Shown one piece after another: positions 1 to 64,000 of a DNA stretch of 64,000 bases. The stretch's first letter is position 1, and each line of letters begins with the position of its first letter. Where the stretch lies: the NCBI GenBank assembly GCA_014360205.1, contig JACIXZ010000006.1:1-64000 (forward strand), given 5' to 3'. Under the pieces are notes generated by a model. The model was not told where the DNA came from and ran no database searches. It was given only the letters and a program-made list of their open reading frames with translations. The DNA is from Tissierellales bacterium. GTDB taxonomy: Bacteria > Bacillota > Clostridia > Tissierellales > Tissierellaceae. Made by a program: the position numbers and the translations under genes.

Positions 1-6
1 GTTTTC

Positions 7-124
7 GTCTGGTGGCGATAGCAAGAGGGAAACACCTGTACCCATACCGAACACAGAAGTTAAGCCTCTTAACGCCGATGGTACTTGGATGGCAACGTCC
101 TGGGAGAGTAGGTAGCTGCCAGAC
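7..124 (+). rRNA. rrf: 5S ribosomal RNA
   Basis: This is a full-length 5S rRNA of about 118 nt. The ends pair as GTCTGGTGGC with GCTGCCAGAC, and the conserved core (CCCATACCGAACACAGAAGT, positions 41-60) is intact. It is probably the last gene of an rRNA operon whose 16S and 23S genes lie before the window. A strong terminator follows within 10 bases. Confidence 0.96.
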
Positions 125-131
125 TTTAGAA

Positions 132-165
132 ACCCCACTGTCATTTGATAGTGGGGTATTGTTTT
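132..165 (+). terminator. Rho-independent terminator after 5S rRNA
   Basis: ACCCCACT (132-139) pairs with AGTGGGGT (150-157) and a T-rich stretch follows. It directly follows the 5S gene and closes the rRNA transcript. Confidence 0.85.
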
Positions 166-228
166 ATACTCATATTTTCAATATTCTGTAATTAATAAAA
201 ACATATATCATTTTTGAAATACATAGGA

Positions 229-271
229 TATAATACATATGAATATAACAAATTATAATATATAATTTGTT
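229..271 (+). promoter_or_regulatory. Putative promoter -10 and 5' UTR inverted repeat of aminopeptidase gene
   Basis: TATAAT sits at 229-234; I see no convincing -35. Just downstream is a perfect 11-bp inverted repeat (AACAAATTATA 247-257 and TATAATTTGTT 261-271) with a 3-nt centre, ending about 12 bases before the ribosome binding site. It could be an mRNA stem-loop or an operator. Low sequence complexity limits confidence. Confidence 0.4.
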
Positions 272-294
272 GAATTTTAGCGGAGGTGTAAAGC

Positions 295-1683
295 TTGGAA
301 AAAATATTACGAGAAGAAAAAAATGTATGGAAGGAATTAGATGAAACACAAACTAAAGAGGTATTTGAATTTGCTGAGGATTACAAAGATTTTTTAAACA
401 ATTCAAAGACAGAAAGAGAATGTACTGAGGAAATTATCAAGAGAGCCAAAGAAAAAGGTTACAAGTCAATAAAAGAAGTATTAGAATCTGGGAGCATAAA
501 CTCAGGAGATAAAATATATGCTAACAACAAAGGAAAAGGTGTAGCATTATTTGTAATAGGAAAAGAAAAAATAGAACAAGGAATGAAAATAGTAGGAAGC
601 CACATGGACGCACCTAGATTAGATTTAAAACCAAATCCTCTATATGAAGATGGCAATTTAGCAATGTTTAAGACTCATTACTACGGTGGAGTTAAAAAAT
701 ATCAATGGGTTGCACTTCCATTGGCATTACATGGAGTAGCTTTCAATAAAGCTGGGGAAAAGGTTAACCTAGTAATTGGCGAAGACGAAAACGATCCTGT
801 ACTTTATATAACTGATCTATTGCCACATTTAGCAAAAGATCAGATGCAAAAGAAATTAGAAGAAGGAATAGTTGGAGAAGATTTAAATGTAATCATTGGA
901 AGCATTCCTTTCAAAGGAGAAGAAAAGGAAGCTATAAAATACAACGCTATGAGATTATTGAATGAGAAATACGGAATTGTAGAAGAAGACTTCCACGTAT
1001 CAGAAATAGAAATAGTACCAAGCGGAAAAGCAAGGGATGTTGGTTTAGATAGAAGCCTAGTAGCATCACATGGACATGATGACAGAGTATGTGCTTATTC
1101 ATCACTAAGAGCTATATTTGATATAGAAAATCCAACATTCACAACAGTAGCTATATTTGTAGATAAAGAAGAAGTAGGAAGCATGGGAAATACAGGTATG
1201 CAATCTCTATTCTTTGAATCACAAGTGGCAGAGCTAATGAATCTTCAAAACAGTCAAAGTCTAGTCGCACATATGAGAGCAATGGGGAGATCAAAAGTAC
1301 TTTCAGGAGATGTAACAGCAGGATTTGATCCAAACTTCCCAGAAGTATTAGATAAAAGAAACGCAGCTATGATAGGTGGAGGCGTAGTATTATCAAAATA
1401 CACTGGTTCAAGAGGAAAAGGCGGCTCAAATGACGCAAATGCTGAATTTTTAGCTGAAGTCAGAAAATCATTTGAAAAAGAAAATGTAATTTGGCAAGTT
1501 GGTGAACTAGGGAAAGTTGACCAAGGAGGCGGAGGAACAATAGCATATATTTTAGCAAACAGAGGAGCAGAAGTAGTAGACTGTGGGACACCAATGCTAA
1601 GCATGCATGCACCAATCGAATTATTAAGTAAAGTTGACTTATACATGACATACAGGGCTTATAGAGCATTTTACAATAATTAA
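295..1683 (+). CDS. apeA: M18 family aminopeptidase
   Basis: Cytosolic zinc-dependent aminopeptidase that removes N-terminal residues from peptides, 462 aa, a normal length for the family. Metal and catalytic motifs are all visible: GSHMDAPRLD with a zinc His near residue 103, GHDDR near 260, DKEEVGS near 290 with the general-base and ligand glutamates, and SMHAPIE near 438 with the C-terminal His ligand. The start is TTG at 295, eight bases after CGGAGG. The gene stands alone between the 5S terminator and its own terminator at 1692. The C-terminal YMTYRAYRAF resembles the M18 type 1 (ApeA) subgroup, but the exact substrate preference cannot be read from sequence. Confidence 0.92.
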   Translation: MEKILREEKNVWKELDETQTKEVFEFAEDYKDFLNNSKTERECTEEIIKRAKEKGYKSIKEVLESGSINSGDKIYANNKGKGVALFVIGKEKIEQGMKIVGSHMDAPRLDLKPNPLYEDGNLAMFKTHYYGGVKKYQWVALPLALHGVAFNKAGEKVNLVIGEDENDPVLYITDLLPHLAKDQMQKKLEEGIVGEDLNVIIGSIPFKGEEKEAIKYNAMRLLNEKYGIVEEDFHVSEIEIVPSGKARDVGLDRSLVASHGHDDRVCAYSSLRAIFDIENPTFTTVAIFVDKEEVGSMGNTGMQSLFFESQVAELMNLQNSQSLVAHMRAMGRSKVLSGDVTAGFDPNFPEVLDKRNAAMIGGGVVLSKYTGSRGKGGSNDANAEFLAEVRKSFEKENVIWQVGELGKVDQGGGGTIAYILANRGAEVVDCGTPMLSMHAPIELLSKVDLYMTYRAYRAFYNN

Positions 1684-1691
1684 TGACAATT

Positions 1692-1728
1692 AAAACCAGC
1701 TTAAGGATAATTCTTAAGCTGGTTTTTT
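1692..1728 (+). terminator. Terminator after M18 aminopeptidase
   Basis: AAAACCAGCTTAAG (1692-1705) pairs perfectly with CTTAAGCTGGTTTT (1713-1726), with T residues following. It stops the rightward aminopeptidase transcript and, with the A-run on the other side, may also serve the leftward gene ending at 1745. Confidence 0.88.
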
Positions 1729-1744
1729 AAGCTATTAAATTTTT

Positions 1745-3097
1745 TTATTCTTCATACACTATAACAGCTTCTTGTGTACTATTTATCCAGTCGACTTTGC
1801 AATTTAAATTTTCAGCAGAAAAACGTACAGGCACATAAGTTCTACCATTTTTTATTACAGGAGCGACATCCATCTTTTTATTAACACCATTGACTTTTAT
1901 ATCCAGTTTTCCAATCCACATCTCAACTTTATTACCTCTAGCATTTAAAGTAATCTTTTGAGTATTTCCGTCCCAACCAACAGTACCATCCATTGCTTCT
2001 ACAATCGCTCTGATAGGAACCATAGTCCTATTAGAGATCATAGCAACTACAGTACCTCTTCCAGGGTCTATTTCCTTAACTATACCGTCAACACTCATGT
2101 TAGGATCACCCATTTTCAATAAAATGAAATGTTTAAATTTAGTATTACTACCTACATCATTGCCTGTTTTTACAGTAAATGTAGCTATTGCTTCTCCCAA
2201 TTTCTCATCTACATTTTCTAATGGCTTAGCCTCAGATATCACAGGTTTTACAGTATAATAATAGGTAGTGTTAGGTTTTACATTTACATCTGCAAAAGAA
2301 GTATTCTCAATATAAAAATCTGTTACAGAAACACCTAATTCTCCCATAACCTCAGATCTAAATACCCTATATCCAAGTCCACTAGCTGGCTGCCACATAA
2401 TTCTAACACCATACATGAAGGGATCTGCACTGTTTACAGGTAATTTAGATGCATCTTTCCATTCATATACGTATTTTACACCTACATTATTACCATCATA
2501 TACACCAAAAAATAAAGCTTTTTTAGCACCGGCAGTTCCTGCACCACTAAAATTAAGAGTCATTTTTGCAGTTGTAGTCTTTTGAGATTCAGCATCTTTA
2601 TATGAACCTAAACCAAAATTCTTTCCTTCTACGCCATTTGGATAAACTACTTTAGGGATAACTTTACTAGAAGTGGCATAACCTAAATCCAAATCTGCTG
2701 AATCTAGATGGAAAAAAGGCGAAAAAGAAAGACCATAATTTCCATTTTTATTGCTAATCACTTCTTGATCGAAATTAATCGTTACTGCCTGATTTGCTTT
2801 GATAACTTGAGGTGGTTCACTCCAGGTATATTTGGCATGCATATTAGCTGGATTGTTATAATCAGCAGACGCATAAGCACCAAGACCATATGGTGTTGTT
2901 ATTTGAACTTCAATAGTATTGCCAGTCATATTATAGGTATGAGTATAATGACCTGGTTTCATCTCTGGTAATGGAAATACATATCTCTCAACTAAAACCC
3001 AAGCATAGTTTTCATTCGCAGCTACAGCTTCATTTGAAAAGGGAGAACTAATGCCTAATAACATCAAGATTGCTAAAAATATTGATATTCTTTTCAT
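1745..3097 (-). CDS. Secreted stalk-domain (copper amine oxidase N-like) protein
   Basis: Predicted exported protein of 450 aa. It starts with a Lys-Arg n-region and a hydrophobic stretch (about residues 3-20) ending near an AVA-A cleavage site. The middle (about 210-290) looks fibronectin-III-like, with WQPASGLGYRVFRSE and NTTYYYTVKP. The last ~120 residues carry two copies of the stalk-domain signature, TMVPIRAIVEAM and RTYVPVRFSAENL, as in many clostridial cell-surface proteins. I chose ATG at 3097 because AAGGAG lies 9 bases upstream; the GTG at 3106 overlaps that Shine-Dalgarno. Role unknown, probably cell-envelope associated. No operon partners are visible. Confidence 0.8.
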   Translation of the reverse strand: MKRISIFLAILMLLGISSPFSNEAVAANENYAWVLVERYVFPLPEMKPGHYTHTYNMTGNTIEVQITTPYGLGAYASADYNNPANMHAKYTWSEPPQVIKANQAVTINFDQEVISNKNGNYGLSFSPFFHLDSADLDLGYATSSKVIPKVVYPNGVEGKNFGLGSYKDAESQKTTTAKMTLNFSGAGTAGAKKALFFGVYDGNNVGVKYVYEWKDASKLPVNSADPFMYGVRIMWQPASGLGYRVFRSEVMGELGVSVTDFYIENTSFADVNVKPNTTYYYTVKPVISEAKPLENVDEKLGEAIATFTVKTGNDVGSNTKFKHFILLKMGDPNMSVDGIVKEIDPGRGTVVAMISNRTMVPIRAIVEAMDGTVGWDGNTQKITLNARGNKVEMWIGKLDIKVNGVNKKMDVAPVIKNGRTYVPVRFSAENLNCKVDWINSTQEAVIVYEE

Positions 3098-3194
3098 ATT
3101 TATCACTCCTTAAAAATACAAATATTTTAATATTCTATCAATTTAATTGTAGCATGTATTTAATTGAATAACAGTGATTTGAACAAACTGACAT

Positions 3195-3244
3195 TGACAA
3201 TTCTTGTCATTTTAGTTGACAAAAACATCTTTTACTTGTAATAT
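3195..3244 (+). promoter_or_regulatory. Promoter and candidate operator of the 485-aa HTH gene
   Basis: TTGACA (3216-3221), 17-bp spacer, TAATAT (3239-3244) form a good vegetative promoter. Just upstream TGACAA (3195-3200) and TTGTCA (3204-3209) form a perfect dyad, and the -35 itself carries a third TGACAA half-site (3217-3222). This arrangement suits repression by the HTH protein it transcribes (inference). Confidence 0.65.
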
Positions 3245-3274
3245 TAAGAGATAAAATGTGAATGGGGTGAAAAT

Positions 3275-4732
3275 ATGGAATTTTATGAAAAATTAGACTT
3301 GTTGATGAATATAACCAATACAAAGAACAGTTCTCTTGCTCATTACCTAAAATTAGACCCCTCGTATATAAGTAGATTGAGAAGAGGAGAGAGAAAATTT
3401 CCAAATAACATCGAATACATTGACATGATAGCCTTGTATTTTACGAAAATGCTTAAAATTGAATCCGAAAAAGATAGTAAAGTATTTAAAGAAAATATCA
3501 TCCAATGGCTAAGTGATGAAAATGACGAAAGCATTGACTCAATTTTGATTAAGTATGTTAATTTAGGAAATGAAGAAAATAAAAAGCATATAATGACAGA
3601 GACAATAGATAAGAGCATGATACAAAAAGATTTTGAGGTATACTTCGGTATTGAAGGAAAGAGAGAAGCTGCTTTGAAATTTCTAAATCTTGTAATAGCA
3701 GAAGAAAAACCCCAGACATTACTTTTATTTAGTGATGAAAACTTAAGTTGGCTCATTGATGATCTAAATTTTTTTAGAGAATGGAGCATTCTCATGCATG
3801 AAGTCATAGAAAAAGGTAATGAAATCGAGATTATACACACGATAACAAGAAACTTTGATGAGATGCTATCTGCAATTAGAGGATGGATGCCGTTTTATTT
3901 AACTGGCCATGTTAAACCTTATTATTACCCTAAAAAAAGAGATGGTGTCTTTCAAAGGACATTGTTTGTTGCACCAAATACCGCTGCAATAGAAGCAACA
4001 TCTGTATTTTATGAAATAAAAAACACAGCAAATATATTGACTTTTGATAAAAAAACAATTGATGCATTAAAAAGAGAATACTTAAACTACAAAGCCCTTT
4101 GTAAACCTTTAGCAGAAATATTCACGGAAAAGACAAAGATACAATACTATATAAAATTATTTGAATTTGAAAAGACTCAAAGAAATACAGTATTTAAATC
4201 CTCATATCCATCAATATTGACTATGCCAATAGAATTATATAATTCTATTTCAGACAAACAAACTTTAAATCTCCCTAAAGATCTTATAGACATATATGAA
4301 GAAAACATCCTTAAATTACCTGAAACTTTGAATAGTTATTCATTTACTGAAATACTAGAAAGCGAGATATTAGAATCAAAAGAAGATTTTTCTAAAAAGA
4401 AACCATATAATTTTCTTTCGGGGAAAGATTTATATGATTCTAGGGAAGAACTGTTATTGCACTTTAAAAATTGTGTTTATTTATTAGAAAACCATCCTGA
4501 TTATAATATTATGCTCTTAAATGATGAAAATGTCAGAAACTATAATTTTTATTTAAAAGAAGGTGTAGGATTATTTGTTTGGAACGCAAATGATAATGGT
4601 GTAGTAATCTACTTTGATGAAGAAAACATAGTAGAGGCTTTCTGGGATTATATAAACTACGAACTAAAGCTAGATAAATTAAATAAGGATGTTAAAGAAA
4701 AAGTAATTAATACACTTAAAGAAAAAATATAA
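3275..4732 (+). CDS. HTH-domain regulator of unknown function (485 aa)
   Basis: The N-terminal ~65 residues form a divergent XRE/Cro-like helix-turn-helix (SSLAHYLKLDPSYISRLRRG), so DNA binding is likely. The remaining ~420 residues contain no domain I can name; they are soluble-looking, charged and rich in Glu/Lys/Phe. The ATG at 3275 follows GGGGTG with normal spacing, and a strong promoter with dyads lies just upstream. Downstream is the wreck of a MerR gene. A deletion remnant of a second copy of this gene precedes the intact MerR gene at 17.9 kb, so the pair HTH485-MerR was probably an ancestral unit that was duplicated. Ligand and targets are unknown. Confidence 0.75.
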   Translation: MEFYEKLDLLMNITNTKNSSLAHYLKLDPSYISRLRRGERKFPNNIEYIDMIALYFTKMLKIESEKDSKVFKENIIQWLSDENDESIDSILIKYVNLGNEENKKHIMTETIDKSMIQKDFEVYFGIEGKREAALKFLNLVIAEEKPQTLLLFSDENLSWLIDDLNFFREWSILMHEVIEKGNEIEIIHTITRNFDEMLSAIRGWMPFYLTGHVKPYYYPKKRDGVFQRTLFVAPNTAAIEATSVFYEIKNTANILTFDKKTIDALKREYLNYKALCKPLAEIFTEKTKIQYYIKLFEFEKTQRNTVFKSSYPSILTMPIELYNSISDKQTLNLPKDLIDIYEENILKLPETLNSYSFTEILESEILESKEDFSKKKPYNFLSGKDLYDSREELLLHFKNCVYLLENHPDYNIMLLNDENVRNYNFYLKEGVGLFVWNANDNGVVIYFDEENIVEAFWDYINYELKLDKLNKDVKEKVINTLKEKI

Positions 4733-4752
4733 TTTTGATTTGACTAATCAAT

Positions 4753-4795
4753 TAATGACATATTCATACCTAGTATGAGAAAATTATCACCATCA
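4753..4795 (+). pseudogene. MerR gene fragment (left side of exporter cassette)
   Basis: This 43-bp stretch aligns without gaps to 18667-18709 in the intact MerR gene, differing at about four positions; it encodes IPSMRKLSPS against IPAMRKLSPS. Just upstream TTTGACTAATC resembles the start of the intact MerR promoter, so the MerR 5' part has been deleted here. The matching 3' continuation appears only at 8561, after the exporter genes. Confidence 0.75.
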
Positions 4796-4966
4796 ACTGG
4801 CTATTTTGATGCGTCTCCAACAGAGGAGGAGCTTGCAACACTTAAGAACATAAAAAAAGAGATTGTAGAAAGAGGAATTTTCGATTAAAATTTAGAGAAA
4901 TTTTGGGGAAACAGGATTTATTCAGGAATTCATGGAGTAGACTATGAAAATTCAAATAAAGTATAA
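4796..4966 (+). pseudogene. Gene debris joined to the MerR fragment
   Basis: The MerR frame runs on into unrelated coding-like sequence (SPTEEELATLKNIKKEIVER), meets a TAA at 4886-4888, then stays open in the same frame to a TAA at 4964-4966 (RIYSGIHGVDYENSNKV). It looks like the 3' end of a decayed gene with one in-frame stop. GIHGVDYENSN weakly recalls PAP2/vanadium-haloperoxidase tails, but I do not assign it. Confidence 0.4.
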
Positions 4967-5047
4967 AAGCAGCCAAATCTTCTAGTAAGTGTGTTTAGCT
5001 CTTCTTGTTTATATAGTTTGTTAATGCAAGAGTCATAAATTAAAAAA

Positions 5048-5149
5048 GTGACCGAATATAAAACGGAAAAGTGACCGAATGAAAAAGGGAAAAGTGACCG
5101 AATGAAAAAGGGAAAAGTGACCGAATGAAAAAGGGAAAAGTGACCGAAT
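5048..5149 (+). repeat. Tandem 23-bp repeats (4 full copies plus a partial)
   Basis: Copies start at 5048, 5071, 5094, 5117 and 5140. The first 20 bases of the unit are GTGACCGAATGAAAAAGGGA, followed by AAA. Copies 2-4 are identical, copy 1 has a few changes, and copy 5 diverges after GTGACCGAATGAAA. There are no spacers, so it is not a CRISPR array. Repeated protein-binding sites of this type occur at ends of some insertion sequences such as IS21 relatives, but no transposase is present. Confidence 0.85.
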
Positions 5150-5154
5150 GAAAT

Positions 5155-5325
5155 CTGGGAGATCCTGCTGGAAATTTCCAGAACAAGTCTTTGGCAAAAA
5201 TAGATCCCAAACTAGTTTTGGAGGGGGATACACCAAGGCTGATAGACGAATGGCAAGAAGTTCCTGAACTGAAGTATCTTTTACTATCTTTGCATTACTA
5301 TATTATTTTGTTTTTATCAAAGTAA
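5155..5325 (+). pseudogene. Fragment of a DUF4143-type AAA ATPase gene
   Basis: The frame reads LAKIDPKLVLEGDTPRLIDE followed by WQEVPEL, the Walker B neighbourhood typical of DUF4143 AAA ATPases (LIDEWQEVP). The Walker A part before it and the large C-terminal part after it are missing; coding similarity ends near 5262 and the frame stops at 5325. It abuts the tandem repeats on the left and the exporter gene on the right. Confidence 0.65.
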
Positions 5326-5339
5326 ATGGAGGTTTGCGA

Positions 5340-6959
5340 TTGATTAAAAATATTAGATTTTTATATAAGTATATTAAGCCAACAGAGCTTATAAATCTTT
5401 ATGTTTTATCACTCATGTCAGTTTTTATAACATTATTTAATATTTTCCTATCTGGGAATATAGTTCAAGAAGCATTAGAATTACGACAATTAAATCTAAA
5501 AATCGGTATGTTTTTTATAGGGTTTACTATATTGAAGATTGTAATAGATAGAACCAAGGATTATATGTCAACAAAGATTTCATACACTGCAGAAAATCAA
5601 TTATTATTAAACACTATGAATTCATTAACAATGATGAATCAAAATATGATTGATAGTTATGGGAGATATGAAATTAATAATATACTGACCAGAGATGGAT
5701 TAAGAATTAAACAATTCATAGAAAAAAATATTGAAAAAATATTTTTCTACCCTATTTCATTTATTTTTTCTTTTATATTTATGATAAGAATAAATTATAC
5801 AATAGGGTTAATTTTGATACCAATAATTATAGTTTCATCTTTACTAAATATATTAATTTCGGACAAAATCAGAAAGGAATTAAAATCGAATATTAATATA
5901 ACTCACAACTTAAATTCATATGAACAAGATATTATGCAAAATCAGGATTTTGTTAGATCACAACGCATATATGACTACGTGCTAAATAAGTTTGATGACT
6001 TATTAAATATAATGTATTCAAGTGACAAATCAACCTTAAAAGTTAAGTACATATCCTATATACCTGGGCTGATAAACGAGTATCTACCTATATTGGTACT
6101 TAGCTTTGTATCCCTAAAACTAATATTAAATGGAGAGTTAAACTATGGAGATTTTATAATGATGGTTGGATTGACCAATCAGGTTTCTTTACCATTTACC
6201 AAGTTTTTAAGAATAGTTTATGAACTAAAGATACTGGACGTATATGAAGAAAACTTTACTAAGCTTAACACTGCTAAAACTTATAATAATCTTCCAGCTA
6301 ACAATGAGGAAATTCATGTAGACATCAGTAACATGTCTTTTGCTTATGAAGTCCATTCAAGCTCTACTCTTAATCAAATTAATTTATCCATAAATAAAAA
6401 CGAAAAGGTTCTTATCACAGGACCTTCAGGTATAGGGAAGTCCACATTGATTAAACTTATATATGGGCTAATAGAACCAACAAAAGGGAATGTTAAAGTA
6501 TTTGGAGTAGATCCATATAAAAATGAAAGAACTATATATAAAAATATTGCAATTGTAGATGATCATCAAGAATTTTTTAAAGAAAGTGTGGAATTTAATA
6601 TAGCACTGAAAACTGATTTGACTGATGATGAAGCTATTAGATTAGAAAAAATAATTGAAGATTTAGAATTAAAAAGCCTCTGTAAAGAGAAAGAATATAT
6701 AGAAAAAAATGGGCAAAACTTATCAGGTGGTCAAAAATTGAGAGTTTTAGTTGCTAGAGCTTTGTTTTCACAAAGAAAGTTAATGCTATTAGATGAACCT
6801 GATTTTGCTCTAGATGTTAGTGGAATAGACAAAGTATATGAATTAATAACAAAAGCTAACTCTACTATAATAGTTATCACTCATAATAAAAACATAAGAG
6901 AATTTTTTGACAGCCATTATGTTTTCAATATGGATGGTACCTTAATTAAGGAGGCTTAA
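5340..6959 (+). CDS. ABC exporter half-transporter, first subunit (permease-ATPase fusion)
   Basis: Membrane exporter subunit of 539 aa: an N-terminal transmembrane domain (about residues 15-300, roughly six segments) and a C-terminal ATPase domain. Walker A is GPSGIGKSTLIK, the signature is LSGGQKLR, Walker B is LMLLDEPDFA with the catalytic Glu, and the H-loop is VITHNK. The Q-loop position reads IVDDHQEFF, so the usual Gln is replaced by Asp. I prefer TTG at 5340, seven bases after GGAGG, over the TTG at 5334, which is too close. It overlaps nothing and is coupled to the next gene by one base; together they should form a heterodimer. Substrate unknown; no precursor peptide gene is visible nearby. 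Very AT-rich compared with neighbours. Confidence 0.85.
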   Translation: MIKNIRFLYKYIKPTELINLYVLSLMSVFITLFNIFLSGNIVQEALELRQLNLKIGMFFIGFTILKIVIDRTKDYMSTKISYTAENQLLLNTMNSLTMMNQNMIDSYGRYEINNILTRDGLRIKQFIEKNIEKIFFYPISFIFSFIFMIRINYTIGLILIPIIIVSSLLNILISDKIRKELKSNINITHNLNSYEQDIMQNQDFVRSQRIYDYVLNKFDDLLNIMYSSDKSTLKVKYISYIPGLINEYLPILVLSFVSLKLILNGELNYGDFIMMVGLTNQVSLPFTKFLRIVYELKILDVYEENFTKLNTAKTYNNLPANNEEIHVDISNMSFAYEVHSSSTLNQINLSINKNEKVLITGPSGIGKSTLIKLIYGLIEPTKGNVKVFGVDPYKNERTIYKNIAIVDDHQEFFKESVEFNIALKTDLTDDEAIRLEKIIEDLELKSLCKEKEYIEKNGQNLSGGQKLRVLVARALFSQRKLMLLDEPDFALDVSGIDKVYELITKANSTIIVITHNKNIREFFDSHYVFNMDGTLIKEA

Positions 6960-6960
6960 T

Positions 6961-8544
6961 TTGAATACAAATAAAATACTTAAGAAAGTTTTAAATCCTT
7001 TAGCAATAATCAGTTTTATTTTAAACATACTTCAAACGAGTTTAGCTAATATTTTATTAGGTTATATTTATATGATTTTATTTGGTAAAGATATAAATTA
7101 TTTAAAATTATTAGTAATCATAATTATTGCATGCATTTATTTCTGGATAGTTATCCCTTTAGTGGGCTATATCATGGAGAATACAGAAGCTAAATATAGA
7201 AGATTATTAAAACTTAATGTCATGGAGCATCTAATAAAAGCTAGGAAAAATATAGAAAATAATAAAGGACTATTTTTACTCCAGCAAGATTCTGAAGCTG
7301 TATCTAGCTTATATAGCTGGCCTTTAGCAATATTCTTACAGGCCATAAGCGCAGGGATAATTTCTATTATAATATTGAGTAGATATTCAATAGTTATGGC
7401 TTTTCTTATATTAATGAGTGGAGTTTTCTTTATAATTATTAATCTTTTTTTTCAAAAGAAATTGAGAAAAATCATGAACGATATAAGAGAAAGGAGAACT
7501 GAGAGAAACCAGTTTCTATATGAAATGTCGAATAATCTTAGAACGATAAAATTGTACTCTATGGAAGAATATATAACTAATAAACTAACAGATTTAAATA
7601 AAAATTTAAACAAATATGAACACATATATAGTAAATTAAAAACTAGATTAGGAATAATTGAAGGAATTTTGTTGGAATCTTTTTTAACTATAATAGTTAT
7701 AGTGTATGGAAGTTATTTGATATCTATTGGTAAAATGCCATTTAACTCCCTACTTATGATTTTACAAATTTCTACTGGTCTTACGTTCTTATTTAGCTCT
7801 ATAACAAGTTTATATAGAGGAGTACAAAGTCTACTTTTATCAAAGGATAAAATAAATGAATTTATCTGTGAAAATCCTATAGTAAACATTCAAATAAAAG
7901 ATGAAGATGTTGAAAATATTAACATAAAGGATTGCACTTTAGGTTATGATAATAACATCATACTAAAGGATTTAAATTTATCTTTTGATTTTCCTAACAA
8001 CTACGTTTTATCTGGGAATAACGGTACAGGGAAAAGTACAATTTTAAAATCAATAATAGGAGTATTGCCTCCAAGTGCAGGAAATATTATGATTAATAAC
8101 TATAATATTTATAAAGAGAATATATTATTTACAAATAAAATTGGATATATTCCACAGAACACCTATATTTTTAATGATACTTTAGCTAATAATGTTTTGT
8201 TAGGAAGGGAAATAAGCCATGAAATATTATTAGATATTTTCTCATATGTAGGTTTAAATAGTTATTTAAAGAAAATTAACTATGATTTAAACTATATGTT
8301 AAATATAGATTCTATTGGATTATCTGAAGGAGAAAAAAAGAGATTAGCAATAGCACGTGCTTTAATTACAAATCCTAATATATTATTAATAGATGAATTT
8401 GACTCAAATCTAGATGATAAAAGCATGAATTTTTTAGTTGATAAATTGTCTAGTCAATATTCTTTTATAATGGTCACTCACAATAAAATGTTGAAAAATC
8501 AGTTTAATAATATTGACTTAAATGCTATAGCGATAGTTGAATAA
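6961..8544 (+). CDS. ABC exporter half-transporter, second subunit
   Basis: Partner of the preceding gene, 527 aa, with hydrophobic segments through about residue 290 and then an ATPase domain. Walker A is GNNGTGKSTILK, Q-loop YIPQNTYIF, Walker B LLIDEFDSN with Glu retained, and H-loop VTHNK. The signature is LSEGEKKR rather than LSGGQ, so the two nucleotide sites of the dimer are not equivalent. TTG start at 6961 with AAGGAGG just upstream overlapping the end of the first subunit, so translation is coupled. The pair is enclosed by fragments of one MerR gene, suggesting it arrived as a cassette. Substrate cannot be inferred. Confidence 0.85.
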   Translation: MNTNKILKKVLNPLAIISFILNILQTSLANILLGYIYMILFGKDINYLKLLVIIIIACIYFWIVIPLVGYIMENTEAKYRRLLKLNVMEHLIKARKNIENNKGLFLLQQDSEAVSSLYSWPLAIFLQAISAGIISIIILSRYSIVMAFLILMSGVFFIIINLFFQKKLRKIMNDIRERRTERNQFLYEMSNNLRTIKLYSMEEYITNKLTDLNKNLNKYEHIYSKLKTRLGIIEGILLESFLTIIVIVYGSYLISIGKMPFNSLLMILQISTGLTFLFSSITSLYRGVQSLLLSKDKINEFICENPIVNIQIKDEDVENINIKDCTLGYDNNIILKDLNLSFDFPNNYVLSGNNGTGKSTILKSIIGVLPPSAGNIMINNYNIYKENILFTNKIGYIPQNTYIFNDTLANNVLLGREISHEILLDIFSYVGLNSYLKKINYDLNYMLNIDSIGLSEGEKKRLAIARALITNPNILLIDEFDSNLDDKSMNFLVDKLSSQYSFIMVTHNKMLKNQFNNIDLNAIAIVE

Positions 8545-8560
8545 TTAGAATTGTAAATTA

Positions 8561-8628
8561 AAATATTATGATTATGAATATTGAAAGCAAATGAGGTATT
8601 TTTAGAGAAATTTCCTGACTATAAGTAA
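8561..8628 (+). pseudogene. MerR gene 3' fragment (right side of exporter cassette)
   Basis: From 8561 the sequence resumes the MerR gene where the 4753-4795 fragment stops: it matches the intact gene from 18716 and ends in the same codons (FPDYK then TAA at 8626-8628). Near-perfect identity starts at 8580. The 3.77 kb between the two fragments is the exporter cassette. Confidence 0.78.
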
Positions 8629-8704
8629 ATTTTGTTATTTTTAAAAGAAGAGAGGGCAAATAAGACTTGCTCTCTTTTTTGTATGTAACATGAAAATTTA
8701 AACT
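8580..8704 (+). repeat. Direct repeat copy 1, ~125 bp (MerR 3' end plus terminator)
   Basis: Nearly identical to 18733-18858: one substitution in the MerR tail and a small change after the terminator (TGTAACATG against TGTTAGCATG) are the only differences I find. The two copies lie about 10.15 kb apart in direct orientation and bracket the xylose operon and the intact MerR gene. Confidence 0.88.
8648..8682 (+). terminator. Terminator inside repeat copy 1
   Basis: AGAGAGGGCAA (8649-8659) pairs with TTGCTCTCT (8667-8675), followed by a run of T. The same hairpin follows the intact MerR gene. Here it insulates the exporter genes from the xylose operon promoter. Confidence 0.85.
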
Positions 8705-8779
8705 CAAATGAAAAAGGGGTCTAATTTACTTTTACAATTAACTTTATTTTAAATTAAATAATAAAAAAACGATTTCCTA

Positions 8780-8832
8780 TTGACATACAAATTTAAAGAA
8801 TGTACAATATACATAAAGTGTGCACGAGCACA
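8780..8832 (+). promoter_or_regulatory. Xylose operon promoter with CG-centred operator
   Basis: TTGACA (8780-8785), a 17-bp spacer and TACAAT (8803-8808) make a strong sigma-A promoter. Directly downstream, at about +4, is TGTGCACGAGCACA (8819-8832), a 14-bp dyad with a central CG typical of LacI-family operators. It also fits the TG-N4-CG-N4-CA frame of a catabolite (cre) site, although not the full cre consensus. Binding here would block transcription of the sugar genes. AGGAGG follows 10 bases before the receptor ATG. Confidence 0.75.
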
Positions 8833-8855
8833 AAAAATAATAGGAGGTTTCATGT

Positions 8856-9938
8856 ATGAAAAGGTTTATCGGAATAGCATTAGTCGTAGTAATGGTAATT
8901 TCAATGGTGGGCTGTACTACAACAGAAACTGATACTGGTACTGATTCTAAAAAAGTAACAGTTGGGGTATCAATGCCTACAAAATCACTTCAAAGATGGA
9001 ATCAAGACGGAGAAAATATGAAAAAGATACTAGAAGAAAAAGGGTATGAAGTAGAACTTGAATTTGCAGAAAACAAAACTGAATCTCAAATCTCTCAAAT
9101 AGAAAATATGATAACAAAAGGAGCAGAGGTAATTGTAGTAGCAGCAATAGATGGTAGTGCATTAACTAATGTTTTGGACAGTGCTAAGAAAGATGGAATT
9201 GAAATCATAGCATACGATAGACTTATCATGAATACCGATGCAGTTAGTTATTATGCTACCTTTGATAACTATAATGTGGGGAAAATTCAAGGCGAATATA
9301 TTGAAGAAAAGCTTGGTTTAAAGGATGGAAATGGGCCTTTCAACTTTGAAATTGCTACAGGACCATTGGATGATAACAATGTTGTTTTCTTCTATGGAGG
9401 AGCAATGGATGTTTTACAAAAATATATTGATAATGGACAATTAGTTGTAAGATCAGGTCAAACTACTAGAGAACAAGCAGCAACACCTAATTGGGATGAA
9501 CAAGAAGCGCAAGCGAGAATGGATAATATCTTAACAGCACATTATACTGATGAAAGAATAGATGCAGTACTATGTTCAAATGATTCTGTGTCCCTTGGTG
9601 TACAATCAGCATTAAAATCAGCAGGTTATGGAACTAGCGATAAACCAATGCCTATATTAACAGGACAAGATGCTAATATAGCAAATGTAAAAGCAATAAT
9701 TGCTGGTGATCAATCTATGTCAGTATTTAAAGATACAAGGGCCTTAGCTGAAAAAGTTGCTGAAATGGTTGATGCTATAGTCAATGGTGAAGAAGCAGAA
9801 GTAAACGATACTGAAACATATTTTAATGGAGTAAAAGTAGTTCCAGCATACTTATTAGAACCTAAATTTGTAGATAAGACTAATTATAAAGAGCTGTTAA
9901 TTGATAGCGGTTACTATACGGAAGATCAGTTAAGATAA
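8856..9938 (+). CDS. chvE: Sugar ABC transporter substrate-binding lipoprotein (ChvE/XylF type)
   Basis: Extracellular lipid-anchored receptor for a monosaccharide, 360 aa. The signal peptide (residues 1-19) ends in a lipobox MVGC with Cys20 as the anchor. The mature part is a type I periplasmic-binding fold with features of the ChvE/multiple-monosaccharide group: SMPTKSLQRWNQDGENM, AIDGSALTNVLDSAK, IIAYDRLI and LTGQDANIANVKAI. It is the first gene of the xylose operon, behind a strong promoter and operator, and a perfect hairpin follows it. With xylA and xylB downstream the natural ligand is probably xylose, but arabinose, glucose or galactose are known ligands in this family. Confidence 0.9.
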   Translation: MKRFIGIALVVVMVISMVGCTTTETDTGTDSKKVTVGVSMPTKSLQRWNQDGENMKKILEEKGYEVELEFAENKTESQISQIENMITKGAEVIVVAAIDGSALTNVLDSAKKDGIEIIAYDRLIMNTDAVSYYATFDNYNVGKIQGEYIEEKLGLKDGNGPFNFEIATGPLDDNNVVFFYGGAMDVLQKYIDNGQLVVRSGQTTREQAATPNWDEQEAQARMDNILTAHYTDERIDAVLCSNDSVSLGVQSALKSAGYGTSDKPMPILTGQDANIANVKAIIAGDQSMSVFKDTRALAEKVAEMVDAIVNGEEAEVNDTETYFNGVKVVPAYLLEPKFVDKTNYKELLIDSGYYTEDQLR

Positions 9939-9942
9939 TCTT

Positions 9943-9981
9943 ATTACATTTCATACTAGCATTGCTAGTATGAAATGTAAT
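9943..9981 (+). promoter_or_regulatory. Intercistronic 18-bp perfect stem-loop
   Basis: ATTACATTTCATACTAGC (9943-9960) pairs perfectly with GCTAGTATGAAATGTAAT (9964-9981) around a 3-nt loop. There is no T-run, so it is not a strong terminator. Such hairpins after binding-protein genes protect the upstream mRNA and lower downstream expression, giving receptor excess over permease. Confidence 0.8.
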
Positions 9982-10024
9982 TTAATCTACTTTTATGATT
10001 GAATAGTAGGAATGGTGATATAAA

Positions 10025-11563
10025 ATGGATAATGTTTTATTAGAAATGAGAAATATAGAAAAAGAATTCCCAGGCGTAAAAGCTCTTGATAATGTGAATT
10101 TAAAGGTAAAGAAAAATACTATTCATGCTATAGTTGGTGAAAATGGAGCAGGAAAATCTACATTAATGAACATACTAAGTGGCGTCTATCCAATTGGTAG
10201 CTATAGTGGGCAGGTTATTTTTGAAGATGAATTATGTGAATTTAAAAACATAAAGGATAGTGAAAAAAAAGGTATAGTTATTATTCATCAAGAACTTGCC
10301 CTAGTACCAACTCTTTCGATAATGGAGAATATGTTTTTAGGAAATGAAAGAGTTGAAAATGGTGTAATAGATTGGGGGAAAACTAGAGTAGATGCCTTAA
10401 AATACATGAAGATGGTGGGCCTGTTTGAGGAACCTGATACATTAGTCAATCAAATAGGTGTAGGCAAACAACAATTAGTAGAAATAGCAAAAGCTTTAGC
10501 TAAGGATGTAAAACTATTAATTCTTGATGAACCAACAGCATCATTAAATGATGAAGATAGTGATAAGATGTTAGATTTAATTCTAAGATTGAAAGAAAAT
10601 CAAGGGATGACGTGTATAATTATTTCTCATAAGTTAAACGAGATAGAAAAAGTAGCGGATGAAATTACTATAATTAGAGATGGAAAGACAATAGAAACTT
10701 TAAATAAAGAAAAGGATAAAATAACTGAAGATAGAATCATTAAAGGAATGGTGGGTAGGGAAATCACAGATAGATTTCCACCTAGAAATAATAAGATAGG
10801 TGATATCTATTTTGAGGTAAAAAACTGGACAGTATACTCTCCTCACATTCCAGATAAAGTAGTAATTGATAATATAAGTTTTTATGTTAGAAAAGGAGAA
10901 GTTATAGGAATTGCAGGGCTCATGGGTGCTGGAAGAACAGAATTAGCAATGAGTATTTTTGGGAAATCATATGGGTCTAAAATAAGTGGGAAAATTTTTA
11001 AAGATGGTAAAGAATTGACAATAAATAATATTTCTGATGCCATAGATTATGGAATAGGATATGTAACAGAGGATCGTAAAGAACAAGGATTAATGTTAAT
11101 GAATGATATTAGAAAAAATATTACATTGGCAAGTTTGGACAAAATTAGTAATAATGGAATATTAAATGAACATAAAGAAATAAATGTTTCCAAGGAGTAT
11201 CTAGAAAAAATAAATATTAAAGCTCCAAGTGTTTTTTATGAAACTGGCAATCTTTCAGGTGGAAATCAGCAAAAGGTTATGTTAGCAAGATGGATTTATT
11301 CTGATCCAGATGTGTTGATATTAGATGAGCCTACCAGGGGCATAGATGTAGGAGCAAAATATGAAATATATACATTTATAAATAAGTTAGCAGAATTAGG
11401 GAAGGCTATTATTATAATTTCATCTGAACTCCCTGAAGTGCTTGGATTAAGTGATAGAATATATGTAATGAATGAAGGACGTTTTGTTGGAGAATTTACC
11501 AGAGATGAAGCTTCTCAAGAAAATATAATGAAATGCATAATACAAAGTACAAAGGAGGTATAG
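10025..11563 (+). CDS. mmsA: Multiple monosaccharide ABC transporter ATP-binding protein
   Basis: Cytoplasmic energy-coupling ATPase of a sugar importer, 512 aa with two fused nucleotide-binding domains as in the RbsA/XylG/MmsA family. Domain 1 has Walker [13 protein letters not shown] (near residue 40) and Walker [11 protein letters not shown]. Domain 2, from about residue 265, has [12 protein letters not shown] in place of a canonical Walker A, the signature LSGGNQQKV and Walker [11 protein letters not shown]. This asymmetry is normal for the family. It follows the receptor gene after the intercistronic hairpin and is followed 2 bases later by the permease. Confidence 0.93.
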
Positions 11564-11565
11564 CT

Positions 11566-12726
11566 GTGGATATAATAAAAAATAGGGATATTAAAATAAA
11601 TTTAAGAAAATATGCAATGTTTATAGCATTGATTTCTATAACCATATTATTTCAGATTACTACAGATGGTGTCTTGCTAAAACCGATGAATGTCTCTAAC
11701 CTAATTATGCAAAATAGCTACATACTTATTTTAGCTATTGGAATGTTACCAGTTATATTGACCGGGAATATTGATCTTTCCGTAGGTTCAGTATTAGCTT
11801 TTGTTAGCTCAATAGCGGGAGTTATGATGGTTACATATGAGATGCCAGTGTGGTTAACTATCATAGTAGCCTTAATTGTAGGGATTTTGGTAGGCGCATG
11901 GCAAGGTTTTTGGATAGCTTATGCTAGAATTCCTTCTTTTATTGTAACTTTAGCAGGAATGTTGATTTTTCGAGGCTTAACCCTTGTAATCTTAGAAGGA
12001 AATACTTTATCTCCTTTTCCAAAATCATATCAGTTCCTTGCAGCTGGTTTTTTGACCCAAAATCCAGATATGATAATGTTAGTTTCCCTAGCTGTAGGGG
12101 TATTATTCTCTATACTAGTAGTTTTTATTGAGTTTAGAAACAGAGAAAAAGAAAAAAGATATGGGATTGAAACAATGCAGTTTAATATTTTTATATCAAA
12201 GGTTGTTGCTGAAGTATTTTTAATTATGTTTTCATTATATTGGTTAAGCTTATATAATGGAGTACCAGTAGTGTTGTTGTTATTGGTAATTTTGATATTG
12301 ATTTATAGTTTTATAACAAATAAAACCGTACTAGGTAGAAGTATATATGCATTTGGAGGAAATGAAAGGGCTGCTGAACTTTCTGGGATAAAAACAAACA
12401 AAGTTTTCTTTTTGACATATGTAAATATGGGACTTATGGCTGCATTGGCGGGAATAGTATTTTCTGGTAGACTAAATGCAGCAACACCATCTGCTGGGAA
12501 TGGGTTTGAATTAGATGCTATTGCTGCATGTTATATAGGTGGAGCTTCAGCTTCCGGCGGAGTGGGAACTATAATTGGTGCAGTAGTTGGTGGGCTTGTT
12601 ATGGGAGTCTTAAATAATGGTATGTCAATAATGGGTATTGGTATCGATTGGCAACAAGCTATTAAAGGATTAGTCTTGTTAGCTGCTGTTGCTTTTGACA
12701 CTTATAACCGAAGAAAGAGAGCATAG
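11566..12726 (+). CDS. mmsB: Multiple monosaccharide ABC transporter permease
   Basis: Integral membrane permease of the sugar importer, 386 aa, with about ten hydrophobic segments. The family signatures LTGNIDLSVGSVLAF, YARIPSFIVTLAGML, GGNERAAELSGI and CYIGGASASGGVGTI are present. GTG at 11566 is the likely start, seven bases after GGAGG; a longer in-frame reading from 11533 would overlap the ATPase gene and ignore that site. The length and the long loop between the middle segments fit the MmsB/GguB group rather than RbsC. It works with the two preceding genes. Confidence 0.92.
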   Translation: MDIIKNRDIKINLRKYAMFIALISITILFQITTDGVLLKPMNVSNLIMQNSYILILAIGMLPVILTGNIDLSVGSVLAFVSSIAGVMMVTYEMPVWLTIIVALIVGILVGAWQGFWIAYARIPSFIVTLAGMLIFRGLTLVILEGNTLSPFPKSYQFLAAGFLTQNPDMIMLVSLAVGVLFSILVVFIEFRNREKEKRYGIETMQFNIFISKVVAEVFLIMFSLYWLSLYNGVPVVLLLLVILILIYSFITNKTVLGRSIYAFGGNERAAELSGIKTNKVFFLTYVNMGLMAALAGIVFSGRLNAATPSAGNGFELDAIAACYIGGASASGGVGTIIGAVVGGLVMGVLNNGMSIMGIGIDWQQAIKGLVLLAAVAFDTYNRRKRA

Positions 12727-12747
12727 CCCAAATTTAGAGGTGATTTA

Positions 12748-13767
12748 ATGAATGTGACTATAAAGGAAATAGCAGAAATTTGTGGAGTATCAAGAGGAAC
12801 AGTAGATAGAGTTTTACACAATAGAGGTAATGTAAGTAAGGAAACGGAAGAATTAGTAAGAGAGACCATTAAAAGATTAGGATATACTCCTAATATAACA
12901 GGAAGGATTTTAGCTGCAAAAAAGAAGCAATTTAAAATAGGAGTTATTTTAATTTCAAAAGGAAATCCATTTTTCGATGATGTATTAAAGGGCATTAATA
13001 GAGCCGCGGAAGAATACAGAGAATATGGAGTATCTGTTTTTATTCATGAATTAGAAGGGTATGATGTTGAAAAGCAAATAAAAAAAATGGATGAGCTAAG
13101 GGACAAAGTGGATGCTATAATCTTAAATCCAATTCAGGACAAATTAGTAGTGGACAAAATTAATGAGTTGGTTAAACAGGGCTTAATTATGATTAATGTA
13201 AATACAGATGTAGAGAATAGCGATAGATTATATTATATTGGAAGTGATTATATAAAAGGTGGAGAGACATCTTGTGGGATTTTGGCTTTATTGACAAAGG
13301 GAAAAGCTAAAACAGCAATATTAACAGGTTCTAAAAAGGTATTAGGGCACAATCAGAGGATTGAAGGTTTTAAAAGGATTAAAGAAATAAGGTATCCAGA
13401 TATAGAGATAGTAGCGATTGCTGAAACAAATGATAACGATAAAATAGCTTATATTGAAACTAAGAAAATTTTAGATAATTATGAGATAGATTCTATAGTA
13501 ATCGTTGCTGCTGGAGTAGCTGGTGTATGTAAGGCTGTACTGGATATGAAGATGGAAGACAAAATTACTATAGTAAGTTTTGACGCTATTCCTGTCACAA
13601 GGGAGATGTTAAAACAAGGAGTCATTAAAGCTACAATATGTCAACAACCTTTTACTCAAGGATATAAATCCATTGAATTGGCATATAATTATTTTGTTAC
13701 TGGCAAAAAATCTAAAAAAGATAAACATATAGTTAAAAATGAAATTAAAATATTAGAAAATTTATAA
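12748..13767 (+). CDS. LacI-family transcriptional regulator of the xylose operon
   Basis: DNA-binding repressor or activator of 339 aa. The N-terminal LacI helix-turn-helix is clear ([20 protein letters not shown], residues 4-23) with the hinge-side [16 protein letters not shown]. The C-terminal ~275 residues form a periplasmic-binding-like sensor ([19 protein letters not shown]) that should bind a sugar. AGAGGTGATTTA precedes the ATG. It sits inside the operon between the permease and xylA, so it is likely autoregulated through the CG-centred dyad at 8819-8832. Xylose is the expected effector; this is inference from context. Confidence 0.9.
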
Positions 13768-13780
13768 GGAGCTGAAGAAT

Positions 13781-15094
13781 ATGAACACTTATTTTCCAAA
13801 TGTACCAAAAGTAAAATATGAGGGTAAGGATTCTAAAAACCCTTTTTCTTTTAAATATTATGATGCAGAGAGGGTTATACACGGAAAGACCATGGAAGAA
13901 CACTTGAAGTTTGCTATGTCTTGGTGGCATACAATGGTGGCAGGTGGTACTGATCCTTTTGGAGATGCAACAATGGATAGAAGTTATGGAAAAGGAGAAC
14001 CTATGGATATTGCAAAGGCTAGAGCAGATGCTGCCTTTGAATTAATGAGTAAGTTAGGGATTAAGTATTTTTGTTTTCACGATGTAGATATAGCTCCAGA
14101 GGGGAAAGATTATTTAGAAACACGTAAAAACTTCCATGAAATGGTGGACTATATTGAATCTAAGATGAAGAATACAGGCATAAAACTTCTTTGGGGCACA
14201 GCAAATGTATTTTCACATCCAAGATATATGCATGGAGCAGGGACTTCACCTAATGCAGATAGTTTTGCATATGCCGCATCACAGATTAAAAATGCAATAG
14301 ATGCAACCATTCGCTTGAATGGAACTGGATATGTCTTTTGGGGTGGCAGAGAAGGATATGAAACTCTATTAAATACTGATATGGAATTTGAACTTGATAA
14401 TATGGCTAGACTTATGAGAATGGCTGTAGATTATGGACGAAAAAAAGGATTTAAAGGTGATTTCTATATTGAACCAAAACCAAAGGAACCAACAAAACAT
14501 CAATATGATTTTGATTCAGCTACAGTATTGGCATTTTTAAGAAAATATGGACTAGAAAAAGACTTTAAATTAAATATAGAAGCCAATCATGCTACATTAG
14601 CAGGACATACTTTCCAACATGAACTAGCAACTGCTAGAATAAATGGAGTATTTGGTAGTGTTGATGCAAATCAAGGAGATCCAGTTTTGGGTTGGGATAC
14701 AGATCAATTCCCAACTGATGTGTATAGTGCAACTCTAGCAATGTATGAAATAATTAAGGCTGGAGGATTTACAAATGGTGGCCTTAATTTTGATGCAAAG
14801 GTTAGAAGAGGCTCTTTTGAATTTGACGATTTAGCATTAGGGTATATTGCAGGAATGGATACTTTTGCCTTAGCTTTAATAAAAGCATATGAAATAATTG
14901 AAGATGGTAGAATTGATGAGTTTAAAAAAGCTAGATATTCAAGCTATAATACAGGCATAGGTAAGAAAATTGTCGACGGCAAAACTTCTCTTGAAGAACT
15001 TGAAGAATATACTATTAAAAATGGTGAAGTTACTGTGGAGAGTGGAAAACAAGAGTATTTAGAATCAGTACTCAACAATATATTATTTAAGTAA
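13781..15094 (+). CDS. xylA: Xylose isomerase
   Basis: Converts D-xylose to D-xylulose using two divalent metal ions, 437 aa, the normal length of the class II (clostridial/Bacteroides-like) enzymes. The N-terminal [17 protein letters not shown] is characteristic. Catalytic and metal regions are intact: [12 protein letters not shown] (near residue 100), [15 protein letters not shown] (about 230), [18 protein letters not shown] (about 265) and [17 protein letters not shown] (about 295). AAGGAG precedes the ATG. It follows the regulator by 13 bases and is separated from xylB by a hairpin. Confidence 0.97.
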
Positions 15095-15106
15095 AGGAAA
15101 TTTTGG

Positions 15107-15132
15107 TAGGACTTCATTGACTTGAAGTCCTA
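15107..15132 (+). promoter_or_regulatory. Intercistronic hairpin between xylA and xylB
   Basis: TAGGACTTCA (15107-15116) pairs perfectly with TGAAGTCCTA (15123-15132); flanking AAATTT/AAATTTT could extend it. Only a broken T-rich tail follows, so it may be a partial terminator or a message-stability element that sets xylA above xylB. Confidence 0.65.
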
Positions 15133-15161
15133 AATTTTAATTATTTTATAGAGGTGATTTT

Positions 15162-16676
15162 ATGGATTATTTAATAGGTATAGATGTGGGGACTTCAGGA
15201 ACTAGGGCAGTCTTATTTGATGAAAATTTAAATATTATAAGCTCAACCTCTGAAGAATATCCGCTTTATCAACCACAAAATGGATATGCGGAGCAAGATC
15301 CTGAAGATTGGGCTAAAGCCACAATTAAAGCTTTAAAAACTATTATGGAGAATAGTGGTGTAAATAAGAACAATGTCAAAGGAATAGGATTATCTGGGCA
15401 AATGCATGGTCTAGTTATGTTAGATGAAAACAATTCAGTTATAAGACCAGCAATTATCTGGGCAGATCAAAGAACAGAAAAAGAATGTGATGAAATAACA
15501 GAAAAAGTTGGTAAAGAAAAGTTAATTCAGATAACAGCTAATCCAGCTTTAACTGGTTTTACAGCTTCTAAAATACTTTGGGTAAAAAACAATGAACCAG
15601 AAAATTACAATAGATGCAAACATATATTATTGCCAAAAGATTATGTCAGATTTATTTTAACTGGAGTATATGCCACAGATGTATCTGATGCAAGTGGAAT
15701 GCAATTACTAGATGTACCTAAAAGGCAATGGTCTGATAAGATATTAGATATTCTAGAAATAGATAAAGATAAATTAGCCAAGGTATATGAATCACCAGAA
15801 GTAACAGGCAAAATAAAAAAATCCATAGCTGAAGAAACTGGACTGAGTGAAGATACAATAGTAGTGGCAGGTGCAGGAGATAATGCTGCAGCTGCAATAG
15901 GGACAGGTGTAGTCACTGATGGAAGTGCATTTACAACTATAGGAACTAGCGGGGTTGTGTATGCCCATAGTAGTGAAGTTCATATAGATCCAAAGGGACG
16001 AGTACATACATTTTGTTGTGCAGTTCCCAATGCTTGGCACATAATGGGTGTAACGCAAGCTGCTGGTCTTTCTTTAAAATGGTTTAAAAATAACATTTAT
16101 GAAGGTTTCAATCCTTTAGGAGAAAAGGCATCTTATGAATTAATTAATAAAGCAATAGAAGAAGTAGAAATAGGAAGTGAAAAACTCATTTACTTACCAT
16201 ATCTAATGGGTGAAAGGACCCCCCACCTAGATCCTAATGCGAGAGGAGTTTTCTTCGGTCTTTCTGCTAAACACAATAAAAAAAATTTAGCCCGTTCAGT
16301 AATGGAAGGTGTATCCTTTTCTTTAAGAGATAGCTATGAGATTTTATTAGAAATGGGGCTACAAATTGACGAAATGATGATTACAGGTGGAGGAGCACGA
16401 AGTAGAGTATGGAGACAAATGTTAGCAGATATTTTTAATTGTAATGTAAGAACAATTGAGTCTGAAGAAGGAGCCTCTCTTGGCGCCGCTATATTAGCAG
16501 GTGTAGGAGCTGGAATATTTGAGTCTGTAGAATCAGCATGTGAAAAACATATTAAGAAAGTGCAAAAAATAATACCAAACGAGAAAAACCATGAGATATA
16601 TAATAAATACTATGAGATTTATGGAGAATTATATAGAAATTTAAAAAACTCTTTTAAAAAATTAGGTAAAATATAA
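15162..16676 (+). CDS. xylB: Xylulokinase
   Basis: Phosphorylates D-xylulose to xylulose 5-phosphate, feeding the pentose phosphate pathway, 504 aa. FGGY-kinase motifs are present: the N-terminal phosphate loop GIDVGTSGTRAVLFDE, LSGQMHGLVMLD with substrate contacts, IIWADQRTEKE, GAGDNAAAAIG, and the C-terminal ATP loop TGGGARSRVWRQMLADIF. GAGGTGATTTT precedes the ATG. It follows xylA across a hairpin and is followed by a mutarotase gene. Confidence 0.96.
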   Translation: MDYLIGIDVGTSGTRAVLFDENLNIISSTSEEYPLYQPQNGYAEQDPEDWAKATIKALKTIMENSGVNKNNVKGIGLSGQMHGLVMLDENNSVIRPAIIWADQRTEKECDEITEKVGKEKLIQITANPALTGFTASKILWVKNNEPENYNRCKHILLPKDYVRFILTGVYATDVSDASGMQLLDVPKRQWSDKILDILEIDKDKLAKVYESPEVTGKIKKSIAEETGLSEDTIVVAGAGDNAAAAIGTGVVTDGSAFTTIGTSGVVYAHSSEVHIDPKGRVHTFCCAVPNAWHIMGVTQAAGLSLKWFKNNIYEGFNPLGEKASYELINKAIEEVEIGSEKLIYLPYLMGERTPHLDPNARGVFFGLSAKHNKKNLARSVMEGVSFSLRDSYEILLEMGLQIDEMMITGGGARSRVWRQMLADIFNCNVRTIESEEGASLGAAILAGVGAGIFESVESACEKHIKKVQKIIPNEKNHEIYNKYYEIYGELYRNLKNSFKKLGKI

Positions 16677-16693
16677 TTGTGGAGTTGAGTTTT

Positions 16694-17734
16694 GTGAAAT
16701 ATGTAAAAAAAGACTATTTTGGAACTACAAAAAATTTAAATAATGTATATAAATTTACTATTTTTAACAATAGAGGGACAGAAGTAGATATTATCAATTA
16801 TGGAGCTACTGTAACATCTTTTAAGATAAAGAATAGTTTCGGACATGTTGACGATATTGTTCTGGGATATGATAATTTAAAGGACTATGAGAATGGGAAT
16901 AAATTTTTTGGTGCTATTATAGGCAGATGTGCAAATAGAATTTCAAAAGCATCCTTTAGATTGAATAATAAAGTATATACTTTAAAGAACAATGAAGGAG
17001 AAAATCATATACATGGAGGAGACGGTGGATTTCATAGAAGAATTTGGAATTATGAAATAAAAGAGCGAGGAGTCTGTTTTACCTATGTAAGTGAAGATAT
17101 GGAGGAAGGCTATCCAGGAAGATGTACTTTAAATGTAGAATATACATTAACAGATGAAAATGAATTATTTATAGATTATACTGGGGAAACTACAAAGGAT
17201 ACGGTACTAAACCCGACAAATCATTGCTACTTTAATTTGAATGGGCATAATAATGGGACTATTTTAAAACATAGATTGATAGTTAATGCTGATAATTATA
17301 CTCCCATTGATTCTTATAGTATCCCAACTGGAGAAATACATGGAGTAGAGGATACACCTTTTGATTTAAGGAAATCTAAAATAATAAATGATATTATTAA
17401 TAAAAAGCACAAACAACTTTTATATGGCAAGGGCTTGGACCATAATTTTTGTATAAATGGATATAAAGATGAACTAAAGCTAGGAGCTATTCTTGAAAGT
17501 GATAATAAAGAAAGAAAACTTTTAGTTTATACAACTTTACCAGGGATACAAGTATACACAGGTAGTAATATAGGAAAAGAAAAAGGGAAAAATAATAGTA
17601 TTTATGAAAAACACAGTGGAATATGCTTGGAAACGCAATATTATCCTAATAGCATAAATATACCGGAATTTGAAAGTCCTATACTAAAAGCAGGAGAGAT
17701 ATACAGTAGTAGAACAATTTATAAAGTAGAATAA
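16694..17734 (+). CDS. galM: Aldose 1-epimerase (mutarotase)
   Basis: Interconverts alpha and beta anomers of aldoses, supplying the anomer that XylA uses, 346 aa. Catalytic residues are in place: HIHGGDGGFHRR with one His (near residue 100), NPTNHCYFNLNG with the second His (near 177), and ICLETQYYPNS with the catalytic Glu near the C terminus. I favour GTG at 16694, nine bases after GGAG; GTG at 16679 overlaps the region next to the xylB stop and has no good binding site. It is the last gene of the operon. A weak hairpin (17740-17757) without T-run follows. Confidence 0.9.
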   Translation: MKYVKKDYFGTTKNLNNVYKFTIFNNRGTEVDIINYGATVTSFKIKNSFGHVDDIVLGYDNLKDYENGNKFFGAIIGRCANRISKASFRLNNKVYTLKNNEGENHIHGGDGGFHRRIWNYEIKERGVCFTYVSEDMEEGYPGRCTLNVEYTLTDENELFIDYTGETTKDTVLNPTNHCYFNLNGHNNGTILKHRLIVNADNYTPIDSYSIPTGEIHGVEDTPFDLRKSKIINDIINKKHKQLLYGKGLDHNFCINGYKDELKLGAILESDNKERKLLVYTTLPGIQVYTGSNIGKEKGKNNSIYEKHSGICLETQYYPNSINIPEFESPILKAGEIYSSRTIYKVE

Positions 17735-17819
17735 AAAAGTTTTCAACTTATTGAAAAATAATTGTTGGACAAAAAACAAAAAAATAGGGAAAGATTCTCC
17801 TTTTGATATAATGACTCGA

Positions 17820-17875
17820 GGGAAGAATTGTTATTGCACTTAAAGAAAAAATTTTAATTCTATCTTGACTAATCC
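17820..17875 (+). pseudogene. Deletion remnant of a second 485-aa HTH gene
   Basis: GGGAAGAATTGTTATTGCAC (17820-17839) matches 4443-4462 in the intact HTH gene with one difference. The next bases, CTTAAAGAAAAAATT..., match its 3' end and the DNA just beyond its stop (about 4714-4749). About 250 bp in between are missing, and the junction falls at a CACTT shared by both edges. So a copy of the HTH gene once lay directly upstream of this MerR gene. Confidence 0.75.
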
Positions 17876-17895
17876 CTTAGGGAATAGCTTATAGT
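17865..17895 (+). promoter_or_regulatory. MerR-type promoter with 19-bp spacer and central dyad
   Basis: TTGACT (17865-17870) and TATAGT (17890-17895) are separated by 19 bp, and the spacer contains the dyad TCCCTTAGGGA (17873-17883). An over-long spacer with a dyad between -35 and -10 is the hallmark of MerR-activated promoters, so this is probably the autoregulated promoter of the MerR gene starting at 17915. Confidence 0.72.
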
Positions 17896-17914
17896 TAATC
17901 TAGGAGGTGTTTTT

Positions 17915-18781
17915 ATGAAAATAAATGAAGTAGCAAACATTACTGGATTAACAAAAAAGGCTATAAACTATTATCAAGAAAAAGGAATCATAAATCCAAA
18001 ACAGGATGAAAATGGGTATAGGGAATTTAGCGAATCTGATATTAATAAATTAAAAGAAGTGAGTCTATTTAGATCGCTAGGCTTATCATTAAACGAAATA
18101 AGAAAAATCACAGAATCAAAATTTCCCAAAGAAGAATTGAGAAAATGTATTATCAACAAACAAATGGAAAATGAATTAAGGAACAAACAAACTGAATTGT
18201 TAGAAAAACTTTTATACAATGCAGACTTAGAAGAGATAAATGAAGAAATTAGAGAATTAAACAAAAAGAAATCTATAAAGGAAAGGCTATTAGAGATATT
18301 CCCAGGGTTTTATGGGAGGTTTTATTTAATTCATTTTAGTAGATTTTTGGAAGAACCCATCAAGACAGAAGAACAAGAAGAAGCTTATAACACAATTATT
18401 GATTTTTTAGACAGCATAAATCCTCCAGAATTACCACATGACATCCTAAATGAGATTGATGAAGCACTAGATTTTTGGACAGATGACAAAATTGAAGAAA
18501 TAGAAAATAACAAATTACAAAGCATTGAAAACCCTGAAAAATTTCTAATGGATTACTCAGAAGAAATCAAAAAATACCAAGATTTTAAGGATTCTGATGA
18601 ATATTTATCTTCTTCTTATGGAATTCTAATGGAAACCATGAAGGTTTTTGGAGAAAGTAGTGGATATAATGACATATTTATACCTGCTATGAGAAAACTA
18701 TCACCATCATATGATAAATATTATGAAAATCTATTGAAAGCAAATGAGGTATTTTTAGAGAGATTTCCTGACTATAAGTAA
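17915..18781 (+). CDS. MerR-family transcriptional regulator
   Basis: DNA-distorting activator of 288 aa. The N-terminal winged helix is typical (INEVANITGLTKKAINYYQE, residues 3-22; GYREFSESDINKL; LGLSLNEIRKI), followed by a long dimerisation coiled coil (about 75-120) and a 170-residue acidic, aromatic-rich effector domain I do not recognise. AGGAGGTG lies 7 bases before the ATG, and a promoter with the MerR-type 19-bp spacer lies immediately upstream. A terminator follows. Pieces of this gene recur at 4753, 8561 and about 19970. Inducer unknown; regulation of a neighbouring exporter would be typical of the family. Confidence 0.88.
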   Translation: MKINEVANITGLTKKAINYYQEKGIINPKQDENGYREFSESDINKLKEVSLFRSLGLSLNEIRKITESKFPKEELRKCIINKQMENELRNKQTELLEKLLYNADLEEINEEIRELNKKKSIKERLLEIFPGFYGRFYLIHFSRFLEEPIKTEEQEEAYNTIIDFLDSINPPELPHDILNEIDEALDFWTDDKIEEIENNKLQSIENPEKFLMDYSEEIKKYQDFKDSDEYLSSSYGILMETMKVFGESSGYNDIFIPAMRKLSPSYDKYYENLLKANEVFLERFPDYK

Positions 18782-18858
18782 ATTTTGTTATTTTTAAAAG
18801 AAGAGAGGGCAAATAAGACTTGCTCTCTTTTTTGTATGTTAGCATGAAAATTTAAACT
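18733..18858 (+). repeat. Direct repeat copy 2, ~126 bp (MerR 3' end plus terminator)
   Basis: Second copy of the repeat at 8580-8704. It comprises the last ~16 codons of the intact MerR gene, its stop, terminator and about 25 bp beyond. Homology ends within a few bases after TTTAAACT in both copies. Confidence 0.88.
18802..18834 (+). terminator. Terminator after intact MerR gene
   Basis: AGAGAGGGCAA pairs with TTGCTCTCT, followed by seven T. Identical to the hairpin at 8648-8682. Confidence 0.86.
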
Positions 18859-18869
18859 TAAGTAAATGG

Positions 18870-18927
18870 AAAGTATACTTTACATTCATAAAAACAATTG
18901 ATATAATACATGTAAAGCATGCTTTAC
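18870..18927 (+). promoter_or_regulatory. Promoter with twin operators upstream of the small XRE gene
   Basis: TTTACA (18879-18884), 17-bp spacer and TATAAT (18902-18907) form the promoter. AAAGTATACTTT (18870-18881) overlaps the -35, and the perfect 16-bp palindrome GTAAAGCATGCTTTAC (18912-18927) lies just after the -10. Both share the pattern AAAG-N4-CTTT followed by AC, so the small XRE protein probably binds both and represses itself. Confidence 0.75.
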
Positions 18928-18943
18928 TTTTTTAGGAGGTAAT

Positions 18944-19153
18944 ATGGAAAACAAATTGGAAGAACTTAGAAAGAAAAAAGGAATCACCCAAGAAGAATTA
19001 GCATCAGCTCTTGAAGTATCTAGGCAAACAATTGGATCGCTAGAAAATGGCAGGTACAATCCATCAATTATTTTAGCATTTAAAATTTCTAGATACTTTG
19101 GCGTGCCAATTGAAGAAATTTTTATTTACAAGGAGGATGAAAATGAAGAATAA
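18944..19153 (+). CDS. Small XRE-family transcriptional regulator
   Basis: A 69-aa stand-alone helix-turn-helix protein (LRKKKGITQEELASALEVSR with QTIGSLENGRYNPS), ending FGVPIEEIFIYKEDENEE. Such short repressors usually pair with a membrane protein gene, as here: the next gene overlaps its last ten bases. AGGAGGT is 6 bases before the ATG. Two near-identical dyads in its promoter indicate autorepression. Physiological signal unknown. Confidence 0.92.
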   Translation: MENKLEELRKKKGITQEELASALEVSRQTIGSLENGRYNPSIILAFKISRYFGVPIEEIFIYKEDENEE

Positions 19154-19535
19154 TAAAATATGGTATTTAGGATACTTAATTTCATTAGTTTTGCTAATAG
19201 TTATTTTTACTCTAGATTTAAATAGATCAACTCAAACGGCTGTCACTATTTTATTTTCTTTTGTACTCGCAATTACACATGTAAATATCATTCATAACAA
19301 AATGATTGCAAAAGATATGGAATATAATATTCTCTCAAAAGATGAAAGAAATGAAATGATAAGAGATAAAGTAAATGCTATGAACTCAGTTGTTTTAATT
19401 TCATTCATTGGAATTATAACAGTTGTATTTATAGTATATGAATGGTATATACCTGCTATTATAACAGGTAGCATGATAATACTAGACCCTATTATTATGA
19501 TTTTTATCAGCCGTTTTTATGAGAAAAGATATTAA
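19143..19535 (+). CDS. Small membrane protein, DUF2178-like
   Basis: A 130-aa protein with four hydrophobic segments (about residues 7-24, 31-47, 77-97 and 100-120) and a central soluble loop, NILSKDERNEMIRDKVNAMN. The DER...EIxxK-type loop between segment pairs resembles DUF2178-like membrane proteins found beside small XRE regulators. ATG at 19143 follows GGAGG by six bases and overlaps the regulator gene, giving translational coupling. It probably acts as sensor or effector partner of the regulator; function unknown. Confidence 0.78.
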   Translation: MKNNKIWYLGYLISLVLLIVIFTLDLNRSTQTAVTILFSFVLAITHVNIIHNKMIAKDMEYNILSKDERNEMIRDKVNAMNSVVLISFIGIITVVFIVYEWYIPAIITGSMIILDPIIMIFISRFYEKRY

Positions 19536-19586
19536 GGGTAAATAGCCTTTATGCATATTTGGGAACTCTTTTTGATGTAGAAAAAA

Positions 19587-19757
19587 GTGTTTCATTTTAA
19601 CTTGGATATAGCGATTAAGACAGCAGCAATAAATGGTTCAATTGAAATTAGTAGAGCACCAGGAACTGTTACAGTGACATTTTTAGCACTTGTAGACGAA
19701 TTAAAAGCTACAGGATTATATGAATTAGTCAAAGAACAATATAATTTATTAGATTAA
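19587..19757 (+). pseudogene. Orphan coding fragment (about 56 codons)
   Basis: After a TAG at 19579-19581 the frame is open from GTG 19587 to TAA 19757 and reads as real protein (AAINGSIEISRAPGTVTVTF, LALVDELKATGLYELVKEQY). There is no usable ribosome binding site, and a terminator follows at 19787. It looks like the surviving 3' end of a gene. I do not recognise the family. Confidence 0.5.
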
Positions 19758-19786
19758 AAAACAAATATTATTTGATTTGTCATGTA

Positions 19787-19820
19787 GTTATCTCATCACT
19801 TTGGTGGGATAACTTTTTTA
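19787..19820 (+). terminator. Terminator after orphan fragment
   Basis: GTTATCTCATC (19787-19797) pairs with GGTGGGATAAC (19803-19813, two wobble pairs), followed by six T. It separates the upstream debris from the defence module. Confidence 0.8.
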
Positions 19821-19969
19821 TATGAAAAGCTCTTAAGAAATTTAAAAGTTAGCTAATTTATATTATATTATTAAGAAAAAATGATATAATTAAAAAAAGC
19901 AAAAAATAGTAACAAACAAGATAAATTAGAGGTTACTAGAGATTTCCTAGTGTTTTAGGAAATTAATTG

Positions 19970-20035
19970 GTAGAAATTACTAAGATTTTAATGATTCTGA
20001 TGAATTTTTTCTTTTTCTTATGGAGCTTTGGGAGA
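19970..20035 (+). pseudogene. Further MerR gene fragment, upstream of defence module
   Basis: AAGATTTTAATGATTCTGAT (19982-20001) and the bases to about 20035 align with 18580-18635 of the intact MerR gene (DFNDSDEFF here, DFKDSDEYL there). It is more diverged than the other copies and has no start or continuing frame. The rest of 19821-20135 holds a TATAAT (19885-19890), a perfect 8-bp hairpin (19942-19963) and no gene I can support. Confidence 0.6.
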
Positions 20036-20135
20036 AAATTGTATATACAATTACATAAGTTGATTATTGGGTAGAAATGTTTAAGGCTCAGATATTAAAT
20101 AAAAAAGTATAAAACTGGTGTTGAGGAGGGGAAAT

Positions 20136-23100
20136 ATGCAAGTTCTCGATAACATTAATAAAACCGTGAAAGATGATTTGGTAAAAACTATCTCAAAAGG
20201 TGATAAAATATCAATAGCAGCAGCTTGTTTTTCAATTTATGCTTACGAAGCTTTAAAAAAGCAACTGGATGGTGTCGAAGAATTACGTTTTATTTTTACC
20301 TCTCCGACATTTCTGAAAGAGAAAGCACCTAGAGAAATGCGAGAGTTCTATATTCCTCGGCTTAATAGAGAACGTTCTTTATATGGAACAGAATTTGAAG
20401 TAAAACTACGAAATGAATTAAATCAAAAGGCAATAGCACGTGAATGTGCTGATTGGATCAAAAAGAAAGTCCGATTTCGTTCTAATATAACTGGTGGAGC
20501 GATAGGGAGCTTTCTTAGTATAGTGAAATACGACAAATCTATAGCTTATTCCCCACTGAATTCATTTACCACTACAGACTTAGGGTGCGAACGTGGGAAC
20601 AACATTATGAATCTTGTAAATCGAATTGACACTCCTCTTGCTGATGAATATGTGAAAATGTTTGATCAGATTTGGAATGACAAGAATCTTTTACAGGACG
20701 TAACTGATCAGGTTATTGAAGGTATTACTGCAGCCTATAATGAAAATTCACCTGAGTTTATTTATTTTGTTGCAATTTATAATATTTTTAATGAGTTCTT
20801 AGAGGACATTAATGAGGATGTACTGCCTAAAGAGGGCACAGGGTTTAAAGAATCTAAGATTTGGGGGAAACTCTACGATTTTCAACAAGATGCTGTTCTT
20901 GCAATAATCAATAAGTTAGAGAAATTTAATGGTTGTATTCTTGCGGATAGCGTTGGATTGGGTAAAACCTTTACCGCCCTTGCTGTTATCAAATATTACG
21001 AACTGCGAAATAGAAATGTGCTTGTTCTTTGCCCAAAGAAACTGGGAGATAATTGGCTTACATTTAAAGAAAACTATCTTAACAATCCGATCGCAGAAGA
21101 TAGATTAAGATATGATTTACTCTATCATACAGATTTGTCTCGTGAACACGGGAAGTCTGGGAATATAGATTTAGCTAAATTAAATTGGAGTAATTATGAT
21201 TTGGTAGTTATTGATGAAAGCCATAATTTCCGAAATGGCGGTGATTACTCAGGTCGTGGTGATAACAAAAGAGAAAACCGGTATCTACAATTATTAAATA
21301 AAGTGATAAGACAGGGTGTAAAAACCAAGGTACTTATGCTTTCTGCAACACCTGTAAACAATAGTTTTTCTGATCTGAGGCATCAGCTTGAACTTGCGTA
21401 TGAAGGCAATCCAAATTTAATTAATGATAAGCTAGATACTGTAAAACCAATCGATCTAATATTCAGAGGGGCACAAACAGCTTTTAATAAATGGAGTAAG
21501 CTAGACATTGAAGAACGAACTACAGAAAATTTATTACGTTCACTTGATTTCGACTTTTTTACTATGCTTGATAGTGTGACAATAGCTCGTTCAAGAAAAC
21601 ACATCGAAAAGTACTACGATATTAAAGCTATTGGAAAATTTCCAGAGCGACTTAAACCACTGGCGTTAAGACCAAAACTTACTGATTTACCAGATGCAAT
21701 AGATTATGACGAAATTTATGATCTACTCATGAAGCTCAATCTTTCTGTGTATGTCCCAACTGATTTTTTGTTAGAAAGCAAAAAATACAAGTACATAGAT
21801 TCAAATGTCAATATTGATCGTGCAGGACGTGAGATAGGTATTCGTCGACTGATGTCTATTAATCTCTTAAAAAGACTTGAGAGTTCTGTTGTTTCATTTA
21901 GAATTACATTAGAAAGGGTTGGACGACTCATTAATGAAACAATTAAGGCTATTGATGATTATGAACATGGAAACAGAAAGACACTTAACACGATAGAGAT
22001 TCTTGAAACTGACTTTGACGGAGATGACCGAAACACGATATTTTTTGAAAACAATGCTAGAAAGATTGATATAGATCTTGCGGACATGGATTATATTACC
22101 TGGAGGGAGAAGTTATCAGAGGATTCTGAGATACTCCAGCTTCTATCTCTTATGATTCAAGAAATTACTCCTGAGCATGATACTAAATTACAAACATTGA
22201 TTGATTTGATTGCTGAAAAAATTCAGAAGCCTTTTAACACTGATAATAAAAAAGTTCTTATTTTTTCAGCATTCTCTGATACAGTAGATTATTTGTATGC
22301 AAATATAGCACCGATAGTAAAAGATAGATTTGGGCTTAATACAGCTATGATCACAGGAACAACAGATGGAAGAACTACGGTTAAGCTTCCACGAACGGAT
22401 ATGAACACAATCCTTACGCTGTTTTCACCACGTTCCAAAGATAAAGAGTTGCTAATGCCGAATAACCCAGCTGAGATAGATATTCTTATCGCTACAGACT
22501 GTATTTCTGAAGGACAAAACTTACAAGATTGTGATTACTGTGTGAACTATGACATTCACTGGAATCCAGTTCGCATTATTCAACGTTTTGGACGTATTGA
22601 CCGTATTGGTAGTCAAAATCACACAATTCAGCTTGTTAATTTCTGGCCCAATATTGGTCTTGATAAATATCTTGAGTTAAAAGGAAGAGTAGAAACTCGT
22701 ATGAAAGCTTCTGTTATGACGTCTACTGGTGACGACAATCCAATTGATCCAGAGGAACTGGGAGATTTAGAGTATCGTAAAGCCCAACTTGAAAGGTTGC
22801 AGAATGAAGTAGTTGATATAGAAGATATGCAGAGCGGTGTTTCCATTATGGATCTAGGGTTAAATGAGTTCAGACTTGATTTACTTGACTATGTTAAAAA
22901 CCATGACCATCTTGATAGAGTACCCTTTGGACTTCATGCTGTAGTAAATGTAGATGAGAGCATTCCTAAAGGAACCATATTTATCTTAAAGAATATAAAT
23001 ACAAGAATAAACCACCACAATAAAAATCAAATTCATCCTTTTTATATGGTATATGTGCGTGATGATTCAGTGATCCATATTGACCATCTTCAGCCTAAAA

Positions 23101-23366
23101 AGCTTCTTGATGTATTTCGCAAACTTTGCAAAGGTAAATCAGAGCCTATGCTAGAGCTTTGCAAACAGTTTAATGATGAAACAAAAGATGGTAGAGATAT
23201 GCAACATTATTCAGATTTACTATATTTTGCTGTCAAGTCTATTGTCGATCTTAATGAGGACGACTCAATTGATAGTTTCCTTTCCGGTAAGCAAATATCT
23301 TTAGCAGAGAACTCGATTGATGGACTGGATGATTTTGAATTAATTTGTTTTGTGAATGTGAGGTGA
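20136..23366 (+). CDS. SNF2-like helicase with N-terminal PLD-like region (defence module)
   Basis: Large ATP-dependent DNA translocase, 1076 aa. Residues ~15-170 resemble the phospholipase D-like N-terminal region of helicases of this type, but no HxK(x4)D catalytic motif is visible. SNF2 motifs follow: I, ADSVGLGKTFTALAV (near 270); II, VVIDESHNFRN (about 350); III, MLSATPVNNSF; and the C-terminal lobe motifs IATDCISEGQNLQD and QRFGRIDRIGS (about 810). A 300-residue tail of unknown fold ends the protein. ATG at 20136 follows GAGGAGGGG by 5 bases. It is the first gene of a tight four-gene operon with DUF4391, Mod and Res, implying a role in phage or foreign-DNA defence. Confidence 0.88.
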   Translation: MQVLDNINKTVKDDLVKTISKGDKISIAAACFSIYAYEALKKQLDGVEELRFIFTSPTFLKEKAPREMREFYIPRLNRERSLYGTEFEVKLRNELNQKAIARECADWIKKKVRFRSNITGGAIGSFLSIVKYDKSIAYSPLNSFTTTDLGCERGNNIMNLVNRIDTPLADEYVKMFDQIWNDKNLLQDVTDQVIEGITAAYNENSPEFIYFVAIYNIFNEFLEDINEDVLPKEGTGFKESKIWGKLYDFQQDAVLAIINKLEKFNGCILADSVGLGKTFTALAVIKYYELRNRNVLVLCPKKLGDNWLTFKENYLNNPIAEDRLRYDLLYHTDLSREHGKSGNIDLAKLNWSNYDLVVIDESHNFRNGGDYSGRGDNKRENRYLQLLNKVIRQGVKTKVLMLSATPVNNSFSDLRHQLELAYEGNPNLINDKLDTVKPIDLIFRGAQTAFNKWSKLDIEERTTENLLRSLDFDFFTMLDSVTIARSRKHIEKYYDIKAIGKFPERLKPLALRPKLTDLPDAIDYDEIYDLLMKLNLSVYVPTDFLLESKKYKYIDSNVNIDRAGREIGIRRLMSINLLKRLESSVVSFRITLERVGRLINETIKAIDDYEHGNRKTLNTIEILETDFDGDDRNTIFFENNARKIDIDLADMDYITWREKLSEDSEILQLLSLMIQEITPEHDTKLQTLIDLIAEKIQKPFNTDNKKVLIFSAFSDTVDYLYANIAPIVKDRFGLNTAMITGTTDGRTTVKLPRTDMNTILTLFSPRSKDKELLMPNNPAEIDILIATDCISEGQNLQDCDYCVNYDIHWNPVRIIQRFGRIDRIGSQNHTIQLVNFWPNIGLDKYLELKGRVETRMKASVMTSTGDDNPIDPEELGDLEYRKAQLERLQNEVVDIEDMQSGVSIMDLGLNEFRLDLLDYVKNHDHLDRVPFGLHAVVNVDESIPKGTIFILKNINTRINHHNKNQIHPFYMVYVRDDSVIHIDHLQPKKLLDVFRKLCKGKSEPMLELCKQFNDETKDGRDMQHYSDLLYFAVKSIVDLNEDDSIDSFLSGKQISLAENSIDGLDDFELICFVNVR

Positions 23367-23377
23367 GCTTATAGACA

Positions 23378-23986
23378 ATGTTTGAACTACCTAAATCTAC
23401 TGAAATAAATAAACAGCTTCCGAAGAAGGCGATTTTTGAGAAATTCAAACTAAGTGCATCTGATAGAAAGTTGTTTGATGAACAAATTAATCGTCTTTCA
23501 ATTGTTGCTGAAATTTCTCCTCAAACAGTTAATATAGCAGCAGATGAAGAGGTTGCAGCAATTTACATTATTTTGGTCCAGATGAAAACGGCTGATTGTG
23601 ATAAAAAGAATATCATTCTTTTATCAAAACTTATTAATCAAAAAATGATTTTTGCACTGCAGTATAAGGATACAGTAAGGTTCGCAGTGCACCAAGCAAA
23701 TAGAGTTTTGATGTCAGATAACAGACCTATTAGTGAATGGAGATTTAAGCTTAAAGGTCTAAACCTAAAAGCTACATGGGATGCTCTTATTGCTGACATT
23801 GCTAAGATTGAACTGGTAGAAGGTAAAGACTTGGATGAAATTATTATTCAGAATGAGTTGAAAGAGAAGCTTAAAAAACAAATAGCTTTACTTGAGAAAA
23901 AGGCCATGAATGAAAAACAACCTAGGCGGAAATGGGATTTATCAGAAGAAATAAAACAATTGAAAGAACAACTTAAAGGAGAGTAA
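23378..23986 (+). CDS. DUF4391 domain protein (defence module)
   Basis: A 202-aa protein of unknown activity. The N terminus FELPKSTEINKQLPKKAIFE, the centre IYIILVQMKTADCDKKNIIL and MIFALQYKDTVRFAV fit DUF4391, and the C-terminal ~40 residues form a Lys/Glu-rich helix ending in QLKEQLKGE. There is no obvious catalytic motif. It is 11 bases after the helicase and two bases before the Mod gene, so it is almost certainly co-translated. By position it is an accessory or specificity factor for the helicase and the type III enzyme; that is inference. Confidence 0.8.
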   Translation: MFELPKSTEINKQLPKKAIFEKFKLSASDRKLFDEQINRLSIVAEISPQTVNIAADEEVAAIYIILVQMKTADCDKKNIILLSKLINQKMIFALQYKDTVRFAVHQANRVLMSDNRPISEWRFKLKGLNLKATWDALIADIAKIELVEGKDLDEIIIQNELKEKLKKQIALLEKKAMNEKQPRRKWDLSEEIKQLKEQLKGE

Positions 23987-23988
23987 TT

Positions 23989-25917
23989 ATGGAAAAACAA
24001 GAAAAGTTAACTATGCATACGGAAAATATTGCAGACGCTAATTTTATTGCTCTAGCTAAAATGTTTCCAAATGCAGTTACAGAAACAATAGATGAAAATG
24101 GAGAGGTTGTTAGAGCTATTGATGCAGACGTTCTGGCTCAAGAGATTAATACCAAAGTCGTTTCAGGCAAAGAAGAACGCTATCAGTTTACTTGGCCAGA
24201 TAAAAAGAAATCGGTGTTATTGGCAAATGCTCCAATAGCTGCTACTTTACGTCCTTGTAGGGAAGAAAGTGTGGACTTTGATAATACAGAGAACCTTTAT
24301 ATAGAAGGTGATAATCTTGATGTATTAAAACTTCTAAGAGAAACTTACTTAAATCGGGTAAAGATGATTTACATCGATCCACCTTATAACACAGGAAATG
24401 ATTTCATATATGAAGATGATTTTGATGAAGATACAGGGGAGTTTTTACGTAGAGATGGGCAATATGATGAGCAAGGTAATCGTCTTACAACAAACTTCGA
24501 TAGTAATGGACGATTTCATACTGACTGGCTCAATATGATGTATCCAAGACTAAGAGTTGCAAGGGACTTGTTGAGAGATGATGGGGTTATTTTTATTAGT
24601 ATTGATGAAAATGAAGTTTCAAACATGCAAAAAATATGTAATGAGATTTTTGGAGAAAAAAATTATGCAGCCACTTTTATTTGGACTAAAACATCCACTC
24701 CGCCAGCCTTGTCATATAAATGTCGAAAAACTGTTGAATATGTCCTAGTTTATGAAAAAAAAATTAACACACAAAAATATTTTGGAAGTTTGTTAGAAAA
24801 TGGAGATGCACCATTATTGAATTCAGACAATCCTATAAAAACTATTCGGTTTCCAAAAAAAACTGTTAAATTTAACTTTATAGAAAATGGAACCATAAAA
24901 GCTGGGAAAAAAGAAAAGGCCTTACTTAAAAATGATATTTTTGTTGTTAATAGTGTAAATGAGAATGAGTTTGAATTGACTGCACAATTCAAGTGGGGGC
25001 AGGAAACTATATTCAATGAAATTGCATTAGGGACTTATTTTTTGATTAAAACTGATAAGTTCTCAATTAGATTTCAAAGAGTGAATAGTAAAGATGCATA
25101 CAAAACCCCAACTAACTTTATGAATGTAGAACTCAATACCTCATGTGGAGTAAATACGAATGAAAGTGCAGTAAAAGAGCTAGAAAATATTGGTCTATCC
25201 CAATATTTTGACTATCCCAAACCCACCTCATTAATTAAAGCCCTATGTTCAATGGTTTGCAAGTTTGAAAAAGATGCATTAATTTTAGATTTTTTTTCTG
25301 GCAGTGCTACCACAGCTCATGCAGTTATGCAACTTAATGCCGAAGATGGTGGTAACCGCAAATTCATCATGGTGCAAATTCCTGAACCGTGTGATGAAAA
25401 AAGTGAAGCATACAAAGCAGGATACAAAAATATCTGTGAAATCGGCAAAGAACGTATTCGTCGTGCCGGAGCAAAAATTAAAGAAGAGAATAAGGACAAG
25501 GAAGGAATTGAAAATTTAGATACTGGTTTTCGTGTGCTTAAATTAGACAGCAGTAACATGAAAGAAGTTTATTATACACCAGAAGAGTATTCACAGATGA
25601 ACTTTAATTTAGATGGTTTTATAGATAATATAAAACCTGATCGTTCGGATGAAGATTTATTGTTCCAAGTAATGTTAGATCTTGGCATTCCACTTTCTGC
25701 TAAAATAGAACAGAAAGACAATATATTCAGTGTCAATGACAATTATCTAATTGCATGCTTTGATAAAGTTGATACTTCTATAATTACCCAAATTGCAAAA
25801 AAACAACCATGTTATGCTGTTTTCAGAGATAGCAGTTTCATAAATGACAGTGCCCTAGTTAATGTTGAACAGATCTTTAACACTTACAGTCCAAACACGA
25901 AAAGGAGGGTATTGTAG
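23989..25917 (+). CDS. mod: Type III restriction-modification methyltransferase (Mod)
   Basis: Adenine-N6 DNA methyltransferase, 642 aa. Motif IV DPPYNTGNDFIYEDDF (near residue 127) precedes motif I LDFFSGSATTAHAVMQLN (near 430), the beta-class order expected for type III Mod. Between about 215 and 410 lies the target-recognition region, more AT-rich and Lys/Asn-rich than the flanks. It recognises DNA for both modification and, with Res, cleavage. GGAGAG precedes the ATG. The stop abuts the Res start without a gap. A run of nine A (24755-24763) lies in the recognition region, but the frame is intact. Confidence 0.94.
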   Translation: MEKQEKLTMHTENIADANFIALAKMFPNAVTETIDENGEVVRAIDADVLAQEINTKVVSGKEERYQFTWPDKKKSVLLANAPIAATLRPCREESVDFDNTENLYIEGDNLDVLKLLRETYLNRVKMIYIDPPYNTGNDFIYEDDFDEDTGEFLRRDGQYDEQGNRLTTNFDSNGRFHTDWLNMMYPRLRVARDLLRDDGVIFISIDENEVSNMQKICNEIFGEKNYAATFIWTKTSTPPALSYKCRKTVEYVLVYEKKINTQKYFGSLLENGDAPLLNSDNPIKTIRFPKKTVKFNFIENGTIKAGKKEKALLKNDIFVVNSVNENEFELTAQFKWGQETIFNEIALGTYFLIKTDKFSIRFQRVNSKDAYKTPTNFMNVELNTSCGVNTNESAVKELENIGLSQYFDYPKPTSLIKALCSMVCKFEKDALILDFFSGSATTAHAVMQLNAEDGGNRKFIMVQIPEPCDEKSEAYKAGYKNICEIGKERIRRAGAKIKEENKDKEGIENLDTGFRVLKLDSSNMKEVYYTPEEYSQMNFNLDGFIDNIKPDRSDEDLLFQVMLDLGIPLSAKIEQKDNIFSVNDNYLIACFDKVDTSIITQIAKKQPCYAVFRDSSFINDSALVNVEQIFNTYSPNTKRRVL

Positions 25918-28900
25918 ATGAAGTTTAAGTTTAAAGTACAGGACTATCAGACTGAGGCTGTTGAAAGCATTGTCAAAGTATTTATTGGTCAACCTAAACA
26001 AGGATTTTCAAAATATCGTCGCGACATAGGCAAACAAAATCTACAGGCTACTTTAGACGATCAATATTCTGAATTTGAAATGGGTTATCGTAATGCTGAT
26101 ATAGAATTAAGTAAAGATCAATTGCTGAAAAATATTCGAGCGGTACAGACAGCAAATAACATAAAGAATTCAACTGATCTAAAGGATGGACTAGGTCTAG
26201 TATCTTTAGATGTTGAAATGGAAACAGGCACTGGGAAAACATATGTATATATTAAGACAATGTTTGAATTATATAAGACTTATGGTTGGAGTAAATTCAT
26301 AGTTGTAGTGCCTAGTATAGCAATTCGTGAAGGGGTAAAGAAATCTTTCGAGATAACACAAGAACACTTCATGGAGCTATATGGTATCAAGGCGCGGTTC
26401 TTTGTGTACAACTCATCGAATTTACACCAGCTTGATGAGTATTCACAAAACACTGGAATCAATGTAATGATTATCAATACTCAGGCTTTTAATACAACAA
26501 TGAACGAGGAAAAAAATATTGAAGGCAAAAAAGGAAATGAGGCTGCTCGAATTATATATACAAAACGTGATGAATTTGGATCCCGTCGACCAATCGATGT
26601 TATTAAGGCGAACCGACCTATTATCATTTTAGATGAGCCTCAAAAGATGGGTGGAGCAGCAACACAGAATGCATTAAAAAAGAATTTCAACCCGCTATTT
26701 TCAATTAATTTTTCAGCAACTCATAAAACATCTCATAACCTTGTATACGTTTTAGATTCACTTGATGCTTTCAGAAAGAAACTTGTCAAGAAAATAGAAG
26801 TAAAAGGATTTGATCTTAAGAATCTGAGCGGGACCAATGGGTATATGTATCTTGCTGAAATCGTCATTGATCGTAAGAAGCCACCTCGTGCACGCCTAGA
26901 AATTGAAGTAAAGCGCGGAAGTGGTATTAAAAGAGAGATGAAGCTATTAAGTGTAGGGGATAGTTTATATGTAGAATCAAATGAATTAGAAGAGTATAAA
27001 GGGATCTGGATTGCTGAAGTAGATCCAATTCGATCTATAGTGACATTTTCAAATGGAGATACTTTGGAGCCTGGTGAAGCTAGTGGAAACGTAAATGAAG
27101 ATGACATTCGTAGAATACAAATCCGCGAGACAATAGTTTCTCACTTTGATAAAGAGGAGAAACTATTTAAACAAGGAATCAAATGCCTATCGCTCTTTTT
27201 TATAGATGAAGTAGCGAAGTATCGACAGTACGATGATAATGGAAACGAAATTATGAGTGAGTATGGAAAGATTTTTGAGGAAGAGTACAATGCTGTTTTG
27301 AATGAACGTTTGGCCAATTTCTCTCCTGATTATCAAAAATACTTAAAAGAAATTGATACATCAAAAACTCACAATGGATATTTTTCTATAGACAAAAAGG
27401 GTAGAGCAATTGATAGTAAAGTTAAAAGAGGGAGCGAATTTTCAGATGATATTAGTGCTTATGATCTCATTTTGAAAGAAAAGGAACGATTGTTGTCGTT
27501 TAAAGAACCTACTAGATTTATTTTCTCGCACTCTGCACTGAGAGAAGGCTGGGATAATCCTAATGTATTCCAGATCTGCACTTTAAAGCATTCTGATAAC
27601 GCAACTGCAAAAAAACAAGAAGTAGGACGAGGATTGCGTCTTTGTGTGAATGAAAATGGAGAGAGACAAGATATAGATGCTTGTGGAGAAACAGTTGTAC
27701 ACAGTTTAAATGTGCTTACAGTTGTTGCAAGTGAAAGCTATGCAGGATTTGTATCAGACTTACAGAAAGAAATTAAGGATGAACTTTATGAACGTCCAAC
27801 TAAAGCAAGTGTAGATTACTTTGCCGATAAGGCTGTTGTGATTGGCGATGATATTCATTCAATTACAGTTGCAGAAGCTACTTCTATATACAACTATCTT
27901 GTTCGAAATGATTATGTTGATGATAACGGGGGAATAACTGATGCATATCGAGCTGCTGCCGAGTTAGGTAGTTTTGCACCCATTAAGCCAGAGTTAGAAC
28001 CTCTTTATGAAAACATTCATAAGCTTGTACAGGCGATATATGATCCTAACATTCTCAAAGATATGATAGGGAATGCTCACGAAACCAAGGTAAAAGAGAA
28101 CCCACTAAATGAAAACTGGAAGGATTTTCAGGAACTTTGGGAAAAGATTAATAAAAAGTATGCATATATTGTTGATTTTAACAGTGAAGAATTAATTGAA
28201 AAATCAATTACAGCAATTAATAGTGATTTAAGAGTGGCAAAGTTGGCATACACATTAACAAAAGGTGAACAAATTGGTGCGGAGTTCAATGTTGAGCATA
28301 CAGTTACAAAAAAACTTGATCGAGCACATGGTAGCTTTGTTGAATATGATCTCATCGGTAAAATTGCTGAAGCTACAACACTAACTAGACGCTCAGCTGC
28401 AGCGATTTTGTCAGGAATAAAAAAAGATAAACTCTGGCTATTCAGGGAAAATCCCGAAGAATTCATTACTAAAGTAGCCGATATAATTAATCACCAAAAG
28501 GCGGCAGTAGTCGTAGAGCATATCACATACACTCCAAGCGCAGAGGAACCATATTCTCAAGATATTTTTAATATGAGTCGTGGCACAAATGAGTATGCAA
28601 AAGCCTTTAAAGCTAGACATGCCATACAGGATTATATTTTTACAGATGGAACTACGGAAAACAGCGTTGAAAGACGGTTTGTGGAAGACTTGGATAGCGC
28701 CGATGAAGTAGTAGTTTACGCGAAACTTCCAAGAGGTAAGAAAGGATTTTATATTCCTACTCCCGTTGGGAAATATTCACCAGACTGGGCAATTTCATTC
28801 AAGAAAGGTTCAGTAAAACATATTTTCTTCATTGCAGAGACAAAGGGTACCATGGATAGTCTTCAGTTGAGGCCGATAGAGCAAGCAAAGATTACATGTG

Positions 28901-28995
28901 CAAAGAAGTTATTTAATGAATTATCTACAAGTGAAGTGAAATATCATGACGTGGATTCCTATCAAAATTTGCTGTCAATTATTGATTCGCTTTGA
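25918..28995 (+). CDS. res: Type III restriction enzyme Res subunit (helicase-nuclease)
   Basis: ATP-dependent restriction subunit, 1025 aa. Superfamily 2 helicase motifs: Walker A METGTGKTYVYIKT (near residue 100), motif II IILDEPQKMGG (about 240), SHSALREGWDNPNVFQ and QEVGRGLRLC (about 560). The C-terminal nuclease is a PD-(D/E)xK type: SPDWAISF followed by FFIAETKGT (about 955-985). AAAGGAGGG precedes the ATG, which directly follows the Mod stop. It needs Mod for DNA recognition. All key residues seem intact, so the system is probably active. Confidence 0.94.
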   Translation: MKFKFKVQDYQTEAVESIVKVFIGQPKQGFSKYRRDIGKQNLQATLDDQYSEFEMGYRNADIELSKDQLLKNIRAVQTANNIKNSTDLKDGLGLVSLDVEMETGTGKTYVYIKTMFELYKTYGWSKFIVVVPSIAIREGVKKSFEITQEHFMELYGIKARFFVYNSSNLHQLDEYSQNTGINVMIINTQAFNTTMNEEKNIEGKKGNEAARIIYTKRDEFGSRRPIDVIKANRPIIILDEPQKMGGAATQNALKKNFNPLFSINFSATHKTSHNLVYVLDSLDAFRKKLVKKIEVKGFDLKNLSGTNGYMYLAEIVIDRKKPPRARLEIEVKRGSGIKREMKLLSVGDSLYVESNELEEYKGIWIAEVDPIRSIVTFSNGDTLEPGEASGNVNEDDIRRIQIRETIVSHFDKEEKLFKQGIKCLSLFFIDEVAKYRQYDDNGNEIMSEYGKIFEEEYNAVLNERLANFSPDYQKYLKEIDTSKTHNGYFSIDKKGRAIDSKVKRGSEFSDDISAYDLILKEKERLLSFKEPTRFIFSHSALREGWDNPNVFQICTLKHSDNATAKKQEVGRGLRLCVNENGERQDIDACGETVVHSLNVLTVVASESYAGFVSDLQKEIKDELYERPTKASVDYFADKAVVIGDDIHSITVAEATSIYNYLVRNDYVDDNGGITDAYRAAAELGSFAPIKPELEPLYENIHKLVQAIYDPNILKDMIGNAHETKVKENPLNENWKDFQELWEKINKKYAYIVDFNSEELIEKSITAINSDLRVAKLAYTLTKGEQIGAEFNVEHTVTKKLDRAHGSFVEYDLIGKIAEATTLTRRSAAAILSGIKKDKLWLFRENPEEFITKVADIINHQKAAVVVEHITYTPSAEEPYSQDIFNMSRGTNEYAKAFKARHAIQDYIFTDGTTENSVERRFVEDLDSADEVVVYAKLPRGKKGFYIPTPVGKYSPDWAISFKKGSVKHIFFIAETKGTMDSLQLRPIEQAKITCAKKLFNELSTSEVKYHDVDSYQNLLSIIDSL

Positions 28996-29607
28996 TTATA
29001 ACAAAAAAGAATAGTATGTTAAAATAGGAGGATGTTATTATAAAAATAAAACAGACAATCGGCATCCTCCAATATCAAATTAAAAGAACATTTCCTCAAG
29101 CCGTAGTTCCTTTTGTAATAAAAAATAATGTTTTTTATTTCTAATTAGTAGAAAAACATCTTTTAGTATGATAAATTAGGTATTCATATTAATAATATTT
29201 GAATTTTTAGAATATAATGACTAGGCAAATAACATCTAATATGCTATATTTAAGTAAATAATTAACTATTAAAAGTTGAAAGATACCTTAAGTCAAAAAA
29301 TTGAGATAAATCCTATGATTATTATACATGATGATGAATTATCTCTTATAATTTTTCTTAAAAAGCACGCTTTCTTATTTATAAAAGCAACAGAGATAAT
29401 ATAGAAATCTCGCGTTTTTTAAAGATTTCTAAATGGTACGGTGTTACTCAAATACTAACTATAAAATATAAGAATGGAGGTAGTTTTATCTATTAATCAA
29501 ACATTAATTCAATACCGATTTTAGCAAGTAATATTGGAGGTATTACATAAAAAAGAAGGGGGTGAGCAAATGCTAGTTGTTTGTTAAGAAAATTAAGGAG
29601 GTAGTTA
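28996..29607 (+). other. 612-bp non-coding stretch between defence module and rsgA
   Basis: No gene longer than a few codons is supported. It holds an 8-bp inverted repeat (GGAGGATG 29027-29034, CATCCTCC 29063-29070) right after the Res gene, a perfect AGAAATCT/AGATTTCT hairpin (29403-29430), Shine-Dalgarno-like GGAGGTAG (about 29475) and GGAGGTAT (about 29536) with no ATG after them, and a 5-codon reading frame just before rsgA. The multiple binding-site remnants suggest either decayed genes or a regulatory leader. Confidence 0.5.
29570..29587 (+). CDS. Possible 5-codon leader peptide (MLVVC) before rsgA
   Basis: ATG CTA GTT GTT TGT TAA is preceded at good spacing by GAAGGGGGTGAG, a strong ribosome binding site, and ends 20 bases before the rsgA start. 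Short translated leaders of this kind control some genes linked to ribosome function or antibiotic stress. There is no direct evidence that it is translated. Confidence 0.35.
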   Translation: MLVVC

Positions 29608-30627
29608 ATGAATTTAATTGAAATCGGATATAAGGAGTTCTTTGGAACTGAAAAGATTGAACCATTAGTAGGACGAATCTCATTTGCTAATCGAAATAAT
29701 TATAAGGTTATTTGTGAAGAGAGCGAATTTTCTTGTACATTAAAGGGAAGCTTATTATATGAAATAACCAATGAATCGGAGTATCCTGTTGTTGGTGACT
29801 GGGTAAAAATTAAACCTATTGATGAAGATAAGGGATTGATTGTAAAAGTATATCCTAGAAAAAATAAAATAAGTAGGAAAGTTAGTGGAGTTAAAGTAGC
29901 AGAACAAGTTTTAGCTGCAAATCTTAATAATATTTTTATCTGCACTTCATTAAATGAAAACTTTAGTTTTAGTAGAATAGAACGTTACTTATTTGCCTTT
30001 TCGTATGAAGTTAATCCTATTATTGTGTTGACAAAAAGAGATTTAGAAGTAAATTATATGGAATATTTAAAACAGATCAGGTCTAGATTTCCTAATGTTA
30101 ATTCTGAATGTGTAAGTGTAGTTGATGGTAGCATTTCAGTGTTAGAAAAGTACTTTACTGAAGGCTCAACGTCTGTTTTAGTTGGGTCATCAGGGGTAGG
30201 GAAATCTTCCCTAATTAATTCTTTGTTTCAAAAAGAGTTGCTAAAAGTTGGCGAGACAAATAAAAAAAATCATAAGGGGAGACACACTACTACGTTTAGA
30301 CAATTGATCTATATTGGTGAGGGTAAAGGTTGCATTGTAGATACCCCAGGTATGAGGGAATTATCAATTTGGAATTCTGATTCAGGAGATACATCTTTTT
30401 CAGATATTGAAGAGTTATCAAATTATTGTAAATTTAGAGATTGTACGCATACTGTTGAAAAAGGGTGTGCAGTCATAGAGGCATTACAAGCGGGCAAACT
30501 ACCTAAAGAAAGATATAATAATTATTTAAAATTAGTTAGTGAGGAAGAGTTTATAAATAGTCAAAAAAATTATTTTACCAGAAAAAAACATAACAAAAAA
30601 ATAAAGGAAAGATCCAAAAAACACTAA
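29608..30627 (+). CDS. rsgA: Ribosome small subunit-dependent GTPase RsgA-like
   Basis: Circularly permuted GTPase that assists 30S subunit maturation, 339 aa. An N-terminal OB-fold part (VVGDWVKIKP) precedes the GTPase with permuted order: G4 LTKRD (near residue 145), G1 GSSGVGKSSLINS (about 198), G2 GRHTTTF and G3 DTPGMREL (about 250). A zinc motif C-x5-C-x-H-x5-C follows (YCKFRDCTHTVEKGC), and the tail is strongly basic. AAGGAGG lies 8 bases before the ATG. It stands alone next to the accessory region, not with the usual prpC/pknB neighbours, so it may be a second copy. Confidence 0.9.
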   Translation: MNLIEIGYKEFFGTEKIEPLVGRISFANRNNYKVICEESEFSCTLKGSLLYEITNESEYPVVGDWVKIKPIDEDKGLIVKVYPRKNKISRKVSGVKVAEQVLAANLNNIFICTSLNENFSFSRIERYLFAFSYEVNPIIVLTKRDLEVNYMEYLKQIRSRFPNVNSECVSVVDGSISVLEKYFTEGSTSVLVGSSGVGKSSLINSLFQKELLKVGETNKKNHKGRHTTTFRQLIYIGEGKGCIVDTPGMRELSIWNSDSGDTSFSDIEELSNYCKFRDCTHTVEKGCAVIEALQAGKLPKERYNNYLKLVSEEEFINSQKNYFTRKKHNKKIKERSKKH

Positions 30628-30672
30628 CAAGTCCCAGAAATTAGAAGATACAAATCTCACTCAAATTTAACT

Positions 30673-30712
30673 GAAAGGATCCCTGCTTTTGATAGCATAG
30701 ATCCTTTCTTTT
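30673..30712 (+). terminator. Terminator after rsgA
   Basis: GAAAGGAT (30673-30680) pairs with ATCCTTTC (30701-30708), with an inner CTGCT..GATAGC partial pairing and T residues after the stem. Confidence 0.75.
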
Positions 30713-30780
30713 TAGATTAAATTTCAAATAAAAGTATCTTCAGTAGTTAAAATAAAGCATTGATTCTATTATATCAAATA

Positions 30781-30815
30781 AATATCATCTTTTTGGTGAT
30801 ATTTTATTTTTTTTG
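30781..30815 (+). terminator. Hairpin with T-run upstream of the sigma-54 activator gene
   Basis: AATATCA (30781-30787) pairs with TGATATT (30797-30803), followed by a T-rich stretch ending in eight T. It may be a second terminator or an attenuator in the leader of the activator gene. Confidence 0.4.
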
Positions 30816-30853
30816 ATATACTTGATTTATAAAATAAAAAGTGAGGGTTTTTT

Positions 30854-32551
30854 ATGCCAGAGAAAAATATAACTTCATATGAGGTAGCAAATGCTTTTGA
30901 ATCTGGAATCATAATTCTAGATAAGATGTTTAAAGTTGTGTACATAAATAAAAGGGCTGAAAGACTTCTTAGAAAAGATACAAATAAGTTAGAATTAGAT
31001 TTATTATTGAACGAGATAATTGCGGAGATAAAAAAGACTGACTTCACGAACGAAACGGCTATTAGAAAGAAAATAGAGTATCTCGACTCTGAATACATGT
31101 TTCATATATCAAGAGTTGAAATAAAAAAAGATGTATATCTATTAGTTAATTTTAATGCATTGGATTTGTGCAAGAGTGTCATAGGAACCATGAATACTGA
31201 AATGGAAGCATCTTCACTGTTAAAAACTATTATGGAGGCAACAAATGATTGTATTGTATATGTTAATAAAGATGGCTATATTGAGATGCTAAGTAAAGCT
31301 TATGCTGAATTCTTAAATGTCGATAGAGATGCATCAATAGGCAAACATGTCACAGAAGTTATTGAAAATACTAGGATGCATGAAGTTGCTAAACTGGGAG
31401 TCGAGGAAGTTGCACAAGTACAAGAAATTAGAGGCAGAAAGATGATAGCAACACGTATTCCTGTTTATGTCAATGGCAGGATTGTAGGCGCTGTTGGCAA
31501 GGTGTTGTTTAGAGATTTAGATGAATTGGAACAGCTTTACACAAAAGTTTATAAGATTGAAAAAGAATTAAATATGTACAAAAATGAGTTTAAAAAAATC
31601 AACTCTGCAAAATATGAAATTAATAGCATTATTGGCGAAACACGAGAAATAAGGGGACTTAAAGAGCTTACTAGAAGAATTGCCAACACAAATTCAAATG
31701 TCTTAATATTAGGAGAGACCGGAACAGGCAAAGAATTATTTGCAAATGCCATACACTCATTGAGCAGGAGAAAAGATGGCCCATTTATTAAAGTAAATTG
31801 TGGGTCAATACCTAGTGAACTTTTGGAGTCGGAATTATTTGGTTATGAAGAAGGTTCTTTTACTGGAGCTAAAAAAGGCGGAAAGATAGGAAAATTTAAA
31901 GCAGCGGACGGAGGGAGCATATTTTTAGATGAAATCGCAGAATTGCCAATGAATATGCAAGTTAAGTTATTGAGGGTGCTACAAGAAAAGGAAATAGAAA
32001 AAATAGGGTCAAATACACCTGAAAAAATAGATGTTAGGATAATTTCAGCAACCAATAAGGACTTAGAAGAAATGATAAGAAAAGGTGAATTTAGACTTGA
32101 TCTATATTATAGACTAAATGTAATAAGCATGGTTATACCACCACTTAGAAAGAGAAAAGAGGATATTCCAGAGATAGCAAATCACTTAATAGAGAAAATA
32201 TCAAAAGATGAAAAAATTAAAGTAGATGGAATTAGCAAAAGGGCAATGGATTTATTGAAAAAATATGATTGGCCTGGAAATGTAAGGGAATTAGAAAATG
32301 TTTTAGAAAGGGCGATTAATTATTTAGATGGTGAAACAATTATAAAGATTAAGCATTTGCCAATAAAAATATCAGGGTTAAAAGAAGATAAAGAGTTAAA
32401 GAGTTTAAAAGAAGAAATGGAAGAATATGAAAAGGAGATAATATCTAATGCATTGCTAGCTTCGAATGGAAATAAGACAAAAGCTGCAGAGATTTTAAAA
32501 ATTAGCAGAACTGCGTTATATGAAAAAATCGAAAAATATAACTTAGAATGA
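30854..32551 (+). CDS. Sigma-54-dependent transcriptional activator (PAS, AAA+, Fis)
   Basis: Enhancer-binding protein of 565 aa. The N-terminal half contains sensory PAS-like domains (about 10-90 and 120-235). The AAA+ domain (about 255-485) has Walker [12 protein letters not shown], Walker [13 protein letters not shown] and the sigma-54 contact loop as GSFTGA, one residue away from the usual GAFTGA. A Fis-type helix-turn-helix ends the protein ([20 protein letters not shown]). It sits directly upstream of a sigma-54 promoter serving the hydroxybutyrate genes, its obvious target. No receiver domain is present, so it probably senses a metabolite. Confidence 0.93.
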
Positions 32552-32616
32552 TGTTATATATTTATCATAGTATATAAATTAAAGTATTATTTACAATGCT
32601 ATGAAAATATAGCAAA

Positions 32617-32640
32617 AAATGTTAACTTTAGTTGACATTT
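32617..32640 (+). promoter_or_regulatory. Candidate upstream activator site for the sigma-54 regulator
   Basis: AAATGTTAAC (32617-32626) and GTTGACATTT (32631-32640) form a 10-bp dyad with one mismatch and a 4-bp spacer. It lies about 190 bp upstream of the -24/-12 promoter, the usual enhancer distance, and in the gap just after the activator gene. Confidence 0.55.
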
Positions 32641-32740
32641 TAACATAATAAACCGATATATTGTAAATTAAACATTACAATTTTATTGTTTTTTGTAATT
32701 CATAAATATTCGAAAATATTGAAAAGCACGAATATACTTT

Positions 32741-32787
32741 AGACTACTAAAAGACTTTGTTAATGTCTCTGAGTAGTCTTTTCTTTT
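32741..32787 (+). terminator. Terminator between activator gene and sigma-54 promoter
   Basis: AGACTACT (32741-32748) pairs with AGTAGTCT (32772-32779), followed by TTTCTTTTT. It prevents read-through of the activator transcript into the hydroxybutyrate genes. Confidence 0.72.
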
Positions 32788-32830
32788 TGTGAAAATATTG
32801 AGGTATTTTATACAATTTTAATGAAAACGT

Positions 32831-32846
32831 TGGCACAAATCTTGCA
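32831..32846 (+). promoter_or_regulatory. Sigma-54 (-24/-12) promoter
   Basis: TGGCACAAATCTTGCA matches the RpoN consensus: GG at 32832-32833 and GC at 32844-32845 with exactly ten bases between. The downstream gene has GAGGAGG 7 bases before its ATG at 32878. Confidence 0.88.
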
Positions 32847-32877
32847 ATAAATATAAGAAAAAAGAGGAGGTAATGAT

Positions 32878-33639
32878 ATGTTAGAAAACAAAGTTTGTAT
32901 TGTAACAGGAGCAGCTAGTGGTATAGGACTTGCCATAGCTAAGAAATTTGCAGAAGACGGAGCAAATGTAGTAATGGCTGATATAAATGAAGTTAAACTT
33001 ATGGAGGAAGCTTCAAAGCTAAACGCTAAGTACATCAAGACTGATTTAAGTAAACGTGAAGACTGCAAGAAATTGGTAGATTTCACTGTGGAAAATTATA
33101 ATGGCGTTGATGTTTTAGTTAATGTAGCTGGAATTCAAACTGTTTCACCAATTGAATCTTTTCCAGAAGACAAATGGGATTTCATGATTAACTTAATGCT
33201 TACAGCCCCATTTTTATTGACTAAATATTCATGGCCATATATGAAAGAGAAAGGCTGGGGCAGAATAATTAATTTAAACTCTATTCATGGACTGGTTGCA
33301 TCTGAGTTTAAATCTGCTTATATATCTGCTAAACATGGTTTAGGAGGACTAACAAAGACTGCTGCATTAGAGGGAGGACCTTTTGGAATAACAGTTAATT
33401 CTATCTGTCCATCTTATGTTAGAACCCCTTTAGTAGACAACCAAATAGCTGATCAAGCAATAACTCATGGAATAAGTACGGATGAAGTAATCGAAAAAAT
33501 AATGCTTTCAAAATGTGCTGTTAAAAAATTAATCGAACCAGAAACTGTTGCAGATGTTGCTATGTTCTTATGCTCAAGTGCAGGAGATCATATTACTGGC
33601 TCAATGCTTACTATTGATGGTGGCTGGACTGCCAACTAA
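32878..33639 (+). CDS. 3-hydroxybutyrate dehydrogenase (SDR family)
   Basis: NAD-dependent oxidation of D-3-hydroxybutyrate to acetoacetate, 253 aa. Short-chain dehydrogenase motifs: TGAASGIG nucleotide loop (residues 10-17), NVAGIQ, catalytic Ser in NLNSIHGLVAS and YISAKHG (Tyr-x3-Lys). The segment GLVASEFKSAYISAKHG and the length fit D-3-hydroxybutyrate dehydrogenases. First gene after the sigma-54 promoter. The following permease, thiolase and CoA-transferase complete a route from external hydroxybutyrate to acetyl-CoA. Confidence 0.88.
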   Translation: MLENKVCIVTGAASGIGLAIAKKFAEDGANVVMADINEVKLMEEASKLNAKYIKTDLSKREDCKKLVDFTVENYNGVDVLVNVAGIQTVSPIESFPEDKWDFMINLMLTAPFLLTKYSWPYMKEKGWGRIINLNSIHGLVASEFKSAYISAKHGLGGLTKTAALEGGPFGITVNSICPSYVRTPLVDNQIADQAITHGISTDEVIEKIMLSKCAVKKLIEPETVADVAMFLCSSAGDHITGSMLTIDGGWTAN

Positions 33640-33660
33640 ACAATAATTTAAAGGAGTGAT

Positions 33661-34956
33661 ATGTATATGTTAGGTATTTTTATTGGTCTTGTTCTTCTTA
33701 TGTTTTTAGCATATAGAGGCTATTCAATTATTTGGGTTGCTCCTTTAGCTGCTTTAGTAGTTGCCCTTACTGGAGGTATTCCACTATTAGAATCGTATAC
33801 AGAAGTATATATGACGGGGTTTGTAGGATTTACTAAGTCTTGGTTTCCAGCGTTTATGTTAGGGGCTGTATTTGGTCACTTGATGGATTATACTGGTGCA
33901 GCAAGGTCAATAGCTCATTGGCTAACTAAGATAATCGGTGCAAAAAGAGCTATATTGGGAGTTATATTAGGCTGTGCAGTATTGACTTATGGTGGAATAA
34001 GTTTATTTGTAGTTGTATTTGCTATGTATCCTTTAGCATTAGCACTCTTTAGAGAAGCTAATATCTCTAGAAAATTGATTCCCGGTTGTATTGCTTTAGG
34101 TTCTTTCACATTCACAATGACAGCTATACCAGGAACACCACAAATTCAAAACCTTATCCCAATGAAATATTTTAATACAACTCCAACAGCTGGACCAATT
34201 ATGGGGATTGTAGCCGCTTTGTTTATGTTTATTTTAGGATATTTATATTTAACATGGAGAGAAAAGAAACTCAGAGAAAAAGGAGAAGTATTTACTGAGC
34301 CAAAAGTAAAAAGTGAAGGTAATACTTTATCAGATGAAGAATTACCAAATCCATTATTATCAATTTTACCTTTAATCACTGTTATAGTAACACTAAATGT
34401 ATTTGATTTAAATATAATAGTTGCACTTCTTTCAGGTATAGTTTTAAGTATGGCTTTAAATTACAAAAAATACAAAGGATTTACAAAGAGCATCAATAAT
34501 GGAGCTAGTGGATCTGTTCTTGCTATAATCAACACATCAGCAGCAGTAGGCTTTGGCTCAGTAGTAAAAGCAGTTCCAGGATTTCAAAACCTTACTGAAG
34601 CTGTTATGAACATAAAAGGAACCCCACTTATTTCTGAAGCAATAGCAGTTAATATTTTAGCTGGAGCTACTGGATCAGCATCAGGTGGTATGGGTATTGC
34701 GTTAGAAGCTTTGGGAGAAAAATATTATCAAATAGCTTTAGAAACAGGTATTAGTCCGGAAGCTTTTCATAGAGTTGCATCACTAGCATCAGGTGGTCTT
34801 GATACACTACCACATAATGGAGCCGTATTGACTCTATTAGCAGTAACAGGCATGACTCATAAGGAATCATATATAGATATTTTTGTAACATCTTTGTTAT
34901 TGCCTGTATTATCATCTATCCCAGCAATCATTCTTGCTAGTTTTGGAATATATTAA
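33661..34956 (+). CDS. GntP-family permease, probably for hydroxybutyrate
   Basis: Integral membrane carrier of 431 aa with about twelve hydrophobic segments. GntP-family features include FMLGAVFGHLMDYTGAARSI, TMTAIPGTPQIQNLIP, GATGSASGGMGIALEALG and SGGLDTLPHNGAVLTLL. Some GntP members transport D-3-hydroxybutyrate rather than gluconate, and the position directly behind the dehydrogenase supports that here. AAGGAG precedes; both ATG 33661 and ATG 33667 are possible starts. Confidence 0.85.
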   Translation: MYMLGIFIGLVLLMFLAYRGYSIIWVAPLAALVVALTGGIPLLESYTEVYMTGFVGFTKSWFPAFMLGAVFGHLMDYTGAARSIAHWLTKIIGAKRAILGVILGCAVLTYGGISLFVVVFAMYPLALALFREANISRKLIPGCIALGSFTFTMTAIPGTPQIQNLIPMKYFNTTPTAGPIMGIVAALFMFILGYLYLTWREKKLREKGEVFTEPKVKSEGNTLSDEELPNPLLSILPLITVIVTLNVFDLNIIVALLSGIVLSMALNYKKYKGFTKSINNGASGSVLAIINTSAAVGFGSVVKAVPGFQNLTEAVMNIKGTPLISEAIAVNILAGATGSASGGMGIALEALGEKYYQIALETGISPEAFHRVASLASGGLDTLPHNGAVLTLLAVTGMTHKESYIDIFVTSLLLPVLSSIPAIILASFGIY

Positions 34957-35045
34957 ATTATATACAATTAGTTTATGTGCTATGATATACTATAAATTGG
35001 GGATGGGATAAATATATAGAAAATGGAGTTAAGGAGGAAAGATTA

Positions 35046-36224
35046 ATGAAAGAAGTAGTAATAGTAAGTGCTGTTAGAACTCCTATTGGAGCTTATGGTG
35101 GCGCATTCAAAGATTTTAGCGCTGTAGAATTAGGAGTAGTAGCAGTAAAAGAAGCTCTCAACAGGGCAAACGTAAACCCAGAGATGGTTGATGAGGTGAT
35201 CTTTGGAAATGTACTTCAAGCTGGTCTTGGACAAAATGTTGCTAGACAAGTATCTATGGGCGCTGGAATACCTGAATATGTAACTAGTTTTACTGTAAAT
35301 AAAGTATGCGGATCCGGATTAAAAACAGTAGCATTAGCTGCTCAAGCTATTAAGGCTGGAGATGCAGACATAGTAGTAGTTGGTGGTACTGAAAACATGT
35401 CACAAGCTCCTTATCTATTGAAAAATCATAGATGGGGACAAAGAATGGGAAATGGTGAAATACTTGACTATATGGTTGATGATGGTTTAACTGATGTATT
35501 TAATCACTATCACATGGGAATAACTGCAGAAAATGTAGCTGAAAAATACAATATAACAAGAGAAGAACAAGATCAATTTGCACTAACAAGTCAATTAAGA
35601 GCAGAAGAAGCTATAAAAAGCGGAAGATTTAAAGATGAAATCGTTCCAGTAGTTATACCTCAAAGAAAAGGAGATCCAAAAGTAGTTGATACTGATGAAT
35701 ATCCAAGATTTGGCACAACAATCGAAGCATTGTCAAAATTGAGACCTGCATTTAAAAAAGATGGAACTGTAACTGCAGGCAACGCATCAGGTATCAATGA
35801 TGGTGCTGCTGCTTTAGTTGTAATGAGCAAAGAAAAAGCTGATGAATTAGGGATTACTCCTTTGGCTGAAATTGTAAGCTATGCAGCTGCTGGTGTTGAT
35901 CCATCTATAATGGGAACAGGACCAATTCCTGCAAGCAGAAAAGCTTTAGAAAAAGCTGGTCTTACAATAGAAGATATTGAGTTAGTTGAAGCTAATGAAG
36001 CATTTGCATCTCAAGCTCTTTCTGTTGCAAAAGATTTGAATTTAAATTTGGATATCACAAATGTAAATGGTGGAGCTATTGCTTTAGGTCATCCAATTGG
36101 AGCTTCAGGAGCAAGGATTCTTGTTACTTTAATACATGAGATGAAAAAAAGAGACAATAAACTTGGCTTAGCAACTCTTTGCATAGGTGGCGGACAAGGT
36201 ATTACAATGATAGTTAAAAGATAA
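35046..36224 (+). CDS. Acetyl-CoA acetyltransferase (thiolase)
   Basis: Cleaves acetoacetyl-CoA to two acetyl-CoA, or condenses them, 392 aa. Active-site residues are intact: the nucleophile in [14 protein letters not shown] (Cys near residue 88), [11 protein letters not shown] with the catalytic His near 349, and LCIGGGQGI with the second Cys near 379. AAGGAGG lies before the ATG. An 89-bp gap from the permease leaves room for another promoter. With the CoA-transferase genes it completes acetoacetate use; it could also serve butyrate synthesis. Confidence 0.94.
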
Positions 36225-36242
36225 TTGAAAGGTGGGAAATAG

Positions 36243-36899
36243 ATGAATAAATTAATCAGCATTGATGAAGCCGTAGACATGATTAAAGATGGTATGACGA
36301 TAATGGTAGGCGGTTTTCTCGGATGTGGAAACCCACATAAAATAATAGATAAACTTGTTGAAAAAAATGTTAAGGATTTAACTTTAATTTGCAACGATTC
36401 AAGTTTTCCTGACTATGGTGTAGGCAAATTAGTTGTAAATCATCAAATTAAAAAACTAATCGCATCACATGTTGGCACAAACCCTGAAACAGGTAGACAA
36501 ATGAACGCTGGAGAGATGGAAGTTGTATTAGTACCACAAGGCACATTGGCTGAGCAAGTAAGAGCTGGTGGAGCAGGACTTGGTGGGATATTGACTCCAA
36601 CAGGCGTTGGCACTGTAATTGAAGAAGGAAAGCAAAAGATTACAGTAGATGGTGTAGAATATTTACTCGAAAAACCACTTAAAGCTGATGTGGCTTTGAT
36701 TTCAGGGCAAAAGGTAGATAAGTTTGGAAATATAGTATATTTTGGAGCAACAAGAAACTTCAACACTCTAATGGCAACTGCCGCTGATACAGTGATAGTT
36801 GAAGCTTGTGAGATAGTTGAAGTTGGAGACTTAGATCCAAACGATGTTGTAACACCAGGTATATTTGTCGACTACATCGTTGATGGAGGTGCAAATTAA
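36243..36899 (+). CDS. 3-oxoacid/acetate CoA-transferase subunit A
   Basis: Alpha subunit of a family I CoA-transferase, 218 aa, which moves CoA between acetyl-CoA (or butyryl-CoA) and acetoacetate. Typical motifs are [55 protein letters not shown] and [20 protein letters not shown] precedes the ATG. The next gene starts inside its stop codon, so the two subunits are translationally coupled. Related to AtoD/CtfA; exact acid preference is open. Confidence 0.93.
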
Positions 36900-37558
36900 T
36901 GGATAAAAATGAAATAAAGGCATTTATAGCTAAGAGAGTTGCCAAAGAGTTAAAAGATGGAGATGTTGTAAATTTAGGTATAGGACTTCCAACAATGGTA
37001 GCTAACTATATACCTGAAGGCATGAACATATTTCTTCAATCAGAAAATGGATTTATTGGTTTAGGACCTGCGCCAGAGCCAGGTAAAGAAGACATGAGAA
37101 TTGTAAATGCAGGAGGGCAGCCTGTAACTATCATTCCAGGTGGAGCATTCTTTGATTCAGCTACATCATTTACAATTATTAGAGGCGGGCATGTAGATAT
37201 GACTGTGCTTGGAGCATTGCAGGTTGATGAAAAGGGAAACCTTGCTAACTGGATGATACCAGGGAAGATGGTTCCTGGCATGGGTGGAGCTATGGACTTG
37301 GTTACTGGAGCTAAAAAAGTAATCATAGCTATGGAACATACTGCAAAAGGTGCACCTAAAATTTTGAAAGAGTGCACACTTCCTTTAACTGCTGCACATC
37401 AAGTTGACATGATTATCACTGAAATGGGAGTAATGGAAGTAACTGACAAAGGAATTGTATTAAAAGAAATAAACCCAGAATTTACCATTGAAGATGTACA
37501 AAATAGTACTGAAGCTGAACTAATTATCGCTGAAGATTTAAAGAAAATGGAAATATAA
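36899..37558 (+). CDS. 3-oxoacid/acetate CoA-transferase subunit B
   Basis: Beta subunit carrying the catalytic glutamate, 219 aa. The active-site segment [14 protein letters not shown] (Glu near residue 46) and [31 protein letters not shown] and the [14 protein letters not shown] stretch are typical of AtoA/CtfB. The ATG overlaps the stop of subunit A (TAATG). Together they activate acetoacetate to acetoacetyl-CoA for the thiolase. A terminator follows at once. Confidence 0.93.
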
Positions 37559-37559
37559 T

Positions 37560-37586
37560 AAAAGGCTGCGTAAAGCAGCCTTTTAT
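37560..37586 (+). terminator. Terminator after CoA-transferase genes
   Basis: AAAAGGCTGC (37560-37569) pairs perfectly with GCAGCCTTTT (37575-37584). It separates the CoA-transferase pair from the hydroxyacyl-CoA dehydrogenase, which may then depend on partial read-through or its own weak promoter. Confidence 0.82.
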
Positions 37587-37607
37587 TTAAAGATGGGAGA
37601 GATAATT

Positions 37608-38552
37608 GTGAAGTTAAAGGATATAAATTTGATAGGTATTGCTGGTGCAGGGACTATGGGTTCTGGCATAGCTCAAATATTTGCAAGATTTGGTAAAAAT
37701 GTCATAGTAAATGATATAAAAAATGATTATTTGGATAAGTCTAGAAATCTAATAGAAATATTCAATAAAAGCTTAGTTGAAGAGGGTTTGATGGAAGAAA
37801 ACCAAGTAGATGATATTTTTACGAAAATAAAATTTTCTACTGACAAGAATGAATTTAAAAATTGTGATTTAATAATCGAATGTATAGTGGAAAAATTAGA
37901 AGTAAAACAGGATTTTTGGCAAGAAATTGAACAAATAGCTAAAAAAGATGCCTATTTTGCTACAAACACATCAGGTCTTAGCATCAATGAAATTTCATCT
38001 AAACTCAACGATAAATCCAGATTTATTGGCATGCATTTTTGGAATCCAGCACATATTATTCCTCTAGTTGAATTAATAAGAGGCCAAGAAACTAGTGATG
38101 AGATGGTAATCAATCTAAAAAGCCTTCTTGAAAACATAGGGAAACAAGCTGTCGTTGTAAACAAAGATGTCCCTGGATTTATAGGAAATAGACTGCAGTT
38201 TGCAGCTTTTAGAGAAGCTTTGCATATTGTGGAACAAGGGATTGCTAGTATCGAAGATGTAGACAAAGCAATGAAATATGGGCCTGGATTTAGATATCCA
38301 ATAATAGGTCCTTTGGAAACTGCTGATCTTGGAGGGCTTGATACATTTTATTTTATATCAAGTTACCTTTTTAAAGACCTAGGGGATGAAAAAGAAGTTC
38401 CTAAAATCTTGAAAACTTTAATTGAAGAAAATAATCTCGGTGTAAAGACAAAAAAAGGATTTTACGATTACTCGAATGGAAGAGATGAAGAGGCAATTAA
38501 GAGGAGAGATAAGCTTTTATTTGAGATGGTTAAACACATATCCAACAAATAA
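37608..38552 (+). CDS. 3-hydroxyacyl-CoA dehydrogenase (hydroxybutyryl-CoA type)
   Basis: NAD-dependent interconversion of 3-hydroxyacyl-CoA and 3-ketoacyl-CoA, 314 aa. The N-terminal nucleotide loop is GIAGAGTMGSGIAQIF; the catalytic His lies in GMHFWNPAH (near residue 142) and the Asn in PGFIGNRLQ; the C-terminal domain has GPGFRYPIIGPLETADLGG. GTG at 37608 is the likely start, eight bases after GGGAG; the in-frame ATG at 37593 lies inside that region without its own site. Longer than the ~280-aa clostridial Hbd, so it may act on other substrates than hydroxybutyryl-CoA. Confidence 0.86.
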   Translation: MKLKDINLIGIAGAGTMGSGIAQIFARFGKNVIVNDIKNDYLDKSRNLIEIFNKSLVEEGLMEENQVDDIFTKIKFSTDKNEFKNCDLIIECIVEKLEVKQDFWQEIEQIAKKDAYFATNTSGLSINEISSKLNDKSRFIGMHFWNPAHIIPLVELIRGQETSDEMVINLKSLLENIGKQAVVVNKDVPGFIGNRLQFAAFREALHIVEQGIASIEDVDKAMKYGPGFRYPIIGPLETADLGGLDTFYFISSYLFKDLGDEKEVPKILKTLIEENNLGVKTKKGFYDYSNGRDEEAIKRRDKLLFEMVKHISNK

Positions 38553-38577
38553 AAGGAAGAGATCCCTCTTCCTTTTA
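38551..38577. terminator. Bidirectional terminator shared by convergent genes
   Basis: AAAAGGAAGAG (38551-38561) pairs perfectly with CTCTTCCTTTT (38566-38576). The stem spans part of the stop codon of the rightward dehydrogenase (38550-38552) and of the leftward exporter gene (38575-38577), so one hairpin ends both transcripts. Confidence 0.85.
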
Positions 38578-40392
38578 TTCAGCAGTATTTAAATATTGGC
38601 TCATGTAGAGATTAAAGTATGCACCTTTTTTTGCTATCAACTCTTCATGTGTCCCTTTCTCAATTATTCTTCCATCATCTATCATCATTATTATATCCGC
38701 ATCTCTTATTGTTGAAAGCCTATGGGCTATGATAAATGTGGTTCTATTTTCCATCAATGCAATCATAGCTTCTTGTATTTTCAATTCTGTTCTTGTGTCT
38801 ACATTTGAAGTAGCTTCGTCTAATATTAGGATTGAAGGATCTTTTAAAACTGCTCTTGCTATTGCTAAAAGTTGCCTTTGACCTTGACTTAAATTAGTTC
38901 CACCTTCATTAATATAAGTTTCATATCCATTTGGCAATCTCTTTATGAATTCATCGGCATTTGATATCTTACAAGCCCTAATTATTTCTTCGTCGGTTGC
39001 ATCTAGTTTTCCATATCTTATGTTTTCTTTTATACTTCCTGAAAAAAGATAGGTATCTTGTAATACTACACCAAACATATTTCTCAGTGAATTTTTTTTG
39101 TATTTTTTTATATTTATATCATCTATTAAGATTTCACCTCTAGTTACTTCGTAAAAATTGGTCAAGAGATTTACTATTGTGGTTTTTCCTGCTCCAGTTG
39201 GCCCTACTAAAGCTACATTCGACCCAGGTTCTACCACGAAATTTATATCTTTTAAAACTTCCTTATTTTCGTTATAGTTGAAATACACATTTTTAAACTC
39301 CACTTTTCCATCTACATCTGTTGCTTCTACTGCATCAGGGGAATCTTCTCTTTCATTAGCTTCATCTAATATGTCGAAAACCCTTTCTGCTCCAGCTATT
39401 CCAGATTGGAGTTGATTAAATGTTGAAGCTAATTCATTGATAGGCCTTTGAAACTGCTTAGAATAAAAAATGAAACTAGTTACTACTCCTATGGTTATGA
39501 TGCCGTTTAATGTCAACAATGAACCTGATAATACTATGATTACGAAAGTCAAATTTCCTATTGCATTCATTATGGGCATTATAAACCCAGACCAGATTTG
39601 AGCCTTGATACCGGCTTCTTTGAGCTCATCATTATATTTTTTGAAATTATTAATCATGTCTTCTTCTTTGTTAAACATTCTTACTACATCTATCCCACTT
39701 ATTGACTCTTCTATATGACCATTAAGATCACCTAAAAATTGCTGTTGAGTTTTAAAATACTTTCTTGTATTCTTTGCTATGGTTCTAGTTACTAATAAAA
39801 CTATTGGGACAGTTGACAATGTGATTATAGCCATGATTCTATTTATATAGAACATTATAAACACAGTACCTAAAGTGCTAATGAGGGTATGCATAAATTG
39901 TATCATTGTCTGGGATATGGTGTTGTTTATATTGTCTATGTCATTGGTAACTCTGCTCATCAGCTCTCCATGCGTTGTTTTATCAAAGAATATAACAGGC
40001 ATTTTTTGAAATTTATTGAATATGTCCTTTCTTATGTTATATACAACTCTTTGTGAAACACCTGCAATTATAAATTCCTGCATATACATAAATATAGAGC
40101 TAAAAAAGTAAAAGAGAAATATATAAATTATCATGGTTCTTACATAATAGAGGTCTACATTGCCTTTTGGCAATGCGAGAGCATCAACAATTTTCCCTGT
40201 ATAATAAGGGACAAGAAGAGTTAAAAACGTATATAATATTACCAAAATAAAAGCAAATACTATTTTGCTTTTTTCTTCTCCAAAATAGGAGAATAACCTT
40301 CTAAGAGTTGAAGTGCTATCCTTTGGTTTTTCAAGCGGGATCATTGAATGAGGAGCATGAATGCCAGTGATTTTTTTATTATTACGCTCCAA
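38575..40392 (-). CDS. ABC exporter half-transporter, catalytic-site subunit
   Basis: Multidrug-type exporter subunit, 605 aa: six-segment transmembrane domain (about 40-345) then an ATPase domain. Walker A GPTGAGKTTIVNL, Q-loop VLQDTYLF, signature LSQGQRQLLAIARA, Walker B ILILDEATSNVD with the catalytic Glu, and H-loop IIAHRLSTI. It overlaps the 3' end of the upstream partner gene by 11 bp. The partner has a degenerate site, so this subunit should supply the main hydrolytic residues. Family: LmrCD/BmrCD/TM287-288-like. Substrate unknown. Confidence 0.93.
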   Translation of the reverse strand: MERNNKKITGIHAPHSMIPLEKPKDSTSTLRRLFSYFGEEKSKIVFAFILVILYTFLTLLVPYYTGKIVDALALPKGNVDLYYVRTMIIYIFLFYFFSSIFMYMQEFIIAGVSQRVVYNIRKDIFNKFQKMPVIFFDKTTHGELMSRVTNDIDNINNTISQTMIQFMHTLISTLGTVFIMFYINRIMAIITLSTVPIVLLVTRTIAKNTRKYFKTQQQFLGDLNGHIEESISGIDVVRMFNKEEDMINNFKKYNDELKEAGIKAQIWSGFIMPIMNAIGNLTFVIIVLSGSLLTLNGIITIGVVTSFIFYSKQFQRPINELASTFNQLQSGIAGAERVFDILDEANEREDSPDAVEATDVDGKVEFKNVYFNYNENKEVLKDINFVVEPGSNVALVGPTGAGKTTIVNLLTNFYEVTRGEILIDDINIKKYKKNSLRNMFGVVLQDTYLFSGSIKENIRYGKLDATDEEIIRACKISNADEFIKRLPNGYETYINEGGTNLSQGQRQLLAIARAVLKDPSILILDEATSNVDTRTELKIQEAMIALMENRTTFIIAHRLSTIRDADIIMMIDDGRIIEKGTHEELIAKKGAYFNLYMSQYLNTAE

Positions 40393-42115
40393 AGTTTGAC
40401 ACCTCCTCTCCCAATTGGGAGATATATATAGATTTATAAATACTAGAATTATTCAATAGAAAATCATGAGTTCCGATAGCTTCTATTTTGCCATCGTCTA
40501 AGACTATTATGTTTTCAGCATCCATTACAGATGTTATTCTCTGGGCAATTAAAATAGTTGTAGTTGACAGATTTCTTTTTAAACCTTCTTTAATTTTTCT
40601 TTCTGTGATTAAATCGACACTAGATGTCGCATCATCTAATATTAACAGCTCAGGATTTTTCACTAAAGCTCTTGCTATGGATAACCTTTGTTTTTGGCCT
40701 CCTGAAAGATTTACACCACCTTGGCCTAAATAGGTGTTATATCCATCTTTAAATGTCTGTATAAATTCATCAGCCATAGCTATTTTAGAACATTTAATTA
40801 TATCTTCATAAGTAGCATTTTTATTTCCCCAACGAAGATTTTCTAATATTGTTCCTGTAAAAAGCAAATTTTTCTGAGGAACAACAGCTATTTTTTCTCG
40901 GTATTTTTTTAAATCTAAGTCTTTGATATTTTTACCGTAAAATTTAATTTCCCCACTATTTGGATCAAAAAATCTCAAAATAAGATTAACTAATGTAGAT
41001 TTTCCAGATCCTGTTGTGCCGATTATTGCAAGTGTAGTATTTGGCTCTACTTTAAAATTGATGTTTTCTAGCACATAATTTGTCGTGTCAAAATATTTAA
41101 AATATACGTTTTTAAACTCAAGTACAGTATCATTTTTGTTGATTTCAAGTGGGTTATCCGGACTGTTCAATGTTTCTTCAGCATTAAATACCTCGTCTAA
41201 TCTCTCTGATGAAGCTTTAGAGCGAATGTACATGTTGATTATTCTAGTGGACATGACTAAACTGAATAAAAGTTGTGTCATATAGTTTAGCACCGCAACG
41301 ATTTTACCAACTTCAAAATCAGCATTTACAACTAAATCAGAGCCTACCCAAAGAATCACCACAATACCCAAATTTACTAAAAGTGTGACAAGTGGGCTAA
41401 ATATAGCTAATCTTCTCATCCCGCTGATTGAAACTTTTTTAAGATCTTCATTTACTTTATCAAATCTTTTTTTCTCATAGTCATATCGGTTAAATGCTTT
41501 AACAACTCTTATCCCTGAGAGATATTCTTTCAATCTAGAATTTACTTTGTCTAAGGATTTTTGAATTCTTATAAAAATAGGATAAGATAGTTTTAAATTT
41601 ATTATTATGGTGAATATAACAATAGGCACTATCAATATACTAATCAATCCGATAGTTCTATCCAACAATAAAGCCATGATTATAGAGCCTATTCCCAAAA
41701 GTGGAGCTTTGACGAAGATCCTCATAAGACCATGAGCGAAGTTTTGAATCTGGTTTACATCGTTTGTTAGTCTCGTAATAAGTGATGCTTCAGAAATTTC
41801 TGTTATCTTACTAGCACTTAATTTGTTTATTTTTATGTATAAGTCTTCTCTTAAGTCTTTACCTATACTTTGAGATACTATAGAAGATTTTATGTTTCTA
41901 ACTACTGCAAAGCTAGTACCCAAAAGCGTGATTATAAGCATATAAAGCGAGTATTTCAATACATAGTCTAAATCGTTGTTTTTTACTCCATTGTCAATGA
42001 TAAAACTCATTATAGTAGGCAGTATCAAGTCTACGAATGTTTCCAACAACAAAAATAATATTGCTAGAGTAAAATCTTTTTTATATTTTTTTGCGTATTT
42101 AAATATATAATTCAA
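40382..42115 (-). CDS. ABC exporter half-transporter, degenerate-site subunit
   Basis: Partner of the preceding exporter subunit, 577 aa. Walker A GTTGSGKSTLVNL, Q-loop VVPQKNLLF and signature LSGGQKQRLSIARA are canonical, but Walker B reads LLILDDATSSVD (Asp for the catalytic Glu) and the H-loop reads LIAQRITSV (Gln for His). These two changes mark the non-hydrolytic site of heterodimeric exporters such as TM287/288. TTG start at 42115 with GAAGGTGAT upstream. First gene of the leftward two-gene operon. Confidence 0.93.
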   Translation of the reverse strand: MNYIFKYAKKYKKDFTLAILFLLLETFVDLILPTIMSFIIDNGVKNNDLDYVLKYSLYMLIITLLGTSFAVVRNIKSSIVSQSIGKDLREDLYIKINKLSASKITEISEASLITRLTNDVNQIQNFAHGLMRIFVKAPLLGIGSIIMALLLDRTIGLISILIVPIVIFTIIINLKLSYPIFIRIQKSLDKVNSRLKEYLSGIRVVKAFNRYDYEKKRFDKVNEDLKKVSISGMRRLAIFSPLVTLLVNLGIVVILWVGSDLVVNADFEVGKIVAVLNYMTQLLFSLVMSTRIINMYIRSKASSERLDEVFNAEETLNSPDNPLEINKNDTVLEFKNVYFKYFDTTNYVLENINFKVEPNTTLAIIGTTGSGKSTLVNLILRFFDPNSGEIKFYGKNIKDLDLKKYREKIAVVPQKNLLFTGTILENLRWGNKNATYEDIIKCSKIAMADEFIQTFKDGYNTYLGQGGVNLSGGQKQRLSIARALVKNPELLILDDATSSVDLITERKIKEGLKRNLSTTTILIAQRITSVMDAENIIVLDDGKIEAIGTHDFLLNNSSIYKSIYISQLGEEVSNFGA

Positions 42116-42211
42116 TCTAGATCACCTTCATATACGATATAATATATATATTAGTACTTTTTTTAAAAAAATAAAAGCTTTGATTTTCGAAATAAATTGA
42201 AGGAGTAAGCT

Positions 42212-43018
42212 ATGTGTCCCATAAAAACTAAAGATAATCACAATATAAATTTAGATATTGAAGGAAAAGGGAAAACTTTATTATGCTTACATGGATTTTT
42301 AGGTAGCAGCGATGACTTTAGGATTTTAAAAAGGCTACTTAAAGATGATTTTAAGATTATATCTTACGATCAAAGGGGATTTGGCTGCTTTAATTATGAC
42401 GAGCCCTTAGATATTAAAATACTTGCAGATGATTTATGCGAGGTACTCAAATGGATAGATGAAAAGGTAATCGTTATAGGACATTCAATGGGAGGAAGTG
42501 TCATATTAGAATACCTTAAAAACTACAAAGATGAATTTATAGATGATTGTATTTTTATAGAGTCTTCTCCTAAAATGCTAAATGATGAGAAATATAAAGA
42601 TGGGTTATTTAAAGGCACTTATACAATAAAAGATTTAGATAGAGACTTATATTTGATAGAAAATGAGTGGGAGAGCTTTCTTTCCTTATTTATAGATAAG
42701 CTTTTTTTAAATAAAAAAAGAGAAAAAGAGATTGCACTTCAAAAAATGAAAAAAATACCCAATAAAATCATGAGCTCTCTTTGGAAGTCGTTAGTACTTA
42801 GCGATTATTTAAATGATTTAAAAAATATAAAAAAGGGTGTCTGTGTAATAAGAGGAGAAAAATCTTCTTTTTACACTAGAGAAGCTCAAAAGAATTTTAG
42901 TAACTCATTTAATAAATCTTCATTTGGCGAAATAGAAGATGCAAATCATTTAATTATGCTAGAAAAGCCAAGAGAACTATCAGAATTAATAAAGAAATAT
43001 ATAGTGGCTAACTTTTAG
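42212..43018 (+). CDS. Alpha/beta hydrolase
   Basis: Soluble hydrolase of unknown substrate, 268 aa. The fold's hallmarks are present: LLCLHGFLGSSDDF oxyanion region, nucleophile elbow GHSMGGS (Ser near residue 93) and a C-terminal EDANHLIMLEKP with the catalytic His (near 250). AAGGAG lies 8 bases before the ATG. It diverges from the exporter operon and converges with the MocR gene; no functional partner is evident. Confidence 0.85.
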   Translation: MCPIKTKDNHNINLDIEGKGKTLLCLHGFLGSSDDFRILKRLLKDDFKIISYDQRGFGCFNYDEPLDIKILADDLCEVLKWIDEKVIVIGHSMGGSVILEYLKNYKDEFIDDCIFIESSPKMLNDEKYKDGLFKGTYTIKDLDRDLYLIENEWESFLSLFIDKLFLNKKREKEIALQKMKKIPNKIMSSLWKSLVLSDYLNDLKNIKKGVCVIRGEKSSFYTREAQKNFSNSFNKSSFGEIEDANHLIMLEKPRELSELIKKYIVANF

Positions 43019-43029
43019 TTAGGCACTAT
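43001..43029. terminator. Hairpin between convergent hydrolase and MocR genes
   Basis: ATAGTGGCTAAC (43001-43012) pairs with GTTAGGCACTAT (43018-43029) with one G-G mismatch. It overlaps the hydrolase stop and lies three bases from the MocR gene end. The T-run is poor, so its strength is uncertain. Confidence 0.5.
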
Positions 43030-43031
43030 AT

Positions 43032-44483
43032 TTAAACAAAAGGCATATATGTTTTTTTGTCTCCATTTTTTATATTGTTTAATACATTTTTTAATATAGA
43101 AAATCCTAAAGGAATTTCCTCTAACTTAGGAGCACTAAAACTTAATCTCAATGCATTTATATTTGAGTTTATATCTATTGAAAATACATTTCCCGGAACA
43201 GTGGCTAAACCTAGTTTTAAACAGTCTTCATACACTTTAGTTTGGGAGATATTTTCATCTAGATTTACCCATATGCTTAAACCACCATAAGGTTTAGCAT
43301 AACTAACCCCAAGATAAGTTAATTTATCTAATTCATTTGTAAATAAATCATATTTTTTCTTATAACTTTCTTTAATATTTTCAATATAGTTTTTCCAATA
43401 TCCTTTTCTCAAATACAAATCGAATGCTCTTTGCAGATATCCAGAAGAAGATATATCAGTAGAGTGCTTTGCTTTGTAGACATCTTTAAATATTTCTTCT
43501 GGTACAGTTAAAAAACCTACTCTTATTCCAGGCATGAATATCTTTGAAAAACTTTTAATAAAGATTACCTTATCGCTTCTGTCATAGGATTTAATAGGAT
43601 AAAGAGTAGAATTATTGAAAGTTAAATCAGTCAAGAAATCATCTTCAACTATATAGAAGTCGTGCTCGATTGCAAGCCTTAAAAGCTCTCTTTTCTTTTC
43701 TTCGCTGTAACAAACTGTTGTAGGATTTTGAAAATTTGGCATAGTATATATAAATTTTGGAGAGTATCTCTTTAAATATGATTTCAAAATCTCTATATTT
43801 ATTCCATCTTTTTCTATGGGGATTCCAATAATCTTTGCTCCTCTGGATTTAAAAGCTTGATATGCCCCTGGATAAGTTGGATTTTCAACAAATACAACAT
43901 CTAATGGCTCGATAAGAGTCTTAGATACTATATCAAGACCTTGCTGTCCTCCTGAAGTAATCAATATTCCATCTTCTGATACATTAATCAAGTAATTATC
44001 TGATAAAAATTTAGATATAGATTCTCTGAGAGGTTCATAACCCCTAATTTCAGGATAGGAAAAAGCATTTCCTCCATCTCTGTCAAGAATTTCAATCAAT
44101 GATTCTTTAAAATCTCTAATTGGGAAAAGATCAGGCGATGGAGTGACGCTAGCAAAATCTATATTTGGCTTAGAGTGTGGGAATATACCAGAAAGCATCA
44201 GCTCAAAATCTCCTTCTTCCAAATCAAGCGATGCGTAATTTTTTAATGGTTTTCTCACATATGTTCCACTTCCTTCTACTGTGTAGACTAAACCCTCTTG
44301 CTCAAGCATCTTATATGCGTTAATGACCGTTACATTGTTAACTTCCAATGCTTTTGAAAGAGATCTAATAGATGGAAGCTTTTCACCATCGGGAAATTTA
44401 TCTATTGCCATTTTTAAATTTTCATAAAGCTGAATATACAACGGAATATTTGAATTTTTATCTAATTTGAAATCTATATTCAT
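43032..44483 (-). CDS. MocR-family (GntR/aminotransferase) transcriptional regulator
   Basis: A 483-aa PLP-binding regulator. The N-terminal GntR winged helix (about 10-75: IPLYIQLYENLKMAID, LPSIRSLSKALEVNNVTVIN) is fused to a fold-type I aminotransferase domain with the PLP lysine in FIKSFSKIFMPGIRVGF (near residue 312). Such proteins sense PLP or amino compounds and regulate adjacent genes. The divergent neighbour is yedF, and a 26-bp palindrome lies between them. Aminotransferase activity cannot be excluded. Confidence 0.9.
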   Translation of the reverse strand: MNIDFKLDKNSNIPLYIQLYENLKMAIDKFPDGEKLPSIRSLSKALEVNNVTVINAYKMLEQEGLVYTVEGSGTYVRKPLKNYASLDLEEGDFELMLSGIFPHSKPNIDFASVTPSPDLFPIRDFKESLIEILDRDGGNAFSYPEIRGYEPLRESISKFLSDNYLINVSEDGILITSGGQQGLDIVSKTLIEPLDVVFVENPTYPGAYQAFKSRGAKIIGIPIEKDGINIEILKSYLKRYSPKFIYTMPNFQNPTTVCYSEEKKRELLRLAIEHDFYIVEDDFLTDLTFNNSTLYPIKSYDRSDKVIFIKSFSKIFMPGIRVGFLTVPEEIFKDVYKAKHSTDISSSGYLQRAFDLYLRKGYWKNYIENIKESYKKKYDLFTNELDKLTYLGVSYAKPYGGLSIWVNLDENISQTKVYEDCLKLGLATVPGNVFSIDINSNINALRLSFSAPKLEEIPLGFSILKNVLNNIKNGDKKTYMPFV

Positions 44484-44572
44484 AATTTCACCTCATTGTA
44501 TGGATACACTTATTATATCATTAATATAAACTGTTGCAAAATTAGTTAACATCTTTATTTTTTATCAATATA

Positions 44573-44598
44573 ATATATTATATATGTATATAATATAT
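44573..44598. promoter_or_regulatory. 26-bp AT palindrome in the MocR/yedF divergent region
   Basis: ATATATTATATA (44573-44584) and TATATAATATAT (44587-44598) are perfect inverted repeats around TG. It includes TATAAT-like -10 sequences for yedF. It could be a MocR operator, but low complexity makes chance symmetry plausible. Confidence 0.4.
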
Positions 44599-44637
44599 GC
44601 TTATAGGGTATAAAAAGACAATGAAAGGAGAGATAGA

Positions 44638-45234
44638 ATGAAAGAGATTGATGCAAGAGGATTAGAATGTCCAAAACCAGTAATATTAACTAAAAATGAA
44701 TTAGATAAAATAGAAGAAGGTAAGGTAAAAACTACAGTTGATAACGAAGTAGCGAGAGAAAACCTGATAAAGCTTGCAACAAGTATCAACGCTAATTACG
44801 AAGTAGAATCACTTGAGGGTGGTCTTTTTACAGTAACAATTGAGAAGAAATCAATTGAAGCTAAAAATACAACAAAGAAAATGGTTGAGGTAGATGAAAA
44901 CTTTGTAATAGCTATACAATCAGAGCATATGGGCAGGGGAGATGACAAACTTGCCAAAATATTGATTAAGAGTTTTATTTATACAGTTAGAGAAACTAAA
45001 CCATATCCGAACACTATGGTGTTTTTCAATAGTGGTGTAAAACTTACAGTTGAAGGTAGTGAAGTTTTAGATGATCTAAAGGCATTAGAAGAAGCAGGAG
45101 TTGAGATAATTTCATGTGGGACATGCCTTGACTATTTCAATTTAAAAGATAAATTAAGCGTAGGGAATATATCAAATATGTATACTATTTATGAAAAAAT
45201 TAGAAATTCAACTAATGTGGTGACGATTGGATAA
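44638..45234 (+). CDS. yedF: Sulfurtransferase-like selenium metabolism protein YedF
   Basis: A 198-aa protein with an N-terminal TusA-like domain (IDARGLECPKPVILTKNEL, Cys near residue 11) and a C-terminal DsrE-like part (EIISCGTCLDYFNLKDKL) with further cysteines. YedF homologues occur in selenium-using anaerobes and may handle sulfur or selenium. AAAGGAGAG precedes the ATG. The stop overlaps the next start (TAATG), coupling it to the DUF3343 gene. Confidence 0.9.
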   Translation: MKEIDARGLECPKPVILTKNELDKIEEGKVKTTVDNEVARENLIKLATSINANYEVESLEGGLFTVTIEKKSIEAKNTTKKMVEVDENFVIAIQSEHMGRGDDKLAKILIKSFIYTVRETKPYPNTMVFFNSGVKLTVEGSEVLDDLKALEEAGVEIISCGTCLDYFNLKDKLSVGNISNMYTIYEKIRNSTNVVTIG

Positions 45235-45503
45235 TGGAAAGAGATAATAATTTTTTGATTTTGACTTTTGATTCTACTCATCATGCAATGAGAGCTGAAG
45301 ATGTACTAAAAGAAAATGAACTATCAATAAAGACAATTCCAACACCAAGGGATATAACTCTTAGTTGTGGACTTGCTATAAGAGCTAATATTTTAGATAA
45401 AGATAAAATAATCTATTTATACAATGAAAAAAAATTAGACTTTATAAATTTATACGAAATTTCGATATTAAACAATGAAAGATTTCTTAAAAAAATTATC
45501 TAG
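45234..45503 (+). CDS. DUF3343 domain protein
   Basis: An 89-aa protein, FLILTFDSTHHAMRAEDVLK with IKTIPTPRDITLSCGLAIRA, the DUF3343 pattern, including a conserved Cys in SCGLA. DUF3343 proteins commonly sit beside yedF and are suspected carriers of sulfur or selenium; this is context, not proof. ATG overlaps the yedF stop. The mechanosensitive-channel gene follows within a dozen bases. Confidence 0.85.
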   Translation: MERDNNFLILTFDSTHHAMRAEDVLKENELSIKTIPTPRDITLSCGLAIRANILDKDKIIYLYNEKKLDFINLYEISILNNERFLKKII

Positions 45504-45515
45504 GAGGTGTTTTTT

Positions 45516-46355
45516 ATTTCGGTTATAAATACTTTTTTTAAAGATGATTTGGGGAATATAAACTTCCTAGGTAAACTGGCTATTTCTCTATTGATATTTA
45601 TTTCGGTTTATATAATAACAAAGGTAATCAATAAAATTATTGACAGAACAATATTAAATAGGAAAACTATTACAACAAATGAAGCTACAAATAGAATAAG
45701 AACAATGATTGAAACCATCAAAAAAACAATAAAATATCTACTCTTTTTCTTTGCGATAATTATAGTTTTAGACTTGTTTGGGGTAAATACTGCAACGCTT
45801 ATTACAACGCTTGGTATTGGTGGTTTTGCTTTAACTTTTGGTGCACAATCTTTAGTTAAGGATATGATAACAGGTTTCTTTATATTGGTCGAAAATCAAT
45901 ATTCAGTAGGAGATTATGTACAAATAGGCTCAAAAGAGGGAATTGTAGAAGAACTTGGAATTAGAATTACTAAAATCAGGGACTTTTCTGGAGAACTTCA
46001 CATTATTCCTAATGGCTCGATAACTGAAGTAACCAACAAAACTAGGGGTGGAATGAGAGCACTGATAAAGGTATCGGTGGCATATGAGGAAGATTTAGAT
46101 CATGTAATAGATGTATTAAATAGAATTGCAGAAGAATTCAAACAAAATGATAAAATAATCGATGGGCCCAATGTATTAGGAGTTACTCAACTGGGCAGTT
46201 CTGGTATAGAAGTTACAATCGTCGCAAAGACTCTTCCAATGGAACAATGGGCAATTGAAAGGAATCTTAGAAAGAGAATAAAAGAAGAATTTGAAAAAGA
46301 GGACATCGAGATACCATATCAGAAAATAGTCATTATTGGAGGAGAAAAATCATGA
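45516..46355 (+). CDS. mscS: Small-conductance mechanosensitive channel (MscS family)
   Basis: Membrane tension-gated channel, about 279 aa, with three hydrophobic segments (within the first ~115 residues). The third is the Gly/Ala-rich pore helix TLGIGGFALTFGAQSLVKDM, followed by the beta domain with YSVGDYVQIGSKEGIVEELG and LHIIPNGSITEVTN. The start is odd: AGGAGGTG (45502-45509) is followed 8 bases on by ATT (45516), not ATG. The GTG at 45507 lies within the Shine-Dalgarno and the next in-frame TTG (45549) has none. I therefore propose ATT initiation. The stop overlaps the DUF951 start. Confidence 0.88.
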   Translation: MSVINTFFKDDLGNINFLGKLAISLLIFISVYIITKVINKIIDRTILNRKTITTNEATNRIRTMIETIKKTIKYLLFFFAIIIVLDLFGVNTATLITTLGIGGFALTFGAQSLVKDMITGFFILVENQYSVGDYVQIGSKEGIVEELGIRITKIRDFSGELHIIPNGSITEVTNKTRGGMRALIKVSVAYEEDLDHVIDVLNRIAEEFKQNDKIIDGPNVLGVTQLGSSGIEVTIVAKTLPMEQWAIERNLRKRIKEEFEKEDIEIPYQKIVIIGGEKS

Positions 46356-46588
46356 TTTTAAAATATGAGGTTGGAGATCATGTTACTTTAAAAAAAGGTC
46401 ACCCGTGTGGAGAAAACAACTGGGAGATACTTCGTACTGGAGCGGACATTAAGCTTTTATGCACAGGGTGCAATAGACAGGTTTGGCTTACAAGGATAGA
46501 GTTTGAAAAAAGAGTTAGAAAGATTTTAGATGGCGATAAATGGGTCAGCATAGTTCATTATAAACAAGAAGAAGAAAATAACAATTAG
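46352..46588 (+). CDS. DUF951 domain protein
   Basis: A 78-aa basic protein: YEVGDHVTLKKGHPCGENNW and GADIKLLCTGCNRQVWLTR, matching DUF951. The C-x-n CxxC cysteines may bind a metal; a nucleic-acid role has been suggested for such small proteins but is not established. It overlaps the mscS stop by four bases, a pairing often seen in Firmicutes near the origin. Confidence 0.88.
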   Translation: MILKYEVGDHVTLKKGHPCGENNWEILRTGADIKLLCTGCNRQVWLTRIEFEKRVRKILDGDKWVSIVHYKQEEENNN

Positions 46589-46602
46589 AGAAGGTGTATC
46601 GT

Positions 46603-47811
46603 ATGTTGGTAGCAAGACAGCCTATTCTTGACAGAAGACAAAACATCTTTGCTTATGAGCTGTTATATAGAGATGATGAGAAGATAAATTCATTTAACAA
46701 TGAAGTTTCTAGCTTAAGTGCGACTGCTGGAGTTGTGTTAAGCTTGTTTGAATCTGGTGCAGAAAAAATAACTGAAAACAAGAAAGCTTTCATAAATTTT
46801 GATGAAAACTTACTTAAATCAGATGTATTTGAAATAATTTCACCGGATAAACTAGTAATAGAAGTTTTGGAAAATGTAAAAATAGATGATGAACTTGTCA
46901 ATAGGTTGTTTGAACTAAAAGAGAAAGGATACACCATAGCTTTAGATGATTTTTTTCATTCTAGTGAGGACTATGCCCTAATAGATGTTTGTGACATAAT
47001 AAAATACGATTTTTTAAATACAGATATAAAAAAAATAATCATTGATTCACAGGTAGCGCAAAGAAAAGGGAAAACCATTTTAGCAGAGAAAGTTGAGACT
47101 AAAGAAGAATTTGAAATAGCTAAAAAAATAGGATTTACACTATTTCAAGGGTATTTTTTCGAAAAACCCAAAATAACGAGTTCATCCAATGACAAAGTGC
47201 GTCCAATTCAATACACATCTGTGATCTCTGAGTTAAACAAAGAAGAGCCATCATTTGACAGATTAGCAGATATCATTGAAAAAGATTTAAATCTATCATA
47301 CAGACTTATGAGGATGATGAGCATTAGGAACTTAGAAATAAACAGGGAAAATATAAAGAAATCTCTTACTTACATGGGTTTAAAGGGAATTGAGAGATGG
47401 ATAAATATTGTGCTGGTTCAAACACTCGGGAAAAACTGCCCGAGAGAGCTAGTTAAAATCTCTCTAATTAGAGCTAGTTTTGCGGAAAGAATTGCTTTAA
47501 ATGTACCAAAATATGAAAATTTATGTTATCAAGCATCGATAGTAGGATTGTTTAATGCTTTAGATGCAATATTAAATATGCCGTTAGATGAAGCACTTAA
47601 AGATTTAAAACTAGATGAAATTGTAAAAGATGCTTTGCTTAAGGATGAAGGTATTTTAGCACCAATAAAAGAACTATATTTATCTTATGAAAAAGGAGAA
47701 TTTGACAAAACTTCTTTTATTGCAGAAAATTTGGGTTTAGATGATGCTATTTTAACTGAACTTTATATCGAATCAATAGAATGGGCAAATAGAATGATGC
47801 AAATAGTATAA
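46603..47811 (+). CDS. EAL and HDOD domain signalling protein
   Basis: A 402-aa protein: EAL domain (about 1-200) then HDOD domain (about 205-400), as in YuxH-like proteins. In the EAL part ELLYR stands for EALxR, but FINFDENLL, VIEVLENV, ALDDF, IIKYDF, AEKVET and LFQGYFF retain most residues for cyclic di-GMP hydrolysis or binding. HDOD domains lack the metal site and act in protein contacts. ATG at 46603 follows AAGG by 8 bases. Signalling output unknown. Confidence 0.88.
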   Translation: MLVARQPILDRRQNIFAYELLYRDDEKINSFNNEVSSLSATAGVVLSLFESGAEKITENKKAFINFDENLLKSDVFEIISPDKLVIEVLENVKIDDELVNRLFELKEKGYTIALDDFFHSSEDYALIDVCDIIKYDFLNTDIKKIIIDSQVAQRKGKTILAEKVETKEEFEIAKKIGFTLFQGYFFEKPKITSSSNDKVRPIQYTSVISELNKEEPSFDRLADIIEKDLNLSYRLMRMMSIRNLEINRENIKKSLTYMGLKGIERWINIVLVQTLGKNCPRELVKISLIRASFAERIALNVPKYENLCYQASIVGLFNALDAILNMPLDEALKDLKLDEIVKDALLKDEGILAPIKELYLSYEKGEFDKTSFIAENLGLDDAILTELYIESIEWANRMMQIV

Positions 47812-47824
47812 GGAGGAGTGTTTT

Positions 47825-48988
47825 ATGAACAATTTTAGTATTTATCTTCCTACCAAAATTAAATTTGGGAAAGGAACAATCAATAAATTATCTAAACTTG
47901 TAAAAGGAAACTATAAAAAAGTACTCATTCACTATGGTGGAGGCAGTATAAAAAGAAGTGGACTTTACGATGAAGTCATAAATGAGCTTAAAAAAGCAGA
48001 TGTAGAAATATATGAACTTGGAGGAGTAAAGCCAAATCCAAGGTTGAGTTTAGTTAGAGAAGGCATTGAATTAGCTAAAAAAGAAGGCATTGATTTAATA
48101 CTTGCGGTTGGTGGAGGAAGTGCTATTGACTCCGCAAAAGCCATAGCTTTAGGTGCTGTAACTGATGAAGATGTATGGGATTTTTATTTAGGAAAAATAA
48201 GACCTGAAAGAGCATTACCGGTAGGAGTTGTACTCACTTATCCAGCTACTGGAAGTGAAGCGAGCATGGGAAGTGTAATTACAAATGAAGAAGAGGGCTT
48301 AAAGCTTTCTGTAAATGATGATTTGATAAGACCTACTTTTGCAATAATGGACCCAACATATACTTTGACATTGCCAAGGGATTTGACATTTGCAGGGATA
48401 TCAGACATATTGTCTCATGTCCTTGAAAGATATTTTACAAACACACCAAATGTTGACTTGACAGACCATTTATGTGAAGCAACCATGAAAAGTGTAATTA
48501 AAAATGCGAGGATACTCAATGAAAACCTAGATGACTACAATGCTAGGGCAGAAATCATGCTAGCTGGTACAATCGCTCACAATGGTATACTTGGAGTTGG
48601 TAGAGAAGAAGATTGGTCAAGCCACAATATAGGACATCAACTAAGTGCCTTATATGGAACTACTCATGGGGTTACATTGAGCATAATATTCCCTGCATGG
48701 ATGAAATATGTATACAAAGACAATTTAGATAGATTCAATAAATTTGCAGTAAATGTATTCGACATATCTGATGCAGGTATGTCAAAAGATATTGTTGCAC
48801 TTGAGGGAATAAAAGCTTATGAGGATTTCTTAAAGGAAGTAGGACTTCCAACAAGCTTTAAAGAAGCAAATCTTCCAAGTGATAGAATAGAAGAAATGGC
48901 TCATAAAGCTGTAATAAAAGGTAAATTAGGCGGACTAAAAAAATTGGATGTAGAAGATATAATTAAGATCTACGAATTAGCTTTATAA
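47825..48988 (+). CDS. Iron-containing alcohol dehydrogenase (butanol dehydrogenase type)
   Basis: NAD(P)H-linked oxidoreductase for aldehyde reduction, 387 aa. Type III alcohol dehydrogenase motifs: VGGGSAIDSAKAIALGA (cofactor), TYPATGSEASMGSV, and metal-binding residues in DILSHVLERYF and SSHNIGHQLSALYGTTHG. GGAGGAG precedes the ATG. Similar to BdhA/YugJ proteins; substrate range cannot be read from sequence. Last gene of the run starting at yedF; a terminator follows. Confidence 0.92.
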   Translation: MNNFSIYLPTKIKFGKGTINKLSKLVKGNYKKVLIHYGGGSIKRSGLYDEVINELKKADVEIYELGGVKPNPRLSLVREGIELAKKEGIDLILAVGGGSAIDSAKAIALGAVTDEDVWDFYLGKIRPERALPVGVVLTYPATGSEASMGSVITNEEEGLKLSVNDDLIRPTFAIMDPTYTLTLPRDLTFAGISDILSHVLERYFTNTPNVDLTDHLCEATMKSVIKNARILNENLDDYNARAEIMLAGTIAHNGILGVGREEDWSSHNIGHQLSALYGTTHGVTLSIIFPAWMKYVYKDNLDRFNKFAVNVFDISDAGMSKDIVALEGIKAYEDFLKEVGLPTSFKEANLPSDRIEEMAHKAVIKGKLGGLKKLDVEDIIKIYELAL

Positions 48989-49014
48989 CATGGTCATATT
49001 TAAATAATAGATAC

Positions 49015-49064
49015 AAAAAAACCGAAACCTCACAGAATAAAGTATGTGTAGTTTCGGTTTTTTT
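49015..49064 (+). terminator. Terminator after alcohol dehydrogenase
   Basis: AAAACCGAAAC (about 49018-49028) pairs with GTTTCGGTTTT (49051-49061) and T residues continue after it. Confidence 0.82.
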
Positions 49065-49125
49065 CTACATTAGTTTAGTTAAAAATCATGAAATGAACTC
49101 TATAATATAATAATTTTCAATCAGA

Positions 49126-49710
49126 TTAATTTTTAATATCAATTATCGATGTATCAAAATCATATGACAAGCTGTCTGATTTAACCCAGAGCTCAGATTC
49201 CTGCATTGGTATAGACATTTTTACCCAGTCTTCCTTGCGTTCCAATATATAGCCTGTTCCATATTGTATTCCTTTTTCATTGCCATCAATCCCATCATAA
49301 CTCATTGCCCCATTAACAATAGCTTGATTAGCATTATCTTTAAAAAGCGATTCATCATAACTTAGTTTGCTTTTATCAATTGTACCACGGATTACTGGAA
49401 TGTCACCGGATGCCTGAGCAACTCTGCATTCATTATCAACTTCTTCAATTACGATTACCATGTCATTTTTATTTAAAGTATATTCTTCATTTTCTAAACT
49501 TTGATAAACTGGATTGTTATCAGAATCCACAGTAATCACATATGGATCTTTTAAAACAACATCTTCAGTAATTATAGCTATTTTACCTGTATATTCAGCG
49601 AATTGATCTTCAGGCTCTTGTTGTGGCTCAGTAGGACCTTTGTCAGTACAGCCAACAACTAGAATAGCTATTAAAGCTATCATTAAAGTACTCAATATAT
49701 GTTTTTTCAA
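49126..49710 (-). CDS. Lipoprotein of unknown function
   Basis: Membrane-anchored extracellular protein of about 194 aa. The signal peptide KKHILSTLMIALIAILVVGC ends in a lipobox with Cys near residue 21, followed by a flexible TDKGPTEPQQEPEDQ linker. The rest is beta-rich and acidic; GYILERKEDWVKMSIPMQES recalls SH3-like surface domains but is not decisive. TTG at 49710 is favoured because AGGTGAT is five bases upstream; GTG at 49719 overlaps that site. Isolated gene. Confidence 0.72.
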   Translation of the reverse strand: MKKHILSTLMIALIAILVVGCTDKGPTEPQQEPEDQFAEYTGKIAIITEDVVLKDPYVITVDSDNNPVYQSLENEEYTLNKNDMVIVIEEVDNECRVAQASGDIPVIRGTIDKSKLSYDESLFKDNANQAIVNGAMSYDGIDGNEKGIQYGTGYILERKEDWVKMSIPMQESELWVKSDSLSYDFDTSIIDIKN

Positions 49711-49885
49711 CGGTATCACCTACTCGTATTTTATAAAATTCTTTTATAATTGAAATGTTCTATTACTGCCTTGTAGTATTCATTGATACTTTTATTACAA
49801 ACATACCCTGCAATTTAAAAATTAATCGTTATGTATATGATTACACAAAATGGCTAATAAACTCTTATAATTTTTGAGAATTATT

Positions 49886-49894
49886 TGGTATAAT
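49886..49894 (+). promoter_or_regulatory. Extended -10 promoter of the nucleoside phosphorylase operon
   Basis: TGGTATAAT is an extended -10 (TG one base before TATAAT, 49889-49894) with no clear -35. It lies 21 bases before the ATG at 49916 of the purine nucleoside phosphorylase gene. The rest of 49720-49885 shows nothing I can name. Confidence 0.55.
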
Positions 49895-49915
49895 TAAATT
49901 AAATGGAGGTGCCAA

Positions 49916-50737
49916 ATGGAGTATAATTTTGAATACTATAAAAAAGCGGCTGATTACATATTAAATATAGTTGGACACGATGTTGAAATCGGGCTTATAT
50001 TAGGTTCGTCAATAGGCAGTGTAAAAGAGATAATTGATGTTGAAAAGATTATAGATTACAAAGATATCCCAAACTTTCTCATTTCTACGGCAGAAGGTCA
50101 TGAGGGAAAGCTCATAATAGGAGAAGTTAAAGGTAAAAAAGTTGTAGCAATGAGCGGAAGATTTCACTATTATGAAGGGTATACATTTGAAGAGCTTTCA
50201 ATACCTATAAGAGTATTTAAACTTTTGGGAGTAAAGAAAGTAATTTTAACAAATGCAGCTGGAGCAATAAATAGAGATTTTAAACCCGGAGATATAGTTC
50301 TAATCAAGGATCATATAAAATTAACTGGTGCTAGTTCTTTGAGAGGAAAAAACATTGATGAATTTGGGCCTAGATTTTTTGATGTAACAGATATGTATAC
50401 AGAAAAATTAAGGAGATTGGCAAAAGATATTGCGAAAGAACAGAATATCGATATTAAAGAAGGAGTTTATTTTTTTGCCACAGGTCCACAGTTTGAAACA
50501 AAAGCTGAGATTAAAGCTATGAATATACTCGGGGCAGACTTAGTTGGAATGTCAACTGTCACAGAGGCATTGACTGCAGCTCATGCTAGTATTGAGGTAT
50601 TAGCCATGTCATTAGTTACAAACATGGCTGCTGGGATTTTGGATAAAAAGATAACTACCGAAGAAGTTGAAGAGATAGGAAAACTCTCAAGGGAGAAATT
50701 GAAAACATTTATTTCTTCAATAATAGAATATTTGTAG
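49916..50737 (+). CDS. punA: Purine-nucleoside phosphorylase
   Basis: Splits inosine/guanosine with phosphate into base and ribose 1-phosphate, 273 aa. Trimeric PNP motifs: LGSSIGSVKEI phosphate loop, TAEGHEGKLIIG, MSGRFHYYEGYT, LTNAAGAINRDFKPGDIVLI, GPQFETKAEIKAM and VGMSTVTEALTAAH. GGAGGTG precedes the ATG. Nine bases separate it from an MtnA-family gene, so methylthioadenosine or ribose 1-phosphate processing may be linked (inference). Confidence 0.94.
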   Translation: MEYNFEYYKKAADYILNIVGHDVEIGLILGSSIGSVKEIIDVEKIIDYKDIPNFLISTAEGHEGKLIIGEVKGKKVVAMSGRFHYYEGYTFEELSIPIRVFKLLGVKKVILTNAAGAINRDFKPGDIVLIKDHIKLTGASSLRGKNIDEFGPRFFDVTDMYTEKLRRLAKDIAKEQNIDIKEGVYFFATGPQFETKAEIKAMNILGADLVGMSTVTEALTAAHASIEVLAMSLVTNMAAGILDKKITTEEVEEIGKLSREKLKTFISSIIEYL

Positions 50738-50746
50738 GAGGGAGCC

Positions 50747-51805
50747 ATGGAAAGATTTGATGAAGGCTTAGCGTTTTTATTGAGGTATGAAAACATCGCA
50801 TGGTATGAAAATGGAGTTGTGAGGATTTTAGATAGGAGAATCTATCCTAATGAAATCTCATTTGTTGAGTGTAAAAGTCATAAAGAGGTAGCAAAAGCAA
50901 TAAAAGACATGGTAACACAAAGTGCAGGTCCATACACAGCATGTGGCATGGGAATGGCACTTGCGGCATATGAGGCTAGGAATCTGAATAAAAATGATTT
51001 CATTAACTATTTAAATAAAGCAGCAAAGACGCTTTATACTGCTAGGCCAACTACTACTAAAAGAATGAAGCTCATCACAGATGGATGTATTGAAGCTGCT
51101 TTAATAGCACTTGAAAAAGGAGAAAGAGTCGACGAAAAGATTTTTCTACATACAATAGAACACAATAACAAAAGATATAGCAGAATTAATGATGTGGCTA
51201 AATATTTAGTGGATATGTTTCCGAAAAAAGGTACCATAATGACTCAGTGCTTTGGTGAAACAATAGTGGGCATGATGTTAAAAGAGGCGAAAGAAAGAAA
51301 TTTAGATATAAAAGTAATCTGCCCTGAAACAAGACCATATTTTCAAGGCTCAAGACTTACGGCGAGTGTATGTCATGATCAAGGCTTTGATGTAACTGTC
51401 ATCACAGATAATATGCCTGCTTATGTAATGGAAGAAAAGAAAGTAGATTTGTTTACTTCAGCAGCTGATGCTATATGCATGGATGGGTATGTTGTAAATA
51501 AAGTTGGGACTTATCAAATTGCAATAGTAGCGAAATATATGAAAATTCCATATTTTGTAACAGGGATACCAGATATCGGACATGAAAATATTTCTACTGT
51601 TACTATAGAAGAAAGAGACGGAGATTTTGTGCTTCAAGCAATGGGAGTAAAGACAGCTAAAGACGGTGTTAAAGGGTATTACCCATCGTTTGACAAAACA
51701 CCTCCTCATTTAGTAAGTGGAGTCGTCACAGACAGAGGTATATTTTCTCCATATGATTTAAAAAGATATTTTAGGGGGGATGAAAAAATAGAAATGATTT
51801 TGTAA
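50747..51805 (+). CDS. MtnA-family (eIF2B-like) sugar-phosphate isomerase, divergent
   Basis: A 352-aa member of the S-methylthioribose-1-phosphate isomerase/ribose-1,5-bisphosphate isomerase superfamily. The Cys motif reads IMTQCFGETIVG, and CPETRPYFQGSRLTA and VITDNMPAYVM match MtnA. However the second active-site stretch reads AADAICMDGYVVNKVGTYQI where MtnA has ADRI..NGD, so one conserved Asp position is Tyr, and the STID-like C-terminal loop is altered. It is operonic with purine nucleoside phosphorylase; the product of that enzyme, ribose 1-phosphate or methylthioribose 1-phosphate, is the natural substrate type. The exact reaction is unresolved. Confidence 0.75.
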   Translation: MERFDEGLAFLLRYENIAWYENGVVRILDRRIYPNEISFVECKSHKEVAKAIKDMVTQSAGPYTACGMGMALAAYEARNLNKNDFINYLNKAAKTLYTARPTTTKRMKLITDGCIEAALIALEKGERVDEKIFLHTIEHNNKRYSRINDVAKYLVDMFPKKGTIMTQCFGETIVGMMLKEAKERNLDIKVICPETRPYFQGSRLTASVCHDQGFDVTVITDNMPAYVMEEKKVDLFTSAADAICMDGYVVNKVGTYQIAIVAKYMKIPYFVTGIPDIGHENISTVTIEERDGDFVLQAMGVKTAKDGVKGYYPSFDKTPPHLVSGVVTDRGIFSPYDLKRYFRGDEKIEMIL

Positions 51806-51888
51806 AAGATATAGACATTCAATTGTTTTAAGTGTAAACTATATATAATAGTAGGAAAAGGTTTTCCGAATATATGGAGGTGTGTTTA

Positions 51889-53073
51889 ATGAATTTAAAG
51901 TACGCAAACAGGATGAACTATGTTAAGGCGTCGGAAATCAGAGAATTACTTAAATTAACAGAACAACCAGGAATTATTTCGTTTGGCGGCGGGTTCCCTG
52001 CACCAGAGCTATTTCCTGTGAATGAAATGATTGAAATTAGCAAGAAAGTAATTGAAAAAAATGGAGCACAAGCACTTCAATACGGACCAACTGAAGGATA
52101 CAGACCTCTAAGAGAAGCTATAGCTAAGAGGATGAAGAAAGTACAAGTTGATGCAGATATAGAGAATATATTGGTAACCAGTGGATCTCAGCAGGGATTA
52201 GATTTTGCTGCAAAAGTGTTTGTAAATCCAGGAGACTATGTAATTATTGAAAAACCAAGCTACTTAGGTGCAATCAATGCCTTCAGAGCTTATGAGCCAA
52301 ATTTCATTGAAATTGAACTTGAAGATGATGGCATGAACATGGAGGAATTGGAGAAAGCCCTTAAAGAAAATGACAATGTTAAATTTATCTATGTGATACC
52401 AGATTTTCAAAATCCTTCAGGGAAAACTTGGTCAGTTGAAAAACGAAAAAAACTAGTTGAATTAGGAAATAAATACGACATAGCTATCATTGAAGACAAT
52501 CCTTATGGCGAGTTAAGATATGAAGGTGAGTTATTGCCTGCAATCAAACATTTTGATACTGAAGGCAGAGTGATTTTTTTAGGAACCTTCTCAAAGATAT
52601 TTTGCCCAGGACTAAGATTAGGATGGATTGTCGCTCATCCAGATGTACTTAGAAAATTCATATTGATAAAGCAAGGTGCCGATTTACAATCAAGTACAAT
52701 ATCACAAATAGAAGTCGCAACTTTCTTAAATGAATATGATATCGATGCACATATTGAAAAAATAAAAGAAGTTTACAAGAGAAGAAGAGATTTAATGATA
52801 GGGGTAATGAAAGAGAAATTCCCAAAAGAAGTAAAATATACTATACCAGATGGTGGACTATTCACTTGGGTGACTTTACCTGAGCATATAAATACGAGAG
52901 ATTTAGCCGTAAAAGCATTGGAGAAGCAAGTTGCATTTGTACCAGGAGGATCTTTCTATGCACTTCCAGGACATGAAAACGACATGAGATTAAACTATTC
53001 TGCAATGCCTGACGATTTGATTATTGAAGGAATGAACAGATTAGCTGATGTAATTAATGAAGCTTTGAAATAA
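51889..53073 (+). CDS. PLP-dependent aminotransferase (class I, 2-aminoadipate-like)
   Basis: Cytosolic fold-type I aminotransferase, 394 aa. Motifs: ISFGGGFPAPELFP, LQYGPTEGYRPLREAI, VTSGSQQGLDFAAKVF, PDFQNPSGKTWS, and the PLP lysine in FLGTFSKIFCPGLRLGW (near residue 236). This subgroup lacks the GntR head of MocR proteins and includes broad-specificity 2-aminoadipate/aromatic enzymes. ATG at 51889 follows GGAGGTG by 6 bases; the ATG at 51874 lies upstream of that site. A terminator follows. Confidence 0.9.
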   Translation: MNLKYANRMNYVKASEIRELLKLTEQPGIISFGGGFPAPELFPVNEMIEISKKVIEKNGAQALQYGPTEGYRPLREAIAKRMKKVQVDADIENILVTSGSQQGLDFAAKVFVNPGDYVIIEKPSYLGAINAFRAYEPNFIEIELEDDGMNMEELEKALKENDNVKFIYVIPDFQNPSGKTWSVEKRKKLVELGNKYDIAIIEDNPYGELRYEGELLPAIKHFDTEGRVIFLGTFSKIFCPGLRLGWIVAHPDVLRKFILIKQGADLQSSTISQIEVATFLNEYDIDAHIEKIKEVYKRRRDLMIGVMKEKFPKEVKYTIPDGGLFTWVTLPEHINTRDLAVKALEKQVAFVPGGSFYALPGHENDMRLNYSAMPDDLIIEGMNRLADVINEALK

Positions 53074-53107
53074 AAAAATTCGGAAGGCAACCTTCCGAAT
53101 TTTTTAT
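53074..53107. terminator. Bidirectional terminator, aminotransferase/kinase
   Basis: AATTCGGAAGG pairs with CCTTCCGAATT around a CAA loop (centre about 53089), with A-rich sequence before and T-run after, so it can stop transcripts from both sides. It overlaps the end of the leftward histidine kinase gene. Confidence 0.86.
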
Positions 53108-54159
53108 TTAGGCAGTTTTACTGTTATTGTAGTTCCTTCTCCTATTTCACTTTCTAAGGTGATTAAACCATTGTGGTATTCTACAATATGTTTAACTATT
53201 GAAAGGCCTAACCCAGAGCCTTCTATTTTTTTTGACCTCGATTTATCTATTCTATAAAATCTTTCAAATATTCTATCCTGTTCTTCTTTTGGGATGCCTA
53301 TACCAGAGTCCTTAACAGAGATGACACCATAATTTCCTTCATTATAAACAGAAACCAATACCATACCATTTTCAACATTGTATTTAACAGCATTGTCAAT
53401 TAGATTATATATTAAATCTTCTATCATTCTTCTATTAGCAGATATGAAAACAGCCTCTCCTCTAACATCTAAATTAACTTTATGGGATATTGCTTGAGGA
53501 TTGACTCTGTTTACAATTTCATTAGCGATTTCATAAAGGTCTATATCTTCATAAGTTTTTTCTATAGTTTCATCTTCTAATTTAGAAAGGTTCAAAATTG
53601 ACTCTATCAAAGTTAAAAGCCTTGTACCTTCTTTTTTTATGATTCCGGCGAATTTTTGTACTTCATCACCTTCTACCATCCCATTTTCAATCATTTCAGC
53701 GTAACCATTTATTGAAGTTAAAGGGGTCTTTAACTCATGACTTACATTTGCTGTAAATTCTCTTCTTATCTTTTCGGCTTCTTTGAGATTTTCCATAGCC
53801 GTTTCTATTTGTTTTTTTTGTCTCCTAATCATTTCAACAAAAGGTTTAATTTCTGGATAAATCTCTGCATCCTCAACTTCCTCTCCTGATAAAATGCTCT
53901 CGATATTGTCTGCTGCATTTTTTATGGGAGAAAGTATTGTTTTAGAAATATTAGTTGATAGCATATACAATACAACTAATATCAACACTAAAATAGCTAC
54001 CATTGGGGGTAAACTCGCCGTAAAGACTTCAAAAAAAGTTAAATCACTAACAGCCATAGCCGAAAAATATTCATAGAACAACACATCAAGTACCAATGTT
54101 GTTATAAATAGAGTAGCTATGACTATAACTGTAAGATATTTAAATATTCTTTTCTCCAT
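53104..54159 (-). CDS. phoR: Sensor histidine kinase (PhoR type)
   Basis: Membrane sensor kinase of 351 aa with two transmembrane segments (about 5-28 and 42-62) around a short outer loop, a cytoplasmic linker and coiled coil, then the kinase core. H-box FTANVSHELKTPLTSINGYAEM (phospho-His near residue 145), N-box MIEDLIYNLIDNAVKYN, and G boxes VKDSGIGIPKEEQD and GSGLGLSIVKHI are intact. ATG at 54159 follows GGAGG; it starts next to the stop of the response regulator. Third gene of a leftward phoU operon, so phosphate sensing is likely. The sensory domain is unusually short. Confidence 0.86.
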   Translation of the reverse strand: MEKRIFKYLTVIVIATLFITTLVLDVLFYEYFSAMAVSDLTFFEVFTASLPPMVAILVLILVVLYMLSTNISKTILSPIKNAADNIESILSGEEVEDAEIYPEIKPFVEMIRRQKKQIETAMENLKEAEKIRREFTANVSHELKTPLTSINGYAEMIENGMVEGDEVQKFAGIIKKEGTRLLTLIESILNLSKLEDETIEKTYEDIDLYEIANEIVNRVNPQAISHKVNLDVRGEAVFISANRRMIEDLIYNLIDNAVKYNVENGMVLVSVYNEGNYGVISVKDSGIGIPKEEQDRIFERFYRIDKSRSKKIEGSGLGLSIVKHIVEYHNGLITLESEIGEGTTITVKLPK

Positions 54160-54160
54160 G

Positions 54161-54826
54161 TTAACCTCCAAATTTATAGCCAACGCCTCTTACTGTTTGA
54201 ATATTTTCTCCGGCATCGCCTAATTTCATACGCAAAGTCCTTATGTGCACATCAACTGTCCTAGTTTCGCCTTCAAAATCAAAGCCCCAAACTTCATTCA
54301 TTATTTGATCTCTAGATAATACTATATTCATATTTTTCATTAAATAATATAACAAGTCAAATTCCTTTAGAGTCAAATATATTTGATTTCCATCAACTTT
54401 AACTTCGTGTTTATCAACATCTAAGACTAGTTTTCCGCTTTGTAATACAGTAGGTTTGTCTGAACCAATATATCTTCTTAAAACTGCTTTAACTCGTGAA
54501 ATGAGTTCCATTACGCCAAAGGGCTTTTCAACATAATCATCTGCACCCATATCAAGTGCCCTTACCTTATCAAACTCACTAGTCTTTGAGGTAAGCATGA
54601 TTACAGGAATAGATTTTGTTGACACCATAGATCGAATTTTTTTTAGTATTGTATAACCATCTTCTCCGGGAAGCATTATATCTAATATATACAAATCAGG
54701 TGGGCTTTGTTCAAATAATTCTTTTCCACTTTCGAATCCCTTAACTTCAAACCCTTCTTTTTTCAAAGCATATATCACTAATTCCCTTATTGCTTCATCA
54801 TCTTCAACTATATAAATTGAATTCAA
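54161..54826 (-). CDS. phoP: OmpR/PhoB-family response regulator
   Basis: DNA-binding response regulator, 221 aa. The receiver domain (residues 1-115) has acidic residues VEDDEA, the phosphorylated Asp in YILDIMLPGEDGY (near residue 49), the TS of MLTSKTSEFD and the Lys of VEKPFG. The winged-helix output (about 125-221) ends in TVDVHIRTLRMKLGDAG and VRGVGYKFGG. TTG at 54826 follows TTGGAG by eight bases and lies after the phoU stop. Co-transcribed with phoU and the kinase; likely binds the PhoP-box-like repeats upstream of the operon. Confidence 0.88.
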   Translation of the reverse strand: MNSIYIVEDDEAIRELVIYALKKEGFEVKGFESGKELFEQSPPDLYILDIMLPGEDGYTILKKIRSMVSTKSIPVIMLTSKTSEFDKVRALDMGADDYVEKPFGVMELISRVKAVLRRYIGSDKPTVLQSGKLVLDVDKHEVKVDGNQIYLTLKEFDLLYYLMKNMNIVLSRDQIMNEVWGFDFEGETRTVDVHIRTLRMKLGDAGENIQTVRGVGYKFGG

Positions 54827-54831
54827 ATATA

Positions 54832-55482
54832 TCAACTCCAACTAAAGTGTTCACCAGTGATAGCATAGTATACCCATTCAGCGATGTTTTGAGCATGATC
54901 TCCAATTCTTTCAAAATATTTAGCTATAAGTATAAAATCAACTGATTGTTCACTTGAATATTTTTGATCTCTTATATATTCTATAAGCTCATTTTTCACC
55001 ATATCAAAAAGCTTATCTACTTTATCATCATGATAAATAATTTCTACTGCCTTATCCACATCTCTCTTAACAAATGCATTTATTGCTTCTCTAACCATAT
55101 ATATAGTTTCTTCAGCCATTTGTGGTATATCAATTAATTCTTTAAAGTATTTTTCGTTTGCCATACGAATTGTTAATTCGGATATATCGGCAGCTTGATC
55201 TCCTATTCTTTCCATGTCAGTTATCATTTTTAATGCTGATGAAATCAACCTTAGATCTTTCGCCACAGGTTGTTGCTGAAGTATTAATTTTAGACATAAA
55301 TCCTCTATATCTCTTTCTTTATCATTAACTTCCTTATCTCCAGTTGCCACTCTTTTAGCAAGGTCAACATCTTGATTTACAAGAGCAGACACTGCTGTCT
55401 CAATTCTACTTTCTATAAGATTACCCATTTCAATCAATTCTTCATTCAATTTCTCGAGGTCTTGATCAAACTTACTTCTCAT
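54832..55482 (-). CDS. phoU: Phosphate signalling protein PhoU
   Basis: Cytosolic regulator that links phosphate transport to the PhoR kinase, 216 aa. Two three-helix repeats are visible, each with the metal-binding signature: KMITDMERIGDQAADISEL and IAKYFERIGDHAQNIAEWV. I favour the ATG at 55482 (MRSKFDQ), nine bases after AAGGG; two earlier ATGs lie too close to that site. First gene of the operon. No Pst transporter genes are in the window. Confidence 0.93.
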   Translation of the reverse strand: MRSKFDQDLEKLNEELIEMGNLIESRIETAVSALVNQDVDLAKRVATGDKEVNDKERDIEDLCLKLILQQQPVAKDLRLISSALKMITDMERIGDQAADISELTIRMANEKYFKELIDIPQMAEETIYMVREAINAFVKRDVDKAVEIIYHDDKVDKLFDMVKNELIEYIRDQKYSSEQSVDFILIAKYFERIGDHAQNIAEWVYYAITGEHFSWS

Positions 55483-55514
55483 TGTCATCATCCCTTTTTA
55501 TGATTTATACCACT

Positions 55515-55578
55515 ATTATAATAGAAATAACAAAATTTTGTTAAAATATATGATAAAACAAAGTAAAATTAGTGTAAA
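55515..55578 (-). promoter_or_regulatory. PhoP-box-like direct repeats and promoter of the phoU operon
   Basis: Read leftward, TTTACA, TTTACT, TTATCA and TTTAAC begin at 55578, 55567, 55556 and 55545: four hexamers at an 11-base period (6 + 5 spacer). This is the architecture of the Gram-positive PhoP box. A TATAAT (55520-55515) follows 18-20 bases downstream. It suggests phosphate-starvation autoregulation of the operon. Confidence 0.68.
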
Positions 55579-55615
55579 AACAAGTGTGTATTAGATTATT
55601 ATAATGAAAATTTTA

Positions 55616-55695
55616 TTTGCAGCAAAATATTTGTTATGTTATACTATTTAAGTGTTCCTTGCTCTATTACAAAATAGAGCCGATAGTCCATAAGG
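55616..55695 (+). promoter_or_regulatory. rpsF promoter and S6:S18-type mRNA leader hairpin
   Basis: TTTGCA (55616-55621), 18-bp spacer and TATACT (55640-55645) form a likely promoter. The leader then has GCTCTATT (55661-55668) paired with AATAGAGC (55673-55680) followed by CGATAG; the CCG at the foot of the hairpin recalls the S6:S18 ribosomal-protein leader that represses rpsF operons. The AGGAGGTG binding site follows within 12 bases. Confidence 0.6.
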
Positions 55696-55705
55696 AGGTG
55701 AAAAA

Positions 55706-55990
55706 ATGAGAAAGTATGAAATGATGTTAATCTTTTACCCTGATTATGAAGAAGAAAAAAGAAATGCTGTCATGGATAGATTAAAAGGTATCATCGAAAC
55801 AGATGGTAAAGTAGAAACTATTGATGAATGGGGTTTAAGAAAACTTGCATACCTTATCAATGATTATGCTGAAGGGTACTATGTATTGGTAAACTTCGAA
55901 GCTGGTCCAGATATTGCTAAGGAATTAGACAGGGTTTCTAAGATTTCAGAAGGCATTATGAGACATATGATAACTAAGATTGAAGAGTAA
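55706..55990 (+). CDS. rpsF: 30S ribosomal protein bS6
   Basis: Ribosomal protein of 94 aa that pairs with bS18 in the 30S platform. [20 protein letters not shown] at the start and the [20 protein letters not shown] segment are typical. AAGGAGGTG lies 7 bases before the ATG. First gene of rpsF-ssb-rpsR, behind a leader that probably allows feedback by bS6:bS18. Confidence 0.97.
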
Positions 55991-56010
55991 ACCAAGGGAT
56001 GGTGAAACAT

Positions 56011-56451
56011 ATGAATAATGTTGTATTGATTGGTAGGCTAACAAGAGATCCAGAGTTGAGATATATACCTAATACTGGTACCGCAGTTTCTACATTTACA
56101 CTAGCTGTAGATAAAGGTCTTTCCAGAGATAAAAAGAGCGAAATGGAATTAAAAAATCAACCAACAGCTGATTTTATAAATATTGTAGTTTGGGGAAAAG
56201 TTGCAGAAAACTGTGCTAATTTTCTTACAAAAGGGAAATTAGTAGGTGTTTCTGGAAGGATTCAAACTAGAAATTATGAAGCGAAAGATGGTACAAAGAG
56301 ATATATCACTGAAGTAGTTGCTAATAGTGTAGAATTTTTGGAATGGGGAGACAATACCAACAAATCAAATGCAAATTCAGATCTTGACGATGATTTTTTC
56401 AATGGAATTGATGGATTTCATCCTGCCGACAATGACGACATCCCATTTTAG
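56011..56451 (+). CDS. ssb: Single-stranded DNA-binding protein
   Basis: Replication and repair protein of 146 aa. OB fold in residues 1-105 ([54 protein letters not shown]), a flexible acidic Asn/Asp-rich linker, and the partner-binding tip DDIPF at the C terminus. ATG at 56011 is preferred with AAGGGATGGTG upstream; a longer start at 55999 would overlap this site. Lies between rpsF and rpsR as in most Firmicutes. Confidence 0.96.
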
Positions 56452-56468
56452 TCAAAGGAGGGGAAAAG

Positions 56469-56693
56469 ATGCAAAGAAGATATAAGCCAAGAAAAAAAGT
56501 CTGTGCATTTTGTGCTGACAAATCATCGCATATAGATTATAAAGATGTAAATAAACTTAAAAAATATGTTACTGAAAGAGGCAAAATATTGCCTAGAAGA
56601 GTTTCAGGAAATTGTGCAAAGCATCAAAGAGAACTTACAATTGCTATAAAGAGGGCAAGACAAGTCGCTTTATTGCCATATACACAAGACTAA
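56469..56693 (+). CDS. rpsR: 30S ribosomal protein bS18
   Basis: Ribosomal protein of 74 aa. [16 protein letters not shown] carries the CxxC of the zinc-type (C+) form, and [20 protein letters not shown] completes the metal ligands with C and H. TLPY-type ending reads [18 protein letters not shown] lies before the ATG. Last gene before a strong terminator. Confidence 0.97.
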
Positions 56694-56718
56694 GAGAGGA
56701 TAACCTCTCTTTTTTTAT
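56693..56718 (+). terminator. Terminator after rpsR
   Basis: AGAGAGG (56693-56699) pairs with CCTCTCT (56704-56710) around ATAA, followed by seven T. The stem begins in the rpsR stop codon. Confidence 0.88.
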
Positions 56719-56793
56719 TATTTAATTGTGCTTTTAATTCTTTCCTTAATATAATATAATCAATAATAGTACATAAAACTTGAGGTGAAAATT

Positions 56794-57744
56794 TTGAATA
56801 ATGACAGAAAAAACAATATAAATATAGAACTGATATTAGAAACATTGATTGTAATACTTATTTCATTGTTTTCAAGGCTAGGTTTTGGCAGTTTAGCATT
56901 TTTGATACCTGCCGTAGCTTGTATTTTTACCATCAGACATGATTTTAATAAATCTATCATTGCTTTAATTATAGGTTTAGCTGCAATTATATTAATCGAC
57001 AGATTTTATGGTCTTATGCTTTTAATTCAGATTTTGCCTATTTCTTTGGTATTTAGCTATATGGTTAAATTAAGAAGAAGCCCAAGGGATGTTATTATAT
57101 CATCTACAATAATACTTTTTATGAGCTTATTGATATCTCTTAGCTTATTGACTTCTGGAAGTGAGCTTGATTTTACTAAGCAATTTGAGGTATTTTTAAA
57201 CAACCAATTAGAAACTCAAGTTAATATTTTAGAAAATATGGATTTAGATTCTGAATTCATAGAAAGCTTCAAAACATCTCAAGAAGGAGTATATAACTAT
57301 ATATTGCAGATATTTCCTAGCTTGTTATTGCTCTACTCCGCATTAATTGGGTATATAAACTACATAATATCAAAAAATATTTTAAGACGAATTGGATTGG
57401 GAATAAGAGAAATAGCTCCATTTAGTAAATTCAGCGTGCCTTCAAATTTTGGAATAGGCATAGCATCAGTTTTTGTTTTAACGCTGTTGTTGAGAAATAT
57501 CGATGGAGCAATATATGATGTATTGCTAGTAAACTTGACTGCTATATTAAGTTTAATTTTCGTTGTACAAGGGTTGAGTGTTGTAGACTTTTTTCTAAAA
57601 AAAAGGAATAAAAAGAGGATTACTAGGGTTATTATTTTAGCCGTTATAATATTATTTATTCCTATGTTAACACCTATTACTATAATAGGGGCAATAGATA
57701 TGATTTTTGATGTTCGAAAGATAAGAAAGCCTAGAAACTCTTAG
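56794..57744 (+). CDS. DUF2232 membrane protein (YybS-like)
   Basis: Polytopic membrane protein of about 316 aa with roughly eight hydrophobic segments and one longer outer loop (about 125-165). The position between rpsR and gdpP and the overall pattern identify it as YybS/DUF2232. TTG at 56794 follows GAGGTG by 7 bases; GTG at 56785 is part of that site. A TATAAT at 56755-56760 may be its promoter. Function unknown. Confidence 0.85.
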   Translation: MNNDRKNNINIELILETLIVILISLFSRLGFGSLAFLIPAVACIFTIRHDFNKSIIALIIGLAAIILIDRFYGLMLLIQILPISLVFSYMVKLRRSPRDVIISSTIILFMSLLISLSLLTSGSELDFTKQFEVFLNNQLETQVNILENMDLDSEFIESFKTSQEGVYNYILQIFPSLLLLYSALIGYINYIISKNILRRIGLGIREIAPFSKFSVPSNFGIGIASVFVLTLLLRNIDGAIYDVLLVNLTAILSLIFVVQGLSVVDFFLKKRNKKRITRVIILAVIILFIPMLTPITIIGAIDMIFDVRKIRKPRNS

Positions 57745-57754
57745 GAGGTTTGAG

Positions 57755-59749
57755 ATGAAAGATAAGCTGTTTTCGTGGAAAGATATATATTTTTATATAT
57801 TTGTTACACTCGCTTTCATGTTAATCATGTTGTTTTTTCAACCCATAATAAGCTTTATAATGGCTTTGATTGTGGGCTATATGGTATATTACAGCTACAA
57901 GTTGATCGAAGACAAAAATATCGCATATATTAAAACGATTGAGAATTTATCAAATACTTTTGATTCTGCGACTAAACATGCAATTTTTAACATGCCTTTT
58001 CCTATGATATTCATAGATGATTTAGGGAAAATAAGATGGTATAATACACCGTTTTTAAATTTGTCTCAAGAGGAAGAATTGTTAAATCGTCCGTTGATTG
58101 ATTTAGTCCCGACATTTAATGTAGATTCATTAAAAAATGTGAAAGAAAATGAACCTATTGATATTGATTTTAGAAACAGGCATTATAAAGTATTTCCTAA
58201 TTTTCTTGAGGACAGGAGTCTAAATGAAAATGGCAAAATAAACATATTGTATTGGGTAGACGATACGGAATTCGTTGAACTTTCTAGAAAATATATTAAT
58301 GAAAGACCAGTACTTGTTTTAGCATTTATAGATAATTATGATGACATAAAAAATTCAACACCTGACACGCATAGACCGATATTGATGGCTGAAATAGATA
58401 GAATGATTAATGAATATTTTAATGAACAAAATGCTGTTGTAAGAAAATATGAAAATGATAAATATTTTATAATAATAAATCAAATGGATTTTGATAAAAT
58501 AAAACAGAAAAGATTCGACTTACTAGACCAAATAAGAGAGTTGAAAATGGGAAATGCTATTCCTATAACTCTCAGTATAGGTGCTAGTCAGAAAAAAGAA
58601 AGCCTCTTAGATTGCTATCAAGAGGCAAGGGCAGCTATTGATGTTGCATTGGGTAGAGGTGGAGACCAAGCTGTAATCAATACTGGAAGTGGATTTGAAT
58701 TTTTTGGAGGCAAATCTAAAGCTGTTGAGAAGAGAAACAAAGTAAAGGCTAGGGTAATGGCTGATGCTCTCAAACAGCTAATAACTCAGAGCAACAAAGT
58801 ATTTATAATGGGACATAAAAATCCTGATATGGATGCAATAGGTTCAGCTATTGGAACTTTAAGAGCTGTAATTGAAAATGAAAAAGAAGGTTATATAATA
58901 TTTAATGAAGAAAATCCATCAATTAAAAACATGCTCAGTTTGATGGATTCTGAAAGCCCTGAACTTAGAGAGAGATTTATTTCAACTCAGAGAGCACTTG
59001 AGATAATTGAGGAAAACGACCTATTGATAAATGTCGATAATCACAAGCCAAGTTTAGCTGAGTCTAAGGAAATAATACAAGCTATATCAAAGATTGTAGT
59101 TATAGATCATCACAGAAGAGGAGCAGAGTTCATAGACGATCCTGTTTTAGTATATATTGAGCCATATGCATCAAGCACATCTGAGCTAGTTACTGAGATA
59201 ATATCATATATGGGCTTTGAATATGACATTACGAAATTTGAGGCTGAAGCGCTTTTAGCAGGAATTACATTAGATACTAAAAACTTTACTTTCCAGACTG
59301 GAGTGAGAACATTTGAAGCTGCCTCTATTTTAAAGAGAGCAGGCGCAGATACTTTGGTCGTAAAACAACTATTTAGAGATGATTTTAATACTTTCGTAAA
59401 CAAAGCAGAAGTAATCAGAACTGCAAAAATTGTTAATGGCTCAATAGCTATAGGTAGACTTGAAAAGACAATGGAAGATTCAATATTGATAGCTGCTCAA
59501 GCAGCTAATGAGCTCCTAAATATAAACAATGTAGAGGCTTCTTTTGTGCTGTGTAAGCTCAAAGACAGTATTCATATTTCTGGGAGAAGTTTAGGAGAAA
59601 TAAGTGTTCAACTAATATTAGAAAAGCTTGGAGGGGGAGGGCATTTAACTAGTGCTGGAACTCAACTTCATAATATAACAATGGAAGAAGCAGAAAAAAA
59701 ACTAATTGAAACTATTGAAAAATACTTACAAGAGGGTGAAAATAAATGA
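57755..59749 (+). CDS. gdpP: Cyclic-di-AMP phosphodiesterase GdpP
   Basis: Membrane-bound enzyme that hydrolyses c-di-AMP, 664 aa. Two N-terminal transmembrane segments (about 9-48), a PAS domain (about 70-170), a degenerate GGDEF domain (about 175-300) and a DHH-DHHA1 catalytic part: [15 protein letters not shown] (near 352), [21 protein letters not shown] (about 450) and the C-terminal [10 protein letters not shown]. All metal-binding residues of the DHH core seem present. GGAGG precedes the ATG, and the last codons overlap rplI by four bases. Confidence 0.95.
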
Positions 59750-60192
59750 AAGTAATATTATTAAAAGATGTAAAAGGATTAGGAAAAGAGGGAGATTTAG
59801 TAAATTCAAAAGATGGATATGCAAGAAATTATCTTTTCCCCAAAAATTTAGCTGTTGAAGCAAATGAAGAAAATCTTAAGAAATGGGAAGAAAGAAAAAA
59901 AGAAGAGGCTAAAAAGATACAAAAAGAAATTGAAGCTGCAAATGAGTTAAAGAAAAAATTAGAAAGCTTCACAGTAACATTGAAAGTAAAGACTGGAAGC
60001 CAAGGCAGACTATTTGGCTCAATCACAGCTTTAGATATTGCCAACAATTTAAAAGAACAATATGGAATAGATATTGATAAGAGAAAAATAGAATTAAAAG
60101 ATAACATAAAATCACTTGGTGAGTTTGAAGCTGATGTAAAACTATATCAAGACATAACAGCTAAGTTGAAGATAAATGTAGTTTCATTATAG
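59746..60192 (+). CDS. rplI: 50S ribosomal protein bL9
   Basis: Ribosomal protein of 148 aa. The N-terminal domain [20 protein letters not shown] with [16 protein letters not shown] is followed by a long charged connecting helix and the C-terminal domain ([16 protein letters not shown]). ATG overlaps the gdpP stop (ATGA), and GAGGGTG lies before it. Standard place before dnaB. Confidence 0.97.
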
Positions 60193-60204
60193 AGGTGGTA
60201 AGAT

Positions 60205-61545
60205 TTGGATACTACACTAGGAAGAATTCCGCCAAATAACATTGAAGCCGAGGAATCGGTTATCGGTGCTATGCTATTGAACAAAGAAGCAGTTAATACA
60301 GCTCTGGAAATACTAAAGCCTGAGGATTTTTACAAGGACACAAATAAAGAAATATTTAAAGCCATTATCGCGTTATATAATAGAAACGAACCTGTTGATT
60401 TGGTAACTCTAGCAGAAGAGCTGAGGAAAAGACAGACTTTAGAAAGCATAGGGGGGATTTCATACCTAGCGGATTTATCAACAAGTGTTGTCACTACAGC
60501 TAATACCAAATATTATTGTGAAATAGTAAAAGACAAGGCTATACTTAGAAGGTTAATAAAATCAAGCGATGAAATAATGAGCTTGGCTTATCAAGATACA
60601 AAAGAAGTAAACTTAATTTTAGAAAAAGCAGAAAAAGACATATTTGATATAACACAAGGAGTTCACAATAAAGGGTTTTTCCCTATTAATGATGTGTTGC
60701 TTAAGAGTTTTTCGCAAATAGAAGAAAGAGCAGCAAAAAAAGGAGAGCTTACTGGCTTAACAACAGGATTTGTTGATTTAGATTTGAAACTATCAGGGCT
60801 TCAAAAATCAGATTTGATACTACTAGCTGCAAGACCTTCAATGGGGAAAACAGCATTAGGAATTAATATAGCAACAAATGCGGCTATAAAGGGTGGAGCA
60901 AATGTAGCAATATTTTCATTGGAAATGTCAAAAGAACAGCTTGCCCAAAGAATAATAAGCTCCTCTGCTCATGTTGATTTACAGAAGATAATCAGTGGCA
61001 ATTTATCAGAAGATGAATGGATTCAAGTTGTAAACTCTATGTCTCCACTTTCAAAGATTAACATATTTATTGACGATACAGCAGGAATTTCTCTGATGGA
61101 AATGAAAGCAAAGTGTAGGAGAATGAAAGTTGAAAAAGGACTAGACTTAGTTGTGATTGATTACTTGCAACTAGTTGAAACTGATTCCAGGGCAGAAAGC
61201 AGACAACAGGAGATTTCAGCGATATCTAGAGGATTAAAGGCTATAGCCAAAGAGATGGAATGTCCGGTATTAGCTTTATCTCAGTTATCTAGAGCACCAG
61301 AATTAAGAGCAGACCATAGGCCTATACTTTCTGACTTGAGAGAATCAGGAGCTATAGAGCAAGATGCTGATGTTGTACTTTTCTTATACAGAGATGATTA
61401 CTATAATGAAGACTCAGAGAAGAAAAATATCGGAGAAGTAATCATTGCAAAACACAGAAATGGACCTACTGGCAAGGTTGAATTAGCATTTAAAAAGGAA
61501 TATACTAAGTTTTTAAATCTTGAAAAGTACATGGCTAGCCAATAA
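60205..61545 (+). CDS. dnaB: Replicative DNA helicase DnaB
   Basis: Hexameric helicase that unwinds DNA at the fork, 446 aa. N-terminal domain (about 1-120: PPNNIEAEESVIGAMLLN), linker, then RecA-type core with Walker A ARPSMGKTALGIN (near residue 212), DLVVIDYLQLVE (Walker B), and QLSRAPELRADHRPILSDLR. TTG start at 60205 with GAGGTGG upstream. No intein. A terminator follows. The helicase-loader-like genes lie just downstream. Confidence 0.97.
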   Translation: MDTTLGRIPPNNIEAEESVIGAMLLNKEAVNTALEILKPEDFYKDTNKEIFKAIIALYNRNEPVDLVTLAEELRKRQTLESIGGISYLADLSTSVVTTANTKYYCEIVKDKAILRRLIKSSDEIMSLAYQDTKEVNLILEKAEKDIFDITQGVHNKGFFPINDVLLKSFSQIEERAAKKGELTGLTTGFVDLDLKLSGLQKSDLILLAARPSMGKTALGINIATNAAIKGGANVAIFSLEMSKEQLAQRIISSSAHVDLQKIISGNLSEDEWIQVVNSMSPLSKINIFIDDTAGISLMEMKAKCRRMKVEKGLDLVVIDYLQLVETDSRAESRQQEISAISRGLKAIAKEMECPVLALSQLSRAPELRADHRPILSDLRESGAIEQDADVVLFLYRDDYYNEDSEKKNIGEVIIAKHRNGPTGKVELAFKKEYTKFLNLEKYMASQ

Positions 61546-61571
61546 AATCAACAATTTGCATGTGACTAATT

Positions 61572-61604
61572 AAAGGCTTCGAGGTCAAACTTCGAAGCTT
61601 TTTT
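61572..61604 (+). terminator. Terminator after dnaB
   Basis: GCTTCGA (61575-61581) pairs with TCGAAGC (61592-61598), followed by six T. It runs directly into the ribosome binding site of the acetyltransferase gene. Confidence 0.85.
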
Positions 61605-61614
61605 GGAGGTTAAT

Positions 61615-62244
61615 ATGAAACTTATAGGTGATAGGATCACTATAGAGGATTTAAAACTTGAAGATGTATATGAAATGAAAAATTGGGGAACGCATGAAAA
61701 TATACTTTTGGATGATTACAATTTTCCGTTCAGTGAAGATGCTGATATAAAGAGATGGTATTATGTAAAAACAAAACCTTTTGGAAACCATTACTACAGT
61801 GTCAGAAACGAAAATGGAATTTTAATAGGATATTTTGGGATAAAAAACAAGAGATATCTTTTAAGATATGCATATCTCGGCATAGTATTTGATCCTAATT
61901 ATCTAGATAGAGGATATGGCACAGAGACATTTATGACATTTCTTCCCTATTATTTTACAAAAATGAAAATGAGGATACTATATTTAGAAGTTGCAGAATT
62001 TAACGATAGGGCCTATCATCTATATCAAAAGGTAGGTTTTGAAAAGATAGCATACTATTTAGATGTATTTCCAAATCAAAACATAGATATAAGAAATCCA
62101 TACTTTGTTCAAAAAAGAGATTCTTTTGTAATAGAAGATGGTATAATATATCAGCAGATATATAGGATGAAATTGACAAAAAATAGATTTTTTAGTCTAT
62201 TTAAGGATGGGGATAAAAATGGATTTTACACTCGAAACAACTGA
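61615..62244 (+). CDS. GNAT-family N-acetyltransferase
   Basis: A 209-aa acetyltransferase with a RimJ/RimL-like fold: early strand LIGDRITIEDLKLEDVYEM, then YLGIVFDPNYLDRGYGTETF with the acetyl-CoA-binding R-G-x-G-T loop (near residue 102) and a late ILYLEVAEFNDRAYHLYQKV (A motif end). GGAGG lies seven bases before ATG 61615. The 3' end overlaps the DnaD-like gene by 26 bases. Acceptor substrate unknown. Confidence 0.88.
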   Translation: MKLIGDRITIEDLKLEDVYEMKNWGTHENILLDDYNFPFSEDADIKRWYYVKTKPFGNHYYSVRNENGILIGYFGIKNKRYLLRYAYLGIVFDPNYLDRGYGTETFMTFLPYYFTKMKMRILYLEVAEFNDRAYHLYQKVGFEKIAYYLDVFPNQNIDIRNPYFVQKRDSFVIEDGIIYQQIYRMKLTKNRFFSLFKDGDKNGFYTRNN

Positions 62245-63298
62245 TATGGATTTAGGGGATACCCCTATTGAGAATATATTTTTAAATGATTTTATGCCGA
62301 TGGCTAATGGAACTTATGTTAAAGTTTATTTACTAGGATATAAATATGCCCATGATAAGGACTTAAATATCGAGGTGAACAATCAGACAATAGCCAAACA
62401 TTTAGATATACCTCTAGAGGATGTTCTTAGAGCGTGGGATTTTTGGGAAAGCAAAGGAATAGTTAAAAAAGAAGGAGAAGGCGTAAACTACAAGGTTACT
62501 TTCTTGAATTTAAAACAGCTTTATATAAAAAATAATTTCAATAAAAATGAAAATGACAATGACAAAAAAACAAATAAAAATACTTTAGAAAAAGAGGTAA
62601 TTGAAGCAAATCAAATACCTTCTATAAACAATATGTTCACAAATATTGATTACCTGATGCGAAGGAATATCCAACCTAATGAAAAAATGGAGATTATAAG
62701 GTGGATAAAAGAGTATAATATGAATCCTGATGTAATTGAGAAAGCTTTTAATTACTCATGTGAAATCAAGGGGAAAAGAAGCATTAAGTATGTCGAAGGC
62801 ATCATAAGAAATTGGTATGACCTTGGATTAACTAATATAGATTCAGTAATCGACTATTTCAAAACTGAAGATGAGAAGTACTTTAGATATCAAAAGGTAA
62901 TGAAAGCCTTGGGACTTTCTCATAAGGGAGTTAATGTAGGTGATTTTAAAATAGTAAATAAATGGTTTGAAGAATATGGCTATTCACTAGATATTGTTTT
63001 AAAAGGATGCGAGAAGGCTAGCAATGTGATGTATCCTACTGTAAAATACATAGATGGAGTGATTAGCGACTGGTACAAAAAAGGTTTTAAAACTCTAGAT
63101 GATATTGAAAGCTTAGACCAAAAGGTAGTTAAAGAAAAAGTTGTTACTAACACTCAAAGCAAGAAAAAGACAACTAATAATAGATTCCACAATTTTGAGC
63201 AGAGGAGTAAAAATTATTCAAATGAAGAACTAGAAGAAATTTTCAAAAAGAAAAGAGAGATTTACAAAAAAAACACTAAAGGTGATGTAGATGGCTAA
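62219..63298 (+). CDS. DnaD domain protein (primosome component)
   Basis: Replication-initiation protein of 359 aa. N-terminal winged helix (about 25-100: YVKVYLLGYKYA, QTIAKHLDIPLEDVLRAWDF), a charged Asn/Lys linker, then two DnaB2/DnaD-type repeats (about 145-210, IIRWIKEYNMNPDVIEKAFN with YVEGIIRNWYDLGL; and 225-290, YIDGVISDWYKKGF). ATG at 62219 with AAGGATGGGG upstream. It is followed, with overlap, by a DnaC/DnaI-like ATPase gene, so the two together likely load DnaB at origins. Confidence 0.9.
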   Translation: MDFTLETTDMDLGDTPIENIFLNDFMPMANGTYVKVYLLGYKYAHDKDLNIEVNNQTIAKHLDIPLEDVLRAWDFWESKGIVKKEGEGVNYKVTFLNLKQLYIKNNFNKNENDNDKKTNKNTLEKEVIEANQIPSINNMFTNIDYLMRRNIQPNEKMEIIRWIKEYNMNPDVIEKAFNYSCEIKGKRSIKYVEGIIRNWYDLGLTNIDSVIDYFKTEDEKYFRYQKVMKALGLSHKGVNVGDFKIVNKWFEEYGYSLDIVLKGCEKASNVMYPTVKYIDGVISDWYKKGFKTLDDIESLDQKVVKEKVVTNTQSKKKTTNNRFHNFEQRSKNYSNEELEEIFKKKREIYKKNTKGDVDG

Positions 63299-64000
63299 TC
63301 CCCTGTTTAAAGAAATAGAAGAGGAATTTGAAAAAAAACGCGACAAAAATAGAAGACTGCAGATAAGTAGACAAAACAAGGTTTACAAGATGATACCAAA
63401 GGTTAGAGAAATAGATGAAGAAATAAGGATTGTTTCTTTGAAAATGGCAAAAGAGATCTTGCTTAATCCAGATGAAAACGAGAGAATAATAAATAAAACT
63501 AAAAAAGAAATAGACCGTTTAAAAATGGAGAAAGCATATTATTTAAGTGAAGCAAATATCCCGATAGATTATTTAGAATTAACTTATGACTGTTATAAAT
63601 GTAAGGATACTGGATATTTAGAAGACGGCAGTAAATGCAATTGTCTGATTCAAGCACTTATCAACAAAGCCTATAAAATGTCGAATTTAGAAAACATACT
63701 TGAAAAAGAAAATTTTAAGAACTTTGATATTAACATATTCAGCGATGAACCATTTGAAAATGAGAAATTAACACCTAGGGAGAATATGTTAGACATATTG
63801 AGCATAGCCGAAAGCTTTGTTTCAGAATTTGATAAACCTAACAATCCAAACCTATTGTTTTATGGAACGACGGGATTGGGAAAAACTTATTTATGCAGCT
63901 GTATTGCAAAAGCGCTGTTAGATAAAAATAAAATAGTAATATATCAGACAGCATTTACCATATTGGAATTGCTAAGCAACAGGCGATTCAGAGCTGAAAC
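63291..64000 (+). CDS. DnaC/DnaI-like helicase-loader ATPase (5' part; cut by window edge)
   Basis: Open to the window end, so the 3' part is missing; at least 236 residues are present. ATG at 63291 overlaps the last codons of the DnaD-like gene, with AAAGGTG upstream. A coiled N-terminal region is followed by a zinc-type cysteine cluster CYKCKDTGYLEDGSKCNC (near residue 102), as in DnaI/DnaC-like loaders, then Walker A FYGTTGLGKTYLCSCIAKAL (near 189). It should load the DnaB helicase encoded just upstream, with the DnaD-like protein. Confidence 0.9.
   Translation, partial: MANPLFKEIEEEFEKKRDKNRRLQISRQNKVYKMIPKVREIDEEIRIVSLKMAKEILLNPDENERIINKTKKEIDRLKMEKAYYLSEANIPIDYLELTYDCYKCKDTGYLEDGSKCNCLIQALINKAYKMSNLENILEKENFKNFDINIFSDEPFENEKLTPRENMLDILSIAESFVSEFDKPNNPNLLFYGTTGLGKTYLCSCIAKALLDKNKIVIYQTAFTILELLSNRRFRAE

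Follow-up and report, generated by a model that had tools for sequence, protein, structure and literature searches.

A row of 11-bp-spaced hexamers upstream of the phoU-phoP-phoR operon of a Tissierellales bacterium most likely belongs, judging from its sequence and surroundings, to an already known type of operator, through which phosphorylated PhoP (PhoP~P) would autoregulate phoU-phoP-phoR. The row was found in the 64,000-nt stretch of DNA analysed here (the window; contig JACIXZ010000006.1), where a 214-bp intergenic region separates phoU from rpsF and carries the row on its minus strand. Rows like it precede the phosphate-transport genes of this bacterium and of its relatives, which makes it very probable that this is an ordinary binding site of the sensor's cognate regulator; the displaced spacing from the -10 hexamer is the row's sole mildly unusual feature.

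Organization of the phoU-phoP-phoR operon

The operon is carried on the minus strand. The product of phoU (54832-55491) matched TIGR02135 above its cut-off (E 2.4e-66), and translation more likely starts at the ATG at 55482, as deduced from the ribosome-binding site. Downstream are a phoP-type response regulator gene (54161-54841), encoding receiver and Trans_reg_C domains, and a phoR/pnpS-type histidine kinase gene (53104-54183), encoding HisKA and HATPase domains (Pfam); coordinates of both are those of the longest frame, and the longest reading frames of phoU, regulator and kinase overlap. A two-component pair made up of a PhoB/PhoP-type regulator and a PhoR-type kinase is thus present in one operon. 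The best NCBIfam models were TIGR02154 (PhoB) for the regulator and NF046044 (PnpS), then TIGR02966 (PhoR), for the kinase, all of them below curated cut-offs. A PAS domain, which E. coli PhoR carries according to the accessible part of PMC6232261, gave no match in the window kinase (53104-54183, minus), where HisKA and HATPase were the only models found. The divergent neighbour, rpsF (ribosomal protein S6; 55706-55990, plus), lies outside the system.

PhoU of the window shares 94% identity with PhoU of S. longivitae and, by sequence, the window is from the genus Soehngenia or very near it. The expectation that phoU rather than the transporter heads the operon was borne out, phoU being located away from pst here and in six relatives.

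The hexamer array at the phoU promoter

The Bacillus subtilis PhoP box consists of TT(A/T/C)A(C/T)A repeats, and their consensus, TTHAYA, was used for scoring. All positions of the array are on the minus strand. Hexamer 1 (TTTACA, 55573-55578) agrees with the consensus in 6/6 letters and is unchanged in both congeners, hexamer 2 (TTTACT, 55562-55567) agrees in 5/6 and is TTTACC or TTTACA in the congeners, and hexamer 3 (TTATCA, 55551-55556) agrees in 5/6 and occurs in both congeners with one more base in the preceding spacer. Hexamer 4 can be read in two registers: as TTTAAC (55545-55540) it agrees in 4/6 letters, which gives strict scores of 6, 5, 5 and 4, and as TTAACA (55539-55544), preceded by a 6-bp spacer, it agrees in 6/6. 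In the latter form it doubles as a -35-like hexamer placed 18 bp from TATAAT (55515-55520), the -10 hexamer of the phoU promoter. TTAACA-N18-TATAAT, with 11 of the 12 consensus letters, is the best promoter match in the region scanned, and the promoter region has a G+C content of 23%.

The original prediction described four in-register hexamers with 5-bp spacers, followed by TATAAT 18-20 bp on. All four are indeed present on the minus strand in 11-bp steps, and 19 bp separate TTTAAC from TATAAT (55520-55515); the fourth is one base off if read as TTAACA, an 11-11-12 arrangement that scores 22/24. Hexamers 1-3 are conserved in the congeners and the fourth is not.

The array's own score was compared with chance expectation. 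With 20/24 consensus letters, the strict 11-11-11 arrangement was equalled or surpassed by 248 of 3000 dinucleotide-shuffled versions of the phoU-rpsF intergenic region, for which reason it was dropped as stand-alone evidence; 12 positions in the window, the array itself counted, score at least 20/24 in the strict arrangement. The 11-11-12 register (22/24) was reached by 9 of 3000 shuffles with either spacing allowed, the shift to TTAACA having been picked after the sequence had been inspected. The phoU array is the sole match in the genome to a four-hexamer 11-11-12 pattern with two or fewer mismatches, for which the reversed control pattern gave six matches; the first loose pattern used found the window array only, and its control one match. 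Because shuffles and control pattern reach similar scores, the array alone is not proof, and the convincing support is its position and conservation.

A similar array precedes pst in the same genome

The pstS-pstC-pstA-pstB operon, recognized by family matches, is on contig 11, apart from the phoU contig. A scan for the same array upstream of pst genes had been proposed together with the prediction and, when run, it disclosed TTTACA-N5-TTAACA-N5-TATATT-N5-TTAATA upstream of pstS. Nowhere else in the genome is the three-hexamer pattern TTHAYA-N5-TTHAYA-N16-TTHAYA matched exactly. Nothing beyond this exact match stands out: with up to one mismatch tolerated, the pattern has 22 matches in the genome against 30 for the control. 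The pst array scores 22, a value reached by 8 of 3000 shuffles. Both congeners share it, a third genome (G003) does so for the most part, and the sequence upstream of it is poorly conserved. The proposed likeness to the Gram-positive PhoP box is in agreement with the three or four TTHAYA-like hexamers at an 11-bp period and with the arrays at pst of this genome and of its relatives.

A wider PhoP regulon in the window genome was considered and dropped, looser patterns not rising above control. Perfect hexamer pairs numbered seven genome-wide and seven in the control, with no enrichment; besides the pair at pst, five of six are inside open frames and one (L199) is upstream of an ORF resembling, by eye, a ribosomal protein. 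No convincing box was found before the PhoU-domain Na/Pi cotransporter gene of contig 78.

Arrays in Tissierellaceae and other Tissierellales

The family set comprised 28 genomes, 22 with a close PhoU and 24 with PstB; G012, G013 and G022 were excluded, as no PhoU or PstB match passed the thresholds applied, G007 keeps a remnant only, and the phoU contig of G025 is too short for scoring. In the relatives, names such as pstC and the place of phoU as the first gene of its operon were assigned from ORF order and the location of pstB elsewhere. Every one of the 24 family genomes that have PstB, among them the window genome, carries an array in front of the leading gene of a pst operon, a count that leaves aside the second pst systems of some genomes. 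An array also precedes phoU in all seven genomes where phoU is away from pst (three of Soehngenia, genus g1, and four of genus g3), and each of the four g3 genomes has two or more perfect hexamers side by side in it. Where phoU follows pstB (14 genomes scored), the top scores ahead of phoU were 15-19, with no two perfect hexamers next to each other, and it is pstS that an array precedes.

These data suggest a testable definition of the Tissierellaceae box, TTHACA-N5-TTHACA-N16/17-TTHAYA followed by 9 bp to the -10, which has few control matches. In the family, the exact N16 pattern gave 12 matches in 11/28 genomes (control, 4), ten of them at pst or phoU, and the exact N17 pattern 19 matches in 16/28 genomes (control, 1), all 19 at pst or phoU. 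Of the 31 matches from both scans, 29 (a remnant among them) are at pst or phoU; the two exceptions both come from G002. The scan of the order gave 43 matches in 39/249 genomes against 11 for the control, most members being without an exact match. Of the 24 order matches from outside the family, 23 had their surroundings inspected; in 21 of these a PstS-like ORF follows some 60-101 bp downstream, which is not so in the other two. All ten PstS-like proteins tested from under these extra-family boxes matched TIGR02136 (E < 1e-54), four of them above the cut-off. Among 80 phoU loci of named genomes, some genomes being repeated, 29 exact matches were found, with none for the control.

Several individual loci deserve mention. 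A second PhoP-like array was seen between pstS and pstC in G009, G010, G011, G024, G026 and G027 (loci L153, L154, L155, L162, L163 and L164; genera g5 and g12). One of the two G002 boxes (L166:1501-1539, minus) is about 650 bp before an ORF whose product, by eye, resembles Ppx/GppA exopolyphosphatase; a short arsC-like ORF intervenes, and the box may be due to chance. The other (L176:1501-1539, minus) is an orphan followed by TATACT 9 bp on, about 100 nt, a sequence that looks hairpin-like by eye and an ORF with no evident phosphate role; it may be a relic pst promoter or belong to a PhoP-dependent small RNA. In G007, for which PhoU and PstB gave no match at the thresholds used, a pst-type box and an apparent pstS start are fused to the 3' part of phoR (L180, contig C133), an arrangement that may reflect a deletion or a misassembly. 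Last, in six phoU loci of other Clostridia (L017, L036, L048, L050, L067 and L081) an exact box precedes an ORF resembling, by eye, a Na/Pi cotransporter.

Spacing of the array from the -10 and conservation in Soehngenia

Spacing was surveyed in 38 arrays which, having been picked for pattern resemblance, are informative on spacing. A -10-like hexamer begins 9 bp after the last hexamer in 24/24 pst promoters and 4/4 phoU promoters of g3, in 2/6 of the arrays between pstS and pstC and in 0/3 of the Soehngenia phoU promoters; the -10 criterion was four or more of six letters in AT-rich DNA, and the contrast is limited to the six pstC arrays and the three g1 phoU arrays. The window array does not have the 9-bp promoter-proximal spacing, its gap being 18 bp, and that of the congeners 20 bp from the nominal fourth position. 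The 9-bp spacing is a positional habit of leading promoters in Tissierellaceae and not a requirement for PhoP binding, and the putative array before phoU in Soehngenia is about one repeat, or one helical turn, further upstream than at pst.

Comparison with S. longivitae delimits the conserved parts. Identical columns were 24/29 across hexamers 1-3 and 35/36 from the -10 to the leader and start region, against 17/30 between hexamer 3 and the -10 and 16/40 upstream of the array. The displaced array can be read as three conserved predicted PhoP sites directly upstream of a -35-like element. With the 18-bp gap next to a near-consensus -35, phoU-phoP-phoR is more likely to be expressed basally and adjusted by PhoP than to depend on it strictly. 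The extra distance of about one repeat between array and -10 also makes the equation of a PhoP box with phosphate induction less certain for the phoU promoter than for pst.

Proposed function and alternative readings

We consider it highly probable, from the arrangement of the predicted sites, that the array serves as operator for PhoP, whose gene comes directly after phoU, and that PhoP~P would alter the expression of its own operon and switch on pstSCAB from a similar array. Four other readings were weighed. PhoP~P might bind and repress, or the site might be a weakening relic, hexamer 4 being at the same place as the -35 and the array having lost its canonical place close to the promoter. 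All three genomes of the genus depart from the 9-bp gap, with 18 bp in the window and 20 bp in its congeners, and the -35/-10 pair is close to consensus, both of which would suit this reading; so would repression of tagAB by PhoP~P, which appears in a title cited in the accessible part of PMC6232261. The reading is nonetheless unlikely, given that hexamers 1-3 are better conserved than the flanks on either side up to the -10 and that the 9-bp geometry is kept at the phoU promoter in the four g3 relatives. Coincidence, that is, an AT-rich region with an ordinary sigma-A promoter and hexamers that bind nothing, would account for the frequency with which shuffles reach the strict array and for the six control matches at equal stringency. 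It would have to account as well for the arrays before phoU in every genome with phoU away from pst, for their perfect adjacent hexamers in g3 and for the arrays that precede pst throughout the family and also in numerous members of the order, and we judge it very improbable.

The tandem 11-bp repeat format is common to OmpR-family regulators, the WalR word being TGTWAH. That the array is read by another member of this family, e.g. WalR, has in its favour this shared format, which the accessible part of PMC4415409 describes for the PHO boxes of several species; the concentration of exact matches at pst and phoU and the absence from the array hexamers of the G found at position 2 of TGTWAH make it a most improbable reading. 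Even less credence is given to TAACAAAATTTTGTTA (55528-55543), a perfect palindrome of 16 bp within the promoter spacer, as the functional operator. It takes up the greater part of that spacer, upstream of the -10, and shares bases with the -35-like hexamer; it was dropped as neither congener has it.

For the preferred reading, the array as a PhoP operator, the mechanism is modelled on known PhoPR and PhoBR systems, from which we infer PhoP binding, the direction of its effect and the response to phosphate and, with them, a phosphate-controlled autoregulation of phoU-phoP-phoR. On phosphate scarcity PhoR would phosphorylate PhoP, and PhoP~P would occupy one face of the DNA along the 11-bp repeats. 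Its molecules would be arranged head to tail, as the accessible part of PMC4415409 describes for an OmpR-type regulator. PhoP~P would then change, and most likely raise, transcription of phoU-phoP-phoR, positive autoregulation of phoPR being on record for B. subtilis (PMC6232261, accessible part), and would also turn on the separate pstSCAB operon through the similar array. At pst, where the array abuts the -10, strict dependence on PhoP~P would be expected; at phoU-phoP-phoR, expression next to the near-consensus -35/-10 would be basal and tuned by PhoP~P. Some confirmed PHO boxes are located at genes without obvious phosphate regulation, according to the accessible part of PMC4415409.

More tentatively, the sensor operon of Soehngenia might have been re-geared, the array having shifted by about one repeat and a -35 having arisen in the vacated place to give basal expression tuned by PhoP~P, with pst keeping the strict 9-bp design without a -35; this evolutionary account is possible but rather less likely than not to hold in full. 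The strict and the displaced box are contrasted here within one genome and, if the reading is true, they form a natural pair with which to gauge the effect of a one-repeat displacement on a PhoP promoter.

Comparison with known systems

The array is like the B. subtilis PhoP box in its hexamer sequence, its 11-bp period and its position before pst and before the two-component operon. It differs from the situation at B. subtilis phoPR in that the regulator operon of the window is headed by phoU, the array ends 18 bp before the -10 and hexamer 4 is not conserved. The pstSCAB-phoU operons of other Tissierellaceae (Tissierella and others) have the same hexamers at the same period before pstS; in these, unlike the window, phoU follows pstB and the arrays are before pstS, and also before pstC in g5 and g12, not before phoU. 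A 2006 paper in J Bacteriol reportedly deals with the pst operon of C. acetobutylicum. No PhoP box study in Tissierellaceae was among the matches listed, subscription journals being mostly outside the coverage. With E. coli the resemblance is one of format: an OmpR-type regulator sits head to tail on the 11-nt direct repeats of the Pho box (PMC4415409) and phoBR is autoregulated (PMC6232261), whereas the repeat word is CTGTCAT (PMC4415409) in place of the TTTACA of the window and phoU is inside the pstSCAB operon (PMC6232261), both sources being cited for their accessible parts.

Circularly permuted PstS

Outside Soehngenia, most of the examined PstS proteins show circular permutation: the part corresponding to the C-terminal half of PstS in the window organism comes first. 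Examples are the ORFs at L191:1606-2472 and L011:600-1541 and those of L212-L216, L221-L225 and L227-L233. Among 81 ORFs near boxes, collected with a relaxed pattern and including some genomes twice, 57 match both halves of PstS, 51 in permuted and six in canonical order, four match one half and 20 neither. No literature on permuted PstS was among the matches listed. The permuted form is already in the PDB, as the PstS 2 structure 4h1x aligns end to end with permuted PstS; 4q8r aligns with it in two swapped pieces.
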